Positions 1-60,821 of a stretch of DNA of 60,821 bases are shown here, one piece after another (the stretch's first letter is position 1; each line of letters begins with the position of its first letter). Source of the DNA: Desulfobacula sp. (GTDB lineage: Bacteria > Desulfobacterota > Desulfobacteria > Desulfobacterales > Desulfobacteraceae); NCBI RefSeq assembly GCF_030145145.1, contig NZ_JAQYWD010000042.1, positions 1 through 60,821 on the forward strand, read 5' to 3'. The notes under the pieces were generated by a model. It worked only from the letters and a program-made list of their open reading frames with translations. It made no database searches and had not been told where the DNA came from. The translations under genes were made by a program, and so were the position numbers.

Positions 1-1
1 G

Positions 2-193
2 TGTAAAAACGAAAAGATTGAATGCAGCTTTAGACCCGAAATATCTGGAGGAAGTCATGTTCGGCTGACCATTGCCAGTTACCAAGACCATAGGGACCTT
101 ATAATATTTACTTGCGTTGGCCCTGCACTGAAAATACCCTTGCTTGCCATTTTCGATAAATTTGATTATCATGTGAAAAATTTTATGGATTGA
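2..193 (+). CDS. C-terminal fragment of an unknown protein (5' end outside window)
   Basis: A frame open from the window edge encodes 63 residues ending ...DYHVKNFMD and stops with TGA at 191-193, ten bases before the ATG of the ABC transporter ATPase. The tight spacing and same strand suggest it is the last part of the gene upstream in one operon with the exporter. The fragment has no motif I recognise; it is mixed hydrophobic (a stretch around TCVGPALKIPLLAIF) and otherwise polar. It could be a chance open frame, but its position and lack of stops make a real gene end more likely. Confidence 0.45.
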   Translation, partial: CKNEKIECSFRPEISGGSHVRLTIASYQDHRDLIIFTCVGPALKIPLLAIFDKFDYHVKNFMD

Positions 194-202
194 ATCGAGA
201 AA

Positions 203-976
203 ATGCAGACTTCAGATACACTGGATAATACACCGTCAATGTCAGACCCATCAATTATTATAGACGTCCAAAATATCAAGAAAAAATACAATGGGCATAC
301 GGCCGTAAGTGGTATTTCCCTTGCCATTGCCCAGGGCAGTTGCTTTGGCCTGCTGGGACCCAACGGTGCCGGGAAGACCACCACCGTGGAGATGATGGAA
401 AATATCATTGACCAGGATTCCGGGAAAATTTTTTACAAGGGCGGCCCGAGGAACAAAACCTTTAACCAGGAAGTCGGTATCCAGTTCCAGCACACAGAAC
501 TGCTGGCATTTTTAACCGTGGAAGAAACCTTAAAGACGTTTGCTGCGTTTTATGATACCCCTCTACCGGTGGAAGACATGATTGCCCTTTGTATGCTGGA
601 AAATATTAAAACAAGCCTGAACAATAAAATATCCGGTGGTCAGCGCCAGAGACTGTTACTCAGCCTTGCCCTGTTAAATGATCCAGACCTTATTTTTTTG
701 GATGAACCCTCCACCGGCCTGGATCCCCAGGCCAGAAAGCATATCTGGGAAATCATCCGGGACATGAATCAAAAGGGAAAGACCATTATTCTCACCACCC
801 ATTATATGGAAGAGGCAGAAACCTTGTGTGATACCGTTGCCATTATGGACAAGGGTCGTATCATTGCCCAGGGATCTCCCCAAAGTCTCATAGATACCCA
901 TTGTCAAGACATGGACGGCCCCTGGAACCTGGAATCCGTCTTTTTAAAACTAACGGGTAAGCGGCTGAGAGACTAA
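203..976 (+). CDS. ABC transporter ATP-binding protein (ABC-2 exporter type)
   Basis: This 257-residue protein is the ATPase of an ABC exporter and works with the permease encoded 4 bases downstream. It shows the Walker A motif GPNGAGKTTT near residue 52, a Q-loop (IQFQH), the signature ISGGQRQR near 150, Walker B LIFLDEPSTGLDP near 170 and the switch histidine in TTHYMEEAE near 200. This is the DrrA/CcmA-like subfamily that pairs with ABC-2 permeases for drugs, polysaccharides or unknown lipophilic substrates. The substrate cannot be told from sequence. The ATG at 203 has only a weak purine-rich site (CGAGAAA) ahead of it; an ATG at 239 would also leave all motifs intact. Confidence 0.9.
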   Translation: MQTSDTLDNTPSMSDPSIIIDVQNIKKKYNGHTAVSGISLAIAQGSCFGLLGPNGAGKTTTVEMMENIIDQDSGKIFYKGGPRNKTFNQEVGIQFQHTELLAFLTVEETLKTFAAFYDTPLPVEDMIALCMLENIKTSLNNKISGGQRQRLLLSLALLNDPDLIFLDEPSTGLDPQARKHIWEIIRDMNQKGKTIILTTHYMEEAETLCDTVAIMDKGRIIAQGSPQSLIDTHCQDMDGPWNLESVFLKLTGKRLRD

Positions 977-980
977 AATC

Positions 981-2033
981 ATGAATTTTAAAAGAATGTG
1001 GGCCTTGTTTGTGGCCAGGAATTTTGAGTTTATACGAGACCGGGCCGGGTTCGGCTGGAATATTCTCTTCCCGTTTTTAATTGTGGCCGGATTTGGTGTG
1101 ATGTTCAGTTCAGATTCCCGATCAGAGTTCAAGGTGGGGGTTTTCCCGGTGGTACCGGATCAGATGGTTGTCACGGATCTTGAGATCCCTGAACGGCTTA
1201 AAACCTATGATTACATCAAGATTGTTCCGTTTGAAACCTATGATGCCGCCGTGGACAAGCTCTTGCACCACAAGATCGACATGCTGCTGAAAAATAGCGG
1301 CCCGAAACTTCACTACTGGATCAATGCGTCCTCCCCCAAGGGAGCTGTATTGGAGAAAGTGGTCAAGGAATCTGTCATATCCGAAGACATGTTTGCCGAA
1401 AGAATGGTCAAGCAGCAGGTCAAGGGCAAGCAGATCCGGTATATTGACTGGCTCTTTCCGGGCATTCTCGGGATGAACATCATGTTTTCTTCGCTTTTCG
1501 GGGTGGGGTATGTCATTGTTCGATACCGGAGAAGCGGGGTGTTAAAACGATTGAAGGCCACTCCCGTGACCGCCTTTGAATATTTGACCGCCCAGCTGGC
1601 CTCCCGGGTGTGGATCATGCTGTGCACCTCTTTTCTGGTCTGGTTTGGATGTGATCTTTTGTTCGATTTTCAGATGGAGGGATCTTACCTGGATGCTGCG
1701 GTTATATTTCTGGCAGGCACCCTGTGCCTTGTCTCCCTTGGACTGATCCTGGCCTGTCGGGGGACCAATGAAGAATTGACCAATGGCATTATCAATTTTA
1801 TCTGCTGGCCCATGATGTTTTTGTCTGAAGTCTGGTTTTCCCTGGAAGGGGCATCTGAATGGGTGAAGAGTATCGCCCGGGTGTTGCCCCTGACGCATTT
1901 TTTATCGGCAGTCAGAAAAATTGTCAATGATGGTGCCACCCTGGCAGATGTCTCATCTGAACTGGCCATTCTCCTTGTGATGAGTGTTGTCTTTTTGACC
2001 ATCGGTTCCCTGCTGTTCTCCTGGACCAAATAA
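981..2033 (+). CDS. ABC-2 type transporter permease
   Basis: This 350-residue membrane protein has one N-terminal membrane segment (about 25-45, FGWNILFPFLIVAGFGVMF), a large soluble loop of some 120 residues, then five or so hydrophobic segments in the C-terminal half, starting at LFPGILGMNIMFSSLFGVGY. That is the layout of the ABC-2 permease family. The C-terminal domain carries the family's typical pattern around the WPMMFLSEVWFSLEG segment. It follows the ATPase gene by four bases, so the two form a transporter that most likely acts as a homodimer. Substrate unknown. The gene is followed by a miniature inverted-repeat element rather than an obvious terminator. Confidence 0.88.
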   Translation: MNFKRMWALFVARNFEFIRDRAGFGWNILFPFLIVAGFGVMFSSDSRSEFKVGVFPVVPDQMVVTDLEIPERLKTYDYIKIVPFETYDAAVDKLLHHKIDMLLKNSGPKLHYWINASSPKGAVLEKVVKESVISEDMFAERMVKQQVKGKQIRYIDWLFPGILGMNIMFSSLFGVGYVIVRYRRSGVLKRLKATPVTAFEYLTAQLASRVWIMLCTSFLVWFGCDLLFDFQMEGSYLDAAVIFLAGTLCLVSLGLILACRGTNEELTNGIINFICWPMMFLSEVWFSLEGASEWVKSIARVLPLTHFLSAVRKIVNDGATLADVSSELAILLVMSVVFLTIGSLLFSWTK

Positions 2034-2055
2034 AAGCAATTTGCCGGCACACGCT

Positions 2056-2222
2056 CAGCAATTCTCATTATGGCCATAATTAAACCGGGTCAGGCTTGTG
2101 TTATTGTACTTTTGGCCTTAACCCGGACAATTTTATAAAGACTGCACAGCCAAAGTGTCAATAACGCAAGCCTGACCCATTGTCCGGCGACTATTACGTC
2201 TTATATGTAATGTGAATTGCTG
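2056..2222. mobile_element. MITE-like miniature inverted-repeat element, copy 1
   Basis: A non-coding element of about 167 bp begins CAGCAATTCTCATTAT and ends with the near-reverse-complement ...AATTGCTG. Inside it a 20-bp arm GGGTCAGGCTTGTGTTATTG is repeated in inverted form (CAATAACGCAAGCCTGACCC, one mismatch that is a G-U pair in RNA). It is about the same length as the copy at 26027-26185 and shares its ends and core. The flanks GCACACGCT and GCACAGGAT match at 7 of 9 positions, which looks like a decayed 9-bp target duplication. It lies just after the ABC permease stop codon. It has no coding capacity, so a transposase would have to act in trans. Confidence 0.75.
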
Positions 2223-2306
2223 GCACAGGATCATTCCTATTTATAAATAATTCAATATATTGTATAAACCAATAAAGACGTTGGTTTAATTTTCGGAGGT
2301 TAACAT

Positions 2307-3755
2307 ATGAAACCGGTTGTGGCCCTTCTGGGCAGACCCAATGTGGGGAAATCCACATTGTTTAACAGGATAATTCGCTCAAGACAGGCCCTTGTTGACG
2401 ATTTTCCAGGTGTAACAAGGGATAGACACTATGCAGATGCACAGTGGAACGATATTGACTTTACCGTGATCGATACCGGTGGATTTTTAAGTTCGGATGA
2501 TGATTATTTTGCCGTCCGGATTAAGGAACAATTGACGGCTGCAGCAGACCAGGCAGATGTCCTTATTTTTATTTTAGATGGCCGGGCCGGATTATCCCCC
2601 TATGACAGGGAGCTGGCGGATTTTTTACGCCGGATGGCCAAACCGGTATTTTACCTGATCAATAAAATAGAAAATTATTCCCAGCACAATGAGTTGTCCG
2701 AGTTCTATTCCCTGGGTATTGATCATTTCTACGAGGTTTCGGCCGAGCACGGCATTGGGGTGGGGGATTTTTTAGATGACCTGGTGGCGGCGCTGCCGAA
2801 ATATGAGCCAGTGGCAGATGACGATGAGACAACCATCAAGATTGCCATTGTGGGCCGCCCCAATGTGGGAAAATCTTCCCTTGCCAACCAGCTGTTTGGT
2901 GAACAGCGGGTGGTGGTGGATGAAAAGGCCGGTACCACCCGGGATGCCATAGAGTTGGCTGTTGAGCATAAGGGCAGACAATTTGTCCTGGTGGATACCG
3001 CCGGTATCCGGCGCAAGGGCAAGGTCACCCAGAAACTTGAAAAATTTTCCATCCTCAAGGCATTAAAAAGCCTTGACGAGTGTGATGTGGCCTTGATTCT
3101 GATTGATTCCGATGAGGGCATTACAGACCAGGACATCACCATTGCCGGATACGCTGAAGACAGGGGGTGCGGCGCCATGTTCCTGTTCAATAAATGGGAT
3201 CTCCTGGACAGGGACCGGAAAAGTGTCAAAAAATATATGGAAGACTTGAGGTATAAGGCAAAATTTTTATCCTATGCCCCTGCCATGACGATTTCCGCCC
3301 TTACCGGACAGCGGTGCCATAAAATTCTGGATGAAGTCGTTACCATTCACAACGAATATTGCCACCGGATTAATACCGGCGTTTTGAACCGGATCATTGG
3401 GGATGCGGTTTACAGGGAAGAACCCTCGTTGCATAAAGGCAAACGATTAAAATTCTTCTACGCCACCCAGGTGGCGACAAAACCACCCTGTTTTGTCTGT
3501 TTTGTGAATTTTCCCGGGGCGGTTCATTTTTCCTACAAGCGCTACCTGGTCAATCAGTTGCGCCAGATGATTCCGTTGTCAAAAACCCCCATCAAGCTCT
3601 TATTCCGGGAAAAGACGGGCAAGATTAAATTTTCCGGGGGATCCAGGGAAGATGAAAGAATTTTCAAGAAAAAGAAACGACAGATCACCCGAAAAGGCCA
3701 GCAGAGAAAAGAACAAAGCAAGCGAAAACGAGAAAGGGATACAGACAGCGCTTAA
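2307..3755 (+). CDS. der: Ribosome biogenesis GTPase Der (EngA)
   Basis: Der is the tandem-domain GTPase needed for maturation of the 50S subunit. The 482-residue product has two GTPase domains, each with its own P-loop (GRPNVGKST near residue 9 and GRPNVGKSS near 184), DTGG/DTAG switch II motifs, and G4 motifs NKIE (first) and NKWD (second). The KH-like domain follows, and the protein ends in a strongly basic tail rich in Lys/Arg. Start ATG at 2307 has a clear CGGAGG site eight bases upstream. Length and order fit the family; the long basic C-terminus is a little longer than in E. coli Der. rarA starts five bases later, suggesting co-transcription. Confidence 0.97.
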   Translation: MKPVVALLGRPNVGKSTLFNRIIRSRQALVDDFPGVTRDRHYADAQWNDIDFTVIDTGGFLSSDDDYFAVRIKEQLTAAADQADVLIFILDGRAGLSPYDRELADFLRRMAKPVFYLINKIENYSQHNELSEFYSLGIDHFYEVSAEHGIGVGDFLDDLVAALPKYEPVADDDETTIKIAIVGRPNVGKSSLANQLFGEQRVVVDEKAGTTRDAIELAVEHKGRQFVLVDTAGIRRKGKVTQKLEKFSILKALKSLDECDVALILIDSDEGITDQDITIAGYAEDRGCGAMFLFNKWDLLDRDRKSVKKYMEDLRYKAKFLSYAPAMTISALTGQRCHKILDEVVTIHNEYCHRINTGVLNRIIGDAVYREEPSLHKGKRLKFFYATQVATKPPCFVCFVNFPGAVHFSYKRYLVNQLRQMIPLSKTPIKLLFREKTGKIKFSGGSREDERIFKKKKRQITRKGQQRKEQSKRKRERDTDSA

Positions 3756-3760
3756 AAAAC

Positions 3761-5083
3761 ATGGATCTTTTTGAATCTCATCATTCCCGGGACGATGCGT
3801 TAACCCGTCCCCTGGCGGACCGGATGCGCCCCATGACCCTTGATGCGTTTGTGGGCCAGGGGCACCTGGTGGCAAAGGGAAGTCTTCTCCAGAAAGCTAT
3901 AGCAGATGACAGGGTGTTTTCCCTTCTTCTATGGGGACCGCCCGGATGCGGAAAGACAACCCTGGCCGGAATTATTGCCAATGAAACAAAATCTGAATTT
4001 ATTAAGATATCCGCTGTTCTGTCCGGGGTTAAAGACATCCGTGAGATCATTGCAACTGCCAAAAAGATGCGGGCGTTGTATCAAAAGCGAACCCTCTTGT
4101 TTGTGGATGAAATCCACCGGTTTAACAAGGCCCAGCAGGATGCCTTTCTTCTTCATGTGGAAAACGGGTTGATCACCCTTGTGGGGGCCACAACGGAAAA
4201 TCCTTCTTTTGAAGTGATTCCTGCCCTGGTGTCCCGATGCCGGGTGTTTACCCTGGAACGTCTTGAAAAATCGAGTATTCTAACCCTTTTAAAACGGGCA
4301 TTAACCGATCCGGAAAACGGCCTCGGGCTGTCCCGGGCCAGACTGTCGGATGACGCCCTGGACCATATTGCCCGGGTATCTGACGGGGATGCCCGGATTG
4401 CGCTGACCAATCTTGAAACCGCTGTGCTGCATTTCGCACAAAAAGCGCCCATTACGGTTCAGGATGTTGAGACCGCCATTGAAAAAAAATCATTCTTGTA
4501 TGACAAGGCGGGTGAAGAACATTACAATCTGATCTCCGCCCTCATTAAAAGCATGCGGGGCAGTGATCCGGATGCCGCGATTTACTGGCTGGAACGGATG
4601 CTGATGTCCGGGGATGATCCCTATTTCATGCTCAGAAGAATGATCCGGTTTGCCACAGAGGATATTGGCATGGCAGATCCGGGGGCATTGACCATGGCTT
4701 TGAACGCCAATGAAAGCTTCCGGATACTGGGTCATCCCGAAGGGGAGGATGCCCTGTTTCAGGCAGCGGTTTATTTGGCCACCGCTCCCAAGAGCAATGC
4801 CGTGTATGCCGCCCATAAACAGGTAAAAGAAGTGATCCGGAAAACCGGTTATTCACCGGTCCCGCTTCACATCCGGAATGCCCCCACAAACCTGATGAAA
4901 GACCTGGGGTATAAAAAAGGGTACAAATATGCCCATGATTATACGGAGGGCTTTGTCCCCCAGTCCTATCTGCCGGATGAACTTGGGCACCAGCGGTTTT
5001 ATTACCCCACTGACCGGGGATATGAGCGAACCGTAAAGCAGCGTCTGGATGTCTGGATCAAATTAAAACAGGATAAGGATTGA
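3761..5083 (+). CDS. rarA: Replication-associated recombination protein A (RarA/MgsA AAA+ ATPase)
   Basis: RarA is a homotetrameric AAA+ ATPase of the clamp-loader superfamily that acts at stalled replication forks. The 440-residue product has the N-terminal LADRMRP motif, Walker A GPPGCGKTT near residue 57, Walker B DEIHRFNKAQQD near 115, sensor 1 GATTENPSFE, and the C-terminal MgsA/RarA region that includes YKKGYKYAHDY near 385. The ATG sits five bases after the der stop codon, in the same transcription unit. It could also be annotated as a Werner-interacting-protein-like ATPase; that is the same family. Confidence 0.96.
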   Translation: MDLFESHHSRDDALTRPLADRMRPMTLDAFVGQGHLVAKGSLLQKAIADDRVFSLLLWGPPGCGKTTLAGIIANETKSEFIKISAVLSGVKDIREIIATAKKMRALYQKRTLLFVDEIHRFNKAQQDAFLLHVENGLITLVGATTENPSFEVIPALVSRCRVFTLERLEKSSILTLLKRALTDPENGLGLSRARLSDDALDHIARVSDGDARIALTNLETAVLHFAQKAPITVQDVETAIEKKSFLYDKAGEEHYNLISALIKSMRGSDPDAAIYWLERMLMSGDDPYFMLRRMIRFATEDIGMADPGALTMALNANESFRILGHPEGEDALFQAAVYLATAPKSNAVYAAHKQVKEVIRKTGYSPVPLHIRNAPTNLMKDLGYKKGYKYAHDYTEGFVPQSYLPDELGHQRFYYPTDRGYERTVKQRLDVWIKLKQDKD

Positions 5084-5109
5084 CAGGTCCGGCTGGATTA
5101 AAAACAGCA

Positions 5110-8100
5110 TCAGTTATGGGGCTGCCTGATTTTTTTGATCCTGCCCAGGGCCAGGTCATATTCGTTCCAGTCATCCAGATAGGAACTTAAGGCCTCCCGG
5201 TAATGGTGAACGGCTTTTTGTGTGTCTTGGTCGGCTTCTGCCCACAACCCCAGTGCAGTATGCAGGGTGATCAGTCGTTCCGGTGCCTTGCCGGCAAGCT
5301 TAATGGTCCTGTCCTCATCTGTTTTCATGATCAGGTGTTTGATGATAATGCGGTACCAGTGGGTATGGATCGCCTTTGAAAATTCTGTCAAATGGTCCAA
5401 GGCGGCCTGATTTTTCCCTGAAAGTTGCAGCAGTTCGCCTTTTAACAGCCCCAGGCTGAGACTTAACGCTGTTTCCCGGGAGGGCAGCTGAAAATATTGA
5501 TCAACCGCGTCAACCGCTGCTTGCCAGTCACTGTGGGCGGCATGGAAAAAAGCGACATTTCCAATCAGGGTTCGGTTTTCCGGTGCCAGTTCAAGTAATT
5601 GGTCATAGATCGGAATTTTTTTTTCGTACGGGAGAAGGGCCGACTCCAATTGGCCCATCAATGTGAGGATCACCTGCCGCTTTTCCAAGATCTGCTGTCT
5701 GTTTTTTTTGGCTTTCTGCCGGAAAACATCCCTGGCTTTTTGATGGGCCAATTTGTCTTCCAGCACTGTGGCAAATCCGTCCTGGATATGGGAAAATCGT
5801 GAAAAAGAAAGATAATACACCCAATCATTGATATCGGCAGCTAAAATCGACTGTTCAAACGAGTTCACAGCCATATCCAGGGTATTGTTTTCTTCTGAAA
5901 TAAGCCCTTCAATGAACAAACGCCAACTTTTTTCAGCCAGGCTTTCAAATTCCATGAATCCCGGGTCCATTCTTTTCCTTTGGTTTAATACGGTTGCCAG
6001 GTACCCTAGAAATTCATCTTCTTCATACCAGGCCATGGCAAACAGATCTTTTGTAAGGTCAGTGATCTGGTCCTGTCCTGAAACCCAGTCAATCATGTAG
6101 AGCATCAATTTTGACGTGGTGTTTTCCGGTTCAATCAGCGAAAGGGTTTTGAAAAACTGTCTGCTTTTATCCATATCCCGGGTGCAGAAATTCAGCATGC
6201 CTGCGGCAAACAGCAGAACAGGATCATTGCTTGTTTTGAGCATGGTTTCACTTAATTCTGCCGCTTCTTTGAACTTGTTTTCAAGCGCCAGGCCGGTAAT
6301 CTGTTCCATTTTTAATTCCAGGGAAAAATCAATCCGGCCATCCCATTTGGGCCGGCCTGCTTTAATGGATTCAATAAATCGTGCCGGTCTTGAAATCGGC
6401 AGGATGAGGCCAAAATCTGACAGGGGTGTTGTCACCTTAAAATAGCCGGGTGTCTGATCGGCTATCACGCCGGAGGCAATCCCGATGACATGACCCTGGT
6501 CATTGATCGCAGGTCCACCACTGTTACCCTTATAAATCGAGGTGTCCACCTGGATAATTTCTTTGGAGGTCCTCCTGACATATCCCCTTGTGATGCTGGT
6601 ATTGATATGGTCATCCTGTGTCAGGTGTCCCAGGGGGAATCCCAATATGACGACGGGTGAGAGGCGCTTGATGTCCTCGGGCGCTGTTACGTCTTCAAGA
6701 GGCAGTGGTTTCAGGTGGGGGGGGAGGGTATCAATTTTCAAGACGGCAAAATCATTTTTAAACGGGGATTTTATCCGTTCGCCGGTTTTGGCGGACGACC
6801 GGGGAACCCCGACGATTCTCAGGTTGCCCGGTCCGTTACTACTGTATGCCGAAGACAGATAATAGGCATCTGACAATTCCGGGCTGGTCCTTAAGGCCGG
6901 CAGCCGGTTAAAGGCTTTTTCCCCTTCAAACCACAAAAACATCCGGTAATCAAATTCAATGGGTTTTTTTAGTGTAGCAGACTGGTTATACGCCTGGAAA
7001 AGGAAAGGATCATCAAGCCAGGGGCAGGCCACATGGCGGTTGGTTAACAGGTATCCCCGGCTGTCCACCAGAAAGGCGGTGCCCTCCACCTTGCTGGTAT
7101 AGACGATCTCGGTGCCATCCGACAGCCAGTATTCCACCATGATAAAGGCAACAGAACCGGCATAGACGTCTATGAAATCAGAAACACGGGTTTCTCGCTT
7201 GTTTTTATCAAAATGGACATACAGCCATGAGACAGAGCTCGCGGCAACAATTCCCATCATAATGACCACCAAAATCACCACCATTTTTTTAAACCATCGC
7301 AATTCTTTAACCAGACCGGTTTTTTTTTTATGGGCAAGGGATTTCGGGGGTGAATCGGGCAGCCGGTCCAGAATCCCTGCCAGGGCCGAGACCACTTTGT
7401 CCATGGTTTGAGGCCGCAGGTCCGGGTCATCCGACAGCATGATTTTGATCAGAACGGCCAGTTCCGGGTCAATTCCCTTTAATTGATCTACCTTTGCGGA
7501 AAAATCTTTCAGGTTGGGGTCAGCAGATAACATCTCAACAAAAATTTTCCCGAGAGACCAGATACCGCTTTTAAAATCAATGGCCTGTTGATTGATGATG
7601 TCCGGGTGGCATTCCAGCAGTTTTTCCATCATGGGGCCATGGTGGGTTGCCCTTGCGTTTAAAAATCGGGAGAGCTTGTAATTGATTTTAACCTGGAGAT
7701 TTTTTGTCTTTTCTTTGGGAATCAGGATATCGTCCAGAATCAGGTACGGCATGAAATGATCCTGTCGATGCAACAGCGCAAGCACAGAGGCGATATTGTG
7801 AAAAAGGGTGACCATGTGGCGGGGGTCTTTCAATACCCCGGACATAAAGATAGACCCCCAGTCTGCTGCATCAACCCATTCGCTGACCCGGTACCAGAGC
7901 CCTTCACTGCTTTTCTTGATGGCATAATGCTCGACAAAGTGTTCTGACGGCAGTCGTTTGAGCTCTTCCAGCTCTTTTTCAAGCCGAAGGGCCACCTGAT
8001 CATCTACACCTGATTTTTCTGTAAACAATCGGATGGATACAGATGGTTCACCAGTGCCTTTTACGGCTTTACAGACAAGAGATGCCTGACCTTCATGGAT

Positions 8101-8220
8101 AATGGCCTGAATCCTGTAATCATCTATATAGGTGATGCCGCCCAGGGTGGGGCTGCCACAGTCAGGGCAGGTGGTAACCTTTTCAGAGAGAATTTGTCCG
8201 CATGATTTGCACTGTTTCAT
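5110..8220 (-). CDS. Zinc-ribbon / pseudokinase / transmembrane / trypsin-like protease / TPR protein
   Basis: This 1036-residue protein has an unusual domain chain. Residues 4-21 form a zinc ribbon (C4, C7, C18, C21). Residues about 33-290 look like a Ser/Thr kinase fold, but the VAxK lysine is replaced (VSIRLF), the HRDLKPEN loop reads YLILDDILIP and DFG reads YKLSRF, so I infer a pseudokinase. A single membrane span lies near 310-335 (MVVILVVIMMGIVAASS). A trypsin-like domain follows with His in LLTNRHVAC (about 393), Asp in FKNDFAVLKID (about 487) and Ser in GNSGGPA (about 563), so the protease looks active and would face the periplasm. The last 400 residues are helical, TPR-like. The gene is convergent with rarA. 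Its substrate and ligand are unknown. Confidence 0.85.
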   Translation of the reverse strand: MKQCKSCGQILSEKVTTCPDCGSPTLGGITYIDDYRIQAIIHEGQASLVCKAVKGTGEPSVSIRLFTEKSGVDDQVALRLEKELEELKRLPSEHFVEHYAIKKSSEGLWYRVSEWVDAADWGSIFMSGVLKDPRHMVTLFHNIASVLALLHRQDHFMPYLILDDILIPKEKTKNLQVKINYKLSRFLNARATHHGPMMEKLLECHPDIINQQAIDFKSGIWSLGKIFVEMLSADPNLKDFSAKVDQLKGIDPELAVLIKIMLSDDPDLRPQTMDKVVSALAGILDRLPDSPPKSLAHKKKTGLVKELRWFKKMVVILVVIMMGIVAASSVSWLYVHFDKNKRETRVSDFIDVYAGSVAFIMVEYWLSDGTEIVYTSKVEGTAFLVDSRGYLLTNRHVACPWLDDPFLFQAYNQSATLKKPIEFDYRMFLWFEGEKAFNRLPALRTSPELSDAYYLSSAYSSNGPGNLRIVGVPRSSAKTGERIKSPFKNDFAVLKIDTLPPHLKPLPLEDVTAPEDIKRLSPVVILGFPLGHLTQDDHINTSITRGYVRRTSKEIIQVDTSIYKGNSGGPAINDQGHVIGIASGVIADQTPGYFKVTTPLSDFGLILPISRPARFIESIKAGRPKWDGRIDFSLELKMEQITGLALENKFKEAAELSETMLKTSNDPVLLFAAGMLNFCTRDMDKSRQFFKTLSLIEPENTTSKLMLYMIDWVSGQDQITDLTKDLFAMAWYEEDEFLGYLATVLNQRKRMDPGFMEFESLAEKSWRLFIEGLISEENNTLDMAVNSFEQSILAADINDWVYYLSFSRFSHIQDGFATVLEDKLAHQKARDVFRQKAKKNRQQILEKRQVILTLMGQLESALLPYEKKIPIYDQLLELAPENRTLIGNVAFFHAAHSDWQAAVDAVDQYFQLPSRETALSLSLGLLKGELLQLSGKNQAALDHLTEFSKAIHTHWYRIIIKHLIMKTDEDRTIKLAGKAPERLITLHTALGLWAEADQDTQKAVHHYREALSSYLDDWNEYDLALGRIKKIRQPHN

Positions 8221-8348
8221 AAAAAGGCCTCTTTGTTGAAGTTATCCGTCTGCATGAAGACGGATGCAACCTTTCTCTTCTACCATAAAGTGCCCGGCAG
8301 AAATAGTCAAGAACGGCTGAAAGATCCGATCCCGATCAAATCTATTGC

Positions 8349-8377
8349 TTGACAGGTTTGGAGAATCGGTCTATTCA
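8349..8377 (+). promoter_or_regulatory. Promoter of the thiBP unit
   Basis: TTGACA at 8349-8354 and TATTCA at 8372-8377 are separated by exactly 17 bases, a good sigma-70 arrangement. It lies just upstream of the TPP riboswitch and so would start the riboswitch transcript. A homologous sequence with the same spacing precedes thiQ at 21518. Confidence 0.7.
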
Positions 8378-8396
8378 GGAGAGCAGGGAAAAGATT

Positions 8397-8484
8397 TGTA
8401 CGGGAGCATGCGTTTCATGCTGAGAGGGAGTTGGCCCGACCGTTCATAACCTGATCCGGGTAATACCGGCGGAGGGAACGAATT
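8397..8484 (+). ncRNA. TPP (thiamine pyrophosphate) riboswitch
   Basis: The aptamer's conserved blocks are directly visible: CTGAGAGGG at 8420-8428, the ACCTGATC block near 8449, and GGGTAATACC followed by GGCGGAGGGAA to 8479. These are the hallmark elements of the THI-box. It precedes thiB and thiP, which fits control of thiamine uptake by cellular TPP. A terminator-like hairpin follows at 8492-8539, so the likely mechanism is transcription termination when TPP is bound. Confidence 0.95.
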
Positions 8485-8491
8485 TACCTTT

Positions 8492-8539
8492 AACCATCCT
8501 CTGATGATCCAATCTTTTTTGTCAGGGAATGGTTTTTTT
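8492..8539 (+). terminator. Riboswitch expression-platform terminator
   Basis: AACCATCCTCTGA (8492-8504) can pair with TCAGGGAATGGTT (8522-8534), with two wobble/mismatched positions, and the stem runs into seven T residues (8533-8539). The position between aptamer and thiB start is what a TPP-dependent attenuator needs. An upstream ATG at 8529 lies inside this stem, which argues against its use as the thiB start. Confidence 0.7.
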
Positions 8540-8555
8540 GTTGGGAGAGAAGAAA

Positions 8556-9629
8556 ATGAAAGTCAAGTATGTCTTATGGGTGTTTAGTGTGCTGATGGTC
8601 AGCCTTCTGGCCTGCTCAAACCAGGAGCAATCCCAGGAAGTACCCCAAATACAAGCAACAGCACTGCCGGTTATCACCATCATGACCCATGACAGTTTCA
8701 GTGTCAGCAAAGCGCTTGTTTCCGCCTTTGAACAGACGGTTCAGGCCAAACTGGTCATCCTGAAATCCGGTGATGCCGGTGAAGCACTGAACAAGGCGAT
8801 TCTGTCAAAAAACAATCCCCTGGCAGATATTTTCTACGGGGTGGATAATACGTTTTTAAGCCGGGCTGTGGCAGCAGATATGTTTGTTCCCTATGCCCCT
8901 TTGCATCTGGATGCCGTGGACAATGCCTTGAAACTGGATCCGGAAAACCGGCTGATTCCCGTGGATTTTGGCGATGTCTGTATCAATTATGATATCTTCT
9001 GGTTTAAGGCCCATCATCAAGTGCCGCCGGTCATGCTGGAAGATTTAATCAAGCCTGAGTATAAAGGCTTGACCGTTGTTGAAAATCCGGCAACATCGTC
9101 TCCGGGCCTGGCATTTTTACTGGCCACCATCAGCCGGTTCGGTCAGGACGGGTATCTGGCATATTGGCAACGGCTGAAAGCCAATGACGTCCTTGTGACC
9201 AACGGCTGGAAAGAAGCCTATTGGGGACACTTCACGGCAGCCTCGGAGGGGGATAAACCCATTGTGGTCAGTTATGCCTCCAGCCCGGCAGCAGAGGTTT
9301 TTTATGCTGAAACAAAACCGGACCAGGCGCCCACAGGCGTTATGATCGAGAACGGATCTGCTTTTCGACAGATTGAATTTGCCGGTATTTTAAAAGGGAC
9401 ATCCCATCTTGCCCTTGCCCGGAAGGCCATGGACTTTATCCTGTCAAGGCCATTCCAGGAAGATATCCCGTTGCAGATGTTTGTTTTTCCGGCCAATGGC
9501 ACCGCCGTATTACCGGCGGTGTTTCAAAAACACGCCCGTATGACAAAAACACCCGCGCTTCTGGCGCCCCGGTTAATTGATGACAAACGGGATGTCTGGA
9601 TCAGGGAATGGACCGAAACGCTGCTTTAG
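8556..9629 (+). CDS. thiB: Thiamine ABC transporter substrate-binding lipoprotein
   Basis: ThiB binds thiamine or its phosphates outside the inner membrane and delivers them to ThiP. The 357-residue product has a signal peptide ending in the lipobox LLAC (Cys near residue 20), so it should be lipid-anchored, unlike the freely periplasmic E. coli ThiB. Family-typical sequence includes ATSSPGLAFLLATI and the VTNGWKEAYWG segment. I chose ATG 8556 because GGGAGAGA precedes it by five bases; an in-frame ATG at 8529 would sit inside the riboswitch terminator. The end overlaps thiP by 22 bases. The TPP riboswitch upstream supports thiamine rather than iron as substrate. Confidence 0.92.
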   Translation: MKVKYVLWVFSVLMVSLLACSNQEQSQEVPQIQATALPVITIMTHDSFSVSKALVSAFEQTVQAKLVILKSGDAGEALNKAILSKNNPLADIFYGVDNTFLSRAVAADMFVPYAPLHLDAVDNALKLDPENRLIPVDFGDVCINYDIFWFKAHHQVPPVMLEDLIKPEYKGLTVVENPATSSPGLAFLLATISRFGQDGYLAYWQRLKANDVLVTNGWKEAYWGHFTAASEGDKPIVVSYASSPAAEVFYAETKPDQAPTGVMIENGSAFRQIEFAGILKGTSHLALARKAMDFILSRPFQEDIPLQMFVFPANGTAVLPAVFQKHARMTKTPALLAPRLIDDKRDVWIREWTETLL

Positions 9630-11278
9630 TAAAACCCGGGTTCCATATCCATCCGTACGCCCTGGCCGGATTGGTTCCGGCCGTTTTTTTCCTCGTGTTT
9701 TATTTTTATCCCTTGTCCGGGATTTTTTTAAAAAGTTTTTTCCAGGAAGGGAGAATGGACCTTTCTTTTCTGGACCAGGTCTTCTCCTCAAAACGGATAA
9801 TGAAAATTATAGGGTTTACGGTTTGGCAGGCCGGGCTGTCTACGCTGTTAACATTGGTCTGTGCGCTGCCCTGTGCTTTTGTCCTGTCCCATTATGCCTT
9901 TAAGGGGAAACGGGTGATTAAACTGCTGGCATCCATTCCCTTTGTCCTGCCGGCAGTGGTTGTGGCAGCAGCGTTTCAGGCCGGATTTGGAAAAAATGGC
10001 GGGTTGTTCGGGATAAAAATAGACCACCCGTTGGTGTTAATTCTTCTGGCCCATGTGTTTTATAATTTTTCGGTGATGTTACGGATTTTGACCGGGTTCT
10101 GGTCTTCTCTCCAGGGGCGGATCAGGGAGGCGGCCATGATGCTGGGGGCAGGACCTGTGCAGGTGTTTCTAACCATTACCCTGCCCTTATTAAAACCGGC
10201 CATCTATGCTGCCTCAACCCTGGTGTTTATCTTCTGTTTTTCCAGCTTTGGCATTATCCTGATCCTTGGGGGGCCTTCGGTTTCCACCATTGAAGCGGAA
10301 ATATACCGCCAGGCCGCCCATTTGTTTAATCTTCCGGTGGCCTCTTTTCTGTCGTTGATTCAAATCGGGTTTACATTTGCCCTGATGTGGGTGTATACCT
10401 CGTTTACCCGAAAGGCTGTGCGGTTTTCCCCGGATGCGGAACAAGCAAATCTTAAGACACCGGTTCTGGTGTGGGAAAAACTGATCATCGCAGGGGTGAT
10501 TCTCTTTATCCTCCTGCTGTGCGTTGCCCCGTTACTGGCCCTTGTGATCAAATCATTGACCCATAACGGCCAGTGGTCATTTGTCTTTTATACCGCATTG
10601 TTTGACAACCCATCGGATTCCATTTTTTATATTCCCCCGTTTCATGCCATCAAATTTTCGTTTCTGTTTGCCGGCACGTCTCTTGTGATCGCCCTTGTCA
10701 CCGGGGTTTGCGCTGCCGTGTTCATCCGGTTTTGTGACCGACGATTCAACAACCAATGGACCGCTTTTTTTGATCCCATTTTTATGTTACCCTTGTCCAC
10801 ATCTGCCGTCACCCTGGGATTCGGCATTATTATTACCCTGGATAAACCCCCTTTGAATTTGAGGACCTCTATTTTTTTAATTCCCATTGCCCATGCCCTG
10901 GTGGGATTTCCCTTTGTGGTAAGGGCGATATTGCCGGCCCTGCGATCGATTCCCCAGCAGTTTACAGATGCGGCAGCCATGCTCGGGGCATCTCCTATGA
11001 CCATATTTAAAACCATTGATCTGCCCCTGGTTGCCAGGGCCCTTGTGGCAGGGGCCATTTTTGCCTTTACCATCAGCCTGGGGGAGTTTGGGGCCACCAT
11101 TTTTACGGCAAGACCGGAAACCCCCACCATTCCCCTGGCCATTTATCGATTCCTGGGTCAGCCCGGGGCAATGAATTATGGACAGGCCATGGCCATCTCC
11201 GCTATATTGATGGTCATTACCGCCATGGGGTTTGTTGTGATTGAAACGTTTAGAATTGACAGTTCAGAAGGATTTTAA
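9608..11278 (+). CDS. thiP: Thiamine ABC transporter permease
   Basis: ThiP forms the membrane channel of the thiamine importer. The 556-residue product consists of two homologous halves, each about six membrane spans, and each half carries an EAA-type loop for contact with the ATPase (REAAMMLGAGPVQVF near 175 and TDAAAMLGASPMTIF near 455). This fused two-domain layout is the same as in E. coli ThiP and iron FbpB-like permeases. The start overlaps the end of thiB, implying translational coupling. The partner ATPase thiQ is not next to it but 10 kb away at 21584. The TAA stop overlaps the stop of a decayed cheR on the other strand by two bases. Confidence 0.93.
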   Translation: MDRNAALVKPGFHIHPYALAGLVPAVFFLVFYFYPLSGIFLKSFFQEGRMDLSFLDQVFSSKRIMKIIGFTVWQAGLSTLLTLVCALPCAFVLSHYAFKGKRVIKLLASIPFVLPAVVVAAAFQAGFGKNGGLFGIKIDHPLVLILLAHVFYNFSVMLRILTGFWSSLQGRIREAAMMLGAGPVQVFLTITLPLLKPAIYAASTLVFIFCFSSFGIILILGGPSVSTIEAEIYRQAAHLFNLPVASFLSLIQIGFTFALMWVYTSFTRKAVRFSPDAEQANLKTPVLVWEKLIIAGVILFILLLCVAPLLALVIKSLTHNGQWSFVFYTALFDNPSDSIFYIPPFHAIKFSFLFAGTSLVIALVTGVCAAVFIRFCDRRFNNQWTAFFDPIFMLPLSTSAVTLGFGIIITLDKPPLNLRTSIFLIPIAHALVGFPFVVRAILPALRSIPQQFTDAAAMLGASPMTIFKTIDLPLVARALVAGAIFAFTISLGEFGATIFTARPETPTIPLAIYRFLGQPGAMNYGQAMAISAILMVITAMGFVVIETFRIDSSEGF

Positions 11279-11475
11279 CTTTTTTTTTGATATCCGCTGG
11301 GGGTAACCATTGACAGACCGTGTTCAAGTCCATGAAGATTTTCAGACATTCCCACGAAAAAGTAGCCACCGGGATTCAAAGACTTGCACAGGCGGATGAC
11401 AACCTTTTGTCTTGTGGGTGAATCAGAAATATCAGATGCATGGATCGTGAAGGTAAAGGAATTGGCCAGCTCCGG
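11275..11475 (-). pseudogene. Decayed cheR (chemotaxis methyltransferase) remnant
   Basis: Directly after the cheA stop codon, in the same frame, 66 codons read without a stop but also without a start. They begin PELANSFTFTIHASDISD, recalling the SAM-binding segment before the CheR GTDIS motif, then jump to SPTRQKVVIRLCKSLNPGG and YFFVGMSENLHGLEHG, the C-terminal CheR motif (compare EPDGYLIIGSTESL in the intact CheR at 35927). The middle and the N-terminus of the enzyme are missing. I infer that a cheR followed cheA in this operon and lost most of its sequence. The stop codon overlaps the thiP stop. Confidence 0.72.
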
Positions 11476-13896
11476 TTACCGTTTGGATACCAGTTTGAAA
11501 ATGCCATGAATGTCAAGAATCAGTCCCACCTGCCCGTCAGCAAGGATAGCCCCCCCGGCAAGGCTTTCTAAATCCTCAAGATTTTTGCCAAGACTTTTGA
11601 TGACATATTCGTCCTTGCCCAACAGCTCATCAATTAATAAGGCTCTTTTTTCATTCTTTGACTCAACCACAACAACAAGGCTGTCCCAGACAGATTTATT
11701 CTGACGGCTGGTGTTGTAAAGTTCACTCAATCGGATGACGGGAATCAAATTCCCTCTGTCCCTGACCATTTCATTTTTTCCTTCCACTGTAAAACAGTCT
11801 TCCTGGTCAGGCTTAAAGGCTTTCTGGATGGCCATGGTGGGAATGATATACTTTTCCTGGTCAACCCTCACCAGCATTCCATCAATAATGGCCAGGGTGA
11901 GGGGCAGGCTGATGGTAAATTTTGTTCCCACCCCTTTTGATGATTTGATATTCAGCTGTCCCCTGAATTTTTCAATTCCATCCTTGACCACATCCATTCC
12001 AACGCCTCTACCGGATACATCAGTGATCTGTTTTGCGGTGGAAAACCCGGGCTGAAGAATCAGATCGTAAATTTGCGCATCCGTCATCTGTTCATTTCCG
12101 GTAATCAGATCAGTGGCTTTTGCTTTTTCCAGAATTATGTCTTTATCCAGTCCTTTGCCGTCATCTTCGATTTCAATGATAATATGACCGCCTTTGTGAT
12201 AGGCCCGGAGAATAATCGTCCCCTGGGAAGGCTTTCCCTGTTCAAGACGATGGGAGGGGTGTTCAATTCCATGATCAACAGAGTTTCGGATCATGTGCAC
12301 CATGGGTTCATACAGTGCATCCACCACATTCCGATCGATTTCAGTCTCTTCCCCCACCATGTCCAGGGCAACCGTTTTTCCGGATTTACGGGAAAGATCC
12401 CTGACAAGCCGTATCATTTTCGTGAACGTGGTTTTAATGGGAATCATTCTCATGGACATGGCAATATTCTGCATATGGGTTACAATCTGGCCGAGTTGTG
12501 ACACATTCTGACTCAAAGAGGGGTCATTTGAGGTCTTCTGTCTCAGCATGGATTGGGCAATGACAAGCTCTCCTGCATAATCCACCAGGTCATCCAGCTT
12601 TTGAGTACTCACTTTTATCTGGGAGGCTGTTGGGTTTTTGGGCATGCTTTGTTCCATAAGGGCTGAGGCCACTTGTTTGGGTTCTGTCTGTTTTCCCTCA
12701 ACCAGTATTTCTCCGATCTTTTTTTCCGGATTTTCTGTCTGGAATTCAAGGGCCTGGTTAAGCTTTTCCCGACTGATGGCCCCTTTTTGAACCAGTATTT
12801 CTCCCAAAGGATGGCTATCCCCCCTGGTCATGGCCATCTGGATGTTTTGAAGTTTTTCCCTCAAGACACTAACATTGATATCCTCATCCGGCTGTTTGAT
12901 CCTGGTTTCAGTACTCAGTTTTACCCTGGCTAAAAGGGCTTTCAACATGTCCACGGCTTCCAGAATGGCATCTGTTGCCATATCATCGATGACAAGGTCA
13001 CCGCTGCGGGCACTGTCCAGAAGGTTTTCCGTGGTATGGGCCAGTGTGTTTATTTTTTTCAGGGATAAAAATCCGGAAACCCCTTTAATGGTATGAAACG
13101 GGCGGAAGATATCATTGATGATATCCTTGTTGGACGGGTCCTGTTCCAGATCAATCAGGCTGACTTCTATTGTATAAAGGTTTTCCTCCGCTTCAGATAC
13201 GAAATCAATGAGGATCTCCAGATCGTCGTCTGATATTTTTTCCGGTTCTTTTTGGGCATCAATTACCGGGATTTTTTGGGAGTCTATTTTTGGATCGTCT
13301 TCCTTTTGTGTGCTATTTTCACGGGTCTTTTCCTGTTCAAGGCCGGTATTTAATATGTCCAAAACATCTGAATATTCATACCCAAAAATTTCCCCTTTTT
13401 TCAGATGACGCATAATGGACTTTAATAGTAGCACGCCTTGTTCCAGGGGGGCTGTTGCAGGGATGTTTTTCAGTATCATGAATTCTACATACCGTTTACA
13501 GGCAAGGCCAATCTCATGGAAAATGGCGAACTCTTTCTCTTCTGACCGGTCAATCAGCGTATCCAGGGTATTGAGCATTTCACCCAGATGGGGGATATCT
13601 CCAGGACAAAATTCAACCATCAGATGGGAAAATGTATCAAGATCTTGTTGAAGTTGATCCAGGACAAGTTTCGCTTCTTCCGGATCAGGGGGCAAGGCCT
13701 TTGAAATATCTGTTATCATTTCTCTCGTCTTTAAAATTTCGTTGGCCTTACCGGTCAATGAAACTTCCATACATTTTCCATGGAGCCGTTTGAGAATCGG
13801 CAACAAGCAAGACAACGTTTCCGGCTCCTTTGGGTCTGCCAGAATAAAATCACAAGAGATCGTCTCCATTAAATTTTGAATAATTTCAACTGTCAT
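11476..13896 (-). CDS. cheA: Chemotaxis histidine kinase CheA (system 1)
   Basis: CheA phosphorylates response regulators in a chemoreceptor array. The 806-residue product has an unusual helical N-terminus of about 220 residues, an Hpt domain with the phosphorylated His in FHTIKGVSGF (about 270), a GspE/MshE-N-like module (LGEILVQKGAISREKLNQAL), the dimerisation region, an ATPase domain with N box HMIRNSVDHGIEHP, G1 DDGKGLD and G2 GRGVGMDVV, and a C-terminal CheW-like domain. It is the last intact gene of a minus-strand operon with mcp, cheW and a degenerate receiver. No CheY or CheB belongs to this cluster, so its output is unclear. Confidence 0.92.
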   Translation of the reverse strand: MTVEIIQNLMETISCDFILADPKEPETLSCLLPILKRLHGKCMEVSLTGKANEILKTREMITDISKALPPDPEEAKLVLDQLQQDLDTFSHLMVEFCPGDIPHLGEMLNTLDTLIDRSEEKEFAIFHEIGLACKRYVEFMILKNIPATAPLEQGVLLLKSIMRHLKKGEIFGYEYSDVLDILNTGLEQEKTRENSTQKEDDPKIDSQKIPVIDAQKEPEKISDDDLEILIDFVSEAEENLYTIEVSLIDLEQDPSNKDIINDIFRPFHTIKGVSGFLSLKKINTLAHTTENLLDSARSGDLVIDDMATDAILEAVDMLKALLARVKLSTETRIKQPDEDINVSVLREKLQNIQMAMTRGDSHPLGEILVQKGAISREKLNQALEFQTENPEKKIGEILVEGKQTEPKQVASALMEQSMPKNPTASQIKVSTQKLDDLVDYAGELVIAQSMLRQKTSNDPSLSQNVSQLGQIVTHMQNIAMSMRMIPIKTTFTKMIRLVRDLSRKSGKTVALDMVGEETEIDRNVVDALYEPMVHMIRNSVDHGIEHPSHRLEQGKPSQGTIILRAYHKGGHIIIEIEDDGKGLDKDIILEKAKATDLITGNEQMTDAQIYDLILQPGFSTAKQITDVSGRGVGMDVVKDGIEKFRGQLNIKSSKGVGTKFTISLPLTLAIIDGMLVRVDQEKYIIPTMAIQKAFKPDQEDCFTVEGKNEMVRDRGNLIPVIRLSELYNTSRQNKSVWDSLVVVVESKNEKRALLIDELLGKDEYVIKSLGKNLEDLESLAGGAILADGQVGLILDIHGIFKLVSKR

Positions 13897-13961
13897 AACA
13901 TTGCCTTTGTTTTTTGCATTTTCCGGGACTACCGGGGGGGCATCATTTTATCACTGCAAAG

Positions 13962-13993
13962 GGCACAGGGCATCTGGGCAGATCCCCTGTGCC
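13962..13993 (-). other. Strong intercistronic hairpin between mcp and cheA
   Basis: GGCACAGGG at 13962-13970 is perfectly complementary to CCCTGTGCC at 13985-13993, and an inner ATCTG/CAGAT pairing extends the stem. It lies 15 bases after the mcp stop codon. No T-run follows on the minus strand, so it is more likely an mRNA-stabilising or partial attenuation hairpin that sets the mcp:cheA ratio than a full terminator. Confidence 0.55.
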
Positions 13994-14007
13994 GGGGATT
14001 CATTAAT

Positions 14008-15927
14008 TTAAAAATTTTCAAAATTATCGTCATCGTCAAAGGGAATGACCTGATCCGGTCTGACTTCATTGGGTCTTGAGGATAGTTGCTGTCTTTTTCT
14101 CACCGGCCGGGCAGGATGATGCGGAACAACGAGACGCGTAGTTTTTTCCGTGGTTATTGCCGGGGTCCTCTCATGGGTGCCGGAAATTACCCTGACCAGG
14201 TCCCCCAAATATTCCTTGAGCTGCTCTGCCTGGGCATTCATTTCCTCAGATGCGGATGCGGATTCTTCGGCAGTGGCAGCATTCTGTTGCACCACCTTGT
14301 CCATTTCCGACACCGCAATATTCACCTGCTCAATTCCCTTGGACTGTTCACTGGATGCTTCGGAAATCTCAGCCACGAGATCTCCAACCTTTCCGGCACT
14401 GACGGCAACCTTGCCAAAGGAGTCATTGGACTTTGATACAAGTTCTGACCCTTCTTTAACCTTTTTAACGGTTCCTTCAATGAGTTGGGCCGTATTTTTT
14501 GCGGCGTCCGCAGCTCTCATGGCAAGATTTCTCACTTCGTCGGCCACCACGGCAAACCCTGCCCCGGCTTCACCGGCCCGGGCAGCTTCAACCGCTGCAT
14601 TCAATGCCAGAAGATTGGTTTGGAAGGCGATTTCATCAATGGTCTTAATAATCTTAGATGTCTCTTCGCTGGCCTTGGAAATATCTTCCATGGAGTGCGT
14701 CAGTTGTGTCATGGAATCATTGGCCTCAACCACCAGATGCGCGGCGTCTTTCATCAAATTGTCCGCATGTTTTGCATTTTCAGCATTTTTCTTGGTCATG
14801 GACGACATCTCTTCCATGGACGAGGAGGTTTCCTCAATGGACGCGGCCTGCTCAGACGCCCCTTCGGCCAGGGACTGGCTTGATGAGGAAACCTGGCTTG
14901 ATGCGGCTGCCACCTGGTTGGACCCCTCACCTAGTCCCGCGATAATCCGGTTGATGGGCAATGTAATGCTACGGGAGAACCAGAGTATGCCCATAAGGGT
15001 TATGAACAGAAAAATTCCTCCGGCAATCAGAACTAGATTTCGAATGGCATGGACCGGACCCATAAATTCTGCTTCATTCTGGGTCACTCCAATACTCCAG
15101 CCTGTCATTGTCACCGGCGCATAACCGGCAATTTTCTTGATACCCTTAAAAACATAATGGTCCACACCGGATTTATGGGCCAGCATCTGGCTTGTTATGG
15201 ATTCCATACCATTGACCTGGCTAAGGTTCAGTACAAGGATATTTTCTGTGTTGGGATGGGCAATGGTAAGGCCGGTCTTGTCCATCATAAACGGATAACC
15301 GGTCTGGCCTATTTTTACTTGGCTAATTCGTTCAGACAATATATCCAGCTTGAGCACGGCTCCGAAGATACCGACAATTTGGCCGGCACTGTTTTTTACA
15401 GGTACCGCCACCACGAACACGGGTTTACCGCTGGCCTTGGATTGCACCGGTTTGCCAATGCTGATCTTTCCGGTTTTGGCTGAAATAAAATAATCCCTGT
15501 CTACCACAGATAATTTTTTTGCCCGAAGGGCACCGCCCAAGCTGTCCGATACGAGCAAACCACGGGTATCCGCGATAAACAGAGTATCATAGCTGCTGCC
15601 GATCTGTTCAAAAACCGTTACGAAAAAACCGTCCACAGCCTCTAATTCGGCACTGGTATTATCCATCCCGTTTTTTGACAGCTTGTCGAGCGCATCCACT
15701 ATTATTGGCACAAGGGCCATCTCCCTGGCCAGCTTGACTTCCTGCTCAATGGTCACATCTGTCATGGCTGCCAGATTTTCAGCGACTTGTGCTGCCTGTC
15801 CTTTTGCAGCGGTCACCAGTGCTTTTGAGGATTGATTGATTGAAAAGATACCCACAACCGCCAGGGGAACAATAACCGCTAGAATCCCGCCAAAAATTAA
15901 TTTGAATTTAAGTGATCGTTTTTTCAT
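14008..15927 (-). CDS. Methyl-accepting chemotaxis protein
   Basis: The 639-residue receptor has an N-terminal membrane span (about 10-30), a periplasmic dCache-type sensor of roughly 260 residues (including [19 protein letters not shown] at its start and the [18 protein letters not shown] strand pair), a second span (about 295-318), a short HAMP-like link with [12 protein letters not shown], and a cytoplasmic signalling domain whose hairpin tip contains the highly conserved [19 protein letters not shown]. Glu/Gln pairs for methylation are present ([18 protein letters not shown]). dCache domains bind small molecules such as amino acids or organic acids; the ligand here is unknown. It sits between cheW and cheA in one operon. 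Confidence 0.95.
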
Positions 15928-15956
15928 TTGTATCCGTCTCCATTTAAAATTTTTAT

Positions 15957-16490
15957 TTAATGATTTTTGTAATTTTCATTTGCCGTCTGATCCAATGAGG
16001 ACACTTCATCTGCATTCAACACCCGGTTGATATCCAGAAGAATTTTGACGTCCCCTTCCATTTTGGCCATCCCCAGAATATACGATGCATCCAGATTGGC
16101 GCCAAAATTCGGGGTGTCCTCAATATCCCGGGATCTGATATTTAAAACTTCGGAAACCGCATCCACTACACAGCCCATATGGATATGGCCGGCGGCCCCC
16201 TGGATCTCCACAACAATGATGCAGGTCCTGTCTGAATACGCTGTGGCCGCCATCTTGAATTTAACTCGAAGATCTATTACCGGAATGACTTTCCCTCTAA
16301 GATTGATGACGCCTTTTACAAATTCAGGTGTCTGGGGGACCGATGTGATGGGCATCATTCCAATGATTTCCCTGATTTTTAAAATACTGATCCCGTATTC
16401 TTCCTTGGCCAGAATAAAGGTCAGGTATTTGCCCTCCCTTTCTGCCATGACCTTTACGGCCTGATTCATTGTTTCCATCGACTCAGCCAT
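15957..16490 (-). CDS. cheW: Chemotaxis coupling protein CheW (system 1)
   Basis: CheW links the receptor to CheA. The 177-residue product has the family pattern: a beta-strand start [18 protein letters not shown], the conserved [18 protein letters not shown] near residue 65, and [13 protein letters not shown] in the second half. It has short N- and C-terminal extensions compared with the 150-residue norm. Its start overlaps the preceding degenerate-receiver gene by eight bases, so translation of the two is probably coupled. The MCP gene begins about 30 bases downstream. Confidence 0.95.
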
Positions 16491-16872
16491 GTTGCTTTTT
16501 CTCCTTTGTTTTTTTTAATATTTGTTTTAAAACAGAGGCGACATCCTGCAAATCACTGTCAACATAACTGACAAAACTGGGTTTCAATTTACACCCCAAT
16601 GCAAGTGTCTGTTTTTTTCTGTCAGGCAATATCAAGATGATCTTGATATCGTCAAAAAGTGTGCCCATCAAATTGAATTCAACCAGGTCATTTATAGAGG
16701 CAATCCAAAGGATAACCACAGACAGGTTGTTCAATGGTTTTCGGAGTATTTGAAACAGACCCTCAATTGAAGTGCAGGTTTTAATCTTTATTCCATTGAC
16801 TTGTGCATGGATGATGGTTTCGAGATGGTCTCCCATCTTGTCTATCCCTTTCGCATACAAAACTGTTTTCAT
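16483..16872 (-). CDS. Degenerate receiver-like protein, first gene of the chemosensory operon
   Basis: I do not recognise this 129-residue protein with certainty. Its alternation of beta-strands and helices (KTVLYAKG, IKIKTCTS, LSVVILWIAS, IKIILILPDRK, FVSYVDS) fits the five-stranded CheY-like fold. The acidic pair after strand 1 and the phospho-accepting Asp after strand 3 are absent (WIAS), so if it is a receiver it cannot be phosphorylated in the usual way. It is the first gene behind the sigma-54 promoter and overlaps cheW by eight bases. An adaptor or decoy role in the array is my inference. Confidence 0.6.
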   Translation of the reverse strand: MKTVLYAKGIDKMGDHLETIIHAQVNGIKIKTCTSIEGLFQILRKPLNNLSVVILWIASINDLVEFNLMGTLFDDIKIILILPDRKKQTLALGCKLKPSFVSYVDSDLQDVASVLKQILKKTKEKKQHG

Positions 16873-16940
16873 ACCGCATTCCCCTTGTGCCGTTCCGTCT
16901 TTGTTATTGAAAAAGAGGTTGTTGATTTATATTCAGGTAT

Positions 16941-16956
16941 AGCAGAAAGCATGCCA
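16941..16956 (-). promoter_or_regulatory. Sigma-54 promoter of the chemosensory operon
   Basis: Read on the minus strand, TGGCATGCTTTCTGCT carries the invariant GG (-24) and GC (-12) with the correct 10-base gap and matches most of the TGGCACG-N4-TTGCA consensus. It lies about 70 bases before the first gene (start 16872). An NtrC-type activator with a GAFTGA motif is encoded immediately upstream, which supports the call. Confidence 0.72.
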
Positions 16957-17040
16957 CGGGGTGGCATCTTTAAAATTTTAAATAATAACAGGTAGTTGTG
17001 ATTGTTAAGATAGGACGATGCAACGGAATTGAATGGCGCA

Positions 17041-17080
17041 TTCCTATAAACAGGAAAAATATTATTCCTGTTTATAGGAA
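17041..17080. promoter_or_regulatory. Tandem dyad enhancer (UAS) for the NtrC-type regulator
   Basis: TTCCTATAAACAGGAA (17041-17056) and TTCCTGTTTATAGGAA (17065-17080) are exact reverse complements separated by 8 bases. Each arm is itself a dyad, TTCCT-N6-AGGAA, so the site contains two copies of one operator 24 bp apart. It stands about 85-140 bp upstream of the sigma-54 promoter, the usual place for enhancer-binding-protein sites. No T-run follows on the minus strand, so a terminator is less likely. Confidence 0.65.
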
Positions 17081-17130
17081 TGGAGAATCAGAAGCTTGAA
17101 TAACCCTTAGGTTGAGACTGTCTAATATTT

Positions 17131-18537
17131 TCAGGAGGCGCTGAATCCGGACAGATGGTGCTTTTTTAGCAGGCTGTATAGCCGGGACTGGGAGACCCCG
17201 GAAATCCGGCTTGCTGCCTCCCGGTTTCCCTTAGCCCTGCGCAGCAGTATTTTTAGATACGTTTTTTCAATTTGATTTCGATACGCCTGCAAAGTGGGCA
17301 GGTCATCTCCGGCATCCAGGCTTTCAACCGTCTGCGGCCTGGGGTTTGTTCCCGAAACCGGATCAAACGCCAGCCGGGCTGCCCGGTATTCCGGCGGAAG
17401 GTGTTTGGGAAATAAGGTGGGGTCCTGTCCTGCCGAAGCCAGTACATATTCTAGAACATTCATCAGTTCGCGCACATTTCCAGGCCAATGGTGGGCTGCC
17501 AGGGTTTGAAAAAATTCTGGAGAGATTGCCTTTGTTTCAATGCCGTAGCGCTGTGCCAGCACATGTGTCTTTTTAATGGTGATGTCTTCAATATCCTGCT
17601 GCCCCCGTTCCCGTAAGGGAGGAAGCTGGATTTCCATGGCCCGGATCCGGTATAAAAGATCTTCCCGGAATGTGTTTTTTTTGACCATTTCATCCAGATT
17701 CAGGTTGGTTGCTGCAACCAACCTGAAGTCCACCCTTTTTTCCGATTTGCCGCCGATGCGTCGCACATAGCGTTCCTGGAGCGTACGTAAAAAAGTTTTC
17801 TGGATATTCAATGGCAGATCCCCCACTTCATCCAGCAAGAGTGTCCCGCCATCCGCCTGGGCAATCAAGCCATCCTGTCGATTATTCGCACCTGTAAATG
17901 CGCCTTTTTCATGACCGAACAGGGTGCTCTCCACCAATGTTTCGGGCAGTGCCCCGCAATCCACGGCAATAAAAGGCTTTGTGTTTCTTTTACTGTTTTC
18001 ATGGATAGCCCTGGCAAATAACTCCTTGCCAGTACCGGTTTCACCAGTAATCAAAATACTTGCATCGGTCACTGCGGCCCTGGCAACATTTTCCAGGCAT
18101 TTGCGAAGGGCATCTGATTCCCCCACAATATTTGATCGAATCAAAGGAACCGGAGGGCTCGAGGTCTGTTTTTCCCTGCGGTATTGCAGGGCCCGGGTAA
18201 TGGGAAGAGACACCTCGTCCAGAAGAAAGGGTTTTTGCACATAATCCCATGCCCCGTATTTAAACGCCATTTCAGCTCCCCTGATATCTCCTGTACCCGT
18301 AATAATGATAACTTCAGGTCCGGACGGTGCCTTCATCAGGTCCGGCATGATTTCCAGACCATTGCCGTCGGGAAGCTCCAGGTCCAGAAGGATAAGGTCA
18401 AAACACGATTCAGTGTTGAGATCAAGACCTTTTTTCAGGGTATTGGCAACATAGGGCTCATGCCCCATCTGTTTTAGCAGCTGGCTGAAGAACAAACAGA
18501 TTTTTGGATCGTCATCAATTATTAATACCTTGATCAT
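17131..18537 (-). CDS. Sigma-54-dependent response regulator (NtrC family)
   Basis: This 468-residue activator has an N-terminal receiver domain (acidic pocket D8-D10, phospho-Asp D52 in LLDLELPDGNG), an AAA+ domain with Walker A GETGTGKE, the sigma-54-contacting GAFTGA motif and Walker B GGTLLLDEVGDLP, and a C-terminal Fis-type helix-turn-helix (GNREAASRISGVSQSRLYSL). Such proteins bind upstream dyads and drive open-complex formation at -24/-12 promoters. Its gene lies 8 bases downstream of the hybrid kinase gene on the same strand and directly upstream of the chemosensory operon, whose promoter and dyad sites it probably recognises. Confidence 0.95.
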   Translation of the reverse strand: MIKVLIIDDDPKICLFFSQLLKQMGHEPYVANTLKKGLDLNTESCFDLILLDLELPDGNGLEIMPDLMKAPSGPEVIIITGTGDIRGAEMAFKYGAWDYVQKPFLLDEVSLPITRALQYRREKQTSSPPVPLIRSNIVGESDALRKCLENVARAAVTDASILITGETGTGKELFARAIHENSKRNTKPFIAVDCGALPETLVESTLFGHEKGAFTGANNRQDGLIAQADGGTLLLDEVGDLPLNIQKTFLRTLQERYVRRIGGKSEKRVDFRLVAATNLNLDEMVKKNTFREDLLYRIRAMEIQLPPLRERGQQDIEDITIKKTHVLAQRYGIETKAISPEFFQTLAAHHWPGNVRELMNVLEYVLASAGQDPTLFPKHLPPEYRAARLAFDPVSGTNPRPQTVESLDAGDDLPTLQAYRNQIEKTYLKILLRRAKGNREAASRISGVSQSRLYSLLKKHHLSGFSAS

Positions 18538-18545
18538 ACCACTCC

Positions 18546-21308
18546 CTATTTTTTAGTTTTTTTGCCCAGGGCCTTGGTGACGACCTGGGCGAGCTCGCCG
18601 GCGATCATGGGTTTCATGATCATTTCAAAAATTCCATGATCTTTCATCCGTTGTGCCGTTAACCCCTCGCTGAAACCCGTACACAGGATGATGGGGATAT
18701 CCGGCCTTAATGCCATTATCTGTTTTGATAATTCAAGACCGTTCATTTGGGGCATGGCCATGTCGGTTAACACAAGATCATAACCCTTGGGGTTTTGTTT
18801 GAATTTTTTAAGTGCAGCCAGGCTATCGCTCATGCTGACCACCTCATATCCGAGTTTTGACAGCACCTGCTGCATCCAGTCAACAATGGGTTTTTCATCA
18901 TCCACCAGAAGTATTCTGCCATAGTGGGTCATCAAAGTAAAATCAACAGGCACTTCACCTGTTAAGGGGGCTCCCGAATGTTCCGGCAGCAACACCTGAA
19001 ATGTGGTTCCCTTACCCAATTTGCTGTGAACTAAAATCGCCCCCCCCATATCTTTAATGATCCCGTAAGCCATGGACAGGCCCATTCCAGTGCCTTCAAC
19101 CCGTCCTTTGGTGGTGAAAAAGGGTTCAAAAATTTTTGAAATCACCTGTTCCGGGATACCGCACCCCGTGTCGGCAACCGTTAATTGAAGATAAGGGCCC
19201 GGTTTTAATTCTTTTGCCTGGCAGATCTCAGCGGAAAGGGTCTTCATTGCGGTGAGTCGGACATCAAGAATTCCCCCGTTTTGTTTCATTGCATAAGCTG
19301 CATTGGTAAAAAGGTTCATGAGAACCTGGTGAATCTGGGTGGCATCGGCCATCAAAAGGCTGTCCGTTGTTTCAAAATGATGTTTGATTACTATGTTGGT
19401 TGATACCGAAGCCCTTAAAAACTTCAGACATTCTTTGATCAATGGCGTGATTTTTATTGATTGTTTCTGGACGTCTGCCCTTCGGCTGAATGTCAATATA
19501 TGCCTGACCAGATCCCTGGCCCTGATCCCTGCGGCCAGGACTTGATCCAGGTTCTCTTTTGTCTCCTCATCTACTTTGTTTCCCAGTTTTGCCAATTCTG
19601 TAAACCCCAGGACAGAGGATAGAATATTATTAAAATCATGGGCAATTCCACCGGCCAGGGTTCCCAGGGCCTCCATTTTCTGGGCCTGTTGAAGCCTGTT
19701 CTCCATCTCTTTGCGTTGGGTGATCTCCCGGGTGATCCCCAATACCCTGTCGGGTTTTCCATCTTTGTCCCGTAAGAAACGGGCTGTCACCTCTGTCCAT
19801 ATGGTTGATCCATCTTTTCTGACCTGATCCAGCTCCAGCACCCGGTGTCGGTTGGGATCCTCCCCGTCCCTCCTGTCTTTTTTCAGTTCTTCGGATATGG
19901 TTGCAGATATTTTTTTCAAAGCAGCCGGGGTCATAAATTGTCCCATATCCAGTCCAAGGAGTTCCTTGGGGGTATATCCCAAAATTCGTTCCATGGAGGG
20001 GCTGACATAGGACAAGGAAAAATTGGAAAGCTGCAATATCCAGAGGCTATCCGCTGCATTTTCCGCCAGCAGCCGATACCGTTCTTCACTTTCACGCAAG
20101 TCATCTTCAGCCTGTTTTTTTTGAATGATGTTCCACATTCCGTCCATCATCAATTGCACCTGGCGGAGATCAGATTCATTATAGGCCTCATCTTTATTCC
20201 CGACTCCGGCCAGTGCCACAATCTTTCCATTGTCGAATATGGGGATATTCATCACCCGGGAAATCTTGATGTGCCCGGGGGGATATCCCTTTTTATTCGG
20301 TGAGGTATCATAATCATTGGTAATAACAGGCTTTTTGAGTCTTATGACGTCGGCCCACAGCCCTGTTTCCTCTACGGGGCACACCAATGGCTTATCCGTG
20401 ATGCCACATTGTTCCATGGCTTGTTTTGACCAGGTATGAAGGGTCAGCTGGGTTTCATCCGCATTTAAAAATGCCAGGTATCCAATACAGCTCTGGCTCA
20501 GTTTTATGGCTTCCTCCACTGCGAACTCCGTCAGTTCTTTTTGTGATGCATCGGTCATTCGACTCAATTCCAATAATTTTTCAAGACGCACCTCATTGAG
20601 ATATCTGGCTGTTTCCGCCCGGCTCTTTTTCTTTTCGATTTTAACGGCCTGCCAGGTGATATAAAATGACAGGAGAATCACAATGAACAGCACGCCCGTA
20701 AACAGTTTGACAAACCCTTGGAGGGTCACTGCTGTCTCCTGGCGGATATCTTCGATATAGAGGCCGGTTCCAATGACCCAGTCCCAGGGAAGAAATCCCT
20801 TTACAAAAGAAATTTTAGGAACAATTTTTTTGGGATCATCTTTCCATTGCCATACATAGTCCACATACCCTTCACCGCTCATTTTGACCGTGTTGACAAA
20901 GGTCTCAAAAATATGCTTTCCCCTGGCATCAGTGAATTCTGTCTGATCTTTGCCTTCAAAATCGGGCCGGTAAGGATGCATGACCGCCTGGTTCTGCATA
21001 TCCACTATCCAGAAATAATCCTTGCCTTCGGGGCCATAGCGCAAATTTCGAAGCGTTTTTATGGCGTTTTGTTGTGCCGCTTCAAGACTTAATTCTCCTG
21101 TCTTTACCCGTTGATCATATTCTGACACCAGGCTCCAGGTGATATTGGTCAGTTCACGGATCATTTCTTTTTTCTGATCCATCATGTGTGTTTTTTTCAT
21201 GGGGATAAATATCAGAAAAATAGTCAGAACAAACAGACCATAGGTTGCATACATGGGAATAATAATTCTTAAAGATGCTGACACTGCTTTTTTTTTAGTG
21301 GCGATCAT
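18546..21308 (-). CDS. Hybrid sensor histidine kinase with Cache, GAF, PAS and receiver domains
   Basis: The 920-residue protein starts with a membrane span (about 12-32), then a single-Cache periplasmic domain ([19 protein letters not shown] and GTGLYIEDI are typical), a second span (about 195-215), a GAF domain, a PAS domain ([17 protein letters not shown]), a His-phosphotransfer helix pair with [17 protein letters not shown], an ATPase domain ([21 protein letters not shown]) and a C-terminal receiver ([17 protein letters not shown]). The ATG at 21308 is preceded by a clear AGGAGG. It should phosphorylate the NtrC-type regulator next to it. Single-Cache domains often sense small carboxylates; the ligand here is not known. 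Confidence 0.95.
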
Positions 21309-21398
21309 ACCTCCTATTCCCTTTTTGGTGGTTCTTATAAAATATGATGGTGAATGGTCGTGGTTCGGCTTTTTTAAACCATCCCCGGCCGCCTTTTT

Positions 21399-21410
21399 GG
21401 GGGGGGGGGG
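21399..21410 (+). repeat. Homopolymer tract of 12 G
   Basis: Twelve consecutive G residues, preceded by CCTTTTT and followed by AGGGGCGG, lie about 90 bases upstream of the hybrid kinase gene (minus strand) and 110 bases upstream of the thiQ promoter. Tracts of this length are prone to slippage during replication and in sequencing, so the exact count should be treated with care. Confidence 0.85.
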
Positions 21411-21517
21411 AGGGGCGGTTGGATCGCCATCAAAGGATGACTATCATGCAACGATACGTATCAGGATGTCAATAAAATATTTTTTCACGGATTGAAGGTG
21501 CCAGGGACATCTATTGC

Positions 21518-21546
21518 TTGACTATGCCGGGGAATCATTCTATTCC
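21518..21546 (+). promoter_or_regulatory. Promoter of thiQ, homologous to the thiBP promoter
   Basis: TTGACT (21518-21523) and TATTCC (21541-21546) are 17 bases apart. The 61 bases from 21510 align with those from 8341 (about 48 identical by hand, one gap), including both hexamers, and the similarity stops where the riboswitch begins upstream of thiB. thiQ therefore appears to have the thi promoter without the TPP aptamer. Confidence 0.65.
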
Positions 21547-21583
21547 GGAGACCAGGGAAAAAATTGTACACAAAGGGAGTTTA

Positions 21584-22300
21584 ATGGAAAACGAACTTGT
21601 CCTTGAGCAGGTCAGTAAAAAATTTGATGATGGCAGTCTTATCCTGGAAAATATTCATCTAAGACTGCCCCGGGGCACAAAGCTGTCGATCCTGGGTCCT
21701 TCCGGCTCCGGGAAGACCACCTTGCTGAGACTCATTGCCGGACTTGAAACACCGGATTCCGGTACCATTGTGTTTAACGGTGTGTCCCTGGCAGCCTGCC
21801 CGCCCTATAAACGGAATTTTGGCATGATGTTCCAGGACTTTGCCCTGTTTCCCCATCTGAATGTAGTGGATAACATTGCCTATGGCCTGAAAATGAAAGG
21901 TATGGGAAAAGCGCAGATCGCGGCCCGGGTAAAAGAGATGCTGCTCATGACCGGCCTTACGGGGTTTGAACACCGCCATATGGATGACCTTTCCGGTGGG
22001 GAACGCCAGCGGGTTGCCCTGGCACGGACCCTGGCTCCCCAGCCCCGACTGTTGATGCTGGATGAGCCCTTAAGTTCCCTTGACAGGGTGTTGAGAAAGC
22101 GCCTGCTGTTAGAGCTGACAAGCATCATGTCCACCCTCAACATCACCACGATATTTGTGACCCATGATCATGAAGAAGCCTTTACTGCAGGCAACCGGGT
22201 GATGATCATGAATCAGGGCAGAATAGAGCAGACCGGTACGCCAATGGAACTTGTCCACACCCCGAAAAATCAATGGGTTAAAGCGTTTTTAGGGGTATAG
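21584..22300 (+). CDS. thiQ: Thiamine ABC transporter ATP-binding protein
   Basis: This 238-residue ATPase shows Walker A GPSGSGKTTL near residue 37, Q-loop FGMMFQDFALFPHL, signature LSGGERQRVALART near 134, Walker B LLMLDEPLSSLD and H-loop TIFVTHDHEEAF. It belongs to the CUT1/ThiQ-FbpC class. ThiQ is the best call because thiB and thiP in this window lack an ATPase and share its promoter sequence; a general iron or spermidine ATPase is the alternative. I chose ATG 21584, which has AAGGGAG six bases upstream; a longer reading from 21518 would run through the promoter. No gene follows on this strand. Confidence 0.85.
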   Translation: MENELVLEQVSKKFDDGSLILENIHLRLPRGTKLSILGPSGSGKTTLLRLIAGLETPDSGTIVFNGVSLAACPPYKRNFGMMFQDFALFPHLNVVDNIAYGLKMKGMGKAQIAARVKEMLLMTGLTGFEHRHMDDLSGGERQRVALARTLAPQPRLLMLDEPLSSLDRVLRKRLLLELTSIMSTLNITTIFVTHDHEEAFTAGNRVMIMNQGRIEQTGTPMELVHTPKNQWVKAFLGV

Positions 22301-22334
22301 CCCCTGGGAATAGACGGTGAGTTGACCAAATCCT

Positions 22335-23831
22335 TTATATCAGATCGGCTATATTCACGTTTCTATCAGGATCAAAGCGAAGCCTCACGCTGCGGCCAAC
22401 CCAATTTTCAGAGGTGAGTGCCTTGAAGATATCCGGATGGTTGGGGGTGTGGGCAATAAATCGGAAATGATCCCGGGTTCGCCCATACACCACGGCATAG
22501 GAAGGGGTTTGATCGGTTGCATAAATGACCGTATACGTCTCAATGGTACCGGTTCCGGTGACCTGGTCTTTTATGTTAACGGGGGGGTTGCCGGCCAGAT
22601 TTTCTTTTTGATCGGTTAGATCATGGGCGGTTAGATCACCCGGAGACGGCGTTGACCCATATATGCCGGCAGCATGTTTGTGCATGAACCAGCCCAGGGC
22701 CGTGACAAGGCCGTTGGCGCGTTCTCCCGTGGAAATTTTTTCAGCAAGGGTGGCCACTGCATGGAGGTTATAATTATTGCCCGGGCCGCCAAAAAACCCC
22801 AGGCCGCCTGTCAGGGTGAGGGGTCTTGGGTCATTATCAGCCAGGCCGATCATTTTTTTTGCAATGGAAACCGCACAGGGAAAGCAGGAATACAGATCAA
22901 AACACGCCAGGTGTTCCAAGGCGGTGCCGGACCGCACCAGGGCTTTCTCAACGGCTGCTTTGAGGGGGGGGCTATTCGTAAAGTCAGATTTTTCTATCAT
23001 AAACCGCTGGCGGTCCTGGGCATACCCACCACCAAGAAAATAAACGGTCTGCCGGTTTTTTTGGGAATATTTTTTGGCCGTTTCCGCTGACATTAAAATG
23101 ACGGCAGCCCCCTGATCAACCGTAACAAAGGAATTCATGTATTTGGTATAGGGAAAGGAAACCGGCCGGTTCAAGGGACCGGGGGTGATGATGTCTTCGG
23201 GGGTTTTTACGGTCCGTGTCCAGGCATGGGGATGATCTGCTGCGGTTTTGCTGAACCCGGACCACATTTGACCCACCTGCATGAGATAGGGTTTCAGATC
23301 CAGACCCGAGGCCGCCCATAAAGCGGTTTCGAACAAGGGAAATCCCTGGAGGGGGTGTTCAATCCCATGGCGCCGCTCCAGGGGGGTGGACCCGATCAGG
23401 TCATCACCGGGATAATCTTCGGGAATGCCCCTGAAAAGGGCGCTATCCACTCTTTTAGACCCCCCGTCTCGCTGGACATAGGCTTCAGCCCCCACAATGA
23501 GAACCGAATCCAGCTCCTGCCGGGCAATCATCCCGGCAGCGCGATTGATTAGGGTCTGGGGGGAGTTGCCGCCAATCCCGGAAACATGGGCGAACTTTGG
23601 GGTGGCCCCTAACCGCCGGGCCAGGTCCTGGGCCGGTGCAGCATAGTGGCGGCTCACGGTTCTGACCACCATGATCCCGTCCAGGTGGGTCAGAACCGTT
23701 TTCGACCCCATCATTTGTGCGGCTTGTCTGGACGCCTGGGCCATCAACCCCATGGGGTCCTTGGCGATTCCGTCTATGTGCTTGGGTTGCGTGACCTGCC
23801 CCCATCCTGCAACAACAATGTTTTGTTTCAT
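22335..23831 (-). CDS. Thiolase-superfamily protein (SCP2-like), probably not a classical thiolase
   Basis: A 498-residue protein starting MKQNIVVAGWGQVTQPKH belongs to the SCP2/thiolase-like group often labelled acetyl-CoA acetyltransferase. The nucleophile Cys of true thiolases is not evident: the equivalent stretch reads SGIGGNSPQTLINRAAG, and the GHP-G and C-terminal CxG motifs are missing too. It ends with an OB-fold-like extension of about 100 residues. I chose the ATG at 23831, which has AAGGA upstream; an in-frame ATG at 23870 lacks a ribosome site. It lies just downstream of the NRDE gene on the same strand. Substrate unknown; a CoA-ester role is inferred from the family. Confidence 0.78.
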   Translation of the reverse strand: MKQNIVVAGWGQVTQPKHIDGIAKDPMGLMAQASRQAAQMMGSKTVLTHLDGIMVVRTVSRHYAAPAQDLARRLGATPKFAHVSGIGGNSPQTLINRAAGMIARQELDSVLIVGAEAYVQRDGGSKRVDSALFRGIPEDYPGDDLIGSTPLERRHGIEHPLQGFPLFETALWAASGLDLKPYLMQVGQMWSGFSKTAADHPHAWTRTVKTPEDIITPGPLNRPVSFPYTKYMNSFVTVDQGAAVILMSAETAKKYSQKNRQTVYFLGGGYAQDRQRFMIEKSDFTNSPPLKAAVEKALVRSGTALEHLACFDLYSCFPCAVSIAKKMIGLADNDPRPLTLTGGLGFFGGPGNNYNLHAVATLAEKISTGERANGLVTALGWFMHKHAAGIYGSTPSPGDLTAHDLTDQKENLAGNPPVNIKDQVTGTGTIETYTVIYATDQTPSYAVVYGRTRDHFRFIAHTPNHPDIFKALTSENWVGRSVRLRFDPDRNVNIADLI

Positions 23832-23873
23832 AAGTGATCTTATCCTTGCGTCAAACTGAAGTGATGCCATGAT

Positions 23874-24635
23874 TCAGGCGGGGAGAAAAAAATGGCAATC
23901 GGTAAAGATCCCCTTGTTTTCAGGGGAATAGGTTCGTTCTACCATCGTCAGGGAACCGCCCTGGTCCATGAGCATGACCGTGGAGGACCGTGTGCCGTAG
24001 GTATCACTCTGGATGAATATCGGGGACAGGATCCTTTCCCATTCACGGGTCACCCCGGTCTGGGGAAGCTGATGGTCATGGGGAACGGATTGATCTGCCA
24101 GGATCTCGAACAGGCCCTCTAAGGTGACAGTATCCCGGACCAGGGCCTGCAGTGCGGTTTTACCCGAGGTCACCTTGGGCCAGGGGGAGTCCAGAAACCG
24201 GTTGGAAAGCCCGTGGATGCCGGGGGATATGGGTTGGATCTGGTTTTTCAGATTGGAGTACCAGAAAAGGGTGCTTTTGTTGCCAAACAACAGATTAAAT
24301 CCATTATATGCCCCAGCCTTCTGGGTAAATTCATTAAAGTGGGGTTCCGGGGGGGTGCCGGATGCTAGAAAATCAACGATAATTTCACCCCGTGAAGGGG
24401 CATCCGGCCGGATTGAGTCCGGGTCCCGGTAATTGGTAAGGGCCGCAAAGGTGCCGTTTTGATGCACCCCGAACCATGTACCGCCCTGCTCCAGATCTTT
24501 TCCTGCCAGGATGTCCGGGGGGGTATGCCAGAAATCCATGGCCGCAGTGGGCCTCTGGTAAAACTCATCCCGGTTGGCAGCCAAAATAAGGGGATATGGT
24601 TTGGACACTTTATATCCAAACAGGATTAAGCACAT
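23874..24635 (-). CDS. NRDE (TANGO2-like) family protein
   Basis: The 253-residue product starts MCLILFGYK, with the Cys at position 2 conserved in this family, and carries the name-giving motif as AANRDEFYQRPTAAMDFW near residue 20, followed by GGTWFGVHQNGTFAALTNY and the C-terminal STVMLMD segment. NRDE/TANGO2 proteins have an Ntn-hydrolase-like fold; roles in lipid or haem handling have been proposed in eukaryotes, and the bacterial function is unclear. It is the first gene of a two-gene minus-strand unit with the SCP2-like protein and is divergent from the acetyl-CoA acetyltransferase gene. Confidence 0.93.
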   Translation of the reverse strand: MCLILFGYKVSKPYPLILAANRDEFYQRPTAAMDFWHTPPDILAGKDLEQGGTWFGVHQNGTFAALTNYRDPDSIRPDAPSRGEIIVDFLASGTPPEPHFNEFTQKAGAYNGFNLLFGNKSTLFWYSNLKNQIQPISPGIHGLSNRFLDSPWPKVTSGKTALQALVRDTVTLEGLFEILADQSVPHDHQLPQTGVTREWERILSPIFIQSDTYGTRSSTVMLMDQGGSLTMVERTYSPENKGIFTDCHFFLPA

Positions 24636-24738
24636 GTATAATTCCTTGTTTTTTATTGGTCTGTTTGATATTTATCTCATAATATAGTTAAAATGTAACT
24701 GTTAATGAAAAAAAAATCAATATTGATGGAGGCTTTAA

Positions 24739-26025
24739 ATGAAAAATGTTGTTATCGTCAGTGGGTCTAGAACGCCGGTAGGGTCTTTTGGTGGATCATT
24801 AAAAACGGTTCCCGTGGTTGAGCTGGGGACGTATGTCATGAAGGATGTTCTCAAAAGAGTTGGGTTAAAACCGGTTGTGGATGCATCCCAGGATGAATTT
24901 TCTCCGGATACATTAAAAGATCAGGGCATGATTGATCTTGAAAAAAAAGGATATGATTATGATGATGCATTAACCCCGGTATGGATTGATGAAGTGATCA
25001 TGGGCAATGTCCTCCAGGCCGGACAAGGCCAGAATACCGCCCGGCAGGCCATGATTGCATCGGGTATCCCCAGACAGACCACCGCGTTTACCGTCAATAA
25101 AATCTGCGGATCAGGCCTTAAAGCCATTGCCCTTGGTGCCCAGGCCATTATGGCGGGCCAGGCAGAGGTGATCCTTGCCGGCGGCCAGGAAAGCATGAGC
25201 AATGCGCCCATGGCATTGAACAAGGCCAGATGGGGTCATCGAATGGAACTCACCGGTGTGGGACAGGTCCATGACTTGATGGTATTTGACGGATTGTATG
25301 AGATTTTTTACGGATACCACATGGGACTGACGGCTGAAAACATTGTAGAAAAATACGGTATCACACGGGAAGAACAGGATCAACTCGCCTTAATGAGCCA
25401 CAACAGGGCGTTCGCTGCGGTACATGACGGGACATTTGCCCAGGAAATCGTACCCGTGGTGATCAAATCCCGCAGGGGCGATACCATTGTGGATAAAGAT
25501 GAACGGCCCATGGAAACCAGCATGGAAAAAATGGCCAAACTTCGCCCGGCATTTAAAAAAGACGGCAGTGTGACCGCTGGAAATGCATCCGGGATCAATG
25601 ATGCCGCCGCAGCAGTGCTGTTGATGACCGAAGAAAAGGCAGATGCGCTGGGGCTTGAAAAACTGGCAACCATTAAAGCGTTTTCATCCGGCGGACTGGA
25701 CCCGGCTTACATGGGATTAGGCCCTGTACCGGCCATTAGACGCGTGCTCAAACAAACGGGTATGAGCATGGATGATATTGATATGATTGAACTGAACGAA
25801 GCCTTTGCTTCCCAGGCCATTGGCTGCATGCGGGAACTCAATATTGATGTGGAAAAACCCAATGAACTGGGATCCGCCATTTCCATCGGTCATCCCATCG
25901 GCTGCACCGGGGCAAGACAAATGGTCACCGCCATTAACCAGATGAAAAGAAAATCCTATTCCACAGGCCTGATTTCCATGTGTATTGGCGGGGGGATGGG
26001 AATGGCAATGATTATCGAAAGATAA
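24739..26025 (+). CDS. Acetyl-CoA C-acetyltransferase (thiolase)
   Basis: Thiolase condenses two acetyl-CoA or cleaves 3-ketoacyl-CoA. All catalytic motifs are present: the nucleophile Cys in NKICGSGLKAI (about residue 122), NEAFASQ, GHPIGCTGARQ and the second Cys in SMCIGGGMGMAM near the end. The 428-residue length exceeds the usual 390 because about 38 residues rich in Asp and Glu (between RVGLKP and WIDEVIMGNVLQ) are inserted near residue 40. GGAGG lies 8 bases before the ATG. The MITE-like element at 26027 begins right after the stop codon, and the target duplication includes the TAA. Confidence 0.95.
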   Translation: MKNVVIVSGSRTPVGSFGGSLKTVPVVELGTYVMKDVLKRVGLKPVVDASQDEFSPDTLKDQGMIDLEKKGYDYDDALTPVWIDEVIMGNVLQAGQGQNTARQAMIASGIPRQTTAFTVNKICGSGLKAIALGAQAIMAGQAEVILAGGQESMSNAPMALNKARWGHRMELTGVGQVHDLMVFDGLYEIFYGYHMGLTAENIVEKYGITREEQDQLALMSHNRAFAAVHDGTFAQEIVPVVIKSRRGDTIVDKDERPMETSMEKMAKLRPAFKKDGSVTAGNASGINDAAAAVLLMTEEKADALGLEKLATIKAFSSGGLDPAYMGLGPVPAIRRVLKQTGMSMDDIDMIELNEAFASQAIGCMRELNIDVEKPNELGSAISIGHPIGCTGARQMVTAINQMKRKSYSTGLISMCIGGGMGMAMIIER

Positions 26026-26026
26026 G

Positions 26027-26185
26027 CAGCAATTTTTATTATGGCTATAACTAAACAGGGTCAGGCTTGTGTTATTGTGCTTTTGACCAAAGCCTGAACA
26101 ATTAAGGGCAGAAGCCGGCAAAAGTGTCAATAACGCAAGCCTGACCCATTGTCCAGGGACGAGCGTTTTATAATGAGAATTGCTG
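26027..26185. mobile_element. MITE-like miniature inverted-repeat element, copy 2
   Basis: The 159-bp element runs from CAGCAATTTTTATTAT to ATAATGAGAATTGCTG, which are imperfect inverted repeats of 16 bp. It contains the same internal 20-bp inverted arms as copy 1 (GGGTCAGGCTTGTGTTATTG and CAATAACGCAAGCCTGACCC). It is flanked by perfect 9-bp direct repeats AAAGATAAG at 26018-26026 and 26186-26194, the target-site duplication. The left repeat carries the thiolase stop codon, so insertion left the protein intact. The perfect duplication suggests this copy is younger than copy 1. It encodes no protein. Confidence 0.82.
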
Positions 26186-26294
26186 AAAGATAAGGTTTCC
26201 CCTTTACTTGGAAGCATTAAAATGGTAAAAAAATTTATAATTTTAACCGGGTATTAAACATTTGAAATGAGATGCATAAAGAGGTGTTATTATT

Positions 26295-26450
26295 ATGGAT
26301 ATTCCCAGGAAATTAGGCATATTAATTTATACGGCAGTGCCGGCCATCGTTGGCGGTGGAATTGTATACCATTTTTTCGGAAGTTTTCTTCAAGTCATTA
26401 TCTTTGAGATACTACTTGCCCTGGCAGCGTTTGGTGTGATCCGAAATTAA
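26295..26450 (+). CDS. Small membrane protein, 51 residues
   Basis: A short frame with a good ribosome site (GAGGTG, eight bases before ATG) encodes MDIPRKLGILIYTAVPAIVG... and ends ...FGVIRN. Almost the whole chain is hydrophobic, with two likely membrane segments (about 8-24 and 30-47) separated by YHFFGS. It is followed by a clear rho-independent terminator at 26472. I do not recognise the family; its size, start signal and terminator make it a probable real gene. Confidence 0.6.
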   Translation: MDIPRKLGILIYTAVPAIVGGGIVYHFFGSFLQVIIFEILLALAAFGVIRN

Positions 26451-26471
26451 GGCAGGATGTTTGGCGTATTT

Positions 26472-26528
26472 ATGTAAAGCCGCATTTGTGCAAATTTTTT
26501 GCATATTGCGGCTTTACATGGTTTTTTT
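26472..26528 (+). terminator. Rho-independent terminator
   Basis: ATGTAAAGCCGCA (26472-26484) pairs perfectly with TGCGGCTTTACAT (26507-26519) and is followed by GGTTTTTTTAT. It ends the small membrane protein transcript and separates it from the AI-2E permease gene. Confidence 0.88.
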
Positions 26529-26564
26529 ATCCTTGATTTATTTCCTTGACCCCGGACGGATAGA

Positions 26565-27671
26565 GTGGTGAACGCCTTGGAGCAGAATATTTCTCAAAAA
26601 GCGGTGTTTGTTTTTTTTATTGTGCTGTTCTGCAGTGTGATTTTTCTTGCAGGCAAGCTGTTGGCGCCTTTTTTTGCCATTATCATATTGGGGGTGGTCT
26701 GCACCGGTGTTTTTCGACCCATTTTCAGATTTTTTTTAAAACAGCTGTCCCCCCGGGTGGCATCTGTTTTGACCTGTGCGCTGATTTTTTTTGTGATTTT
26801 TATTCCAGTGGTTTTTTTTGTGGGGGTGATTTCCAAAGAGGCGTTTACCCTGTATTCCATGGCCAAGGATGCGGTGTTTTCCAATCAATTAAAAACCCTG
26901 CTGGAAACGACCCAGGCCCTGGACCGGTTCAATGATCTGCTGGAAAGGTCAGGGATTGGCATTGTGGTGTCCTGGGATGAATTGATCCGCCCCATCTCAG
27001 AACTGGGAAAGGTGGTGGGATACTCATTGTTTGAACAGGCCAAGTTTATCACATCCAATGTGGTTAATCTGGTGCTGTATTTTGGACTCATGTTGATCGT
27101 GGTGTTTTATATGTTCATTGACGGGGATAAAGTGACGAAATATATCTACGACCTGTCTCCCCTGCCGGATGAACATGATGATAAACTCTTTGAAAAATTT
27201 ATGAATATGGCCGGGGCAGTCATGATTGGAAATGGTCTTGGCGGATTGATTCAGGGGGTTGCCGGCGGGATGCTCTTTTTTTTACTGGGGTGGAACTCTC
27301 CCTTCCTCTGGGGGGTCATCATGGGATTTCTGGCGTTTTTACCCATTGTGGGGATCGGGATTGTGATGATTCCCACAGCTGCCATTTTGATGCTGAAATC
27401 ACGGCTTGTTTCAGGGATTGTGGTGCTTGTGTTTTATGTTGTGCTGTCCTGGGGAATTGAGTATGTCTTTAAACCCAAAGTCGTGGGTGACCGGGTCAGC
27501 ATGCATCCGTTAATCGTTTTTTTTGCCATTATCGGTGGTCTGAAAGCCTACGGCATTTTAGGTATTATTTACGGCCCCTTGATTGCCACCCTGTTTTTAA
27601 CCCTTGCAGATATATATTTTTCAAGTTTTCAATTTATGATTGAGCCTGGAAAGGTTCTCAAAGAGAAGTAA
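26565..27671 (+). CDS. AI-2E family transporter (UPF0118 permease)
   Basis: The 368-residue membrane protein has about eight hydrophobic spans: a pair near residues 14-52, one near 62-84, a soluble segment of some 80 residues, then a set starting at [21 protein letters not shown]. The C-terminal part with [25 protein letters not shown]... and the late GIIYGPLIA motif is characteristic of the AI-2E/PerM family. Members include Na+/H+ antiporters and a putative autoinducer-2 exporter; the substrate here is unknown. The start is GTG (26565 or 26568) with only a GGACGG-like site. gyrA begins 17 bases after the stop. Confidence 0.9.
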
Positions 27672-27688
27672 TTGGAGTTTTAACGTTG

Positions 27689-30217
27689 ATGACGAATACA
27701 GACAGTAACGTGACCAGCATTGAGAAGGAAATGAAACAATCCTATCTCGAATATGCCATGAGTGTCATTATCGGAAGGGCACTGCCCGATGTCCGGGATG
27801 GCCTGAAACCGGTTCACCGGCGCTCGTTGTATGCCATGCAGCAAGTACGGAACGACTGGAATAAACCCTATAAGAAGTCTGCCCGTATTGTCGGTGATGT
27901 CATGGGTAAGTATCATCCCCATGGGGACTCTGCCATATATGACACCATTGTTCGAATGGCCCAGGATTTTTCCCTTCGATACATGCTGGTGGAGGGTCAG
28001 GGGAACTTTGGATCTGTGGATGGTGACTCTGCCGCTGCCATGCGGTATACCGAGATCCGGATGCAGAAGATTGCCCATCAGATGCTGGCTGACCTTGAAA
28101 AAGAAACCGTTGACTTTATTCCCAATTATGATGAAACCCTTGAAGAACCTTCGGTCTTGCCCACCCGACTGCCGGCACTGCTGGTCAACGGCTCCACGGG
28201 TATTGCCGTGGGAATGACAACCAATGTCCCTCCCCATAATTTGAGGGAGGTGGTTTCCGCATTAATCCATTTGATTGACACGCCTTCAATGGACGTCAAT
28301 GACTTGATGGAATTCATTCCCGGGCCGGACTTTCCCACCTATGGTCATATTTATGGTACCAAAGGCATCCATGAGGCCTATAGCACCGGGCGGGGCATTA
28401 TTACGCTGCGTGCCAAAGTTGAGGTTGAAGAAAACAAAAAAAACAGCCAGGAAACCATTGTTGTGACCGAGCTTCCCTACCAGGTCAACAAGGCAAAGTT
28501 AGTTGAGAAAATAGCGGAGCTCATGCGGGACAAGGTCATCACCGGTGCCTCCTTTGTCCGGGATGAATCCGACCGGGAAGGGATGAGAATCGCGGTGGGG
28601 CTGAAAAGGGATCAGATCGCGGAAGTTGTGATCAACCAGTTGTTTAAGCATACCAACCTCCAGACCAGTTTCGGCATTATCCTTCTTGCCGTTGTCAACA
28701 ACCGGCCCCAGCTGTTGACATTAAAGGAAATTCTCAATCATTTTATCGAACACCGAAGAAATGTCATTGTCCGGAGAACACGATTCGATTTAAGAAAGGC
28801 AGAAGAACGGGCCCATATTTTAGAAGGCTTGAAAATCGCCCTGGATCATCTGGATCAGGTGGTGGCACTGATCCGGGCCTCTCGTTCTCCTGAAGAGGCC
28901 AGAAATGGACTGATAGCGACCTTCAGCCTGACTGCTGTCCAGGCCCAGGCCATACTTGATATGCGTCTGCAACGGTTAACCGGGCTTGAAAGGGAAAAAA
29001 TCATTAACGAATATGAGGCCCTTTTAAAGGACATTGCCTGGTATAAGGAGATCCTTTCAAACGATACCGTGGTCATGGGACTGATCAAGGACGAACTGGT
29101 CGAGCTGGATGAAGAATTCGGTGATCCCCGGCGGACCAAAATCGTTGAAAGCACAGCTGAAATCAGCATTGAAGACCTGATTACCCAGGAAGACATGGTG
29201 GTGACGGTGAGTCGAAGCGGGTATATCAAGCGAAATCCAATCACCCTATATACAAGCCAGCACCGGGGGGGTAAAGGCAAAACCGCCATGGGAACAAAGT
29301 CTGATGATTTTGTGGAACATCTTTTTGTGGCGTCCACCCATGCCACCTTTTTGTTTATCACCAATCTGGGCAAGGTGTACCAGTCTAAAGTGTATGAATT
29401 ACCCATGGCCGGGCGGTCAAGCCTTGGCAAAGCCATTGTCAACCTGTTGAATTTTGATGAGGGGGAAAAACTGGCCACGGTATTAACCGTTGATGAGTTT
29501 GTTGCGGACAAATATGTGGTCATGGCCACTAAAAAAGGACGGGTGAAAAAAACCGACTTGATGGCCTATTCACGACGGCGATCCGGCGGACTGATCGGGG
29601 TGAAGCTGGCTGAGGGCGATGAGTTGATCGCCGCAAGAATTACCGATGGGAACATGGATGTTTTCCTGGGCTCTGAAGGGGGAAAGGTGATCCGCTTTCA
29701 CGAGAAGGATGTCCGTGCCACTGCCCGGGGCTCCATGGGCGTCCGGGGAATGCGCATTGACAAAGACGCAAAGGTGGTTGGCATGGCTGTCCTGGAAACA
29801 GAGGATACCCTGCTGACGGTAACGGAAAATGGATATGGGAAACGGTCTTCCATTGAAGACTACAGGACTCAGACCCGGGGCGGTAAAGGTGTTTTTTCCA
29901 TTAAAACCTCAAAGCGGAACGGCAAAATGGTTTCCCTGATGTTGGTGGATGACCATGATGAGCTGATGATGGTGACCGATAAAGGAAAGCTGATACGCAT
30001 ATCCATTGAAGGGATTAATGTGATCAGCAGAAATACCCAGGGGGTAAAACTGATTAACCTGTCGACCAAAGAAACCTTAATCGGCATTGCAAGACTTCCC
30101 GAGGACGACCACTCACTGGAAGCAGATGAGCAGGAGGGCGATCCGGACGATACGCATTCGGGAGAAGTGCCGGATGAAGAGGCGCATATTGACAAGGCAG
30201 ATCCCACCGATTCATAG
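27689..30217 (+). CDS. gyrA: DNA gyrase subunit A
   Basis: GyrA is the DNA-cutting subunit of gyrase. The 842-residue product starts close to the family motif [20 protein letters not shown], has the quinolone-pocket helix with [12 protein letters not shown], the catalytic Tyr in [11 protein letters not shown] (about residue 120), and a C-terminal beta-pinwheel with repeated GGxxG-like blades. The GyrA box reads QHRGGKG rather than QRRGGKG, but its presence favours GyrA over ParC. The tail is very acidic (Asp/Glu-rich last 40 residues). ATG 27689 is preferred; a TTG just before it is the alternative. radC starts inside its last 44 bases. Confidence 0.96.
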
Positions 30218-30917
30218 GGGCGAAGGCCACCGGAAGCGGCTGAAGGACCGGTTTCTTAAAAATGGCCTTACCGGATTTCATGATTATGAAGTCATTGAGC
30301 TGCTGCTGACCCTGAATACCCCGAGAAGGGATTGCAAACAGAGTGCAAAATTACTGTTAAAGCGGTTTAAGACATTTCAGGCAGTCCTGGAGGCCGGGCG
30401 GGAATCCCTTTGTGAAGTTGATGGTGTGGGTCCGGAAAACAGTTTGGGTATCCGGTTGATTAAAGAAGTGTCGGACAGGTACCTTGAAAGTAAAATCCTT
30501 GCCAAAGACGTGGTGCAAAACCCCAGAGACCTGAGGGAATATTTGAATCAGACCATTGGGCATAAAACAAGAGAAGTCTTTGTGGGGATTTTCCTGGATG
30601 CTAAAAACAGGGTCTTGACATCCAGCATCCTGTTTAGCGGAACCTTGACCACCAGTTCTGTGTATCCCAGGGAAGTGCTTATCAGTGCATTACAGCACAA
30701 TGCCGCTGCCGTGATTTTTGCCCACAACCATCCGTCAGGGGATGTTGAACCGTCTGCCAGTGATATCCAGATTACACGGCACCTGTTTTTTGCACTCAAG
30801 TACGTGGGAATCGTTTTGCATGAGCATATGATCGTGGGGAATGAAGGGGTTTACAGTTTTGCAGCCCAAGGGTTAATATCAAAATTTAATACAGAGTTTG
30901 AACAGACAAATGAATAA
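30174..30917 (+). CDS. radC: RadC/JAB-domain family protein
   Basis: The 247-residue protein has an N-terminal helix-hairpin-helix region ([16 protein letters not shown]) and the C-terminal RadC (JAMM-like) domain with the metal-binding motif [14 protein letters not shown] near residue 187. Despite the name, a DNA repair role is not proven for this family. I chose the ATG at 30174, which overlaps the gyrA end by 44 bases and has GGAGAAG six bases upstream; longer readings begin inside gyrA with poor signals. Coupling to gyrA is implied by the overlap. Confidence 0.93.
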
Positions 30918-31173
30918 AAAAAATGACATGCCCCCGTGTTTTGGTGATCTGGAACGCGTATTTCCCATGACCGATAAGGGGCTGCGGCAGACACCGGATG
31001 AGTGCTTTTACCACTGTCCGATAAAAACACGCTGCCTTCAGCAGGCCATGGCCACCCGGGCGGGGGGTCAAGTGGAAGAAGAAATCCTTGAAAGGGGAAC
31101 CCGGTCCGGGGCCATCAGTTTTTTTGAACGCTGGTCCCGGAAAAAACAGATGGCCCGAAAAATGACCGACTAA
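30910..31173 (+). CDS. Small cysteine-containing protein, function unknown
   Basis: The 87-residue product starts [19 protein letters not shown] and overlaps the radC end by eight bases. It carries four cysteines, one in PPCFGD and three in ECFYHCPIKTRCLQQA (C-x3-C-x5-C), an arrangement that could bind a metal or an Fe-S cluster. The C-terminal third is basic and helical. I do not recognise the family. It ends 15 bases before pgk, so radC, this gene and pgk may be co-transcribed. Confidence 0.72.
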   Translation: MNKKNDMPPCFGDLERVFPMTDKGLRQTPDECFYHCPIKTRCLQQAMATRAGGQVEEEILERGTRSGAISFFERWSRKKQMARKMTD

Positions 31174-31187
31174 TTTTGGAGGAATCC

Positions 31188-32363
31188 GTGAAATCCTTAC
31201 GAAATATTGATGTAACCTCAAAAAGAGTTTTTGTCAGAGTAGACTATAATGTCCCTGTTGATGAAACATTGACGATTACAGATGACAACCGGATAAAGGC
31301 AACCCTGGAGCTTATTCGATATCTCCTGGCACATCATGCAAAAATTATTCTGGCCTCTCACATGGGCCGGCCCAAAGGGAAAAACGTGCCCGCCCTCAGC
31401 CTGGCAACGGTTCGCCAGCGGCTGGCACAATTATTAAATCAAGCGGTCCTGTTTGCCGATGACTGCATTGGCGAGGACGTGACAAAAAAGGTCAACCAAC
31501 TTCAGGACGGCCAGATTCTGATGCTGGAGAATTTGAGATTCCATACAGAAGAAGCCGATAATGATGACGGTTTTTCAAAAACACTGGCGGGTTTTTGTGA
31601 TGTATATGTGAACGATGCCTTTGCTGTTTCCCACCGGGATCAGGCATCCATTACCGGTATTCCCAAATTCGCGCCTGAATCTGCCCCAGGATTTTTGCTT
31701 GAAAAAGAGCTTCAATTTTATTACGATTCGGTTGACCGTCCTAAACGGCCCCTGGTAGCCGTCATTGGTGGTGCAAAAGTATCCAGCAAGCTGGCAGCCC
31801 TGGAGAATTTGCTCAAATTCGTGGATCGGATGATTATTGGCGGGGCCATGGCCAACACCTTTTTGAGAAGCCAGGGCATTGACACCAAGGGGTCAATGAT
31901 TGAAGCCGATCTCCTGCAGACCGCATCCGGTATTATTCAAACGGCCGAAGAAAAAGGCATCGCGTTTCTGCTTCCCCGGGATCTTGTTTGCGCGGATAAA
32001 TTTGATGCCTCGGCCCGGGTGAAAAACTGCCGACTGGATCAGATCCCGGACGATTGGATGGCCCTGGATATTGGCCCTGAAACAGCCAAAGCGTATGCAA
32101 AAGCCGTTGCCGATGCCGGCACCATTGTATGGAACGGCCCCATGGGGGTTTTTGAAATGGAAAAATTTATGTCCGGAACCCAGGTTGTCGCAGATGCCAT
32201 TGCCGCCTCCCCGGCGGTTTCAATTTTAGGCGGCGGGGATACCGGGCTGGCAGCGAAAAAATGTGATATTGCCGATAAGGTCAGTTATATTTCCACTGGC
32301 GGTGGTGCTTTCTTGCATTTGATGGAAGGCAAACGACTACCGGGGGTGGTGGCCCTGGAATAA
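31188..32363 (+). CDS. pgk: Phosphoglycerate kinase
   Basis: Pgk interconverts 1,3-bisphosphoglycerate and 3-phosphoglycerate with ATP formation, in glycolysis and gluconeogenesis. The 391-residue product has the N-terminal RVFVRVDYNVP, the substrate-binding SHMGRPKG, the hinge with VAVIGGAKVSSK and the C-terminal nucleotide loop ILGGGDT. I chose GTG 31188, because TTGGAGGAATCC just upstream is the ribosome site; a reading starting at that TTG would translate its own Shine-Dalgarno. Length matches the family. Confidence 0.96.
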   Translation: MKSLRNIDVTSKRVFVRVDYNVPVDETLTITDDNRIKATLELIRYLLAHHAKIILASHMGRPKGKNVPALSLATVRQRLAQLLNQAVLFADDCIGEDVTKKVNQLQDGQILMLENLRFHTEEADNDDGFSKTLAGFCDVYVNDAFAVSHRDQASITGIPKFAPESAPGFLLEKELQFYYDSVDRPKRPLVAVIGGAKVSSKLAALENLLKFVDRMIIGGAMANTFLRSQGIDTKGSMIEADLLQTASGIIQTAEEKGIAFLLPRDLVCADKFDASARVKNCRLDQIPDDWMALDIGPETAKAYAKAVADAGTIVWNGPMGVFEMEKFMSGTQVVADAIAASPAVSILGGGDTGLAAKKCDIADKVSYISTGGGAFLHLMEGKRLPGVVALE

Positions 32364-32453
32364 AATGAGACTAGGACCGCAGATGGATCAATAGACAAGC
32401 AATTTCGCTCAAGTTATAAAATTTGTGGTCCTTAGCAAGAAAAAGGAACGATA

Positions 32454-33509
32454 GTGATATCCTATACGCACAGAGAGTGTTTGAGCCGGGAAGAAAGACT
32501 CCGAAGGTCTTATTATGAGGTGTTGCGCGACGAGCTGGACCAATTTGCCCTGGCATACGCCCTTGTGGGATCATATGATAATTTCATCCGCCTGCGGGAA
32601 CCCTATCCGTTTGTAGAATTAAGGGAACTGAAGCCCCGGGCCCGAATTCCATCGGTTGAGTTTGACGCCCAGAATACCTTTTTGATCATTTTTTCCGAAG
32701 ATTTTATCGATAAAAATCATAAAAAATACATTCGATATTTTGATGCCAATAAAACCACCAAAGAAAATTTATTAAGACATAAATCTTTTCCAGATGTGGA
32801 AAATTTTAATCGGAACCTGAAATTTTTCGAAACCCAGGGGTTTTTTTCTTTTCTAGGTTCATTACTGCCCATTGATTATGCATTGTTGATTCAACGGAAC
32901 CAGCAATGCAAGGTCAGGTATGCATTGACCCATTTCCATGTGAGGATCGACTGGCCCATTGCGGATGCGTCTGAAGCACTTGCCAAGGATTTGCGGTATA
33001 TTTCAAAAGATCTTTATGAAAAAGGGGATAAATATGCTGAAGATTTTCAAAAGAAATTTTTTGAATACTATGGGGTCCCGGTTCTGTCCGGGGGACGAAG
33101 AACCGCCGCCATCGTAGCGGCCCAATATTTCAGGCAACTGCCGGGAATCGCCACTATTTACCTGTCATCCAGTGAAGCCAGAACACTGTTGCGGATTGAT
33201 GAAATCGGGGTCTCCAAGTCGGTGTTGGTAAAACTGCCGGTGGATGAAATAAAAAAACTGGCAGAGACGGCGGGTATTACCCAAAACAGTTTTACCAAAA
33301 ATTATGTTGTTGCCCGGGAGCGGAAAAAATTTGTCTGCATGTTAAATGTAAAATACGATTATACCAGTCATGCATTGCCCTCGGAGGGGGGCAGACTTCG
33401 GGAGTTAAAGCCTGACACCAACTGGCTGACCGTATCCCAGGAACTGATATTACCCCGGCCATCCGTCAGCTTCCATCCACCGATTTCTTATAAAATGGTG
33501 TATGTATAA
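32454..33509 (+). CDS. Conserved-looking protein of unknown function
   Basis: I do not recognise this 351-residue protein. It starts at GTG 32454 with AAGGA seven bases upstream. There is no signal peptide or membrane span; it is soluble, rich in aromatic and charged residues, with no Cys cluster or P-loop. The C-terminal half has segments such as YGVPVLSGGRRTAAIVAAQYF (alpha/beta) and ends HPPISYKMVYV. It follows pgk by 90 bases on the same strand and is convergent with the N-acetyltransferase gene. Confidence 0.75.
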   Translation: MISYTHRECLSREERLRRSYYEVLRDELDQFALAYALVGSYDNFIRLREPYPFVELRELKPRARIPSVEFDAQNTFLIIFSEDFIDKNHKKYIRYFDANKTTKENLLRHKSFPDVENFNRNLKFFETQGFFSFLGSLLPIDYALLIQRNQQCKVRYALTHFHVRIDWPIADASEALAKDLRYISKDLYEKGDKYAEDFQKKFFEYYGVPVLSGGRRTAAIVAAQYFRQLPGIATIYLSSSEARTLLRIDEIGVSKSVLVKLPVDEIKKLAETAGITQNSFTKNYVVARERKKFVCMLNVKYDYTSHALPSEGGRLRELKPDTNWLTVSQELILPRPSVSFHPPISYKMVYV

Positions 33510-33529
33510 CCTAAATTTCGAACGGGTGC

Positions 33530-33985
33530 TTATAACTTTTTAAGCATGGCAACTTCATCACAATTGGGGAAATGGACACAACTGATACAATCCGACCATA
33601 CTTTGATGGGCAGTTCATTTTTATCAATGGTGGAAAATTCAAACCGCTGAAAAAAGCCGGGCCGGTAGGTAAGGGTAAACAGATCCTTTATCTTGAAATA
33701 AAACGCTTCCTGGATCGCCCTTTCAGTCATAAGTGTACCAATGCCCTGACCCGTGAAAGCGGGGTCCACGGCCAGGGATCGGATTTCCGCCAGATGTTCC
33801 CAGCAAAACTGCAAGGCGCAGCAGCCCACCACTTTATCCTTCTGGGGGTCGATAAATACCCAGAAGTCTCTTAAATGGTCGTATATCTTACTAAGGGGCC
33901 TGGCCAGCAACTCACCCTTTTTACTATAGAATTGAAGTAGCGCGTGGATGGCGGTTACGTCATCCAGTATGGCTTTGCGTATCAT
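33530..33985 (-). CDS. GNAT N-acetyltransferase, short ArgA-like (N-acetylglutamate synthase type)
   Basis: The 151-residue product has the GNAT core: strand VVGCCALQF, the acetyl-CoA loop GQGIGTLM near residue 82 and helix MTERAIQEAF. The C-terminus LPIKVWSDCISCVHFPNC contains a Cys cluster typical of the short N-acetylglutamate synthases found in bacteria that lack the classical ArgA, so a role in the first step of arginine synthesis is likely but not certain. Its start overlaps the penicillin-binding protein gene by four bases (ATGA-type coupling). Confidence 0.82.
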   Translation of the reverse strand: MIRKAILDDVTAIHALLQFYSKKGELLARPLSKIYDHLRDFWVFIDPQKDKVVGCCALQFCWEHLAEIRSLAVDPAFTGQGIGTLMTERAIQEAFYFKIKDLFTLTYRPGFFQRFEFSTIDKNELPIKVWSDCISCVHFPNCDEVAMLKKL

Positions 33986-35916
33986 TTTTGATCCTTTGTC
34001 TTAATCAATACCTTTACTGTGTTCGACATTTTTTCAAGGGTTGTCTGCCCGGTATCGGGGTCCATGTATACCATTTTTGTGCCATCCGGTATATCAAAAT
34101 ATTGATAGGGTCTGTTGGACAGACCCTGTGTCATCACATCCATCCAGATGGGCAGGGCAGCCCTGGCACCGGTCTCATTTTGGCCCAGGGAGGAGGCATC
34201 ATCATTGCCCACCCAGACGCCCAGGGCGATATCCGGTGAGAATCCGACAAAAAGGGCGTCTTTATAATTGTCGGTTGTGCCGGTTTTTCCGGCAATATCT
34301 TTTTGGATGATCCTGGCCCGCTTTCCCGTACCTTCCCGGATGACCGCTTTTAACATGTCCGTCATAATGGCAGCGTCTTGCCGGGACATGATGGCCTGCT
34401 TCTGGATCTCGGTTTTGTAAACAACCCGGCCGGTTGAATCGGTAATTTTAACGATGGCAAAGGGGGCGACCTTAATGCCCATATGGGCGAAGGGAATATA
34501 CGCTGCCGTCAGCTCCATCAGGGTGACCTCCGATGTCCCCAGCGCCAGGGAAAGGGTGGGATGAAGAACCGATGAGATGCCGGCTTTTTTTGCAAATTCA
34601 ACCACCCGGGATGGACCCATGGCCTCCAGGAGCCTGACCACGGGTGTGTTTTTGGATAAGGCCAGTGCGTTGCGAAGGGGGATGTCACCCCCATATTTTT
34701 TTGAAAAATTATTCACCTGCCAGGTTTGATTGTCGGGCAGATGATAGGACAACGGCGCATCCTGCACAAGATCTGCCTGGGAGAATCCCAGGGTAATGGC
34801 GGTGGCATAAACAAAGGGTTTAAACGCGGAACCGGGCTGTCGTTTCGCCTGAACCGCCCGGTTAAAGGGACTGGTATTAAAGGCCCGGCCCCCCACCATA
34901 CTCAAAATGGCACCGGTTTTAGTCTCAATGGCCACCAGGGCACATTGGAGTTTTGAGCTGGACCGTCCCTGTTCTTTCATGCGGGTTTCAAGCTGGGCCA
35001 TTCGGTTTGCCACCGATTGGTTGGCAGCCTTTTGAAGATCTAAATCAAGGGTGGTATAGATATTGAGGCCTTTTGAATAGAGGGTTTGCAGATCAAACTG
35101 CTGTTTTAAAATATGGGTCATATATGCGGTAAAATAAGCGGCAGGATGCAGCCGTGCGGTTTTCGACGGCGCTTTGACCGGGGTGGCTTTGGCGATAGTG
35201 TAGTCCTGGACAGGGATGAGGTTCATGGCCCGCATTTGCTTTAGAACCAGGTTTCGTCTTTTTTGGGCCAAATCCGGATGGTTGATGGGAGAGTAAACCG
35301 AAGGGGCCTTGGGGAGTCCGGCGATCAACGCTGCCTGGGCCAGGGTAAGGTTTGCCACGGAGGTGTCGAAATAGGTCTGGCAGGCGGCTTCAACGCCATA
35401 GGCCCCGGACCCCAGGTAAATCAAATTCAAATATAATTCCATAATTTCATTTTTTGTATACCGTCTTTCGATCTGCAGCGTTAAGATCACCTCTTTGATT
35501 TTCCGGACAATTGATTTTTCAGGCGTGAGAAACAGTGTTTTTGACAATTGCTGGGTTAAGGTACTGGCGCCCTGTTTGAATTTTCCGGCCTTAAGATCAT
35601 AGATAATGGCCCTGACAATGGCTTTTAAATTGATGCCGGAATGGGTATAAAAGTTTCGGTCTTCTATGGCCACAATGGCATTGATGAGGTTTTTGGGTAT
35701 TTGTTCAATGGCCACTGGAAATCGTTTTTCAGTATAAAACTGGGTAAGAATCTGGTTGTTTGATGAAAAAACCGTGGTGACAGCCGAGGGGTTAAATTGC
35801 TTGAGGTGGTTTATCTGGGGCAAATCATGGAGAAGACTGAAAAAACCGCCGGCAGGGATTCCCAGAAAAATACCTGCAAAAGCAATGACCCATAAAATGC
35901 GCCGGGGTTTGAGCAT
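33982..35916 (-). CDS. Class A penicillin-binding protein (PBP1A family)
   Basis: This bifunctional enzyme polymerises and cross-links peptidoglycan at the inner membrane. The 644-residue product has an N-terminal membrane anchor (WVIAFAGIFLGIPAGGFF), a glycosyltransferase domain with EDRNFYTHSGI and GASTLTQQLSKTLF, and a transpeptidase domain with the active-site Ser in RQPGSAFKPF, the SKN triad at ALSKNTP and the KTG box AGKTGTTDN. I chose ATG 35916, preceded by AAGGGATCACC; it lies ten bases after the cheR stop codon, so a cell-wall gene is hitched to the chemosensory operon. Confidence 0.95.
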   Translation of the reverse strand: MLKPRRILWVIAFAGIFLGIPAGGFFSLLHDLPQINHLKQFNPSAVTTVFSSNNQILTQFYTEKRFPVAIEQIPKNLINAIVAIEDRNFYTHSGINLKAIVRAIIYDLKAGKFKQGASTLTQQLSKTLFLTPEKSIVRKIKEVILTLQIERRYTKNEIMELYLNLIYLGSGAYGVEAACQTYFDTSVANLTLAQAALIAGLPKAPSVYSPINHPDLAQKRRNLVLKQMRAMNLIPVQDYTIAKATPVKAPSKTARLHPAAYFTAYMTHILKQQFDLQTLYSKGLNIYTTLDLDLQKAANQSVANRMAQLETRMKEQGRSSSKLQCALVAIETKTGAILSMVGGRAFNTSPFNRAVQAKRQPGSAFKPFVYATAITLGFSQADLVQDAPLSYHLPDNQTWQVNNFSKKYGGDIPLRNALALSKNTPVVRLLEAMGPSRVVEFAKKAGISSVLHPTLSLALGTSEVTLMELTAAYIPFAHMGIKVAPFAIVKITDSTGRVVYKTEIQKQAIMSRQDAAIMTDMLKAVIREGTGKRARIIQKDIAGKTGTTDNYKDALFVGFSPDIALGVWVGNDDASSLGQNETGARAALPIWMDVMTQGLSNRPYQYFDIPDGTKMVYMDPDTGQTTLEKMSNTVKVLIKTKDQK

Positions 35917-35926
35917 GGTGATCCCT

Positions 35927-36775
35927 TTATTGATCCTTAAATTGATAGAAGACGGAGTTAAGATATCTTTTTGGGGAAAAAAAATCGATATCATTTACAA
36001 GGGATTCCGTTGATCCGATGATCAGGTATCCATCCGGTTCCAGATGTTTTGAAATGTTATGGTAAATCCGTTTGCGAACGTGGCTGGAAAAATAAATCAT
36101 CACATTCCGACACAGAATAATATCAAATTTATCCAGCCCGACCCATGGGTTGATCAGGTTCATTTTCTTAAATTGCACCATGGCCCTGACCTCATCTTTG
36201 ATTTTATAGCCATTCTCCTGTTTGTCAAAGTATCGGTTCAGGCGGTTTTGATCCAGTCCCCGGGTCACTTCAAAGTTGTTGTACAGCCCATAGCTTGCCT
36301 GGGCGATGGCGGCATCGGAAATATCGGTGCCAAACAGTTTAATATGATACTGATCTGGTGTGATCCCCATTTCAAGCAGGGTCATGGCAATACTATAGAT
36401 TTCCTGGCCCGTTGAGTTGGCGGCACTCCACAAACGGATGACCGGCTTTGAAGCCGGACTTTTTTTATTGTGTTTGTCGATGAGATCCGGGAAAATTTTA
36501 TGCTGCAACAATTCAAAAGGGGCCTTGTCTCTGAAAAAATAGGTTTCATTGGTTGAAATGGCATCGATGATGTCATTTTCAATTTCTTTTTTGATATCAG
36601 TTTTTGCCTTTTGCAGCAATTGGGAATATGAAGAACAATTAAATTTGTGGACCAGGGAATTCAGTCGGGTTTCCACTAAATATTCTTTTCCCGGGTCAAG
36701 GACAATTCCGGAAATATCCAGAATATACGTTGAAAAGGTTTTAAATTCTTCCGGGCTGACTTTAATGTTTGTCAT
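35927..36775 (-). CDS. cheR: Chemotaxis protein methyltransferase CheR (system 2)
   Basis: CheR methylates receptor glutamates using S-adenosylmethionine. The 282-residue product has the N-terminal helical domain (TNETYFFRDKAPFELL is the substrate-site motif), the SAM-binding domain with RLWSAANSTGQEIYSIAM, the acidic GTDISDAAI motif and the NVMIYF strand, and the C-terminal GYLIIGSTESL. ATG 36775 or a TTG at 36790 could start it; neither has a strong ribosome site. It lies 30 bases after cheB in the cheA-cheW-cheB-cheR order and can serve as template for the decayed cheR at 11275. Confidence 0.95.
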   Translation of the reverse strand: MTNIKVSPEEFKTFSTYILDISGIVLDPGKEYLVETRLNSLVHKFNCSSYSQLLQKAKTDIKKEIENDIIDAISTNETYFFRDKAPFELLQHKIFPDLIDKHNKKSPASKPVIRLWSAANSTGQEIYSIAMTLLEMGITPDQYHIKLFGTDISDAAIAQASYGLYNNFEVTRGLDQNRLNRYFDKQENGYKIKDEVRAMVQFKKMNLINPWVGLDKFDIILCRNVMIYFSSHVRKRIYHNISKHLEPDGYLIIGSTESLVNDIDFFSPKRYLNSVFYQFKDQ

Positions 36776-36805
36776 AGATTTGGTGTTCAAAAAATTAAAG
36801 CGGTT

Positions 36806-37900
36806 TCAAGCGTGAATGGTGTTTAAAATTTCCTGGGCAATGTTCTCCAGGGGGGCGACAATATCGGCGACACCGGACTCTACAGGTTCCTTTGGCATCC
36901 CATAAACGGTGCAGGTCTCCTGGTTTTGGGCAATCACAAACCCGCCCTTGATTTTCATCTGGATCAATCCTTTCAGACCATCTGACCCCATACCGGTCAT
37001 AATGACGCCGGTGGACCGCCCTCCATACTGCCGGGCAAGGGATCTGAACAGGTAATCAACCGAAGGCTTACAGCTGTTTTCCGGCGGGTCATCGGTAATT
37101 TTGATCATTTTTGTAACCCCATCGGCCCGGGTAACAACTTTCATCTGTCGGCCGCCCGGTGCAATAAAAATCCTGCCGGCCACCAGGAGGTCTCCGCTTT
37201 CAGCTTCTTTTATCTCAAGGGGTGATTTGTTGTTCAGACTGTTGGCAAGGGACGCGGTAAACAGGGGCGGCATGTGTTGTACAATTAATACCGGCACCTT
37301 CAGGTCCCCCGGGAGCATGGGGATCATCCGGGTTAAGGCATTGGGGCCCCCCGTGGAAATGCCAATCCCGATAATGTCTGATCCGGACCTGATGACAGGG
37401 GGGTGAAGCTGCCGGGGCGGCTGTTTGAGTGAACTGACCCGGTGAGCCGGGGGCAATGGGCTGGGTTTCTCAAAGCGGTTAACCCGGGCTGTTTTCTGTC
37501 GCTTCAACGCATCAATAATGGGGACAAGGGCGGCATTAACGGTTTGCATATTTTCAGCCATACCACCGCCATCGGGTTTTGGAACAAAATCAAATGCCCC
37601 CAGCTCCAGGGCTTTTATGGTCATTTTGCTTCCCTGGTGCGTCCGGCTGGACAGCATGATCACAACCGGGGCATGGGCGTGGTCCTTTAAGGCCTGCAAG
37701 ACTTGTATGCCGTTCATCTCCGGCATTTCAATGTCCAGGGTAATCAGATCCGGTTTAAGGGCCGCCATTTTTGATAGGGCGATTCTGCCATTGTTGGCCG
37801 TACCAACAACCTCAACCCCGGGGATGGCTTTTAAAATATCCCCAACGATTTTTCTGTAAACAATTGTGTCATCCACAACCAGTGCCCGGATCGGTGCCAT
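36806..37900 (-). CDS. cheB: Protein-glutamate methylesterase/deamidase CheB (system 2)
   Basis: CheB removes methyl groups from receptors when phosphorylated. The 364-residue product has a receiver domain (DLITLDIEMPEMNG holds the phospho-Asp near residue 56) and a C-terminal esterase domain with the active-site Ser in GISTGGPNALTRM (about 179), the His in VLIVQHMPPLFTASLA and the Asp in GMGSDGLKGL. The start codon overlaps the cheW stop (TAATG), so translation is coupled. Confidence 0.96.
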   Translation of the reverse strand: MAPIRALVVDDTIVYRKIVGDILKAIPGVEVVGTANNGRIALSKMAALKPDLITLDIEMPEMNGIQVLQALKDHAHAPVVIMLSSRTHQGSKMTIKALELGAFDFVPKPDGGGMAENMQTVNAALVPIIDALKRQKTARVNRFEKPSPLPPAHRVSSLKQPPRQLHPPVIRSGSDIIGIGISTGGPNALTRMIPMLPGDLKVPVLIVQHMPPLFTASLANSLNNKSPLEIKEAESGDLLVAGRIFIAPGGRQMKVVTRADGVTKMIKITDDPPENSCKPSVDYLFRSLARQYGGRSTGVIMTGMGSDGLKGLIQMKIKGGFVIAQNQETCTVYGMPKEPVESGVADIVAPLENIAQEILNTIHA

Positions 37901-38349
37901 TATTCTTTGAGTACCTCATCAATATCAAGGATGCCAATCAGCCGTTTTTCAGTTTTCAAGACCCCTTGGAAGTATTTCCTGTTAACCCCGCCAATATTGG
38001 ACGGAACCGGTTCAATATCGGTGTTTCCGGCCCGGACCACATCACTGATCGCATCCACCAGCAGGCCGATATGTTCATCTTCTGAACTGACAATGATATT
38101 CCGATTGTCTTTTGTTTGTTTGACCGGTGCCAGGCCCAGTTTTTTACCCAGATCAATAATGGTCACGATGCGTCCGCGCAGGTTTAAAATCCCCTGGATA
38201 TAGTCGGGCGCCTGGGGGACCTGGGTAATTTCAAAGTGTTTGTTGATTTCCTGAATATTTAGGATGTTAATGCCGCAAAGGGCGCCGCCAACATAGAAAG
38301 TGGAAAATTCCAAACCGTCAAAATAGCTGTCCATCGCCGTTCCTGCCAT
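37900..38349 (-). CDS. cheW: Chemotaxis coupling protein CheW (system 2)
   Basis: The 149-residue adaptor has the normal CheW length and pattern: FSTFYVGGALCGINILNIQEI, YIQGILNLRGRIVTIIDLG near residue 60 and GLLVDAISDVV. It lies 10 bases downstream of cheA with AAGGAGG before the ATG and shares a stop/start overlap with cheB. Together these genes form an adaptation-capable array without a receptor or CheY gene in this window. Confidence 0.95.
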   Translation of the reverse strand: MAGTAMDSYFDGLEFSTFYVGGALCGINILNIQEINKHFEITQVPQAPDYIQGILNLRGRIVTIIDLGKKLGLAPVKQTKDNRNIIVSSEDEHIGLLVDAISDVVRAGNTDIEPVPSNIGGVNRKYFQGVLKTEKRLIGILDIDEVLKE

Positions 38350-38359
38350 CTTTTCCTCC

Positions 38360-41146
38360 TTAGGGGTAGACCGGTGCGGTTACCGGGTCAAATTCAGGTG
38401 CTTTTTGATGATTTTTATCAGTTTTTCCCTCGTCCTTAAACCATTCAGGGTTTAGCATTTTTACCATTTCGAAAATATCGACCAGGAGCGTGATATGGCC
38501 ATTAATAATTATAGACCCGCTGATGATCGATTGTTTCAGGGTGTTTTCATCGATATCAAGGGTCACTTCCAGCGCATCCACCGGCGGTGTTATCATGAGA
38601 CCCAGTTCCCTGCCTTTGATTTTAAAAACAATGACTTCCTGCTGGTCTTTCCGGGGTAGCGGACTGAAATCAGCCACCTGGGAGAGTTCATAGAGGGGCA
38701 GTGCCTTTCCCCTGTATTGCACGACTTTTCGATTACCGAACTGTTCAATGTCGGTGGTTTGAATTCTTTCAATTCGTTGGACAATATTCAGGGGGGCAGC
38801 AAAGTATTCTGTTTCGGAATTTTTAAAGATCAGCAAAGCCGCCTTGTCCTTTGAGGCTTCTGCCGCTTGTTCGGCGGCCCTGGTCATCTGTCCGGCCGTG
38901 GAGATGGCTGCCAGGTCAGCCATTTGGGCAAGGTTTGAAATATCAAGGATCAGGGCCACTTTCCCGTCGCCCATAATGGTGGCCCCGGCATAAGCCGTAC
39001 ATTTTTTAAGGTGCCGGCCCACGGGCTTGACAACAATTTCTTCAGAATCATATAATTGGTCCACAATCAGGCCATATTTGAACGTCCCCGCAGAAACAAC
39101 GGCAATGTTTATGGCGCTTTTCGCATGATATCGCCGGTCTGTGGCCCTTCTTTTTTGGGTCGCCTTTTTTTCAACAGCGGTTTCCCTGATCATTCCCTCC
39201 GGGGTAATGGTATGCTGTCTGGATCGCCTGTCTGCAATGCGTTGTCTCCGGTCCGGAAGCGGTTCATCATTTTCCGGGGAGTCATATGTCTTTTTGATGC
39301 CCAGGATGGCTGAAAGATCCAATAACGGCAGCAGTTCTCCTCTTAACCGGACAACGTCGGCATTTCCGACGGTTTCGATTTTCTCTTTGATCTGGGCTGC
39401 CGGTATTCTAAGCAGCTCATTCAGGTTGACCTGGGGGACGGCATATCTTTCGTTTCCCACAGCCGTAATCTGGCTTGGGATAATGGCCAGGGTCAACGGC
39501 AGCTTGATTTGAATATCCGTACCTTCTCCGTAAATCGAAGTCACGTCAATAATACCGCCAAGACTTTCAATGTTGGTCGTGACAACATCCATGCCAACGC
39601 CCCGGCCCGATACATCGGTAATTTGCTTGGCCGTTGAAAAGCCCGGCATAAAGATGAGTTCTATTTTTTGTTTATCCGATAGTCCTGCTGCCTGTTGTGC
39701 TGTGATCAGGCCTTTATCAATGGCCGCGGTGGCTATTTTGTTCGGATCAAGGCCTTTGCCGTCATCTGAAATGACAATGTTGACCTGGCCGGCCTCATGG
39801 AAAGCCCTTAAGATGATTTTCCCGGTGCCGTTTTTCCCCATTTGCTCTCTTTCCATGGGCGTTTCGATCCCATGGTCAACAGCGTTTCTTACCAGGTGGG
39901 TTAACGGATCACTGATGGATTCAAGAATTTTTTTATCCAGTTCAACCTCTTTTCCTTCAATAACCAGGTTAATGGATTTTCCCAGCTGGTGCGACAGGTC
40001 CCGGACCACCCGGGTGAATTTGTTTAAAATATTGGAAATGGGTTGCATCCGGGTTCTCATGATGGCTTCTTGAAGCTCAGACGTGATCATATCGATGCGC
40101 TGACTGGATAATTCAGTGGCTTTCAGGTTGGAAGCGCTGATTCCTTGAAGTAACTGGTTCCGGCTTAAAACAAGCTCGCCTGCCAGATTCATCAGGGTGT
40201 CTAAAAGACCCACATTCACCCGTAATGAGGATGGGGGTTTGGCCAACTTTACCTCACTGCCTGTTTTGGAAGACGGCGGGGGGGCAGAAAGGTCCTCTGC
40301 CGCCAAAAGGGGTGCCGGCTCTTTGGGGGACGGCATGGCCCCGGGCAAAGGATCCATATCCGGCCCTTTGGCGGAAACGATCATATCCTCTGATATGGCA
40401 TGAATATAGCGCTTCTCAATATCAAACAGGGTTTCCGTCATGTCATATTCAAGAATGGACGCGAAAACAACCTGGAACGGTATCCTGCAGGCAACAGGAC
40501 CATCAGAAAGGGTGCCCACCGCATCAAAATCGATTCGGGACTCGATAATTGTACCGGTTTTTTCCAGGGTGTTTAAAATGTTTAAAGGGTTTTTCCCTTT
40601 TTCCTGAATATCCTGGATTAAATCGTATTCAACAAGGAACAGGTTTTTGCCTTCTGATACAGGGTCCTGGATGTCAACGGCCGAAACCTGGGGGAACACC
40701 CTGCCATCGGTAAGAACAATATCCACGAATTCGGTGACCCCGGCGGGGTTGTCTAGGGGCAGGGAAGTGTTGGTGATGGCTTCCAGGGCTGAGATATGGT
40801 CTGACACATCCATGTCATTGCTGGTTTTAATGTTTTTTATCAGGGTTTCCAAAGTATCAAATCCTTCCAGCAGGACGTTGATCCGGTTTGAATCCGGTGT
40901 AAGTGATTTGTTTCGGATGAGCCCCAGGACGTTTTCCAGGTGGTGAGCCAGGTCTTTAATGGTGGTCAATCCCATGAAACCCGCACCCCCTTTAATGGAA
41001 TGCGCGGCTCTGAACACCGTGTTTACCAGATCCAGGTTAATGGATTCGCCGGATTCCTCAATGGCTAAAAGGTCGCTTTCAATATCCGCCAGATGATCCA
41101 ATGATTCTTCAATATACATTTGCAATGTCTCGTCATCATCAAACAT
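38360..41146 (-). CDS. cheA: Chemotaxis histidine kinase CheA with two CheW-like domains (system 2)
   Basis: The 928-residue kinase has an N-terminal Hpt domain (phospho-His in FRAAHSIKGGAGFMG near residue 48), a linker with a second folded region (about 140-250), a dimerisation domain, the ATPase domain (LTHLVRNAVDHGIETP, DDGKGLDPN, GRGVGMDVV) and then two CheW-like domains in tandem. The first CheW domain carries an unusual Arg/Asp-rich insertion (DRRQRIADRRSRQH). The ATG at 41146 has AGGAGA upstream. No receiver domain or CheY partner is seen here. It heads the operon cheA-cheW-cheB-cheR-PBP-GNAT. Confidence 0.94.
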   Translation of the reverse strand: MFDDDETLQMYIEESLDHLADIESDLLAIEESGESINLDLVNTVFRAAHSIKGGAGFMGLTTIKDLAHHLENVLGLIRNKSLTPDSNRINVLLEGFDTLETLIKNIKTSNDMDVSDHISALEAITNTSLPLDNPAGVTEFVDIVLTDGRVFPQVSAVDIQDPVSEGKNLFLVEYDLIQDIQEKGKNPLNILNTLEKTGTIIESRIDFDAVGTLSDGPVACRIPFQVVFASILEYDMTETLFDIEKRYIHAISEDMIVSAKGPDMDPLPGAMPSPKEPAPLLAAEDLSAPPPSSKTGSEVKLAKPPSSLRVNVGLLDTLMNLAGELVLSRNQLLQGISASNLKATELSSQRIDMITSELQEAIMRTRMQPISNILNKFTRVVRDLSHQLGKSINLVIEGKEVELDKKILESISDPLTHLVRNAVDHGIETPMEREQMGKNGTGKIILRAFHEAGQVNIVISDDGKGLDPNKIATAAIDKGLITAQQAAGLSDKQKIELIFMPGFSTAKQITDVSGRGVGMDVVTTNIESLGGIIDVTSIYGEGTDIQIKLPLTLAIIPSQITAVGNERYAVPQVNLNELLRIPAAQIKEKIETVGNADVVRLRGELLPLLDLSAILGIKKTYDSPENDEPLPDRRQRIADRRSRQHTITPEGMIRETAVEKKATQKRRATDRRYHAKSAINIAVVSAGTFKYGLIVDQLYDSEEIVVKPVGRHLKKCTAYAGATIMGDGKVALILDISNLAQMADLAAISTAGQMTRAAEQAAEASKDKAALLIFKNSETEYFAAPLNIVQRIERIQTTDIEQFGNRKVVQYRGKALPLYELSQVADFSPLPRKDQQEVIVFKIKGRELGLMITPPVDALEVTLDIDENTLKQSIISGSIIINGHITLLVDIFEMVKMLNPEWFKDEGKTDKNHQKAPEFDPVTAPVYP

Positions 41147-41166
41147 ACGCAGTCTCCTGATCTCGG

Positions 41167-42387
41167 TTATATTTTACGGATAATATCATGGGGGCGGCAG
41201 TTAATGTCAAGTTTGATCAGCACCATGGTATTGGGTTGGGCGCAGGGGATGGGGGTGTGATCCATGTCCAGCAGTGCGTTGATCTTTGTTCTTGCGGGGT
41301 GCCCCAAGGGGGACAGCACTTCAATGGTATCCCCAACACAGAGTTTGTTTCGAATGCCAACCCTGTAGGCGTGATCGTCTGTCCGGCTGATAATTTTGCC
41401 GATAAAACTATGGATTTTGCCGTGATGGATATTGTTATAATTGGGTAATTGTTCGTCTGAAGGACCAAAGTAAAAACCGGTACTGTATTCCCGGTGAAAC
41501 ACTTGATACAATTCAGCCACCCATTCCGGATCTGTCACGTATGTGTCTGGGGCTTCAATATAGTCGTCAATGGCATTTCGGTAGGTTTTAACCACAGACG
41601 CCAGATAGTTGATCCCCTTCATTCGGCCTTCAATTTTTAACGAGGTGATGTTGGCGTCAATCAATTCAGGAATGTGTTCGATCATGCACAAATCTTTTGA
41701 GTTGAAGATATACGACCCCCGGTCATCTTCCATGAGCGAATGATATTCGTTGGGCCGAAGGTTTTCCACCACAGCGTATTGCCACCGGCAGGGATGACTG
41801 CAAAGCCCCCTGTTGCTGTCCCGGCCACTTAAGGCAGAACTGAGCAGGCATCGACCGGAATAGGAGATACACATGGCCCCGTGAACAAAGGTTTCCGTTT
41901 CCATGGCACACCGGGTGGCAATATCGGTGATCTCAGTTAACGACAATTCCCTTGCCAGGTTAACTCTTTTTACCCCCTGGCTGTGCCAGAATCTGACGGC
42001 GTTCACATTGGTTGTATTGGCCTGGGTGCTCAGGTGGATATCGATATCCGGGATCATTTGCCGGGCCAGATAAAGGATGCCCGGATCGGATAAAATAATG
42101 GCATCCGGACCCATTCGAGCGGTTTGCTCTAAAAAGGTTTTCAACGCCTCCTGATCATGGTTTCTTGAGTAGATATTGCAGGCCAGGTAGACCTTTACCC
42201 CATGGTGATGGGCCAGGCGGACCGCCTCAACCAGTTCTGTGTCTGTAAAGTTGCCTGAAAAATTTCTCAGGCTGAAATTTTTACCGGCCAGGTAGACCGC
42301 ATCCGCACCATAATGGATGGCAATTTCAAGTTTTTCAAAACTTCCGGCAGGGGCTAACAGTTCGGGTTTGATCGGGTGTTTTTTCAT
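41167..42387 (-). CDS. Peptidase U32 family protein (TrhP/YegQ-like tRNA hydroxylation protein)
   Basis: The 406-residue protein starts MKKHPIKPELLAPAGSFEKL, the hallmark of the U32 family, and contains the ALSGRDSNRGLCSHPCRW Cys motif and the C-terminal domain that reaches GDTIEVLSPLGHP. In E. coli the close relative TrhP (YegQ) helps make 5-hydroxyuridine in tRNA; the protease activity originally assigned to U32 proteins is doubtful for this branch. I used ATG 42387 rather than the TTG 12 bases upstream. It lies directly downstream of tRNA-Arg on the same strand. Confidence 0.88.
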   Translation of the reverse strand: MKKHPIKPELLAPAGSFEKLEIAIHYGADAVYLAGKNFSLRNFSGNFTDTELVEAVRLAHHHGVKVYLACNIYSRNHDQEALKTFLEQTARMGPDAIILSDPGILYLARQMIPDIDIHLSTQANTTNVNAVRFWHSQGVKRVNLARELSLTEITDIATRCAMETETFVHGAMCISYSGRCLLSSALSGRDSNRGLCSHPCRWQYAVVENLRPNEYHSLMEDDRGSYIFNSKDLCMIEHIPELIDANITSLKIEGRMKGINYLASVVKTYRNAIDDYIEAPDTYVTDPEWVAELYQVFHREYSTGFYFGPSDEQLPNYNNIHHGKIHSFIGKIISRTDDHAYRVGIRNKLCVGDTIEVLSPLGHPARTKINALLDMDHTPIPCAQPNTMVLIKLDINCRPHDIIRKI

Positions 42388-42403
42388 GGGGCCTGTCAAT
42401 GGA

Positions 42404-42478
42404 TGGTGCCCCCGGCAGGAATCGAACCTGCGCTCAAGGATTAGGAATCCTATGCTCTATCCACTGAGCTACGGGGGC
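42404..42478 (-). tRNA. tRNA-Arg (anticodon CCT)
   Basis: On the minus strand the cloverleaf begins GCCCCCGTAGCTCAGTGGAT and ends CGGGGGCACCA, with encoded CCA. Acceptor, D and T arms pair well; the anticodon loop is TTCCTAA, giving anticodon CCT for AGG codons. The first anticodon-stem pair (T-T) is mismatched. Confidence 0.96.
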
Positions 42479-43006
42479 ATGGGTGTTTAAAAGTTTCGAT
42501 ATCATTAACATAATCAAGGCTTTTAGGCAATACCTGGAAGCTCCTTTCATGCTGGCTTTCTGCTTATAATGGATTATGGTTAAAAATTCAACAATTAAAA
42601 TTGATAAGTCTGTTTTTTGTTTATTTTTCAATTACTTATTGTTAATTTTATCATTGGTTTAGTTGGCAACCATTTTTAACAGTTTTACCTTGATGGGCAC
42701 AATTTAGGCACACCCAGGCACAAAATTAAAAGTTCTTTTTTCCGCTCTATTGAAGCATAACCGAGGTTAATTGTAGCGACCTGACTTTATGATCACCCTG
42801 GTCCGCAATTATCCTTGAACCTCGGTTCAAATTAATTGATTCTATCCGTTGAGCCTGGCCCAATTAAATGCAACTGAGACCACATTAAGTGATTTTATAA
42901 TATTTTTTTGGGAATTAACTTGCAATAGCAATTGACTTCCGGATGAAATCCAAAAACATTCATGTTATAATAATCTGTATAATCATTCACTAAAAAAGGG
43001 ATAGCT
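42479..43006. other. Gene-poor stretch beside tRNA-Arg
   Basis: About 530 bases without a convincing gene. It holds three in-phase RGGCACA repeats (42695-42722), a 10-bp inverted repeat AACCGAGGTT/AACCTCGGTT (42759-42768 and 42818-42827), and a stretch at 42800-42860 whose minus strand reads like a broken tRNA (GCTCAACGGATAGAAT resembles a D arm). Base composition is AT-richer than the flanking genes. It may be residue of an integrated element; this is inference. Confidence 0.4.
42695..42722 (+). repeat. Phased RGGCACA repeats (3 units)
   Basis: GGGCACA at 42695, AGGCACA at 42705 and AGGCACA at 42716 are spaced 10 and 11 bases apart on one strand. Two more units, AGGCACA at 43342 and GGGCACA at 43354, occur 620 bases away. 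Helical phasing suggests a protein-binding array such as arm-type integrase sites. Confidence 0.45.
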
Positions 43007-43186
43007 ATGAAAGACGACAAGGGTAAAATATGGTTTTCTGCAATGACATATGGCTTTGGTTGGGGATTGCCAATCACTTGGCAGGGCTGGGTTGTATATA
43101 TTCTATTCTTTATCTTAATTTTCATTGGCGTTCATTTTCTGTCAACCACTCCGATTGGAACTGTGCTGTGTGTTTTATACAAATGA
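43007..43186 (+). CDS. Small membrane protein, 59 residues
   Basis: The frame begins MKDDKGKIWFSAMTYGFGWG with AAGGGA seven bases before the ATG and ends at TGA 43184-43186. It has one long hydrophobic segment (VVYILFFILIFIGVHF) and a GLPITWQGW motif that I have seen as a recurring pattern in small hypothetical membrane proteins, though I cannot name a family. It lies between two groups of RGGCACA repeats, so it could be cargo of a lost mobile element. It may be shortened at its C-terminus. Confidence 0.55.
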   Translation: MKDDKGKIWFSAMTYGFGWGLPITWQGWVVYILFFILIFIGVHFLSTTPIGTVLCVLYK

Positions 43187-43341
43187 TGCTAAAATAAGTT
43201 TTATCCCGCGTACAATAATCCTATCGTTCTATGATAAATAAAAGTTGTAGGGCCTAGCACCTGCTTTCTAATTTTAATCAATTTCGGTGTTGTGATTCTA
43301 TGATGATGGGTACCTGACCAATAAATATTTCAGGATAAACC

Positions 43342-43360
43342 AGGCACAATCATGGGCACA
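43342..43360 (+). repeat. RGGCACA repeats (2 units)
   Basis: AGGCACA at 43342 and GGGCACA at 43354, same strand and 12 bases apart, matching the three-unit group at 42695. The two groups bracket the small membrane protein gene. Confidence 0.4.
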
Positions 43361-43393
43361 ATCGATTTTTTTTCTAAATCTTCACGGGTTGGA

Positions 43394-45214
43394 TTATTCA
43401 AGGATTAATTTTTGACCGGGGAAGATCTTGCTTTTTTTGTTCAAATGATTCAAGGCAAGGAGGCGATTTAAACTGATTTTATGCCTTTTGGCGATGGTAA
43501 ACGGGCTGTCTCCTGACCGGACCTGGTATTTGGAGGCCTTTTTGGCCGCCACGTTTACTGGGTTAATGTTTGAGTGTTCACCCGATGTAATATAAAGGCT
43601 CTGACCGATGTTTAATGTGGTGCCGGTCAGATGGTTGGCGGTCATGATGTTTGTTGTTGTTGTGTCAAATTTTCTGGCAATATTCCAGAGATTGTCGCCC
43701 CTTCTGACCTTGTATTTGAGTGTTTTTGATGGTTGCTTCGGTTGATTGGCAGCCGTTGAATACGATTGTGCGCCGGATTTGCTGCCGGGAATTTTTAAGA
43801 CCTTGCCGGCAAAGATTTTATGGGTTTTGTGAATATTGTTGGCCCTTGATATGGTGCGGATGGAGGTCTTATATTTGTCAGCGATTCCCGATAAGGTTTC
43901 TCCTTTTTTAACGCGGTGGAAGACCACCTTTGGCGGTGGAGAAACCGATGTTTTAAATGTATCAACCTTTGAAAGAAAGACCTGGACCTTTTCCCGGGGG
44001 ACTCGCAGCTGATAGGTTTCCGGTGGGAGAAGCGCATATCTCAGTTCGGGATTCAACTCTTTTAACAGGACCGTTTCCACACCGATTTGTCTGGCAATAT
44101 CTTTGAGCCTGACCTGCTTTGTGATTTCACAGAGTTGATAGTCAATGGGCTGTGCGGGATTGTTAATTTTGATATTGTATGTGTCCAGATTGTTGACAAT
44201 ATGGAGGGTGGCCAAAAATCGGGGAACGTACCGGGATGTCTCCCGGGGTAGAGACTGGTAAAGATCCCAGAAATTATCAAGGTAATTTATTTTTTGTTTT
44301 CGGATGATTTTTAATACTCGTGATTCCCCGCAATTATATGAGGCAAGGGCGGTTGTCCAGTCCCCGAAAAGATTGTGAAGTTCTTTTAAATAGGCAATGG
44401 CTGCCCGGGTGGCTTTTTCAGGATCTAATCGTTCATCAATATAATAGTTGCGGTTCAGCCCGAACTTGTACCCGGTGGAAGGGATAAACTGCCATAATCC
44501 CAGGGCCCTGGCTGGAGATAGGGCCCTTATTTTAAAGCCGCTCTCGATTAATGGAAGCCAGGAAAGCTCTTCGGGCAGACCGGCTTTTTTTAATTCAGCG
44601 ACAATGAACGGTCGATACCGTTGGGACCGTTCAAGAGAGCGGACAAAAAACCTTTTTTCAGGACCGGTGAGCCGTTTTATTTCCGTTTGCACATAATTGT
44701 TCAGGGTAATGGGAATTTCATCGTATTGTCCGTTGACCACAATCTGCCGGGAGGCATAAATTTCAAGAATGCGTTTGGATATCAGATATCGGATGTCTTC
44801 TTTTTGCTGGTTGAATTCTGGCGTTACGTCCGCATCAATTTCAAGGATGGAATAATAGGCAGAATCAAGGTTGGCCAGCGCGTCTTCTAATTTACCGGTT
44901 TCCCACATCTGCTGGGCATAATCACAAAGTTCAAGGGCTTGATCAATTTTTTCCCGGGTGCTGAGATTGGATTCCTTTTCAGCAGGTGAGTCGGCGGAGT
45001 CGGCGGCATGAGCATCTGTCACCGTGACCTTCGCTGTTGTCTGTTCCGGTTCATCACTGCTTTGGATAACAAGGGTTTTCCTGTCTGATAGTGCGGTGTC
45101 AGGATGGGGGGGCGGGGTCAACATGTTCGAGGAGGCGGCCTTGTGGTATGTCTGTTGACAACCTGCAGTGATCATAAGTGCCATTAAGATTAGAGCAAGT
45201 TTGACGTTAAACAT
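43394..45214 (-). CDS. Membrane-bound lytic transglycosylase with LysM repeats (MltD family)
   Basis: MltD-type enzymes cleave peptidoglycan glycan strands. The 606-residue product has a lipoprotein signal ending LMITAGC, an N-terminal helical region, an SLT domain with catalytic Glu in ELSWLPLIESGFKIRALSP followed by ARALGLWQFIPSTG, and at least three LysM repeats for peptidoglycan binding (HRVKKGETLSGIADKYKTS, YKVRRGDNLWNIARKFDTT and YQVRSGDSPFTIAKRHKIS). I chose ATG 45214, which has AAGGAG seven bases upstream; a longer reading would add seven residues ahead of the signal peptide. Confidence 0.95.
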   Translation of the reverse strand: MFNVKLALILMALMITAGCQQTYHKAASSNMLTPPPHPDTALSDRKTLVIQSSDEPEQTTAKVTVTDAHAADSADSPAEKESNLSTREKIDQALELCDYAQQMWETGKLEDALANLDSAYYSILEIDADVTPEFNQQKEDIRYLISKRILEIYASRQIVVNGQYDEIPITLNNYVQTEIKRLTGPEKRFFVRSLERSQRYRPFIVAELKKAGLPEELSWLPLIESGFKIRALSPARALGLWQFIPSTGYKFGLNRNYYIDERLDPEKATRAAIAYLKELHNLFGDWTTALASYNCGESRVLKIIRKQKINYLDNFWDLYQSLPRETSRYVPRFLATLHIVNNLDTYNIKINNPAQPIDYQLCEITKQVRLKDIARQIGVETVLLKELNPELRYALLPPETYQLRVPREKVQVFLSKVDTFKTSVSPPPKVVFHRVKKGETLSGIADKYKTSIRTISRANNIHKTHKIFAGKVLKIPGSKSGAQSYSTAANQPKQPSKTLKYKVRRGDNLWNIARKFDTTTTNIMTANHLTGTTLNIGQSLYITSGEHSNINPVNVAAKKASKYQVRSGDSPFTIAKRHKISLNRLLALNHLNKKSKIFPGQKLILE

Positions 45215-45262
45215 TTTTCTCCTTGAAGGGTACATTTATAAGTATATGTAGTATAAATGCTT

Positions 45263-45291
45263 TAAATATAAAATTCGGAAAGGCTTGTCAA
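45263..45291 (-). promoter_or_regulatory. Promoter of the lytic transglycosylase gene
   Basis: On the minus strand TTGACA (45291-45286) and TATTTA (45268-45263) are 17 bases apart, about 50 bases before the ATG at 45214. Confidence 0.5.
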
Positions 45292-45364
45292 GGATATATC
45301 TATCCCGGATGTGGCGTTGCAGCGCACCGTGTCAAGGTGCTTACCAACGATGAAGATAAATATC

Positions 45365-45393
45365 TTGTAACTTTTATTTTATTTGTGTATAAT
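45365..45393 (+). promoter_or_regulatory. Upstream promoter of the tRNA-tuf cluster (P1)
   Basis: TTGTAA (45365-45370) and a perfect TATAAT (45388-45393) are separated by 17 bases. It lies 254 bases before tRNA-Thr, so it would be a distal promoter. Between the transglycosylase start (45214) and this point I see nothing else. Confidence 0.5.
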
Positions 45394-45571
45394 TAAGAGT
45401 TATTAAATTTTTAGTCCTGATTTATTACGGTAATTTCCGGTTGATTGGTGCTCGGCACACTAAATAGCGCTGAATTTAAACAAAAGACAGGAAATCGGAG
45501 TAAAAAGGGTGAATATGCTGGTAAACTTAATATTCGAATGTTTAATAGCCGAAAACACCAGGAATTTAGAG

Positions 45572-45600
45572 TTGATTATCTTGAGTTGCTCTGATATTAT
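45572..45600 (+). promoter_or_regulatory. Proximal promoter of the tRNA-tuf cluster (P2)
   Basis: TTGATT (45572-45577) and TATTAT (45595-45600) are 17 bases apart and 46 bases upstream of the first tRNA, a typical distance for a tRNA operon promoter. Confidence 0.55.
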
Positions 45601-45646
45601 CTGCCGGTCTTTTCGATGTGACAATATTGTTGCAAACACAAGATAG

Positions 45647-45722
45647 GCCGATATAGCTCAGTTGGTAGAGCATCTCACTTGTAATGAGAATGTCCTCCGT
45701 TCGATTCGGGGTATCGGCTCCA
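45647..45722 (+). tRNA. tRNA-Thr (anticodon TGT)
   Basis: The 76-nt cloverleaf runs from GCCGATATAGCTCAGTTGG to TATCGGCTCCA, with encoded CCA. The anticodon loop CTTGTAA gives TGT. It is the first of four tRNAs ahead of tuf, a common bacterial arrangement (Thr-Tyr-Gly-Thr). Confidence 0.97.
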
Positions 45723-45731
45723 AAAAAAATC

Positions 45732-45816
45732 GGTGGGGTTCCCGAGTGGTCAAAGGGATCAGACTGTAAATCTGACGGCTCAGCCTTCGGAGGTTCAAAT
45801 CCTCCCCCCACCACCA
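45732..45816 (+). tRNA. tRNA-Tyr (anticodon GTA)
   Basis: The 85-nt class II tRNA begins GGTGGGGTTCCCGAGTGG, has a long variable arm (GGCTCAGCCTTCGG region) and ends CCCCACCACCA. The loop CTGTAAA gives anticodon GTA. Confidence 0.97.
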
Positions 45817-45907
45817 GTTTGTTGTGTAGGAGATCTGATAGTGTTTTGGGTGGATCGTTACTACATAGCTAATTATAAATTTGTTAGCTATTTTAGTTTC
45901 TTTGCCT

Positions 45908-45983
45908 GCGGGAGTAGCTCAGTTGGTAGAGCTTCAGCCTTCCAAGCTGAATGTCGCGAGTTCGACTCTCGTCTCCCGCTCCA
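45908..45983 (+). tRNA. tRNA-Gly (anticodon TCC)
   Basis: The 76-nt cloverleaf begins GCGGGAGTAGCTCAGTTGG and ends CTCCCGCTCCA. The loop CTTCCAA gives anticodon TCC. Confidence 0.97.
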
Positions 45984-46057
45984 CTTCATTTCAGATTTCC
46001 ACTGGAATAATGGTTTAAGTTAAATATACCTTATGTTAATTTGAATCGCCTTTTCGA

Positions 46058-46134
46058 GCCCATGTAGCTCAGTCGGTAGAGCGCTTCCTTGGTAAGGAAG
46101 AGGTTCACCAGTTCGATTCTGGTCATGGGCTCCA
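46058..46134 (+). tRNA. tRNA-Thr (anticodon GGT)
   Basis: The 77-nt cloverleaf begins GCCCATGTAGCTCAGTCGG and ends CATGGGCTCCA. The loop around TTGGTAA gives anticodon GGT. It ends 26 bases before the tuf ATG, so tuf is probably processed out of a tRNA-mRNA transcript. Confidence 0.97.
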
Positions 46135-46160
46135 AAACTACGGCAGGAGGAATTAAGAAG

Positions 46161-47354
46161 ATGGCTAAGGAGAAATTTGAGCGGACAAAGCCGCATGTGA
46201 ACATCGGCACAATCGGTCACATTGATCATGGAAAGACGACGCTTACAGCAGCGATCACCAAACATTCAGCACTGAAGGGTGGCGGTACGTTTGTTCCGTT
46301 TGATGAGATTGACAAGGCCCCCGAAGAAAGAGAGCGTGGTATTACCATTGCTACAGCCCATGTGGAGTATGAGACACCCAATCGTCACTACGCTCATGTG
46401 GATTGTCCCGGCCATGCGGACTATATTAAGAACATGATTACCGGAGCGGCCCAGATGGACGGTGCCATTCTGGTTGTCAGTGCAGATGATGGCCCCATGC
46501 CCCAGACAAGAGAGCATATCCTTCTTGCCCGCCAGGTAGGGGTGCCCACGATTGTTGTGTTTTTAAACAAATGCGACATGGTGGATGATGAAGAGTTGAT
46601 TGAACTGGTGGAGATGGAACTTCAGGAGCTTTTGGATACCTATGAATTCCCTGGAGACACTACCCCCATCATTCGCGGCAGTGCATTAAAAGCCCTTGAG
46701 TGTGATGATGTGGATGGCGATGATGCCAAATGTATATTTGAACTGCTTGACACCCTTGATTCGTATGTGCCCGAACCGGTGAGAGATAAGGCAAAGCCCT
46801 TCTTGATGCCGGTGGAGGATGTGTTCAGTATTTCCGGTCGGGGAACAGTTGTGACCGGACGGATCGAGCGCGGTGTGATCAAAACCGGAGAAGAAATTGA
46901 GATCGTCGGTATTCGAGAGACAAACAAGACCGTTTGTACGGGTGTTGAAATGTTCAGAAAACTTCTGGATCAAGGTGAGGCAGGCGACAATGTCGGTCTG
47001 CTGCTCCGGGGAACCAAACGGGACCAGGTGGAAAGAGGCCAGGTCGTTGCCAAACCCGGAACCATTACCCCCCATACAAAGTTCAAGGCAGAAATGTATG
47101 CCTTAAGCAAAGAAGAAGGCGGTCGTCATACCCCATTTTTCAGCGGATACAGGCCCCAGTTCTTTTTCAGAACAACAGACATTACCGGTGTGTTGACCCT
47201 GGAAGAAGGTGTGGAAATGATTATGCCCGGAGATAATGCAACCATTAACGTGGAGTTGATCAACCCCATTGCCATGGAAAAAGAGCTCCGGTTTGCCATC
47301 AGAGAAGGTGGCCGTACCGTTGGCGCCGGCGTTATCGGTGAAATTGTAGCGTAA
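46161..47354 (+). CDS. tuf: Elongation factor Tu (copy 1)
   Basis: EF-Tu brings aminoacyl-tRNA to the ribosome. The 397-residue product has the P-loop [10 protein letters not shown] near residue 19, effector region [14 protein letters not shown], switch [18 protein letters not shown] and SALKAL nucleotide motifs, and the two beta-barrel domains. ATG 46161 has CAGGAGG upstream; the longer in-frame reading would pass through tRNA-Thr. Its first 122 bases are identical to the tuf copy at the window end, consistent with gene conversion between duplicates. Confidence 0.98.
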
Positions 47355-47372
47355 AGTCCTAAGGAGTTAATA

Positions 47373-47531
47373 GTGGACCGAGTAAATATTGCTCTTGCCT
47401 GCACAGAGTGCAAGAGAAGGAATTATACGACAACGAAAAATAAGCGTAAAACTCCTGATAAAATAGAGTTTAAAAAATATTGTAAATTTTGTAATAGGCA
47501 TGTGCTGCATAAAGAAACAAAGATCAAGTAA
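47373..47531 (+). CDS. rpmG: 50S ribosomal protein L33
   Basis: The 52-residue product, started by GTG with AAGGAG seven bases upstream, reads [20 protein letters not shown] and later [16 protein letters not shown]. The two Cys pairs (CxxC, CxxC) mark the zinc-binding form of L33. It lies between tuf and tRNA-Trp, a conserved position before secE-nusG. Confidence 0.95.
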
Positions 47532-47546
47532 TTCTGGGTTTTTTAC

Positions 47547-47623
47547 AGGTCAGTAGCTCCAATTGGTAGAGCGCCAGACTCCAAATCTGGATGTTGGGGG
47601 TTCGACTCCCTCCTGACCTGCCA
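47547..47623 (+). tRNA. tRNA-Trp (anticodon CCA)
   Basis: The 77-nt cloverleaf begins AGGTCAGTAGCTCCAATTGG and ends CTGACCTGCCA. The loop CTCCAAA gives anticodon CCA. The position between rpmG and secE is conserved in many bacteria. Confidence 0.97.
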
Positions 47624-47688
47624 CATTTTTAAGATGACGGTTTGAATCTTAAGCGTGATGTGGGCCTAAAAACAAACATAGGAGTTGT

Positions 47689-48060
47689 ATGTCACGGTTA
47701 AAAAAAAAGATACCTGCGGGTGATAAGAAAAAGAAAAAAGAGGATGCCGATATACCCACTGATAATTCGGTAAGCACCCCTTCTTTTTCAAGCTCAAAAT
47801 CGGCGGCGGTAGCAAGTCCTTTGAAATCAAAACTGGAAAAAAGCTTAGCCGAGACGCAATCCCGGGAACCGAATTTAATTCAAAAGTCAATGGAATTTTT
47901 CAGGGAAGTCAAGGTTGAGTTAAAAAAGGTCACCTGGCCAACTCGAAAACAAACCACTGGAACGACCATTGTTGTGATTGTCTTTGTTTTTGTTGTCGCA
48001 GCTTTTCTCGGACTTTTTGATTTCGGCCTTTCAAAGCTTGTTCAGGTTGTCCTGACATAA
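47689..48060 (+). CDS. secE: Preprotein translocase subunit SecE
   Basis: SecE clamps the SecY channel. The C-terminal 60 residues hold the conserved amphipathic helix and Trp (FFREVKVELKKVTWPTRKQT) and a single membrane span (IVVIVFVFVVAAFLGLFDFG). The first 65 residues are an extra Lys/Ser-rich, probably disordered extension (LKKKIPAGDKKKKKED). nusG starts 15 bases later. Confidence 0.95.
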   Translation: MSRLKKKIPAGDKKKKKEDADIPTDNSVSTPSFSSSKSAAVASPLKSKLEKSLAETQSREPNLIQKSMEFFREVKVELKKVTWPTRKQTTGTTIVVIVFVFVVAAFLGLFDFGLSKLVQVVLT

Positions 48061-48075
48061 TATAAGGGAAGAAAC

Positions 48076-48606
48076 ATGTCTCTAAAGTGGTATGTCGTTC
48101 ATGTGTATTCAGGTCATGAGCAGAAAGTAAAGGTGGCTCTGGAAGAGAAAATAGCATCTTCCAAGCACCCTGAAAAGTTCGGTGAGATCCTTATACCGAC
48201 AGAAAATATTGTAGAGCTCGTGGACGGCAAGAAAAAAGAGTCTTCAAGAAAATTTTATCCTGGCTATATCCTGGTGAGAATGTACTTGGATAATGAGACA
48301 TGGCATATTGTCACATCTACTTCAAAGGTAACAGGGTTTTTGGGTGGGAAAAATAAACCCGCACCCATAACTGACAAAGAAGCTCAAAGCATTGTGGATA
48401 AAATGCAGCAGGGCAAAAACAAACCCCAGCCAAAATACTTTTTTGAACCGGGAGATGATGTCAGGGTAATTGATGGGCCCTTTTCAAACTTCAATGGTAC
48501 AGTGGAAGATGTATCTCCTGACAAGGAAAAAATTAAAGTTCTGGTGAGTATCTTTGGGCGGGCAACCCCTGTGGAATTGAATTTTATACAGGTTACCAAA
48601 ATATAA
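48076..48606 (+). CDS. nusG: Transcription termination/antitermination protein NusG
   Basis: NusG binds RNA polymerase and links it to Rho or the ribosome. The 176-residue product has the NGN domain (MSLKWYVVHVYSGHEQKV, FYPGYILVRM) and the C-terminal KOW domain (FEPGDDVRVIDGPFSNFNG). It follows secE closely, as is usual, and precedes the L11 operon. Confidence 0.97.
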   Translation: MSLKWYVVHVYSGHEQKVKVALEEKIASSKHPEKFGEILIPTENIVELVDGKKKESSRKFYPGYILVRMYLDNETWHIVTSTSKVTGFLGGKNKPAPITDKEAQSIVDKMQQGKNKPQPKYFFEPGDDVRVIDGPFSNFNGTVEDVSPDKEKIKVLVSIFGRATPVELNFIQVTKI

Positions 48607-48705
48607 TAATAGCGTAATGCGTAATGATGGATGGGCAATGGGATGTTTTTTCAAATCTCAAATCTCAGATCTCATTGCTAAAGTAGAGTATCAGGAGTTA
48701 AAACA

Positions 48706-49128
48706 ATGGCAAAAAAAGTAATGACACAAATAAAGCTTCAGGTTGTAGCAGGTAAAGCCAATCCATCTCCCCCCATCGGACCTGCATTGGGCCAGCATGG
48801 GGTTAATATCATGGATTTTTGTAAGGCGTTTAATGCAAAAACCGCCAATGACACCGGATCTATTATTCCCGTCGTCATAACGGTTTACCAGGACAGGTCT
48901 TTCAGCTTTATTACCAAAACGTCACCGGCATCCAGATTGTTGCTGGCTGCAGCGAATATTGCAAAAGGGTCTGGTGTGCCCAATAAGGACAAGGTCGGAA
49001 AAGTTACCATGGATCAGCTGATTGCAATTGCCGAAACCAAAAAAGAAGACTTAAACGCCTCAGACATTGATGCCGCTGTGAAAATTATTGCAGGGACTGC
49101 CAAAAGCATGGGGATAGAAGTAGTTTAA
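48706..49128 (+). CDS. rplK: 50S ribosomal protein L11
   Basis: The 140-residue product has the conserved N-terminal [19 protein letters not shown] and the C-terminal rRNA-binding part ending [13 protein letters not shown]11 forms the GTPase-associated centre with 23S rRNA. ATG 48706 has CAGGAG upstream. The 99-base gap before it holds no promoter I can defend. Confidence 0.97.
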
Positions 49129-49152
49129 CTTTAAGTAAAAGAGTGATGAAAA

Positions 49153-49845
49153 ATGGCAAAGCGGAGTAAAAAACATACAGAAGCACTTAAGAAGGTCGAT
49201 AGAACGGTTCAATACGATCCAATAAATGCCTTGGAATTGATGGTTTCATCAAGCTATGCTAAATTTGATGAAACAGTTGATGTGGCCGTAAGGCTGGGCG
49301 TTGATCCGCGGCATGCCGATCAAATGGTTCGGGGTACGGTTGTATTGCCCAATGGACTGGGTAAAGACGTAAAAGTTTTGGTTTTTGCAAAAGGTGAGAA
49401 AGAAAAAGAAGCACTGGATGCAGGCGCAGACTTTATTGCAGATGAAGAGACGATTGAAAAGATTCAAAACGGATGGTTTGGTTTTGATAAAGCCATTGCA
49501 ACGCCGGATATGATGGGCGCCGTCGGAAAACTGGGTCGGGTATTGGGGCCCCGGGGCCTGATGCCCAATGCAAAAACAGGAACGGTTACCTTTGAAATTG
49601 AAAAAGCCATCGCAGAATTAAAAGCGGGTAAAATTGATTTTCGAGTTGAAAAAGCAGGGATCGTTCATGTACCGGTGGGAAAAGTGTCTTTTGGCGCAGA
49701 AAAATTAGTTGAAAATGTTACGGCATTTTTAGATAAATTGATTGCGCTGAAACCAGCAGCCAGTAAGGGTGCCTACTTAAAAACCATCAGTGTATCATCA
49801 ACAATGGGACCGGGTATTAAGGTCGATCCCATGTTGTTAAAATAA
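49153..49845 (+). CDS. rplA: 50S ribosomal protein L1
   Basis: The 230-residue product has the L1 signature around [19 protein letters not shown] near residue 125 and the C-terminal [11 protein letters not shown]1 shapes the L1 stalk and in many bacteria represses the L11-L1 mRNA. It lies 24 bases after rplK. Confidence 0.97.
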
Positions 49846-49999
49846 AAGTTTAATCCTGTCACAGACAGTAGGTGTACTTTTAGTTTAAAAGTATATAATC
49901 GGATTTGCCGGCCTGCCGAGACACAAGAAAATTGCAATTTGTTTTGGTTTAGTCGACACCTTCGAAAAAATTCAATTTATGAAAGGAGGTGTAAAAAAA
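49846..49999 (+). promoter_or_regulatory. L10 (rplJL) mRNA leader
   Basis: The 154-base gap between rplA and rplJ contains a segment near 49905-49930 (GATTTGCCGGCCTGCCGAGA) and pairable flanks such as GGTGTACTTTTAG/TTAAAAGTATA, reminiscent of the L10-L12 binding leader that represses rplJL translation in many bacteria. The assignment rests mainly on position. Confidence 0.45.
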
Positions 50000-50524
50000 A
50001 TGCTGAATATTTCACAAAAAAAAGAACAGGTTAAGCGGCTCGCTCAAGAGTTGTCAGAATCTGAGATTTCAATACTGGTGGATTACAAAGGTCTGGATGT
50101 ATTGAAAATGACCGATCTTCGGTCCCGGCTCCGAAATGCAGGTGTCCGGATTGAAGTGGTTAAAAATACATTGCTGATTAGGGCATCTGAAGGAACAGAT
50201 GCGGCCTTGATGAAAGAGTTTTACAAAGGGCCCAATGCCATAATTTTATCAACAGATGATCCGGTTGCTCCGGCAAAAATTCTAGTGGATTTCGCCAAGG
50301 ACAATGATAAGCTTGAGATTAAGGCCGGTGCCTTATCCGGGAAGCTGCTCAGTCTTGATGAGATCCAACAACTGGCCAAGATGCCATCCAGAGAAGAACT
50401 TCTCGGTCAACTGGTTCGCACGCTTAATGCCGTTCCAACCTCATTTGTTACCGTACTCGCCGGTGTCCCCCGCGCTTTTGTTAATGTTCTTAATGCAATT
50501 AAAGATCAAAAAGAAGCTGCATAA
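50000..50524 (+). CDS. rplJ: 50S ribosomal protein L10
   Basis: The 174-residue product starts MLNISQKKEQVKRLAQELSE and shows the L10 core (LVDYKGLDVLKMTDLRSRLR, NTLLIRASEGT). L10 anchors the L12 dimers of the stalk. I chose ATG 50000 because AAAGGAGGTG at 49982-49991 is its ribosome site; a start at 49979 would translate that site. Confidence 0.96.
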   Translation: MLNISQKKEQVKRLAQELSESEISILVDYKGLDVLKMTDLRSRLRNAGVRIEVVKNTLLIRASEGTDAALMKEFYKGPNAIILSTDDPVAPAKILVDFAKDNDKLEIKAGALSGKLLSLDEIQQLAKMPSREELLGQLVRTLNAVPTSFVTVLAGVPRAFVNVLNAIKDQKEAA

Positions 50525-50581
50525 CGATTTTTATATATTTTTTAGAAAACATATTCCATATGGTTTTATTAGGAGAAAAAA

Positions 50582-50965
50582 ATGGCTGATATCACAAAAG
50601 ATGATGTAATTGAATTTATATCCAATATGAGCGTTCTTGACCTTTCTGCGCTCGTAAAGGAGCTTGAAGAAAAATTTGGTGTAAGCGCTGCTGCACCCAT
50701 GGCATTTGCAGGTGCAATGCCGGTGGGCGATGCTGCTGCAGCTGAAGAAGAACAAACTGAATTCGACGTTGTTCTTGAAACCTTTGGTGATAAGAAAATT
50801 AATGTCATCAAAGAAGTGAGAGCAATTACCGGCCTGGGCCTTAAAGAGGCCAAAGCGCTTGTTGAAGAAGCACCCAAACCGATTAAAGAAGGCGTTTCAA
50901 AAGATGAGGCTCAGAAAATAAAAGAACAGTTAGAAGGTGCGGGTGCACAGGTTACTGTAAAATAA
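50582..50965 (+). CDS. rplL: 50S ribosomal protein L7/L12
   Basis: The 127-residue product has the N-terminal dimerisation helices, an Ala/Glu-rich hinge ([17 protein letters not shown]) and the C-terminal domain with [30 protein letters not shown] precedes the ATG. Confidence 0.98.
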
Positions 50966-51082
50966 CAGATGTAACATCCGTTAGTTTACACCGTTTCCAA
51001 GTGCATAAAATTTATGCGGGGGCAAGGCAATTGGGCCATGTCTCCGCTTTTACGGTTGGAAAAACTCACACTGGGAGATATC

Positions 51083-54000
51083 ATGACCGGAAGTCTTTTG
51101 ACGAATAAGCGTATGAGAAAAGAGTTTGGCAGCAGAAGAAAAATCATTGATATTCCTGATTTGATAGGAATGCAACGAAATTCTTATGAAAGCTTCCTTC
51201 AAAGGGACGTCTTGCCTGAAAACAGGGAAGTAAAAGGACTCCATGCTGTTTTTAAATCTGTTTTTCCCATTAAGGATTTTACAGATACATCATCATTGGA
51301 ATATGTTTCCTATTCTTTTGGTGAATCAAAGCATTCAATGAACGAATGTACTTCAAGGGGAATGACCTATGATATTCCGGTAAATATCAAGGTTCGGCTT
51401 GTGGTTTACGATCACGATAAGGAAACCGGTATCTCAACGATTCGGGATATTAAGGAACAAGAAATTTATTTTGGCACCATCCCCTTGATGACACGACAGG
51501 GTACTTTTATCATTAATGGGACCGAAAGAGCAGTTGTCAGTCAGTTACACCGGTCCTCGGGTGTGTTTTTTGATCATGATAAAGGGAAAAATTATTCTAC
51601 GGGAAAAATTATTTACAATGCCAGAATTATTCCTGTCAGAGGGTCCTGGATTGATATGGAAATCGATATCAAGGACATAGTGTATATCAGAATAGACCGG
51701 CGACGGAAATTCCCCGTATCTATCCTTTTTAAAGCTTTTGGTTATACCAGTGAAGATATTTTAGATTTTTTCTATAAAAAAGAGCATATTATTAAAAAGG
51801 ATGGATCGTTTTTTAAAGAGTTTTCCCAGGAAAATTTGAAACGTCAAAGAGCCAGTTTTGATATTAAATCTCCAAAGACAGGAGAAGTTTTTGTCAAAAA
51901 AGGAAGAATCTTTACAAAACGAGCGTTAAAACAATTGTATGATGATGGACTCGATTATATTCCCATTTCTGAAAGTGATTTAATCGGTAGGGCCTTTGCA
52001 ACAAATATTATTGACCAGGAAACCCAGGCAGTCATTTTAAAAGCCGGTGATCTGATCGGTGAAGACAGTTTTGAGTATTTGCAGGAAAAAGGGCTTGATG
52101 ATTTCAATATCCTTTATGTGGATCCCCGAAGTTCTGATTCCATGCGGAAAACCCTGGTTTCAGACAAAATTGAAAAAAAAGAAGAAGCCTTAATGGATAT
52201 CTACAGGCGGCTTAGACCGGGAAATCCGGCTACCATAGAAGTGGCCCAGGATTTTGTTGATCACCTGTTTTTCCGGCAGGCATATTACGACCTGTCCCGG
52301 GTGGGACGGTTGAAAATGAACCATCGCCTGGCTGTTGATACCAAAATTGATGTGAAAACACTGCGAAAAGAAGATGTGTTGTTGACGGCATCCACATTGA
52401 TTGAACTCAAAGATACCCAGGGTAAGGTCGATGATATTGACCATCTGGGCAACCGGCGGGTCCGGGCAGTGGGGGAACTGCTTGAAAATCATTATCGCAT
52501 CGGACTTGTCCGAATGGAAAGGGCCATCAAGGAAAAAATGAGCATGCAGGAAGTGGATGCCATGATGCCCCATGATTTGATTAATCCCAAACCGGTATCC
52601 GCCGTTGTAAGGGAATTTTTTGGTACCTCCCAGTTGTCCCAGTTTATGGATCAGACCAATCCCTTATCTGAAACCACGCACAAGCGACGGTTGTCTGCCC
52701 TGGGTCCCGGCGGTTTGACCCGGGAAAGGGCCGGGTTTGAGGTCAGAGATGTTCATCCCTCTCATTATGGCCGGATTTGTCCCATTGAAACCCCTGAAGG
52801 TCCGAATATCGGTTTGATCGTTTCTCTGTGTACCTTTGCCCGGGTCAATGATTTCGGGTTCATTGAAACGCCTTACAGAATTGCCGACCAGGGAAAGGCG
52901 TCCAAAGTTATTAAGCATTTGACCGCCTTTGAAGAAAAGGATCATCCCATTGCCCAAGCCAATGCCCCCCTTGATGTGGACGGAAATTTTTTAAATTCCC
53001 TGGTTTCTTCCCGGGTGGCCGGTGAATTTGAGATGATCGAAAATCAGGATGTAAAATTCATGGATGTCTCGCCCAACCAATTGGTCTCTGTGTCTGCATC
53101 CTTAATTCCGTTTCTTGAAAATGATGATGCCAACAGGGCCTTGATGGGCTCGAACATGCAGCGTCAGGCAGTCCCGCTGATTATCAGTGAAGCACCGCTG
53201 GTGGGGACCGGGATGGAAAGTATTGTGGCCCGGGATTCCGGTGTGACCATTGTTGCAGATTATGATGGGGTTGTTGTTGAAGTGGACTCCAAACGGATTG
53301 TGGTTCGAAATAATGAAATGGATAATCTGGACGGAAATTTTGAGAAAGTCGTATCTATTTATAATTGCCGAAAATTTGTCCGTTCCAACCAGAACACCTG
53401 CTTTAATCATAGGCCCATTGTTAAAAAGGGCGAAACCGTTAAAAAAGGTCAGGTTATTGCTGATGGCCCTTCCACTGAGATGGGGGAGCTGGCCCTGGGT
53501 AAAAATGTGACCGTGGCATTTATGCCCTGGGATGGGTATAACTATGAGGACTCTATTCTTGTCAGCGAACGATTGGTGAAAGACGGGGTATATACCTCTG
53601 TTCATATAGAGCAGTTTGAAGTGCTGGCCCGGGATACGAAATTAGGCAAAGAGGAAATTACTCGGGATATTCCCAATGTAGGGGAAGAAGCGTTAAGAAA
53701 TCTGGATGAGAGTGGTATCATTCGCCTGGGGGCTGAAGTTGTCTCCGGGGATATTCTGGTGGGTAAAATTACACCCAAAGGGGAAACCCAACTCTCGCCG
53801 GAAGAAAAATTGCTCCGGGCCATTTTTGGTGAAAAAGCAGGCGATGTTAAAGATACGTCTCTTTGTGTGCCACCGGGTGTTAAAGGCAAGGTTATCGATG
53901 CGAAAGTTTTCTCAAGAAGGGGGCTTTCAAAAGACGATCGCACCCGGCTCATTGAAGATAATGAAATTGAAAGATTTGAGAAAGACAGGGATGATGAAAT

Positions 54001-55216
54001 TAAAATCATATCCGGCGTAGCCCGGGAGAAAATTGAGTCCATCCTGGACGGTCAGAAGGTCCTCACGGACCTGGAACGGACCGGAAAGGTATTGGTTAAA
54101 TCCGGTACTCTGGTAAAACCGGGCCTTTTTGAAGGCATCCCTGTGTCCGTGCTGGTCCATGTCGCAGTAAAAGATGCGGTTGTTACTGAAAAGGTACAGA
54201 CGATATTAGAGAGTGCCCAGGATCAAATTAAAAAAGCAAGAGACCATTTTAACCGCCAGGTATCCCGGTTCGAAAAAGGGGATGATCTTCAACCGGGTGT
54301 GCTGAAGATGATCAAGATCAGCGTGGCCATGGAAAGGGTTCTTTCCGTGGGGGACAAAATGGCAGGGCGGCATGGGAACAAGGGCGTTGTTTCCCGGATT
54401 TTAAGGGTGGAAGATCTGCCCTATTTTGAAGATGGCCGTCCCGTGGATATGGTGCTCAATCCCCTGGGGGTTCCCTCTCGGATGAATGTGGGCCAGATAT
54501 TGGAAATTCATCTGGGACACGCCGCTTTTGCCCTGGGACAGCGGATTGATGAGCTGTTGGACCAGATGAAACTCGATAAATTAAGGGAGAAGGTCATTGA
54601 AGTTTTTTCCATGACAGAAACCCAGAAAGCTGATTTAAAAGAAGATACACTGGTCACAAAAATTGAAAATATGTCCTCTCAAGAATTGGTGGAATTTGCA
54701 ACCCTATACCGAAAAGGCGTGCATATGGCAACGCCCGTATTCGATGGGGCCACTGAGGCGGAGATCAAATACTTGATTGATGTTGCCGGATTTGATACCT
54801 CCGGTCAATCCATACTTTACGATGGCAGAACCGGTGAACCGTTTGATAAACCCGTAACCGTGGGGACCATGTACATGCTCAAACTCCATCACCTGGTGGA
54901 CGATAAACTGCATGCCCGTTCCATTGGACCCTATTCTCTGGTTACCCAGCAACCCTTAGGCGGGAAGGCCCAGTTCGGCGGGCAGAGACTGGGTGAGATG
55001 GAGGTCTGGGCCATGGAAGCCTATGGTGCTGCCCATGCATTGCAGGAGTTCCTGACGGTCAAGTCAGATGATATGATCGGCAGAACCCGGATGTATGAAA
55101 AAATAGTCAAAGGCCAGAATGTTCTTGAACCTGGAATGCCTGAATCCTTCAGGGTTCTTACCAAAGAGCTGAATAGTCTGGGTTTGGATATGAATCTTAT
55201 AGAAGGAAACAAATAA
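51083..55216 (+). CDS. rpoB: DNA-directed RNA polymerase subunit beta
   Basis: The 1377-residue product contains the rifampicin-pocket cluster as [18 protein letters not shown] and [13 protein letters not shown] (sensitive-type residues), the [15 protein letters not shown] segment, [14 protein letters not shown], and the C-terminal [18 protein letters not shown] clamp anchor. I chose ATG 51083, preceded by GGGAG; a longer in-frame reading from 51014 adds 23 residues that do not resemble RpoB. rpoC follows after ten bases. Confidence 0.97.
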
Positions 55217-55226
55217 GGAGAAGACA

Positions 55227-58200
55227 TTGGATAATATATACGATTTCTTCGCAAAACCAAAAGATCCTAAGATTTATCAGGGCGTTCAAATCAGCCTTGC
55301 ATCTTCAGACCAGATTAGAGAGTGGTCTCATGGTGAAATCAAAAAACCGGAAACCATCAATTACCGAACATTTAAACCAGAAAGAGACGGACTTTTTTGT
55401 GCAAAGGTGTTTGGTCCGACCAAGGATTACGAATGCAATTGCGGTAAATACAAACGCATGAAACACCGCGGGGTTGTCTGTGAAAAATGCGGTGTGGAAG
55501 TGATCCAGTCAAAAGTGCGTCGGGAGAGAATGGCGCATATCGAATTGGCGTCTCCGGTGTCCCACATCTGGTTTTTAAAAAGTCTGCCCAGCAAAATCGG
55601 CAATGTGCTGGATTTAACCCTGAAGAACCTTGAAAAAGTCCTGTATTTTGATTCTTATCTGGTGATTGATCCCAAGGACACGGGGTTGAAAAAACTGCAG
55701 CTGCTGTCCGACGATCAATATTATGAGGCGTTGGAAGCGTTTGGTGATGAGTTTGAAGCCGGTATTGGTGCAGAAGCCATTTTAAAATTACTGGAAGAGA
55801 TTAATCTTCAAGAGGTGCATGATGAGCTGAAACAAGATATCAGCCTGACCAATTCCGTTGCCAAGAAACAAAAGATGTCCAAACGCCTTAAAGTGATTGA
55901 CGCGTTTTTGAATTCCGGGATCGAGCCCACCCGAATGATTTTGACGGCCTGCCCCATTTTGCCGCCGGATTTAAGGCCCCTTGTCCCCCTGGAAGGCGGA
56001 CGGTTCGCCACATCTGACTTGAATGATCTGTATCGACGGGTGTTAAACCGCAACAACCGGTTAAAACGGCTGGTGGATCTGAATGCCCCGGATATTATCG
56101 TCAGAAATGAAAAAAGAATGCTCCAGGAAGCCGTGGATGTTCTGTTTGATAATGGCCGCCACGGCAGGGTGGTGACGGGGACGAACAAGCGGCCCCTAAA
56201 ATCATTAAGTGACACCTTAAAAGGCAAACAGGGACGCTTCAGGCAGAATCTCCTGGGGAAACGGGTGGATTACTCCGGTCGTACCGTTATTACCGTTGGT
56301 TCGGAACTGCGGCTTCATCAATGCGGTATTCCGAAAAAGATGGCCCTGGAATTGTTCAAACCCTTTATTTATAATTATCTGGAACAAAAAGGCCTTGTTT
56401 CAACAGTCAAAAGTGCCAAAAAAATGGTGGAACGGGAAGAGCCCGAGGTTTGGGATGCCCTTGAATCGGTTGTAAAAGAATATCCGGTCATGCTCAACCG
56501 TGCCCCCACGCTTCATCGCCTGGGGTTTCAGGCATTTGAGCCGGTCTTGATCGAGGGGAAAGCCATCCAGCTCCATCCGTTGGTCTGCCCCGCGTTTAAT
56601 GCTGATTTTGACGGTGATCAGATGGCGGTTCACGTTCCGCTTTCCCTTGAGTCTCAGCTGGAAGCAAGGATCATGATGCTGTCGACGAACAATATCCTGT
56701 CTCCGGCAAACGGCCAGCCCATCATTGTTCCGACCCAGGATATTGTTCTGGGTATTTATTACATGACCCGGGCGGTGCGGCATCAAAAGGGCGAAGGGGT
56801 CATATTTTCAGGTATTGAAGAAGTCAGATATGCCTTTGATGCCGGAGAACTGGCGCTTCATGCCAAAATAAAAGTCCGGATTGATGGTGAAATATACGAT
56901 ACGTCTACGGGACGGGTTCTCCTCTGGGAATCCATTCCCGGTGATACGCTTCTGTCCTTGACCCGGATCAGGACACAAACCCTGGAATATTGTGAAGCGG
57001 CAATGGACGAATTAAAAGCCGGCAAAAATTTTGATAAGGTTTTAAAAAAGTATTCTGATGACGAAATTAAGAAAACCAAAGGCAAAACCGATCTGTTGAC
57101 CCGGAAGGAATTTAAAAACATCTTCCAGGTGTCTGAGATTGTCGTCGAACAGCTGTATGGATTGAAAAAAGATCAGTTTACAGACATCAGAAAAGTGGGG
57201 AACTATTATACCATTTTTAAAGTCGATGAACGGGAAACCACTCTGCCGTTCACGCTGGTTAACAAGCTGATGGACAAGTCTTCCATCGTAAAATTGATTG
57301 ACTATGCCTACCGGAATATCGGTTTGAAAGAAACCGTTATTCTGTCCGACCGGTTGAAGGATATCGGATATAAATATTCGACCCTGGGCGGACTGTCCAT
57401 TTGTGTGGATGATATGATTATTCCGGATGAGAAATGGACGATTATTGCCAAGGCAGAACAAAATATAGAAGATATAAAAGTCCAATATTCCGAAGGATTG
57501 ATCACCCAGGGAGAGAAATATAATAAGGTGGTGGATATCTGGGCCCAGGCAACGGATGATATTGCCAATGCCATGATGGAAGTGATGAAAAATCCCACAG
57601 GTGGCAAGAGTGAAGGGGCACCTGAGGAATATAATGCCGTGTATGTTATGGCAGATTCCGGAGCCCGGGGGAGTAAAGACCAGATGCGCCAGCTGGCTGG
57701 GATGCGGGGGTTGATGGCCAAACCTTCCGGAGAGATTATCGAAAATCCCATTACTGCCAACTTTCGGGAAGGCCTGTCCGTTCTTCAATATTTTATATCC
57801 ACCCATGGTGCCCGGAAGGGCCTGGCGGATACAGCATTGAAGACAGCCAACTCCGGCTATCTGACAAGACGTCTGGCCGATGTGGGCCAGGATTGTACCA
57901 TTGTTGAGCCCGATTGCGGGACCATTAACGGGATTGAGGTTGAAGCCTTGTACGAAGGGGGGGAGATCATTCAAACCCTTGGTGAGAGAGTCCTGGGCAG
58001 GGTTATTCAGGAGGATATACTGGATCCCTACTCAGATGAATTTATTGTTGGCGCGGATACCGAACTGACGGAAAGCCATGTGAAACAGATTGAAACAGCC
58101 GGTGTCCAGAAAGTTAAAATCCGTTCTGTTTTGACCTGTAACTCAAAAAATGGGGTCTGTTCCAGATGTTACGGACGAGACCTTGCCCATGGCGTCACCG

Positions 58201-59606
58201 TTGAAATCGGTCAGGCCATCGGTATTGTTGCGGCCCAGTCCATTGGTGAGCCGGGAACTCAGTTGACCATGCGGACCTTCCATATCGGTGGTACCGCGTC
58301 TAGAAAGGTTGAAGTGGCTGAAATCAAGGCAAGGGTCGGGGGAGTATTGAAGTACAATGACGACATCCAGACCGTTATTTCTGCTGAAAATGAAGTCATT
58401 GTCATGAACCGTAAGGGTGGTGGCATCACCATCATGGGAGAAGAAGGGCGTGAAAGGGCCAAGGAAACCGTGATTTATGGGGCAACACTTCATATTCAGG
58501 ATGGGCGGCAAGTGGAACCCGGGGATGTGATTGCCACATGGGATCCGTTTACCACGCCGATTATTACGGAAGTTTCCGGCAGAATCCGATTTGGAGATAT
58601 AGTGGTGGGTAATACCGTTCAGGAGCAGATTGACCCGGTAACAGGTAAGGTCTCCCGGACCATCACCGAAGGTAGAGATAGTGAAATCCGGCCCAGAATC
58701 AGTATTAAGGATAAAGAGGGCAAAGGGGTAAAATTACCCAATTCTAAAATGGCTGCCCGATATTACCTGCCGGTGAATGCCATTCTCACGGTTGAGGAAG
58801 ATGAACAGATCATGGCAGGCGATGTCATTGCGAAACTGCCCCGGGCCACAACAAAAACCAAGGATATTACCGGTGGTCTTCCCAGGGTTGCGGAATTGTT
58901 TGAAGTCCGAAAACCCAAGGATCCGGGTGTACTGACCGAGATTGACGGATATGTCTTGGTGTCCAAGGGGACAAAGGGCAGACAGAAAGTGACGGTTACA
59001 CCCACAGATGTGGGGGGCAGCAAAGAATACTCCATTCCCAAGGGGCAGCATGTCACGGTATATGATGGCGATTATGTTAAGGCGGGTGATCCGCTGATTG
59101 CCGGGAGTGCAAATCCCCAGGATATTATGAATATCAAAGGGGAAGTGGCATTGGCAAAGTATCTGGTGGACGAGGTCCAGGAAGTGTATCGGCTCCAGGG
59201 CGTCAGAATCAATGACAAGCACATTGAAGTGGTGATCCGTCAAATGATGAGACGGGTAAAAGTCATTGAGACAGGAGATACCAACTTTATACCCGATGAG
59301 CAGGTGGACAGAAATCATTTTGAAGACATTAATCGGGAAGTGGCCATGGCCGGAGGCGAACCGGCAAAAGGGGAACCCTTAATCCTTGGTATTACAAAAG
59401 CATCCCTGTCCACGGACAGTTTTCTGTCAGCGGCATCATTCCAGGAAACAACAAAAGTGCTGACCCTGGCTTCCATTGAAGGTAAATATGACAGTCTTAA
59501 AGGGTTGAAAGAGAATGTTATAATGGGCCGAATTATTCCTGCGGGAACCGGTTTTCCAGGGTATAGCGATGTCGAAGTCGAGCAAGTAGAAATGGTACAA
59601 GTTTGA
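55227..59606 (+). CDS. rpoC: DNA-directed RNA polymerase subunit beta' with a parvulin-like insertion
   Basis: The 1459-residue product starts at TTG with AAGGAG upstream. It has the N-terminal zinc site (CNCGKYKRMKHRGVVCEKC), the GKRVDYSGRTVI switch region, the catalytic NADFDGDQMAVHVPLS near residue 460, the rim helices (SEGLITQGEKYNKVVDIW), the bridge helix and trigger loop (GLMAKPSGEIIENPI, TRRLADVGQDC) and the second Cys cluster. About 100 residues (572-672) between VLLWESIP and LPFTLVNKL are extra compared with E. coli and read like a PpiC/parvulin domain: LKAGKNFDKVLKKYSDDE, KGKTDLLTRKEF, LKKDQFTDIRKVGNYYTI and FKVDE. The catalytic histidines of parvulins are replaced. Confidence 0.96.
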   Translation: MDNIYDFFAKPKDPKIYQGVQISLASSDQIREWSHGEIKKPETINYRTFKPERDGLFCAKVFGPTKDYECNCGKYKRMKHRGVVCEKCGVEVIQSKVRRERMAHIELASPVSHIWFLKSLPSKIGNVLDLTLKNLEKVLYFDSYLVIDPKDTGLKKLQLLSDDQYYEALEAFGDEFEAGIGAEAILKLLEEINLQEVHDELKQDISLTNSVAKKQKMSKRLKVIDAFLNSGIEPTRMILTACPILPPDLRPLVPLEGGRFATSDLNDLYRRVLNRNNRLKRLVDLNAPDIIVRNEKRMLQEAVDVLFDNGRHGRVVTGTNKRPLKSLSDTLKGKQGRFRQNLLGKRVDYSGRTVITVGSELRLHQCGIPKKMALELFKPFIYNYLEQKGLVSTVKSAKKMVEREEPEVWDALESVVKEYPVMLNRAPTLHRLGFQAFEPVLIEGKAIQLHPLVCPAFNADFDGDQMAVHVPLSLESQLEARIMMLSTNNILSPANGQPIIVPTQDIVLGIYYMTRAVRHQKGEGVIFSGIEEVRYAFDAGELALHAKIKVRIDGEIYDTSTGRVLLWESIPGDTLLSLTRIRTQTLEYCEAAMDELKAGKNFDKVLKKYSDDEIKKTKGKTDLLTRKEFKNIFQVSEIVVEQLYGLKKDQFTDIRKVGNYYTIFKVDERETTLPFTLVNKLMDKSSIVKLIDYAYRNIGLKETVILSDRLKDIGYKYSTLGGLSICVDDMIIPDEKWTIIAKAEQNIEDIKVQYSEGLITQGEKYNKVVDIWAQATDDIANAMMEVMKNPTGGKSEGAPEEYNAVYVMADSGARGSKDQMRQLAGMRGLMAKPSGEIIENPITANFREGLSVLQYFISTHGARKGLADTALKTANSGYLTRRLADVGQDCTIVEPDCGTINGIEVEALYEGGEIIQTLGERVLGRVIQEDILDPYSDEFIVGADTELTESHVKQIETAGVQKVKIRSVLTCNSKNGVCSRCYGRDLAHGVTVEIGQAIGIVAAQSIGEPGTQLTMRTFHIGGTASRKVEVAEIKARVGGVLKYNDDIQTVISAENEVIVMNRKGGGITIMGEEGRERAKETVIYGATLHIQDGRQVEPGDVIATWDPFTTPIITEVSGRIRFGDIVVGNTVQEQIDPVTGKVSRTITEGRDSEIRPRISIKDKEGKGVKLPNSKMAARYYLPVNAILTVEEDEQIMAGDVIAKLPRATTKTKDITGGLPRVAELFEVRKPKDPGVLTEIDGYVLVSKGTKGRQKVTVTPTDVGGSKEYSIPKGQHVTVYDGDYVKAGDPLIAGSANPQDIMNIKGEVALAKYLVDEVQEVYRLQGVRINDKHIEVVIRQMMRRVKVIETGDTNFIPDEQVDRNHFEDINREVAMAGGEPAKGEPLILGITKASLSTDSFLSAASFQETTKVLTLASIEGKYDSLKGLKENVIMGRIIPAGTGFPGYSDVEVEQVEMVQV

Positions 59607-59622
59607 TTAAAAAATAAAAAAC

Positions 59623-59651
59623 TTGACATCTTTAATAAGTGAAAGTAGAAT
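59623..59651 (+). promoter_or_regulatory. Promoter of the rpsL-rpsG-tuf (str) operon
   Basis: A perfect TTGACA (59623-59628), a 17-base spacer and TAGAAT (59646-59651) lie 60 bases upstream of the rpsL ATG, directly after the rpoC stop codon. Confidence 0.8.
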
Positions 59652-59710
59652 TAAACATTTTGTCGTGTATGACAATGGTTTAAATTTGATAAGGAGCGTA
59701 AAGGAAAGTT

Positions 59711-60082
59711 ATGCCGACCATTAATCAATTGGTTAGAAAAGGTAGAAAAAAAGCAGAAAAGAAAGCTAGCACACCTGCTTTAAAGGGTGGCCCTCAGAAA
59801 CGGGGTGTCTGCACCCGGGTGTACACGTCAACTCCAAAGAAACCAAACTCGGCTTTGAGAAAAGTGGCCAGGGTTCGTTTGACGACTGGAATGGAAGTCG
59901 CTGCATATATACCTGGTATGGGGCACAATCTTCAGGAGCACTCAGTGGTGCTCGTCAGGGGCGGCAGAGTGAAGGACCTTCCAGGTGTCCGCTACCATAT
60001 CGTCAGAGGGGCCCTTGATACATTGGGCGTTGATGACAGAAGACAGGGCCGGTCGAAATACGGCGCAAAAAGGCCTAAATAA
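59711..60082 (+). CDS. rpsL: 30S ribosomal protein S12
   Basis: The 123-residue product starts [18 protein letters not shown] and has the decoding-site loops [20 protein letters not shown] (Lys at the streptomycin position 43) and [30 protein letters not shown] precedes the ATG. Confidence 0.98.
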
Positions 60083-60102
60083 ACAACCAGGGACAAGCGA
60101 CC

Positions 60103-60165
60103 AGGGACAGATGATGCATCTGTCCTTTATAAGCAACCAGGGATATGACGATATGTCTATCCCTT
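60103..60165 (+). promoter_or_regulatory. Two hairpins with repeated ACCAGGGA between rpsL and rpsG
   Basis: GGACAGATG/CATCTGTCC (60105-60125) and AGGGATA/TATCCCT (60139-60164) form successive stems. The block ACCAGGGA occurs three times (60086, 60100, 60136). In E. coli the rpsL-rpsG gap is the S7 autoregulation site; here the structure is different but the position is the same. Confidence 0.55.
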
Positions 60166-60184
60166 ATAATGGTGGATATGAATA

Positions 60185-60652
60185 ATGGCAGTTAAAGAGA
60201 TCCAGCTTGATAATGTAACAAAAAGTGCCACGCAGGAAGAGAAGCTTGCCGCTAAATTTGTTAACTGCGTCATGAAAGATGGCAAAAAGAATGCAGCTCG
60301 CAGAGTCGTTTCAGGTGCTTTGTTGATTGCAGAAGAGAAAATTGGTGAGCCTGCTCTGGGGATATTAAAAAAGGCAATTGATAATATCAGGCCGGCAGTC
60401 GAAGTAAAGTCCAGAAGAATCGGGGGGTCGACATACCAGGTGCCGACGGATATCAAACCCAGCAGGCAGACCGCACTGGCGTTTCGGTGGTTGATTAATT
60501 TCAGCCGGAATCGCTCTGAAAAAGGGTTTGCAAACAAACTGGCTTCAGAAGTGCTGGATGCTTACAACCAGCGCGGCGGGGCAATGAAGAAAAAGGAAGA
60601 TACACACAAGATGGCAGAGGCCAACAAGGCATTTGCGCATTTTAGGTGGTAA
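60185..60652 (+). CDS. rpsG: 30S ribosomal protein S7
   Basis: The 155-residue product has the S7 motifs KFVNCVMKDGKKNAARRVV, EVKSRRIGGSTYQVPTDI and the C-terminal KKEDTHKMAEANKAFAHFRW. It lies in the str operon and is followed by tuf rather than by fusA. Confidence 0.98.
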   Translation: MAVKEIQLDNVTKSATQEEKLAAKFVNCVMKDGKKNAARRVVSGALLIAEEKIGEPALGILKKAIDNIRPAVEVKSRRIGGSTYQVPTDIKPSRQTALAFRWLINFSRNRSEKGFANKLASEVLDAYNQRGGAMKKKEDTHKMAEANKAFAHFRW

Positions 60653-60696
60653 TTAATATTTTGAATATCCTGATAATATTCCACAGGAGGAATTAG

Positions 60697-60821
<125 letters not shown>

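Follow-up and report, generated by a model that had tools for sequence, protein, structure and literature searches.

Ess1/Pin1 is a parvulin that acts on the tail of RNA polymerase II. It is a separate protein whose target, a phosphorylated tail, is absent from bacteria, whereas in the bacterial polymerase described here a parvulin domain lies inside the catalytic subunit itself. E. coli PpiC and human Par14 are single-domain free enzymes, and a free PpiC-like frame of 113 residues is also found in the genome studied here. A close known system is the PPIase domain of the PrsA foldases (PF00639; B. subtilis 1zk6), but PrsA is an extracytoplasmic lipoprotein (PMC2678132, partial text), whereas the present domain is internal to a polymerase subunit, and in the family of inserts to which it belongs both active-site histidines are gone. 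From the side of the polymerase the nearest parallels are the lineage inserts of the beta' subunit, HABAS/SBHM elements such as SI3, BEAN and sLC, which are likewise lineage-specific, descend together with the gene and have disappeared from some lineages. The inserted folds named in a survey of such elements are HABAS, BEAN and sLC, inserts of fewer than 50 residues having been left out by its authors (PMC11515920, partial text), and neither parvulin nor isomerase nor rotamase occurs as a word in the accessible text of that article. It gives an insertion place in the middle of its domain bD4, and by its table our site seems to be near the bD4 end. In cyanobacteria the chain is broken at the same place of the subunit, as rpoC1 and rpoC2, with no domain inserted; the junction is placed before conserved region E (PMC10802570, partial text).

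The window, a stretch of 60,821 nucleotides from Desulfobacula sp. (contig NZ_JAQYWD010000042.1), contains an rpoC gene that is intact and full-length by its profile match (TIGR02386, 1724.5 bits) and whose translation includes the catalytic NADFDGD motif as NADFDGDQM. It is preceded by open reading frames resembling secE, nusG, rplK, rplA, rplJ, rplL and rpoB and followed by frames resembling rpsL and rpsG, all named by eye, which is the usual operon. Its features are collected in Table 1. Two weak Pfam matches elsewhere in the protein, to peptidase M23 (residues 1164-1206) and to the C-terminus of cytochrome f (1245-1291), fit the HABAS kinship reported in the accessible part of PMC11515920.

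Table 1. Positions in the window of rpoC, its parvulin-type insert and the residues discussed in the text
Feature	Position	Strand	Basis
rpoC, RNA polymerase beta' subunit, 1459 aa, TTG start	55227..59606	+	ORF, TIGR02386, Pfam Rpb1 domains 1-5
Conserved RpoC flank upstream of the insert, TSTGRVLLWESIP	56901..56939	+	similar motif in insert-less RpoC
Parvulin (PpiC-type) insert, RpoC residues 572-672, GDTLLSL...DERETT	56940..57242	+	
R580, place of the first active-site histidine (Pin1 His59)	56964..56966	+	R in 41/42 family sequences
D612, place of Pin1 Cys113 and of the Par14 and PrsA Asp	57060..57062	+	aligned with Par14 Asp
Residues 624-636, LTRKEFKNIFQVS, almost invariant block of the window's family f1	57096..57134	+	entropy
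T662, place of the second active-site histidine (Pin1 His157)	57210..57212	+	T/N/Y in 42/42 family sequences
Conserved RpoC flank downstream of the insert, LPFTLVNKLMDKSSIVKLIDYAYR	57243..57314	+	E. coli L587 = residue 673

Where does the additional sequence sit? In an alignment with E. coli RpoC the match ends at E. coli residue 565 (window residue 566) and restarts at L587, so that 21 residues in E. coli face 106 in the window. An earlier, sequence-only reading of this DNA had stated that a conserved join of RpoC is interrupted here; the alignment agrees, residues 572-672 having no E. coli counterpart, and the limits drawn at that time hold to the nucleotide. The cyanobacterial models flank the insert, TIGR02387 matching up to residue 573 and TIGR02388 having its best stretch from residue 677 onwards, which places the insert at the cyanobacterial split point. 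In sequence order it comes before the part of RpoC which we take to form the rim helices of the secondary channel, as the sequence-only reading had also said. It ends 11 residues before K684, the equivalent of E. coli beta' K598, where a helix starts that connects ppGpp site 1 with the tip of DksA in the secondary channel; K599 adjoins the DksA tip (PMC7676912, partial text). At the equivalent of K599 (residues 684-685, 57276-57281) the window's family has serine in 30 of its 42 sequences, and the other families have lysine in 68 of 98. One GreA-type and two DksA/TraR-type genes score above cut-off in the genome, so the idea that secondary-channel factors were lost here, as they were in cyanobacteria, is unsupported.

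The sequence-only reading had seen a PpiC/parvulin rotamase in the insert and had named a profile search and a structure prediction as the checks; both speak for it. On a 132-residue slice PF00639 gives 26.9 bits (E 1e-5), 5.2 bits over the curated cut-off of 21.7, and within the whole 1459-residue protein 21.8 bits (E 3.9e-4), just 0.1 bits over. All seven inserts of relatives that were tested exceed the cut-off, one reaching E 4e-13, and at E <=0.01 the profile matches 10 of 13 members of the window's family and 63 of the 64 rows of A2. Six-frame scans of 38 further genomes reported the RpoC frame in 10, at E 1.8e-11 in G046 and 2.3e-9 in G049. A profile built from standalone parvulins scores the insert at 50.4 bits, against maxima of 7.9 bits for shuffled sequences (n = 700, 634 reported) and 1.0 bits for other tiles of RpoC (n = 24, 20 reported), and this profile is mildly circular, as its domains were picked and aligned using the insert profile. 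The insert model has the beta-alpha3-beta-alpha-beta2 order of the parvulin fold and matches parvulins, and the RPOC_hybrid match lies elsewhere (best stretch 1173-1204). A convergent likeness or a profile artefact could be argued from the window copy, which is barely over the Pfam cut-off, is not reported by the six-frame PF00639 scan of its own genome at E 0.001 and gives a poor AF2 model from its single sequence (mean pLDDT 52.9), the good model leaning on the sequences of relatives. However, matches of relatives can be far stronger, and profile, fold and active-site pattern are concordant. We regard such an explanation as very improbable: chance or convergence is refuted in practice by the relatives' matches, the shuffle controls and the fold, and by profile and predicted structure the insert is confirmed as a parvulin domain.

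The domain reaches well beyond this organism and is order-wide in the Desulfobacterales, which are anaerobic and mostly sulfate-reducing. Aligning RpoC across the order, a further check proposed at the outset, found the insert common within it and absent from the RpoC sampled elsewhere in the phylum. Among 58 close genomes the RpoC slice was matched in 49, with the insert in 45 (in a single piece in 43, while G019 and G040 were read separately), without it in three (G039, G052, G056) and uninformative in one (G021). A draw of 147 genomes at class level, all of which fall in the window's order and which overlaps the 58, gave 138 RpoC matches, 129 with the insert in one piece, four without it (G052, G056, G068, G110) and five split or partial (G062, G097, G098, G116, G166), among which G062 and G097 carry it. 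The G062 copy is longer than usual, 165 residues with flanks vs 138, and that of G097, of the same family f29, lies in an RpoC frame of 1635 residues with unexplained extra sequence. For the rest of the phylum, 23 of 23 RpoC sequences, hand-picked among the matches listed from 284 genomes, lack the insert and have one residue in its columns. An insert-less RpoC from outside the order (L183, G323) has a longer, unusual loop at the insert site, a further sign of tolerance. Other phyla were reached only through a scan of a collection of 84,980 species, from which the best 80 of 203 relatives were kept by likeness to L035. Titles among these best 80 of 203 are Desulfobacterales, Desulfobacteraceae and Deltaproteobacteria, with single entries for Thermodesulfobacteriota, Proteobacteria and an Olavius symbiont and with genera such as Desulfatitalea, Desulfococcus and Desulfosarcina.

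For the active site 140 distinct inserts were counted, 42 of the window's family, recognised by a GDxLL motif and equal to the 42 loci of family f1, and 98 of other families, which lean to the L035 type because the best 80 of 203 were kept by likeness to it. Dropped were L031, L049, L080 and L087, for which no frame turned up, L126 and L160, in which the start motif was not recognised, and 12 duplicates; the insert-less L050 and L051 were left out as well. Positions are named by what we take to be the Pin1 numbering (His59, Cys113, Leu122, Met130, Phe134, His157), with equivalences set by eye from the Par14 alignment, F629 standing at the Met130 and F633 at the Phe134 place. As had been noted from the sequence, both catalytic histidines are replaced in the window, by R580 and T662, and neither occurs in any of the 42 sequences of its family, where the first place holds R in 41 and C in one and the second T in 33, N in eight and Y in one. 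In the other families the first histidine is present in 85 of 98, the second in 86 and both in 79; seven keep only the second, six only the first and six neither. Since most sequences sampled outside the window's family keep both, the form without histidines looks derived. Among the near relatives of the family, L038, L041 and L070 have the first histidine and not the second, and L045 has both, so the loss in the window's family may have been stepwise. Outside the family the raw Fisher p for a possible coupled loss of the two is 0.001, with only one independent pair on starred branches.

The place of Cys113 is D in 20 and E in 12 of the 42, the window keeping an aspartate of the Cys/Asp type (D612); of the 98 others, 91 have S, G or A there. 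Both pocket phenylalanines are invariant in the window's family (42/42), but 41 of its 42 sequences carry Thr where Pin1 has Leu122. Because the Cys/Asp place is mostly S, G or A elsewhere and f1 nearly always has Thr at the Leu122 place, neither group has the full textbook set. Outside the window's family the histidine places rank 11th and 12th and the two phenylalanines 7th and 10th in conservation among 99 insert positions. Within the family, residues 624-636, a block picked after inspection of the data, have a mean entropy of 0.55 vs 1.46 bits for the rest of the insert. The sequence-only reading had concluded from the replaced histidines that the domain may bind without catalysis. The replacement stands, but the conclusion does not follow from it alone: the histidine pair of Pin1 is reported to have a structural and not an essential catalytic role (PMC2678132, PMC6557836, partial texts), and so the missing histidines do not exclude activity.

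How did the domain come to be there? In a tree of the RpoC core (85 rows, insert columns removed) the insert-less L049 (G039) is the first branch in the order (99% SH-aLRT) and the insert-bearing rows lie in the other (99%), among which the insert-less L182, L051 and the pair L050 and L181 are nested. The best tree has four changes, one gain and three losses; starred branches alone force one, so the number of losses depends in part on weak forks. The loss in L182 (G068) is further backed by a scar, 'PRDNI' and 'KRPEIPF', resembling both ends of the neighbours' insert, and by five congeners with a one-piece insert (G057, G067, G106, G141, G148). In a tree of the insert alone, with few columns and long branches, the inserts are not one clade, 1% of bootstrap trees put them all on one side, and a free-standing parvulin row (L179) falls beside the clade of the window's family; this tree is compatible with one origin or with several. 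A recent horizontal insertion is unsupported, since presence follows the core tree despite the lower G+C of the insert (0.396 vs 0.477 for the whole gene); flanking repeats were looked for around the insert and none were found. The insert as a substitute for a missing free PpiC is equally unsupported, as the genome has its own free 113-residue frame, which lies less than 9 kb from a 659-residue PpiD-like frame (G000:C64:55027-55254 and G000:C64:63989-64270; L002, L001).

Within the genus the insert is under purifying selection, with dN/dS of 0.018-0.093 (11 of 16 rows computable) against 0.018-0.045 for the core (14 rows), dS being near saturation; the higher core values of L010 (0.12) and L022 (0.11) probably come from ungapped alignment. 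Between genera it changes faster than the core, with 68-77% vs 87-91% identity in eight rows from the family and a dN/dS of 0.14 where computable (2 of 8 rows). Some copies erode: L048 is barely recognisable (14.9 bits), and in L030 (G026), from a genus of the window's family, the first insert helices are replaced by a Ser-rich low-complexity filler. Lineages that lack the domain are viable, so the polymerase as such can do without it.

What could a parvulin do inside the polymerase? The best explanation, to which we give a probability of roughly 0.55, is a tethered prolyl-peptide-binding foldase acting on a partner at the polymerase. Most likely the domain was inserted once, early in the history of the Desulfobacterales, at a tolerant site of beta', and would have been kept to work on a client, either a transcription factor or one of the polymerase's own subunits while the enzyme is assembled; tethered there, it would come upon such clients immediately. 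Where the histidine pair and the pocket aromatics are kept, as in most sampled families, the domain would probably act as an isomerase or as a slow prolyl clamp. The window's family has its histidines replaced, its pocket phenylalanines kept and LTRKEFKNxFQVS nearly fixed; there the domain would most likely bind one particular segment while isomerising it little or not at all. Client binding, the identity of the client and any catalysis are what we infer from the site, the conservation pattern and E. coli data. A bolder version, which we hold tentatively and with the odds somewhat against it, sees a built-in prolyl isomerase in the polymerase of the whole order, working on polymerase-bound factors or on the polymerase itself and so tuning elongation, stringent control or assembly, that one family has recast into a sequence-specific receptor for a proline segment; the fixed block would then be the new recognition helix of this receptor.

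Alternatively, the domain could be a passenger or scaffold that landed by chance in a tolerant loop and was kept for packing, shielding or stabilising the polymerase, without clients. The cyanobacterial split (TIGR02387/TIGR02388; PMC10802570, partial text) speaks for the tolerance of the site, and the losses, one of them with a scar, and the eroding copies would suit a passenger. Yet outside the window's family the active-site positions belong to the best-conserved ones of the insert, purifying selection acts on it within the genus, and a passenger has no need to fix a block of 13 residues; we consider this account unlikely. The position of the insert suggests a further possibility, a regulator of the secondary channel that would lie beside the channel or the helix running from K598 to ppGpp site 1, and that gates or senses GreA, DksA or ppGpp and folds nothing. 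Its distance to the helix leading to ppGpp site 1 (PMC7676912, partial text), the GreA- and DksA-type genes of the genome and the serine that most of the family carries at the K599 equivalent, against lysine elsewhere, are in keeping with such a role. The nearness to the channel is one of sequence order only, however, and a pure gate leaves the conserved prolyl pocket and the histidines unexplained; we hold this regulator to be the more doubtful of the two.

No earlier description of a parvulin insert in RpoC was found among the open-licence papers searched, in agreement with the sequence-only reading. What appears new is a lineage-specific beta' insert from a foldase family that is unnamed in the accessible text of PMC11515920, and a foldase domain in the catalytic subunit breaks the HABAS, BEAN and sLC pattern of beta' inserts given there. 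Inserts that have both histidines, inserts that lack them and lineages with no such domain form a natural comparison set that makes its role directly testable. If the tethered foldase or the built-in isomerase is right, protein folding or proline-switch signalling would be physically tied to transcription in a large bacterial group.
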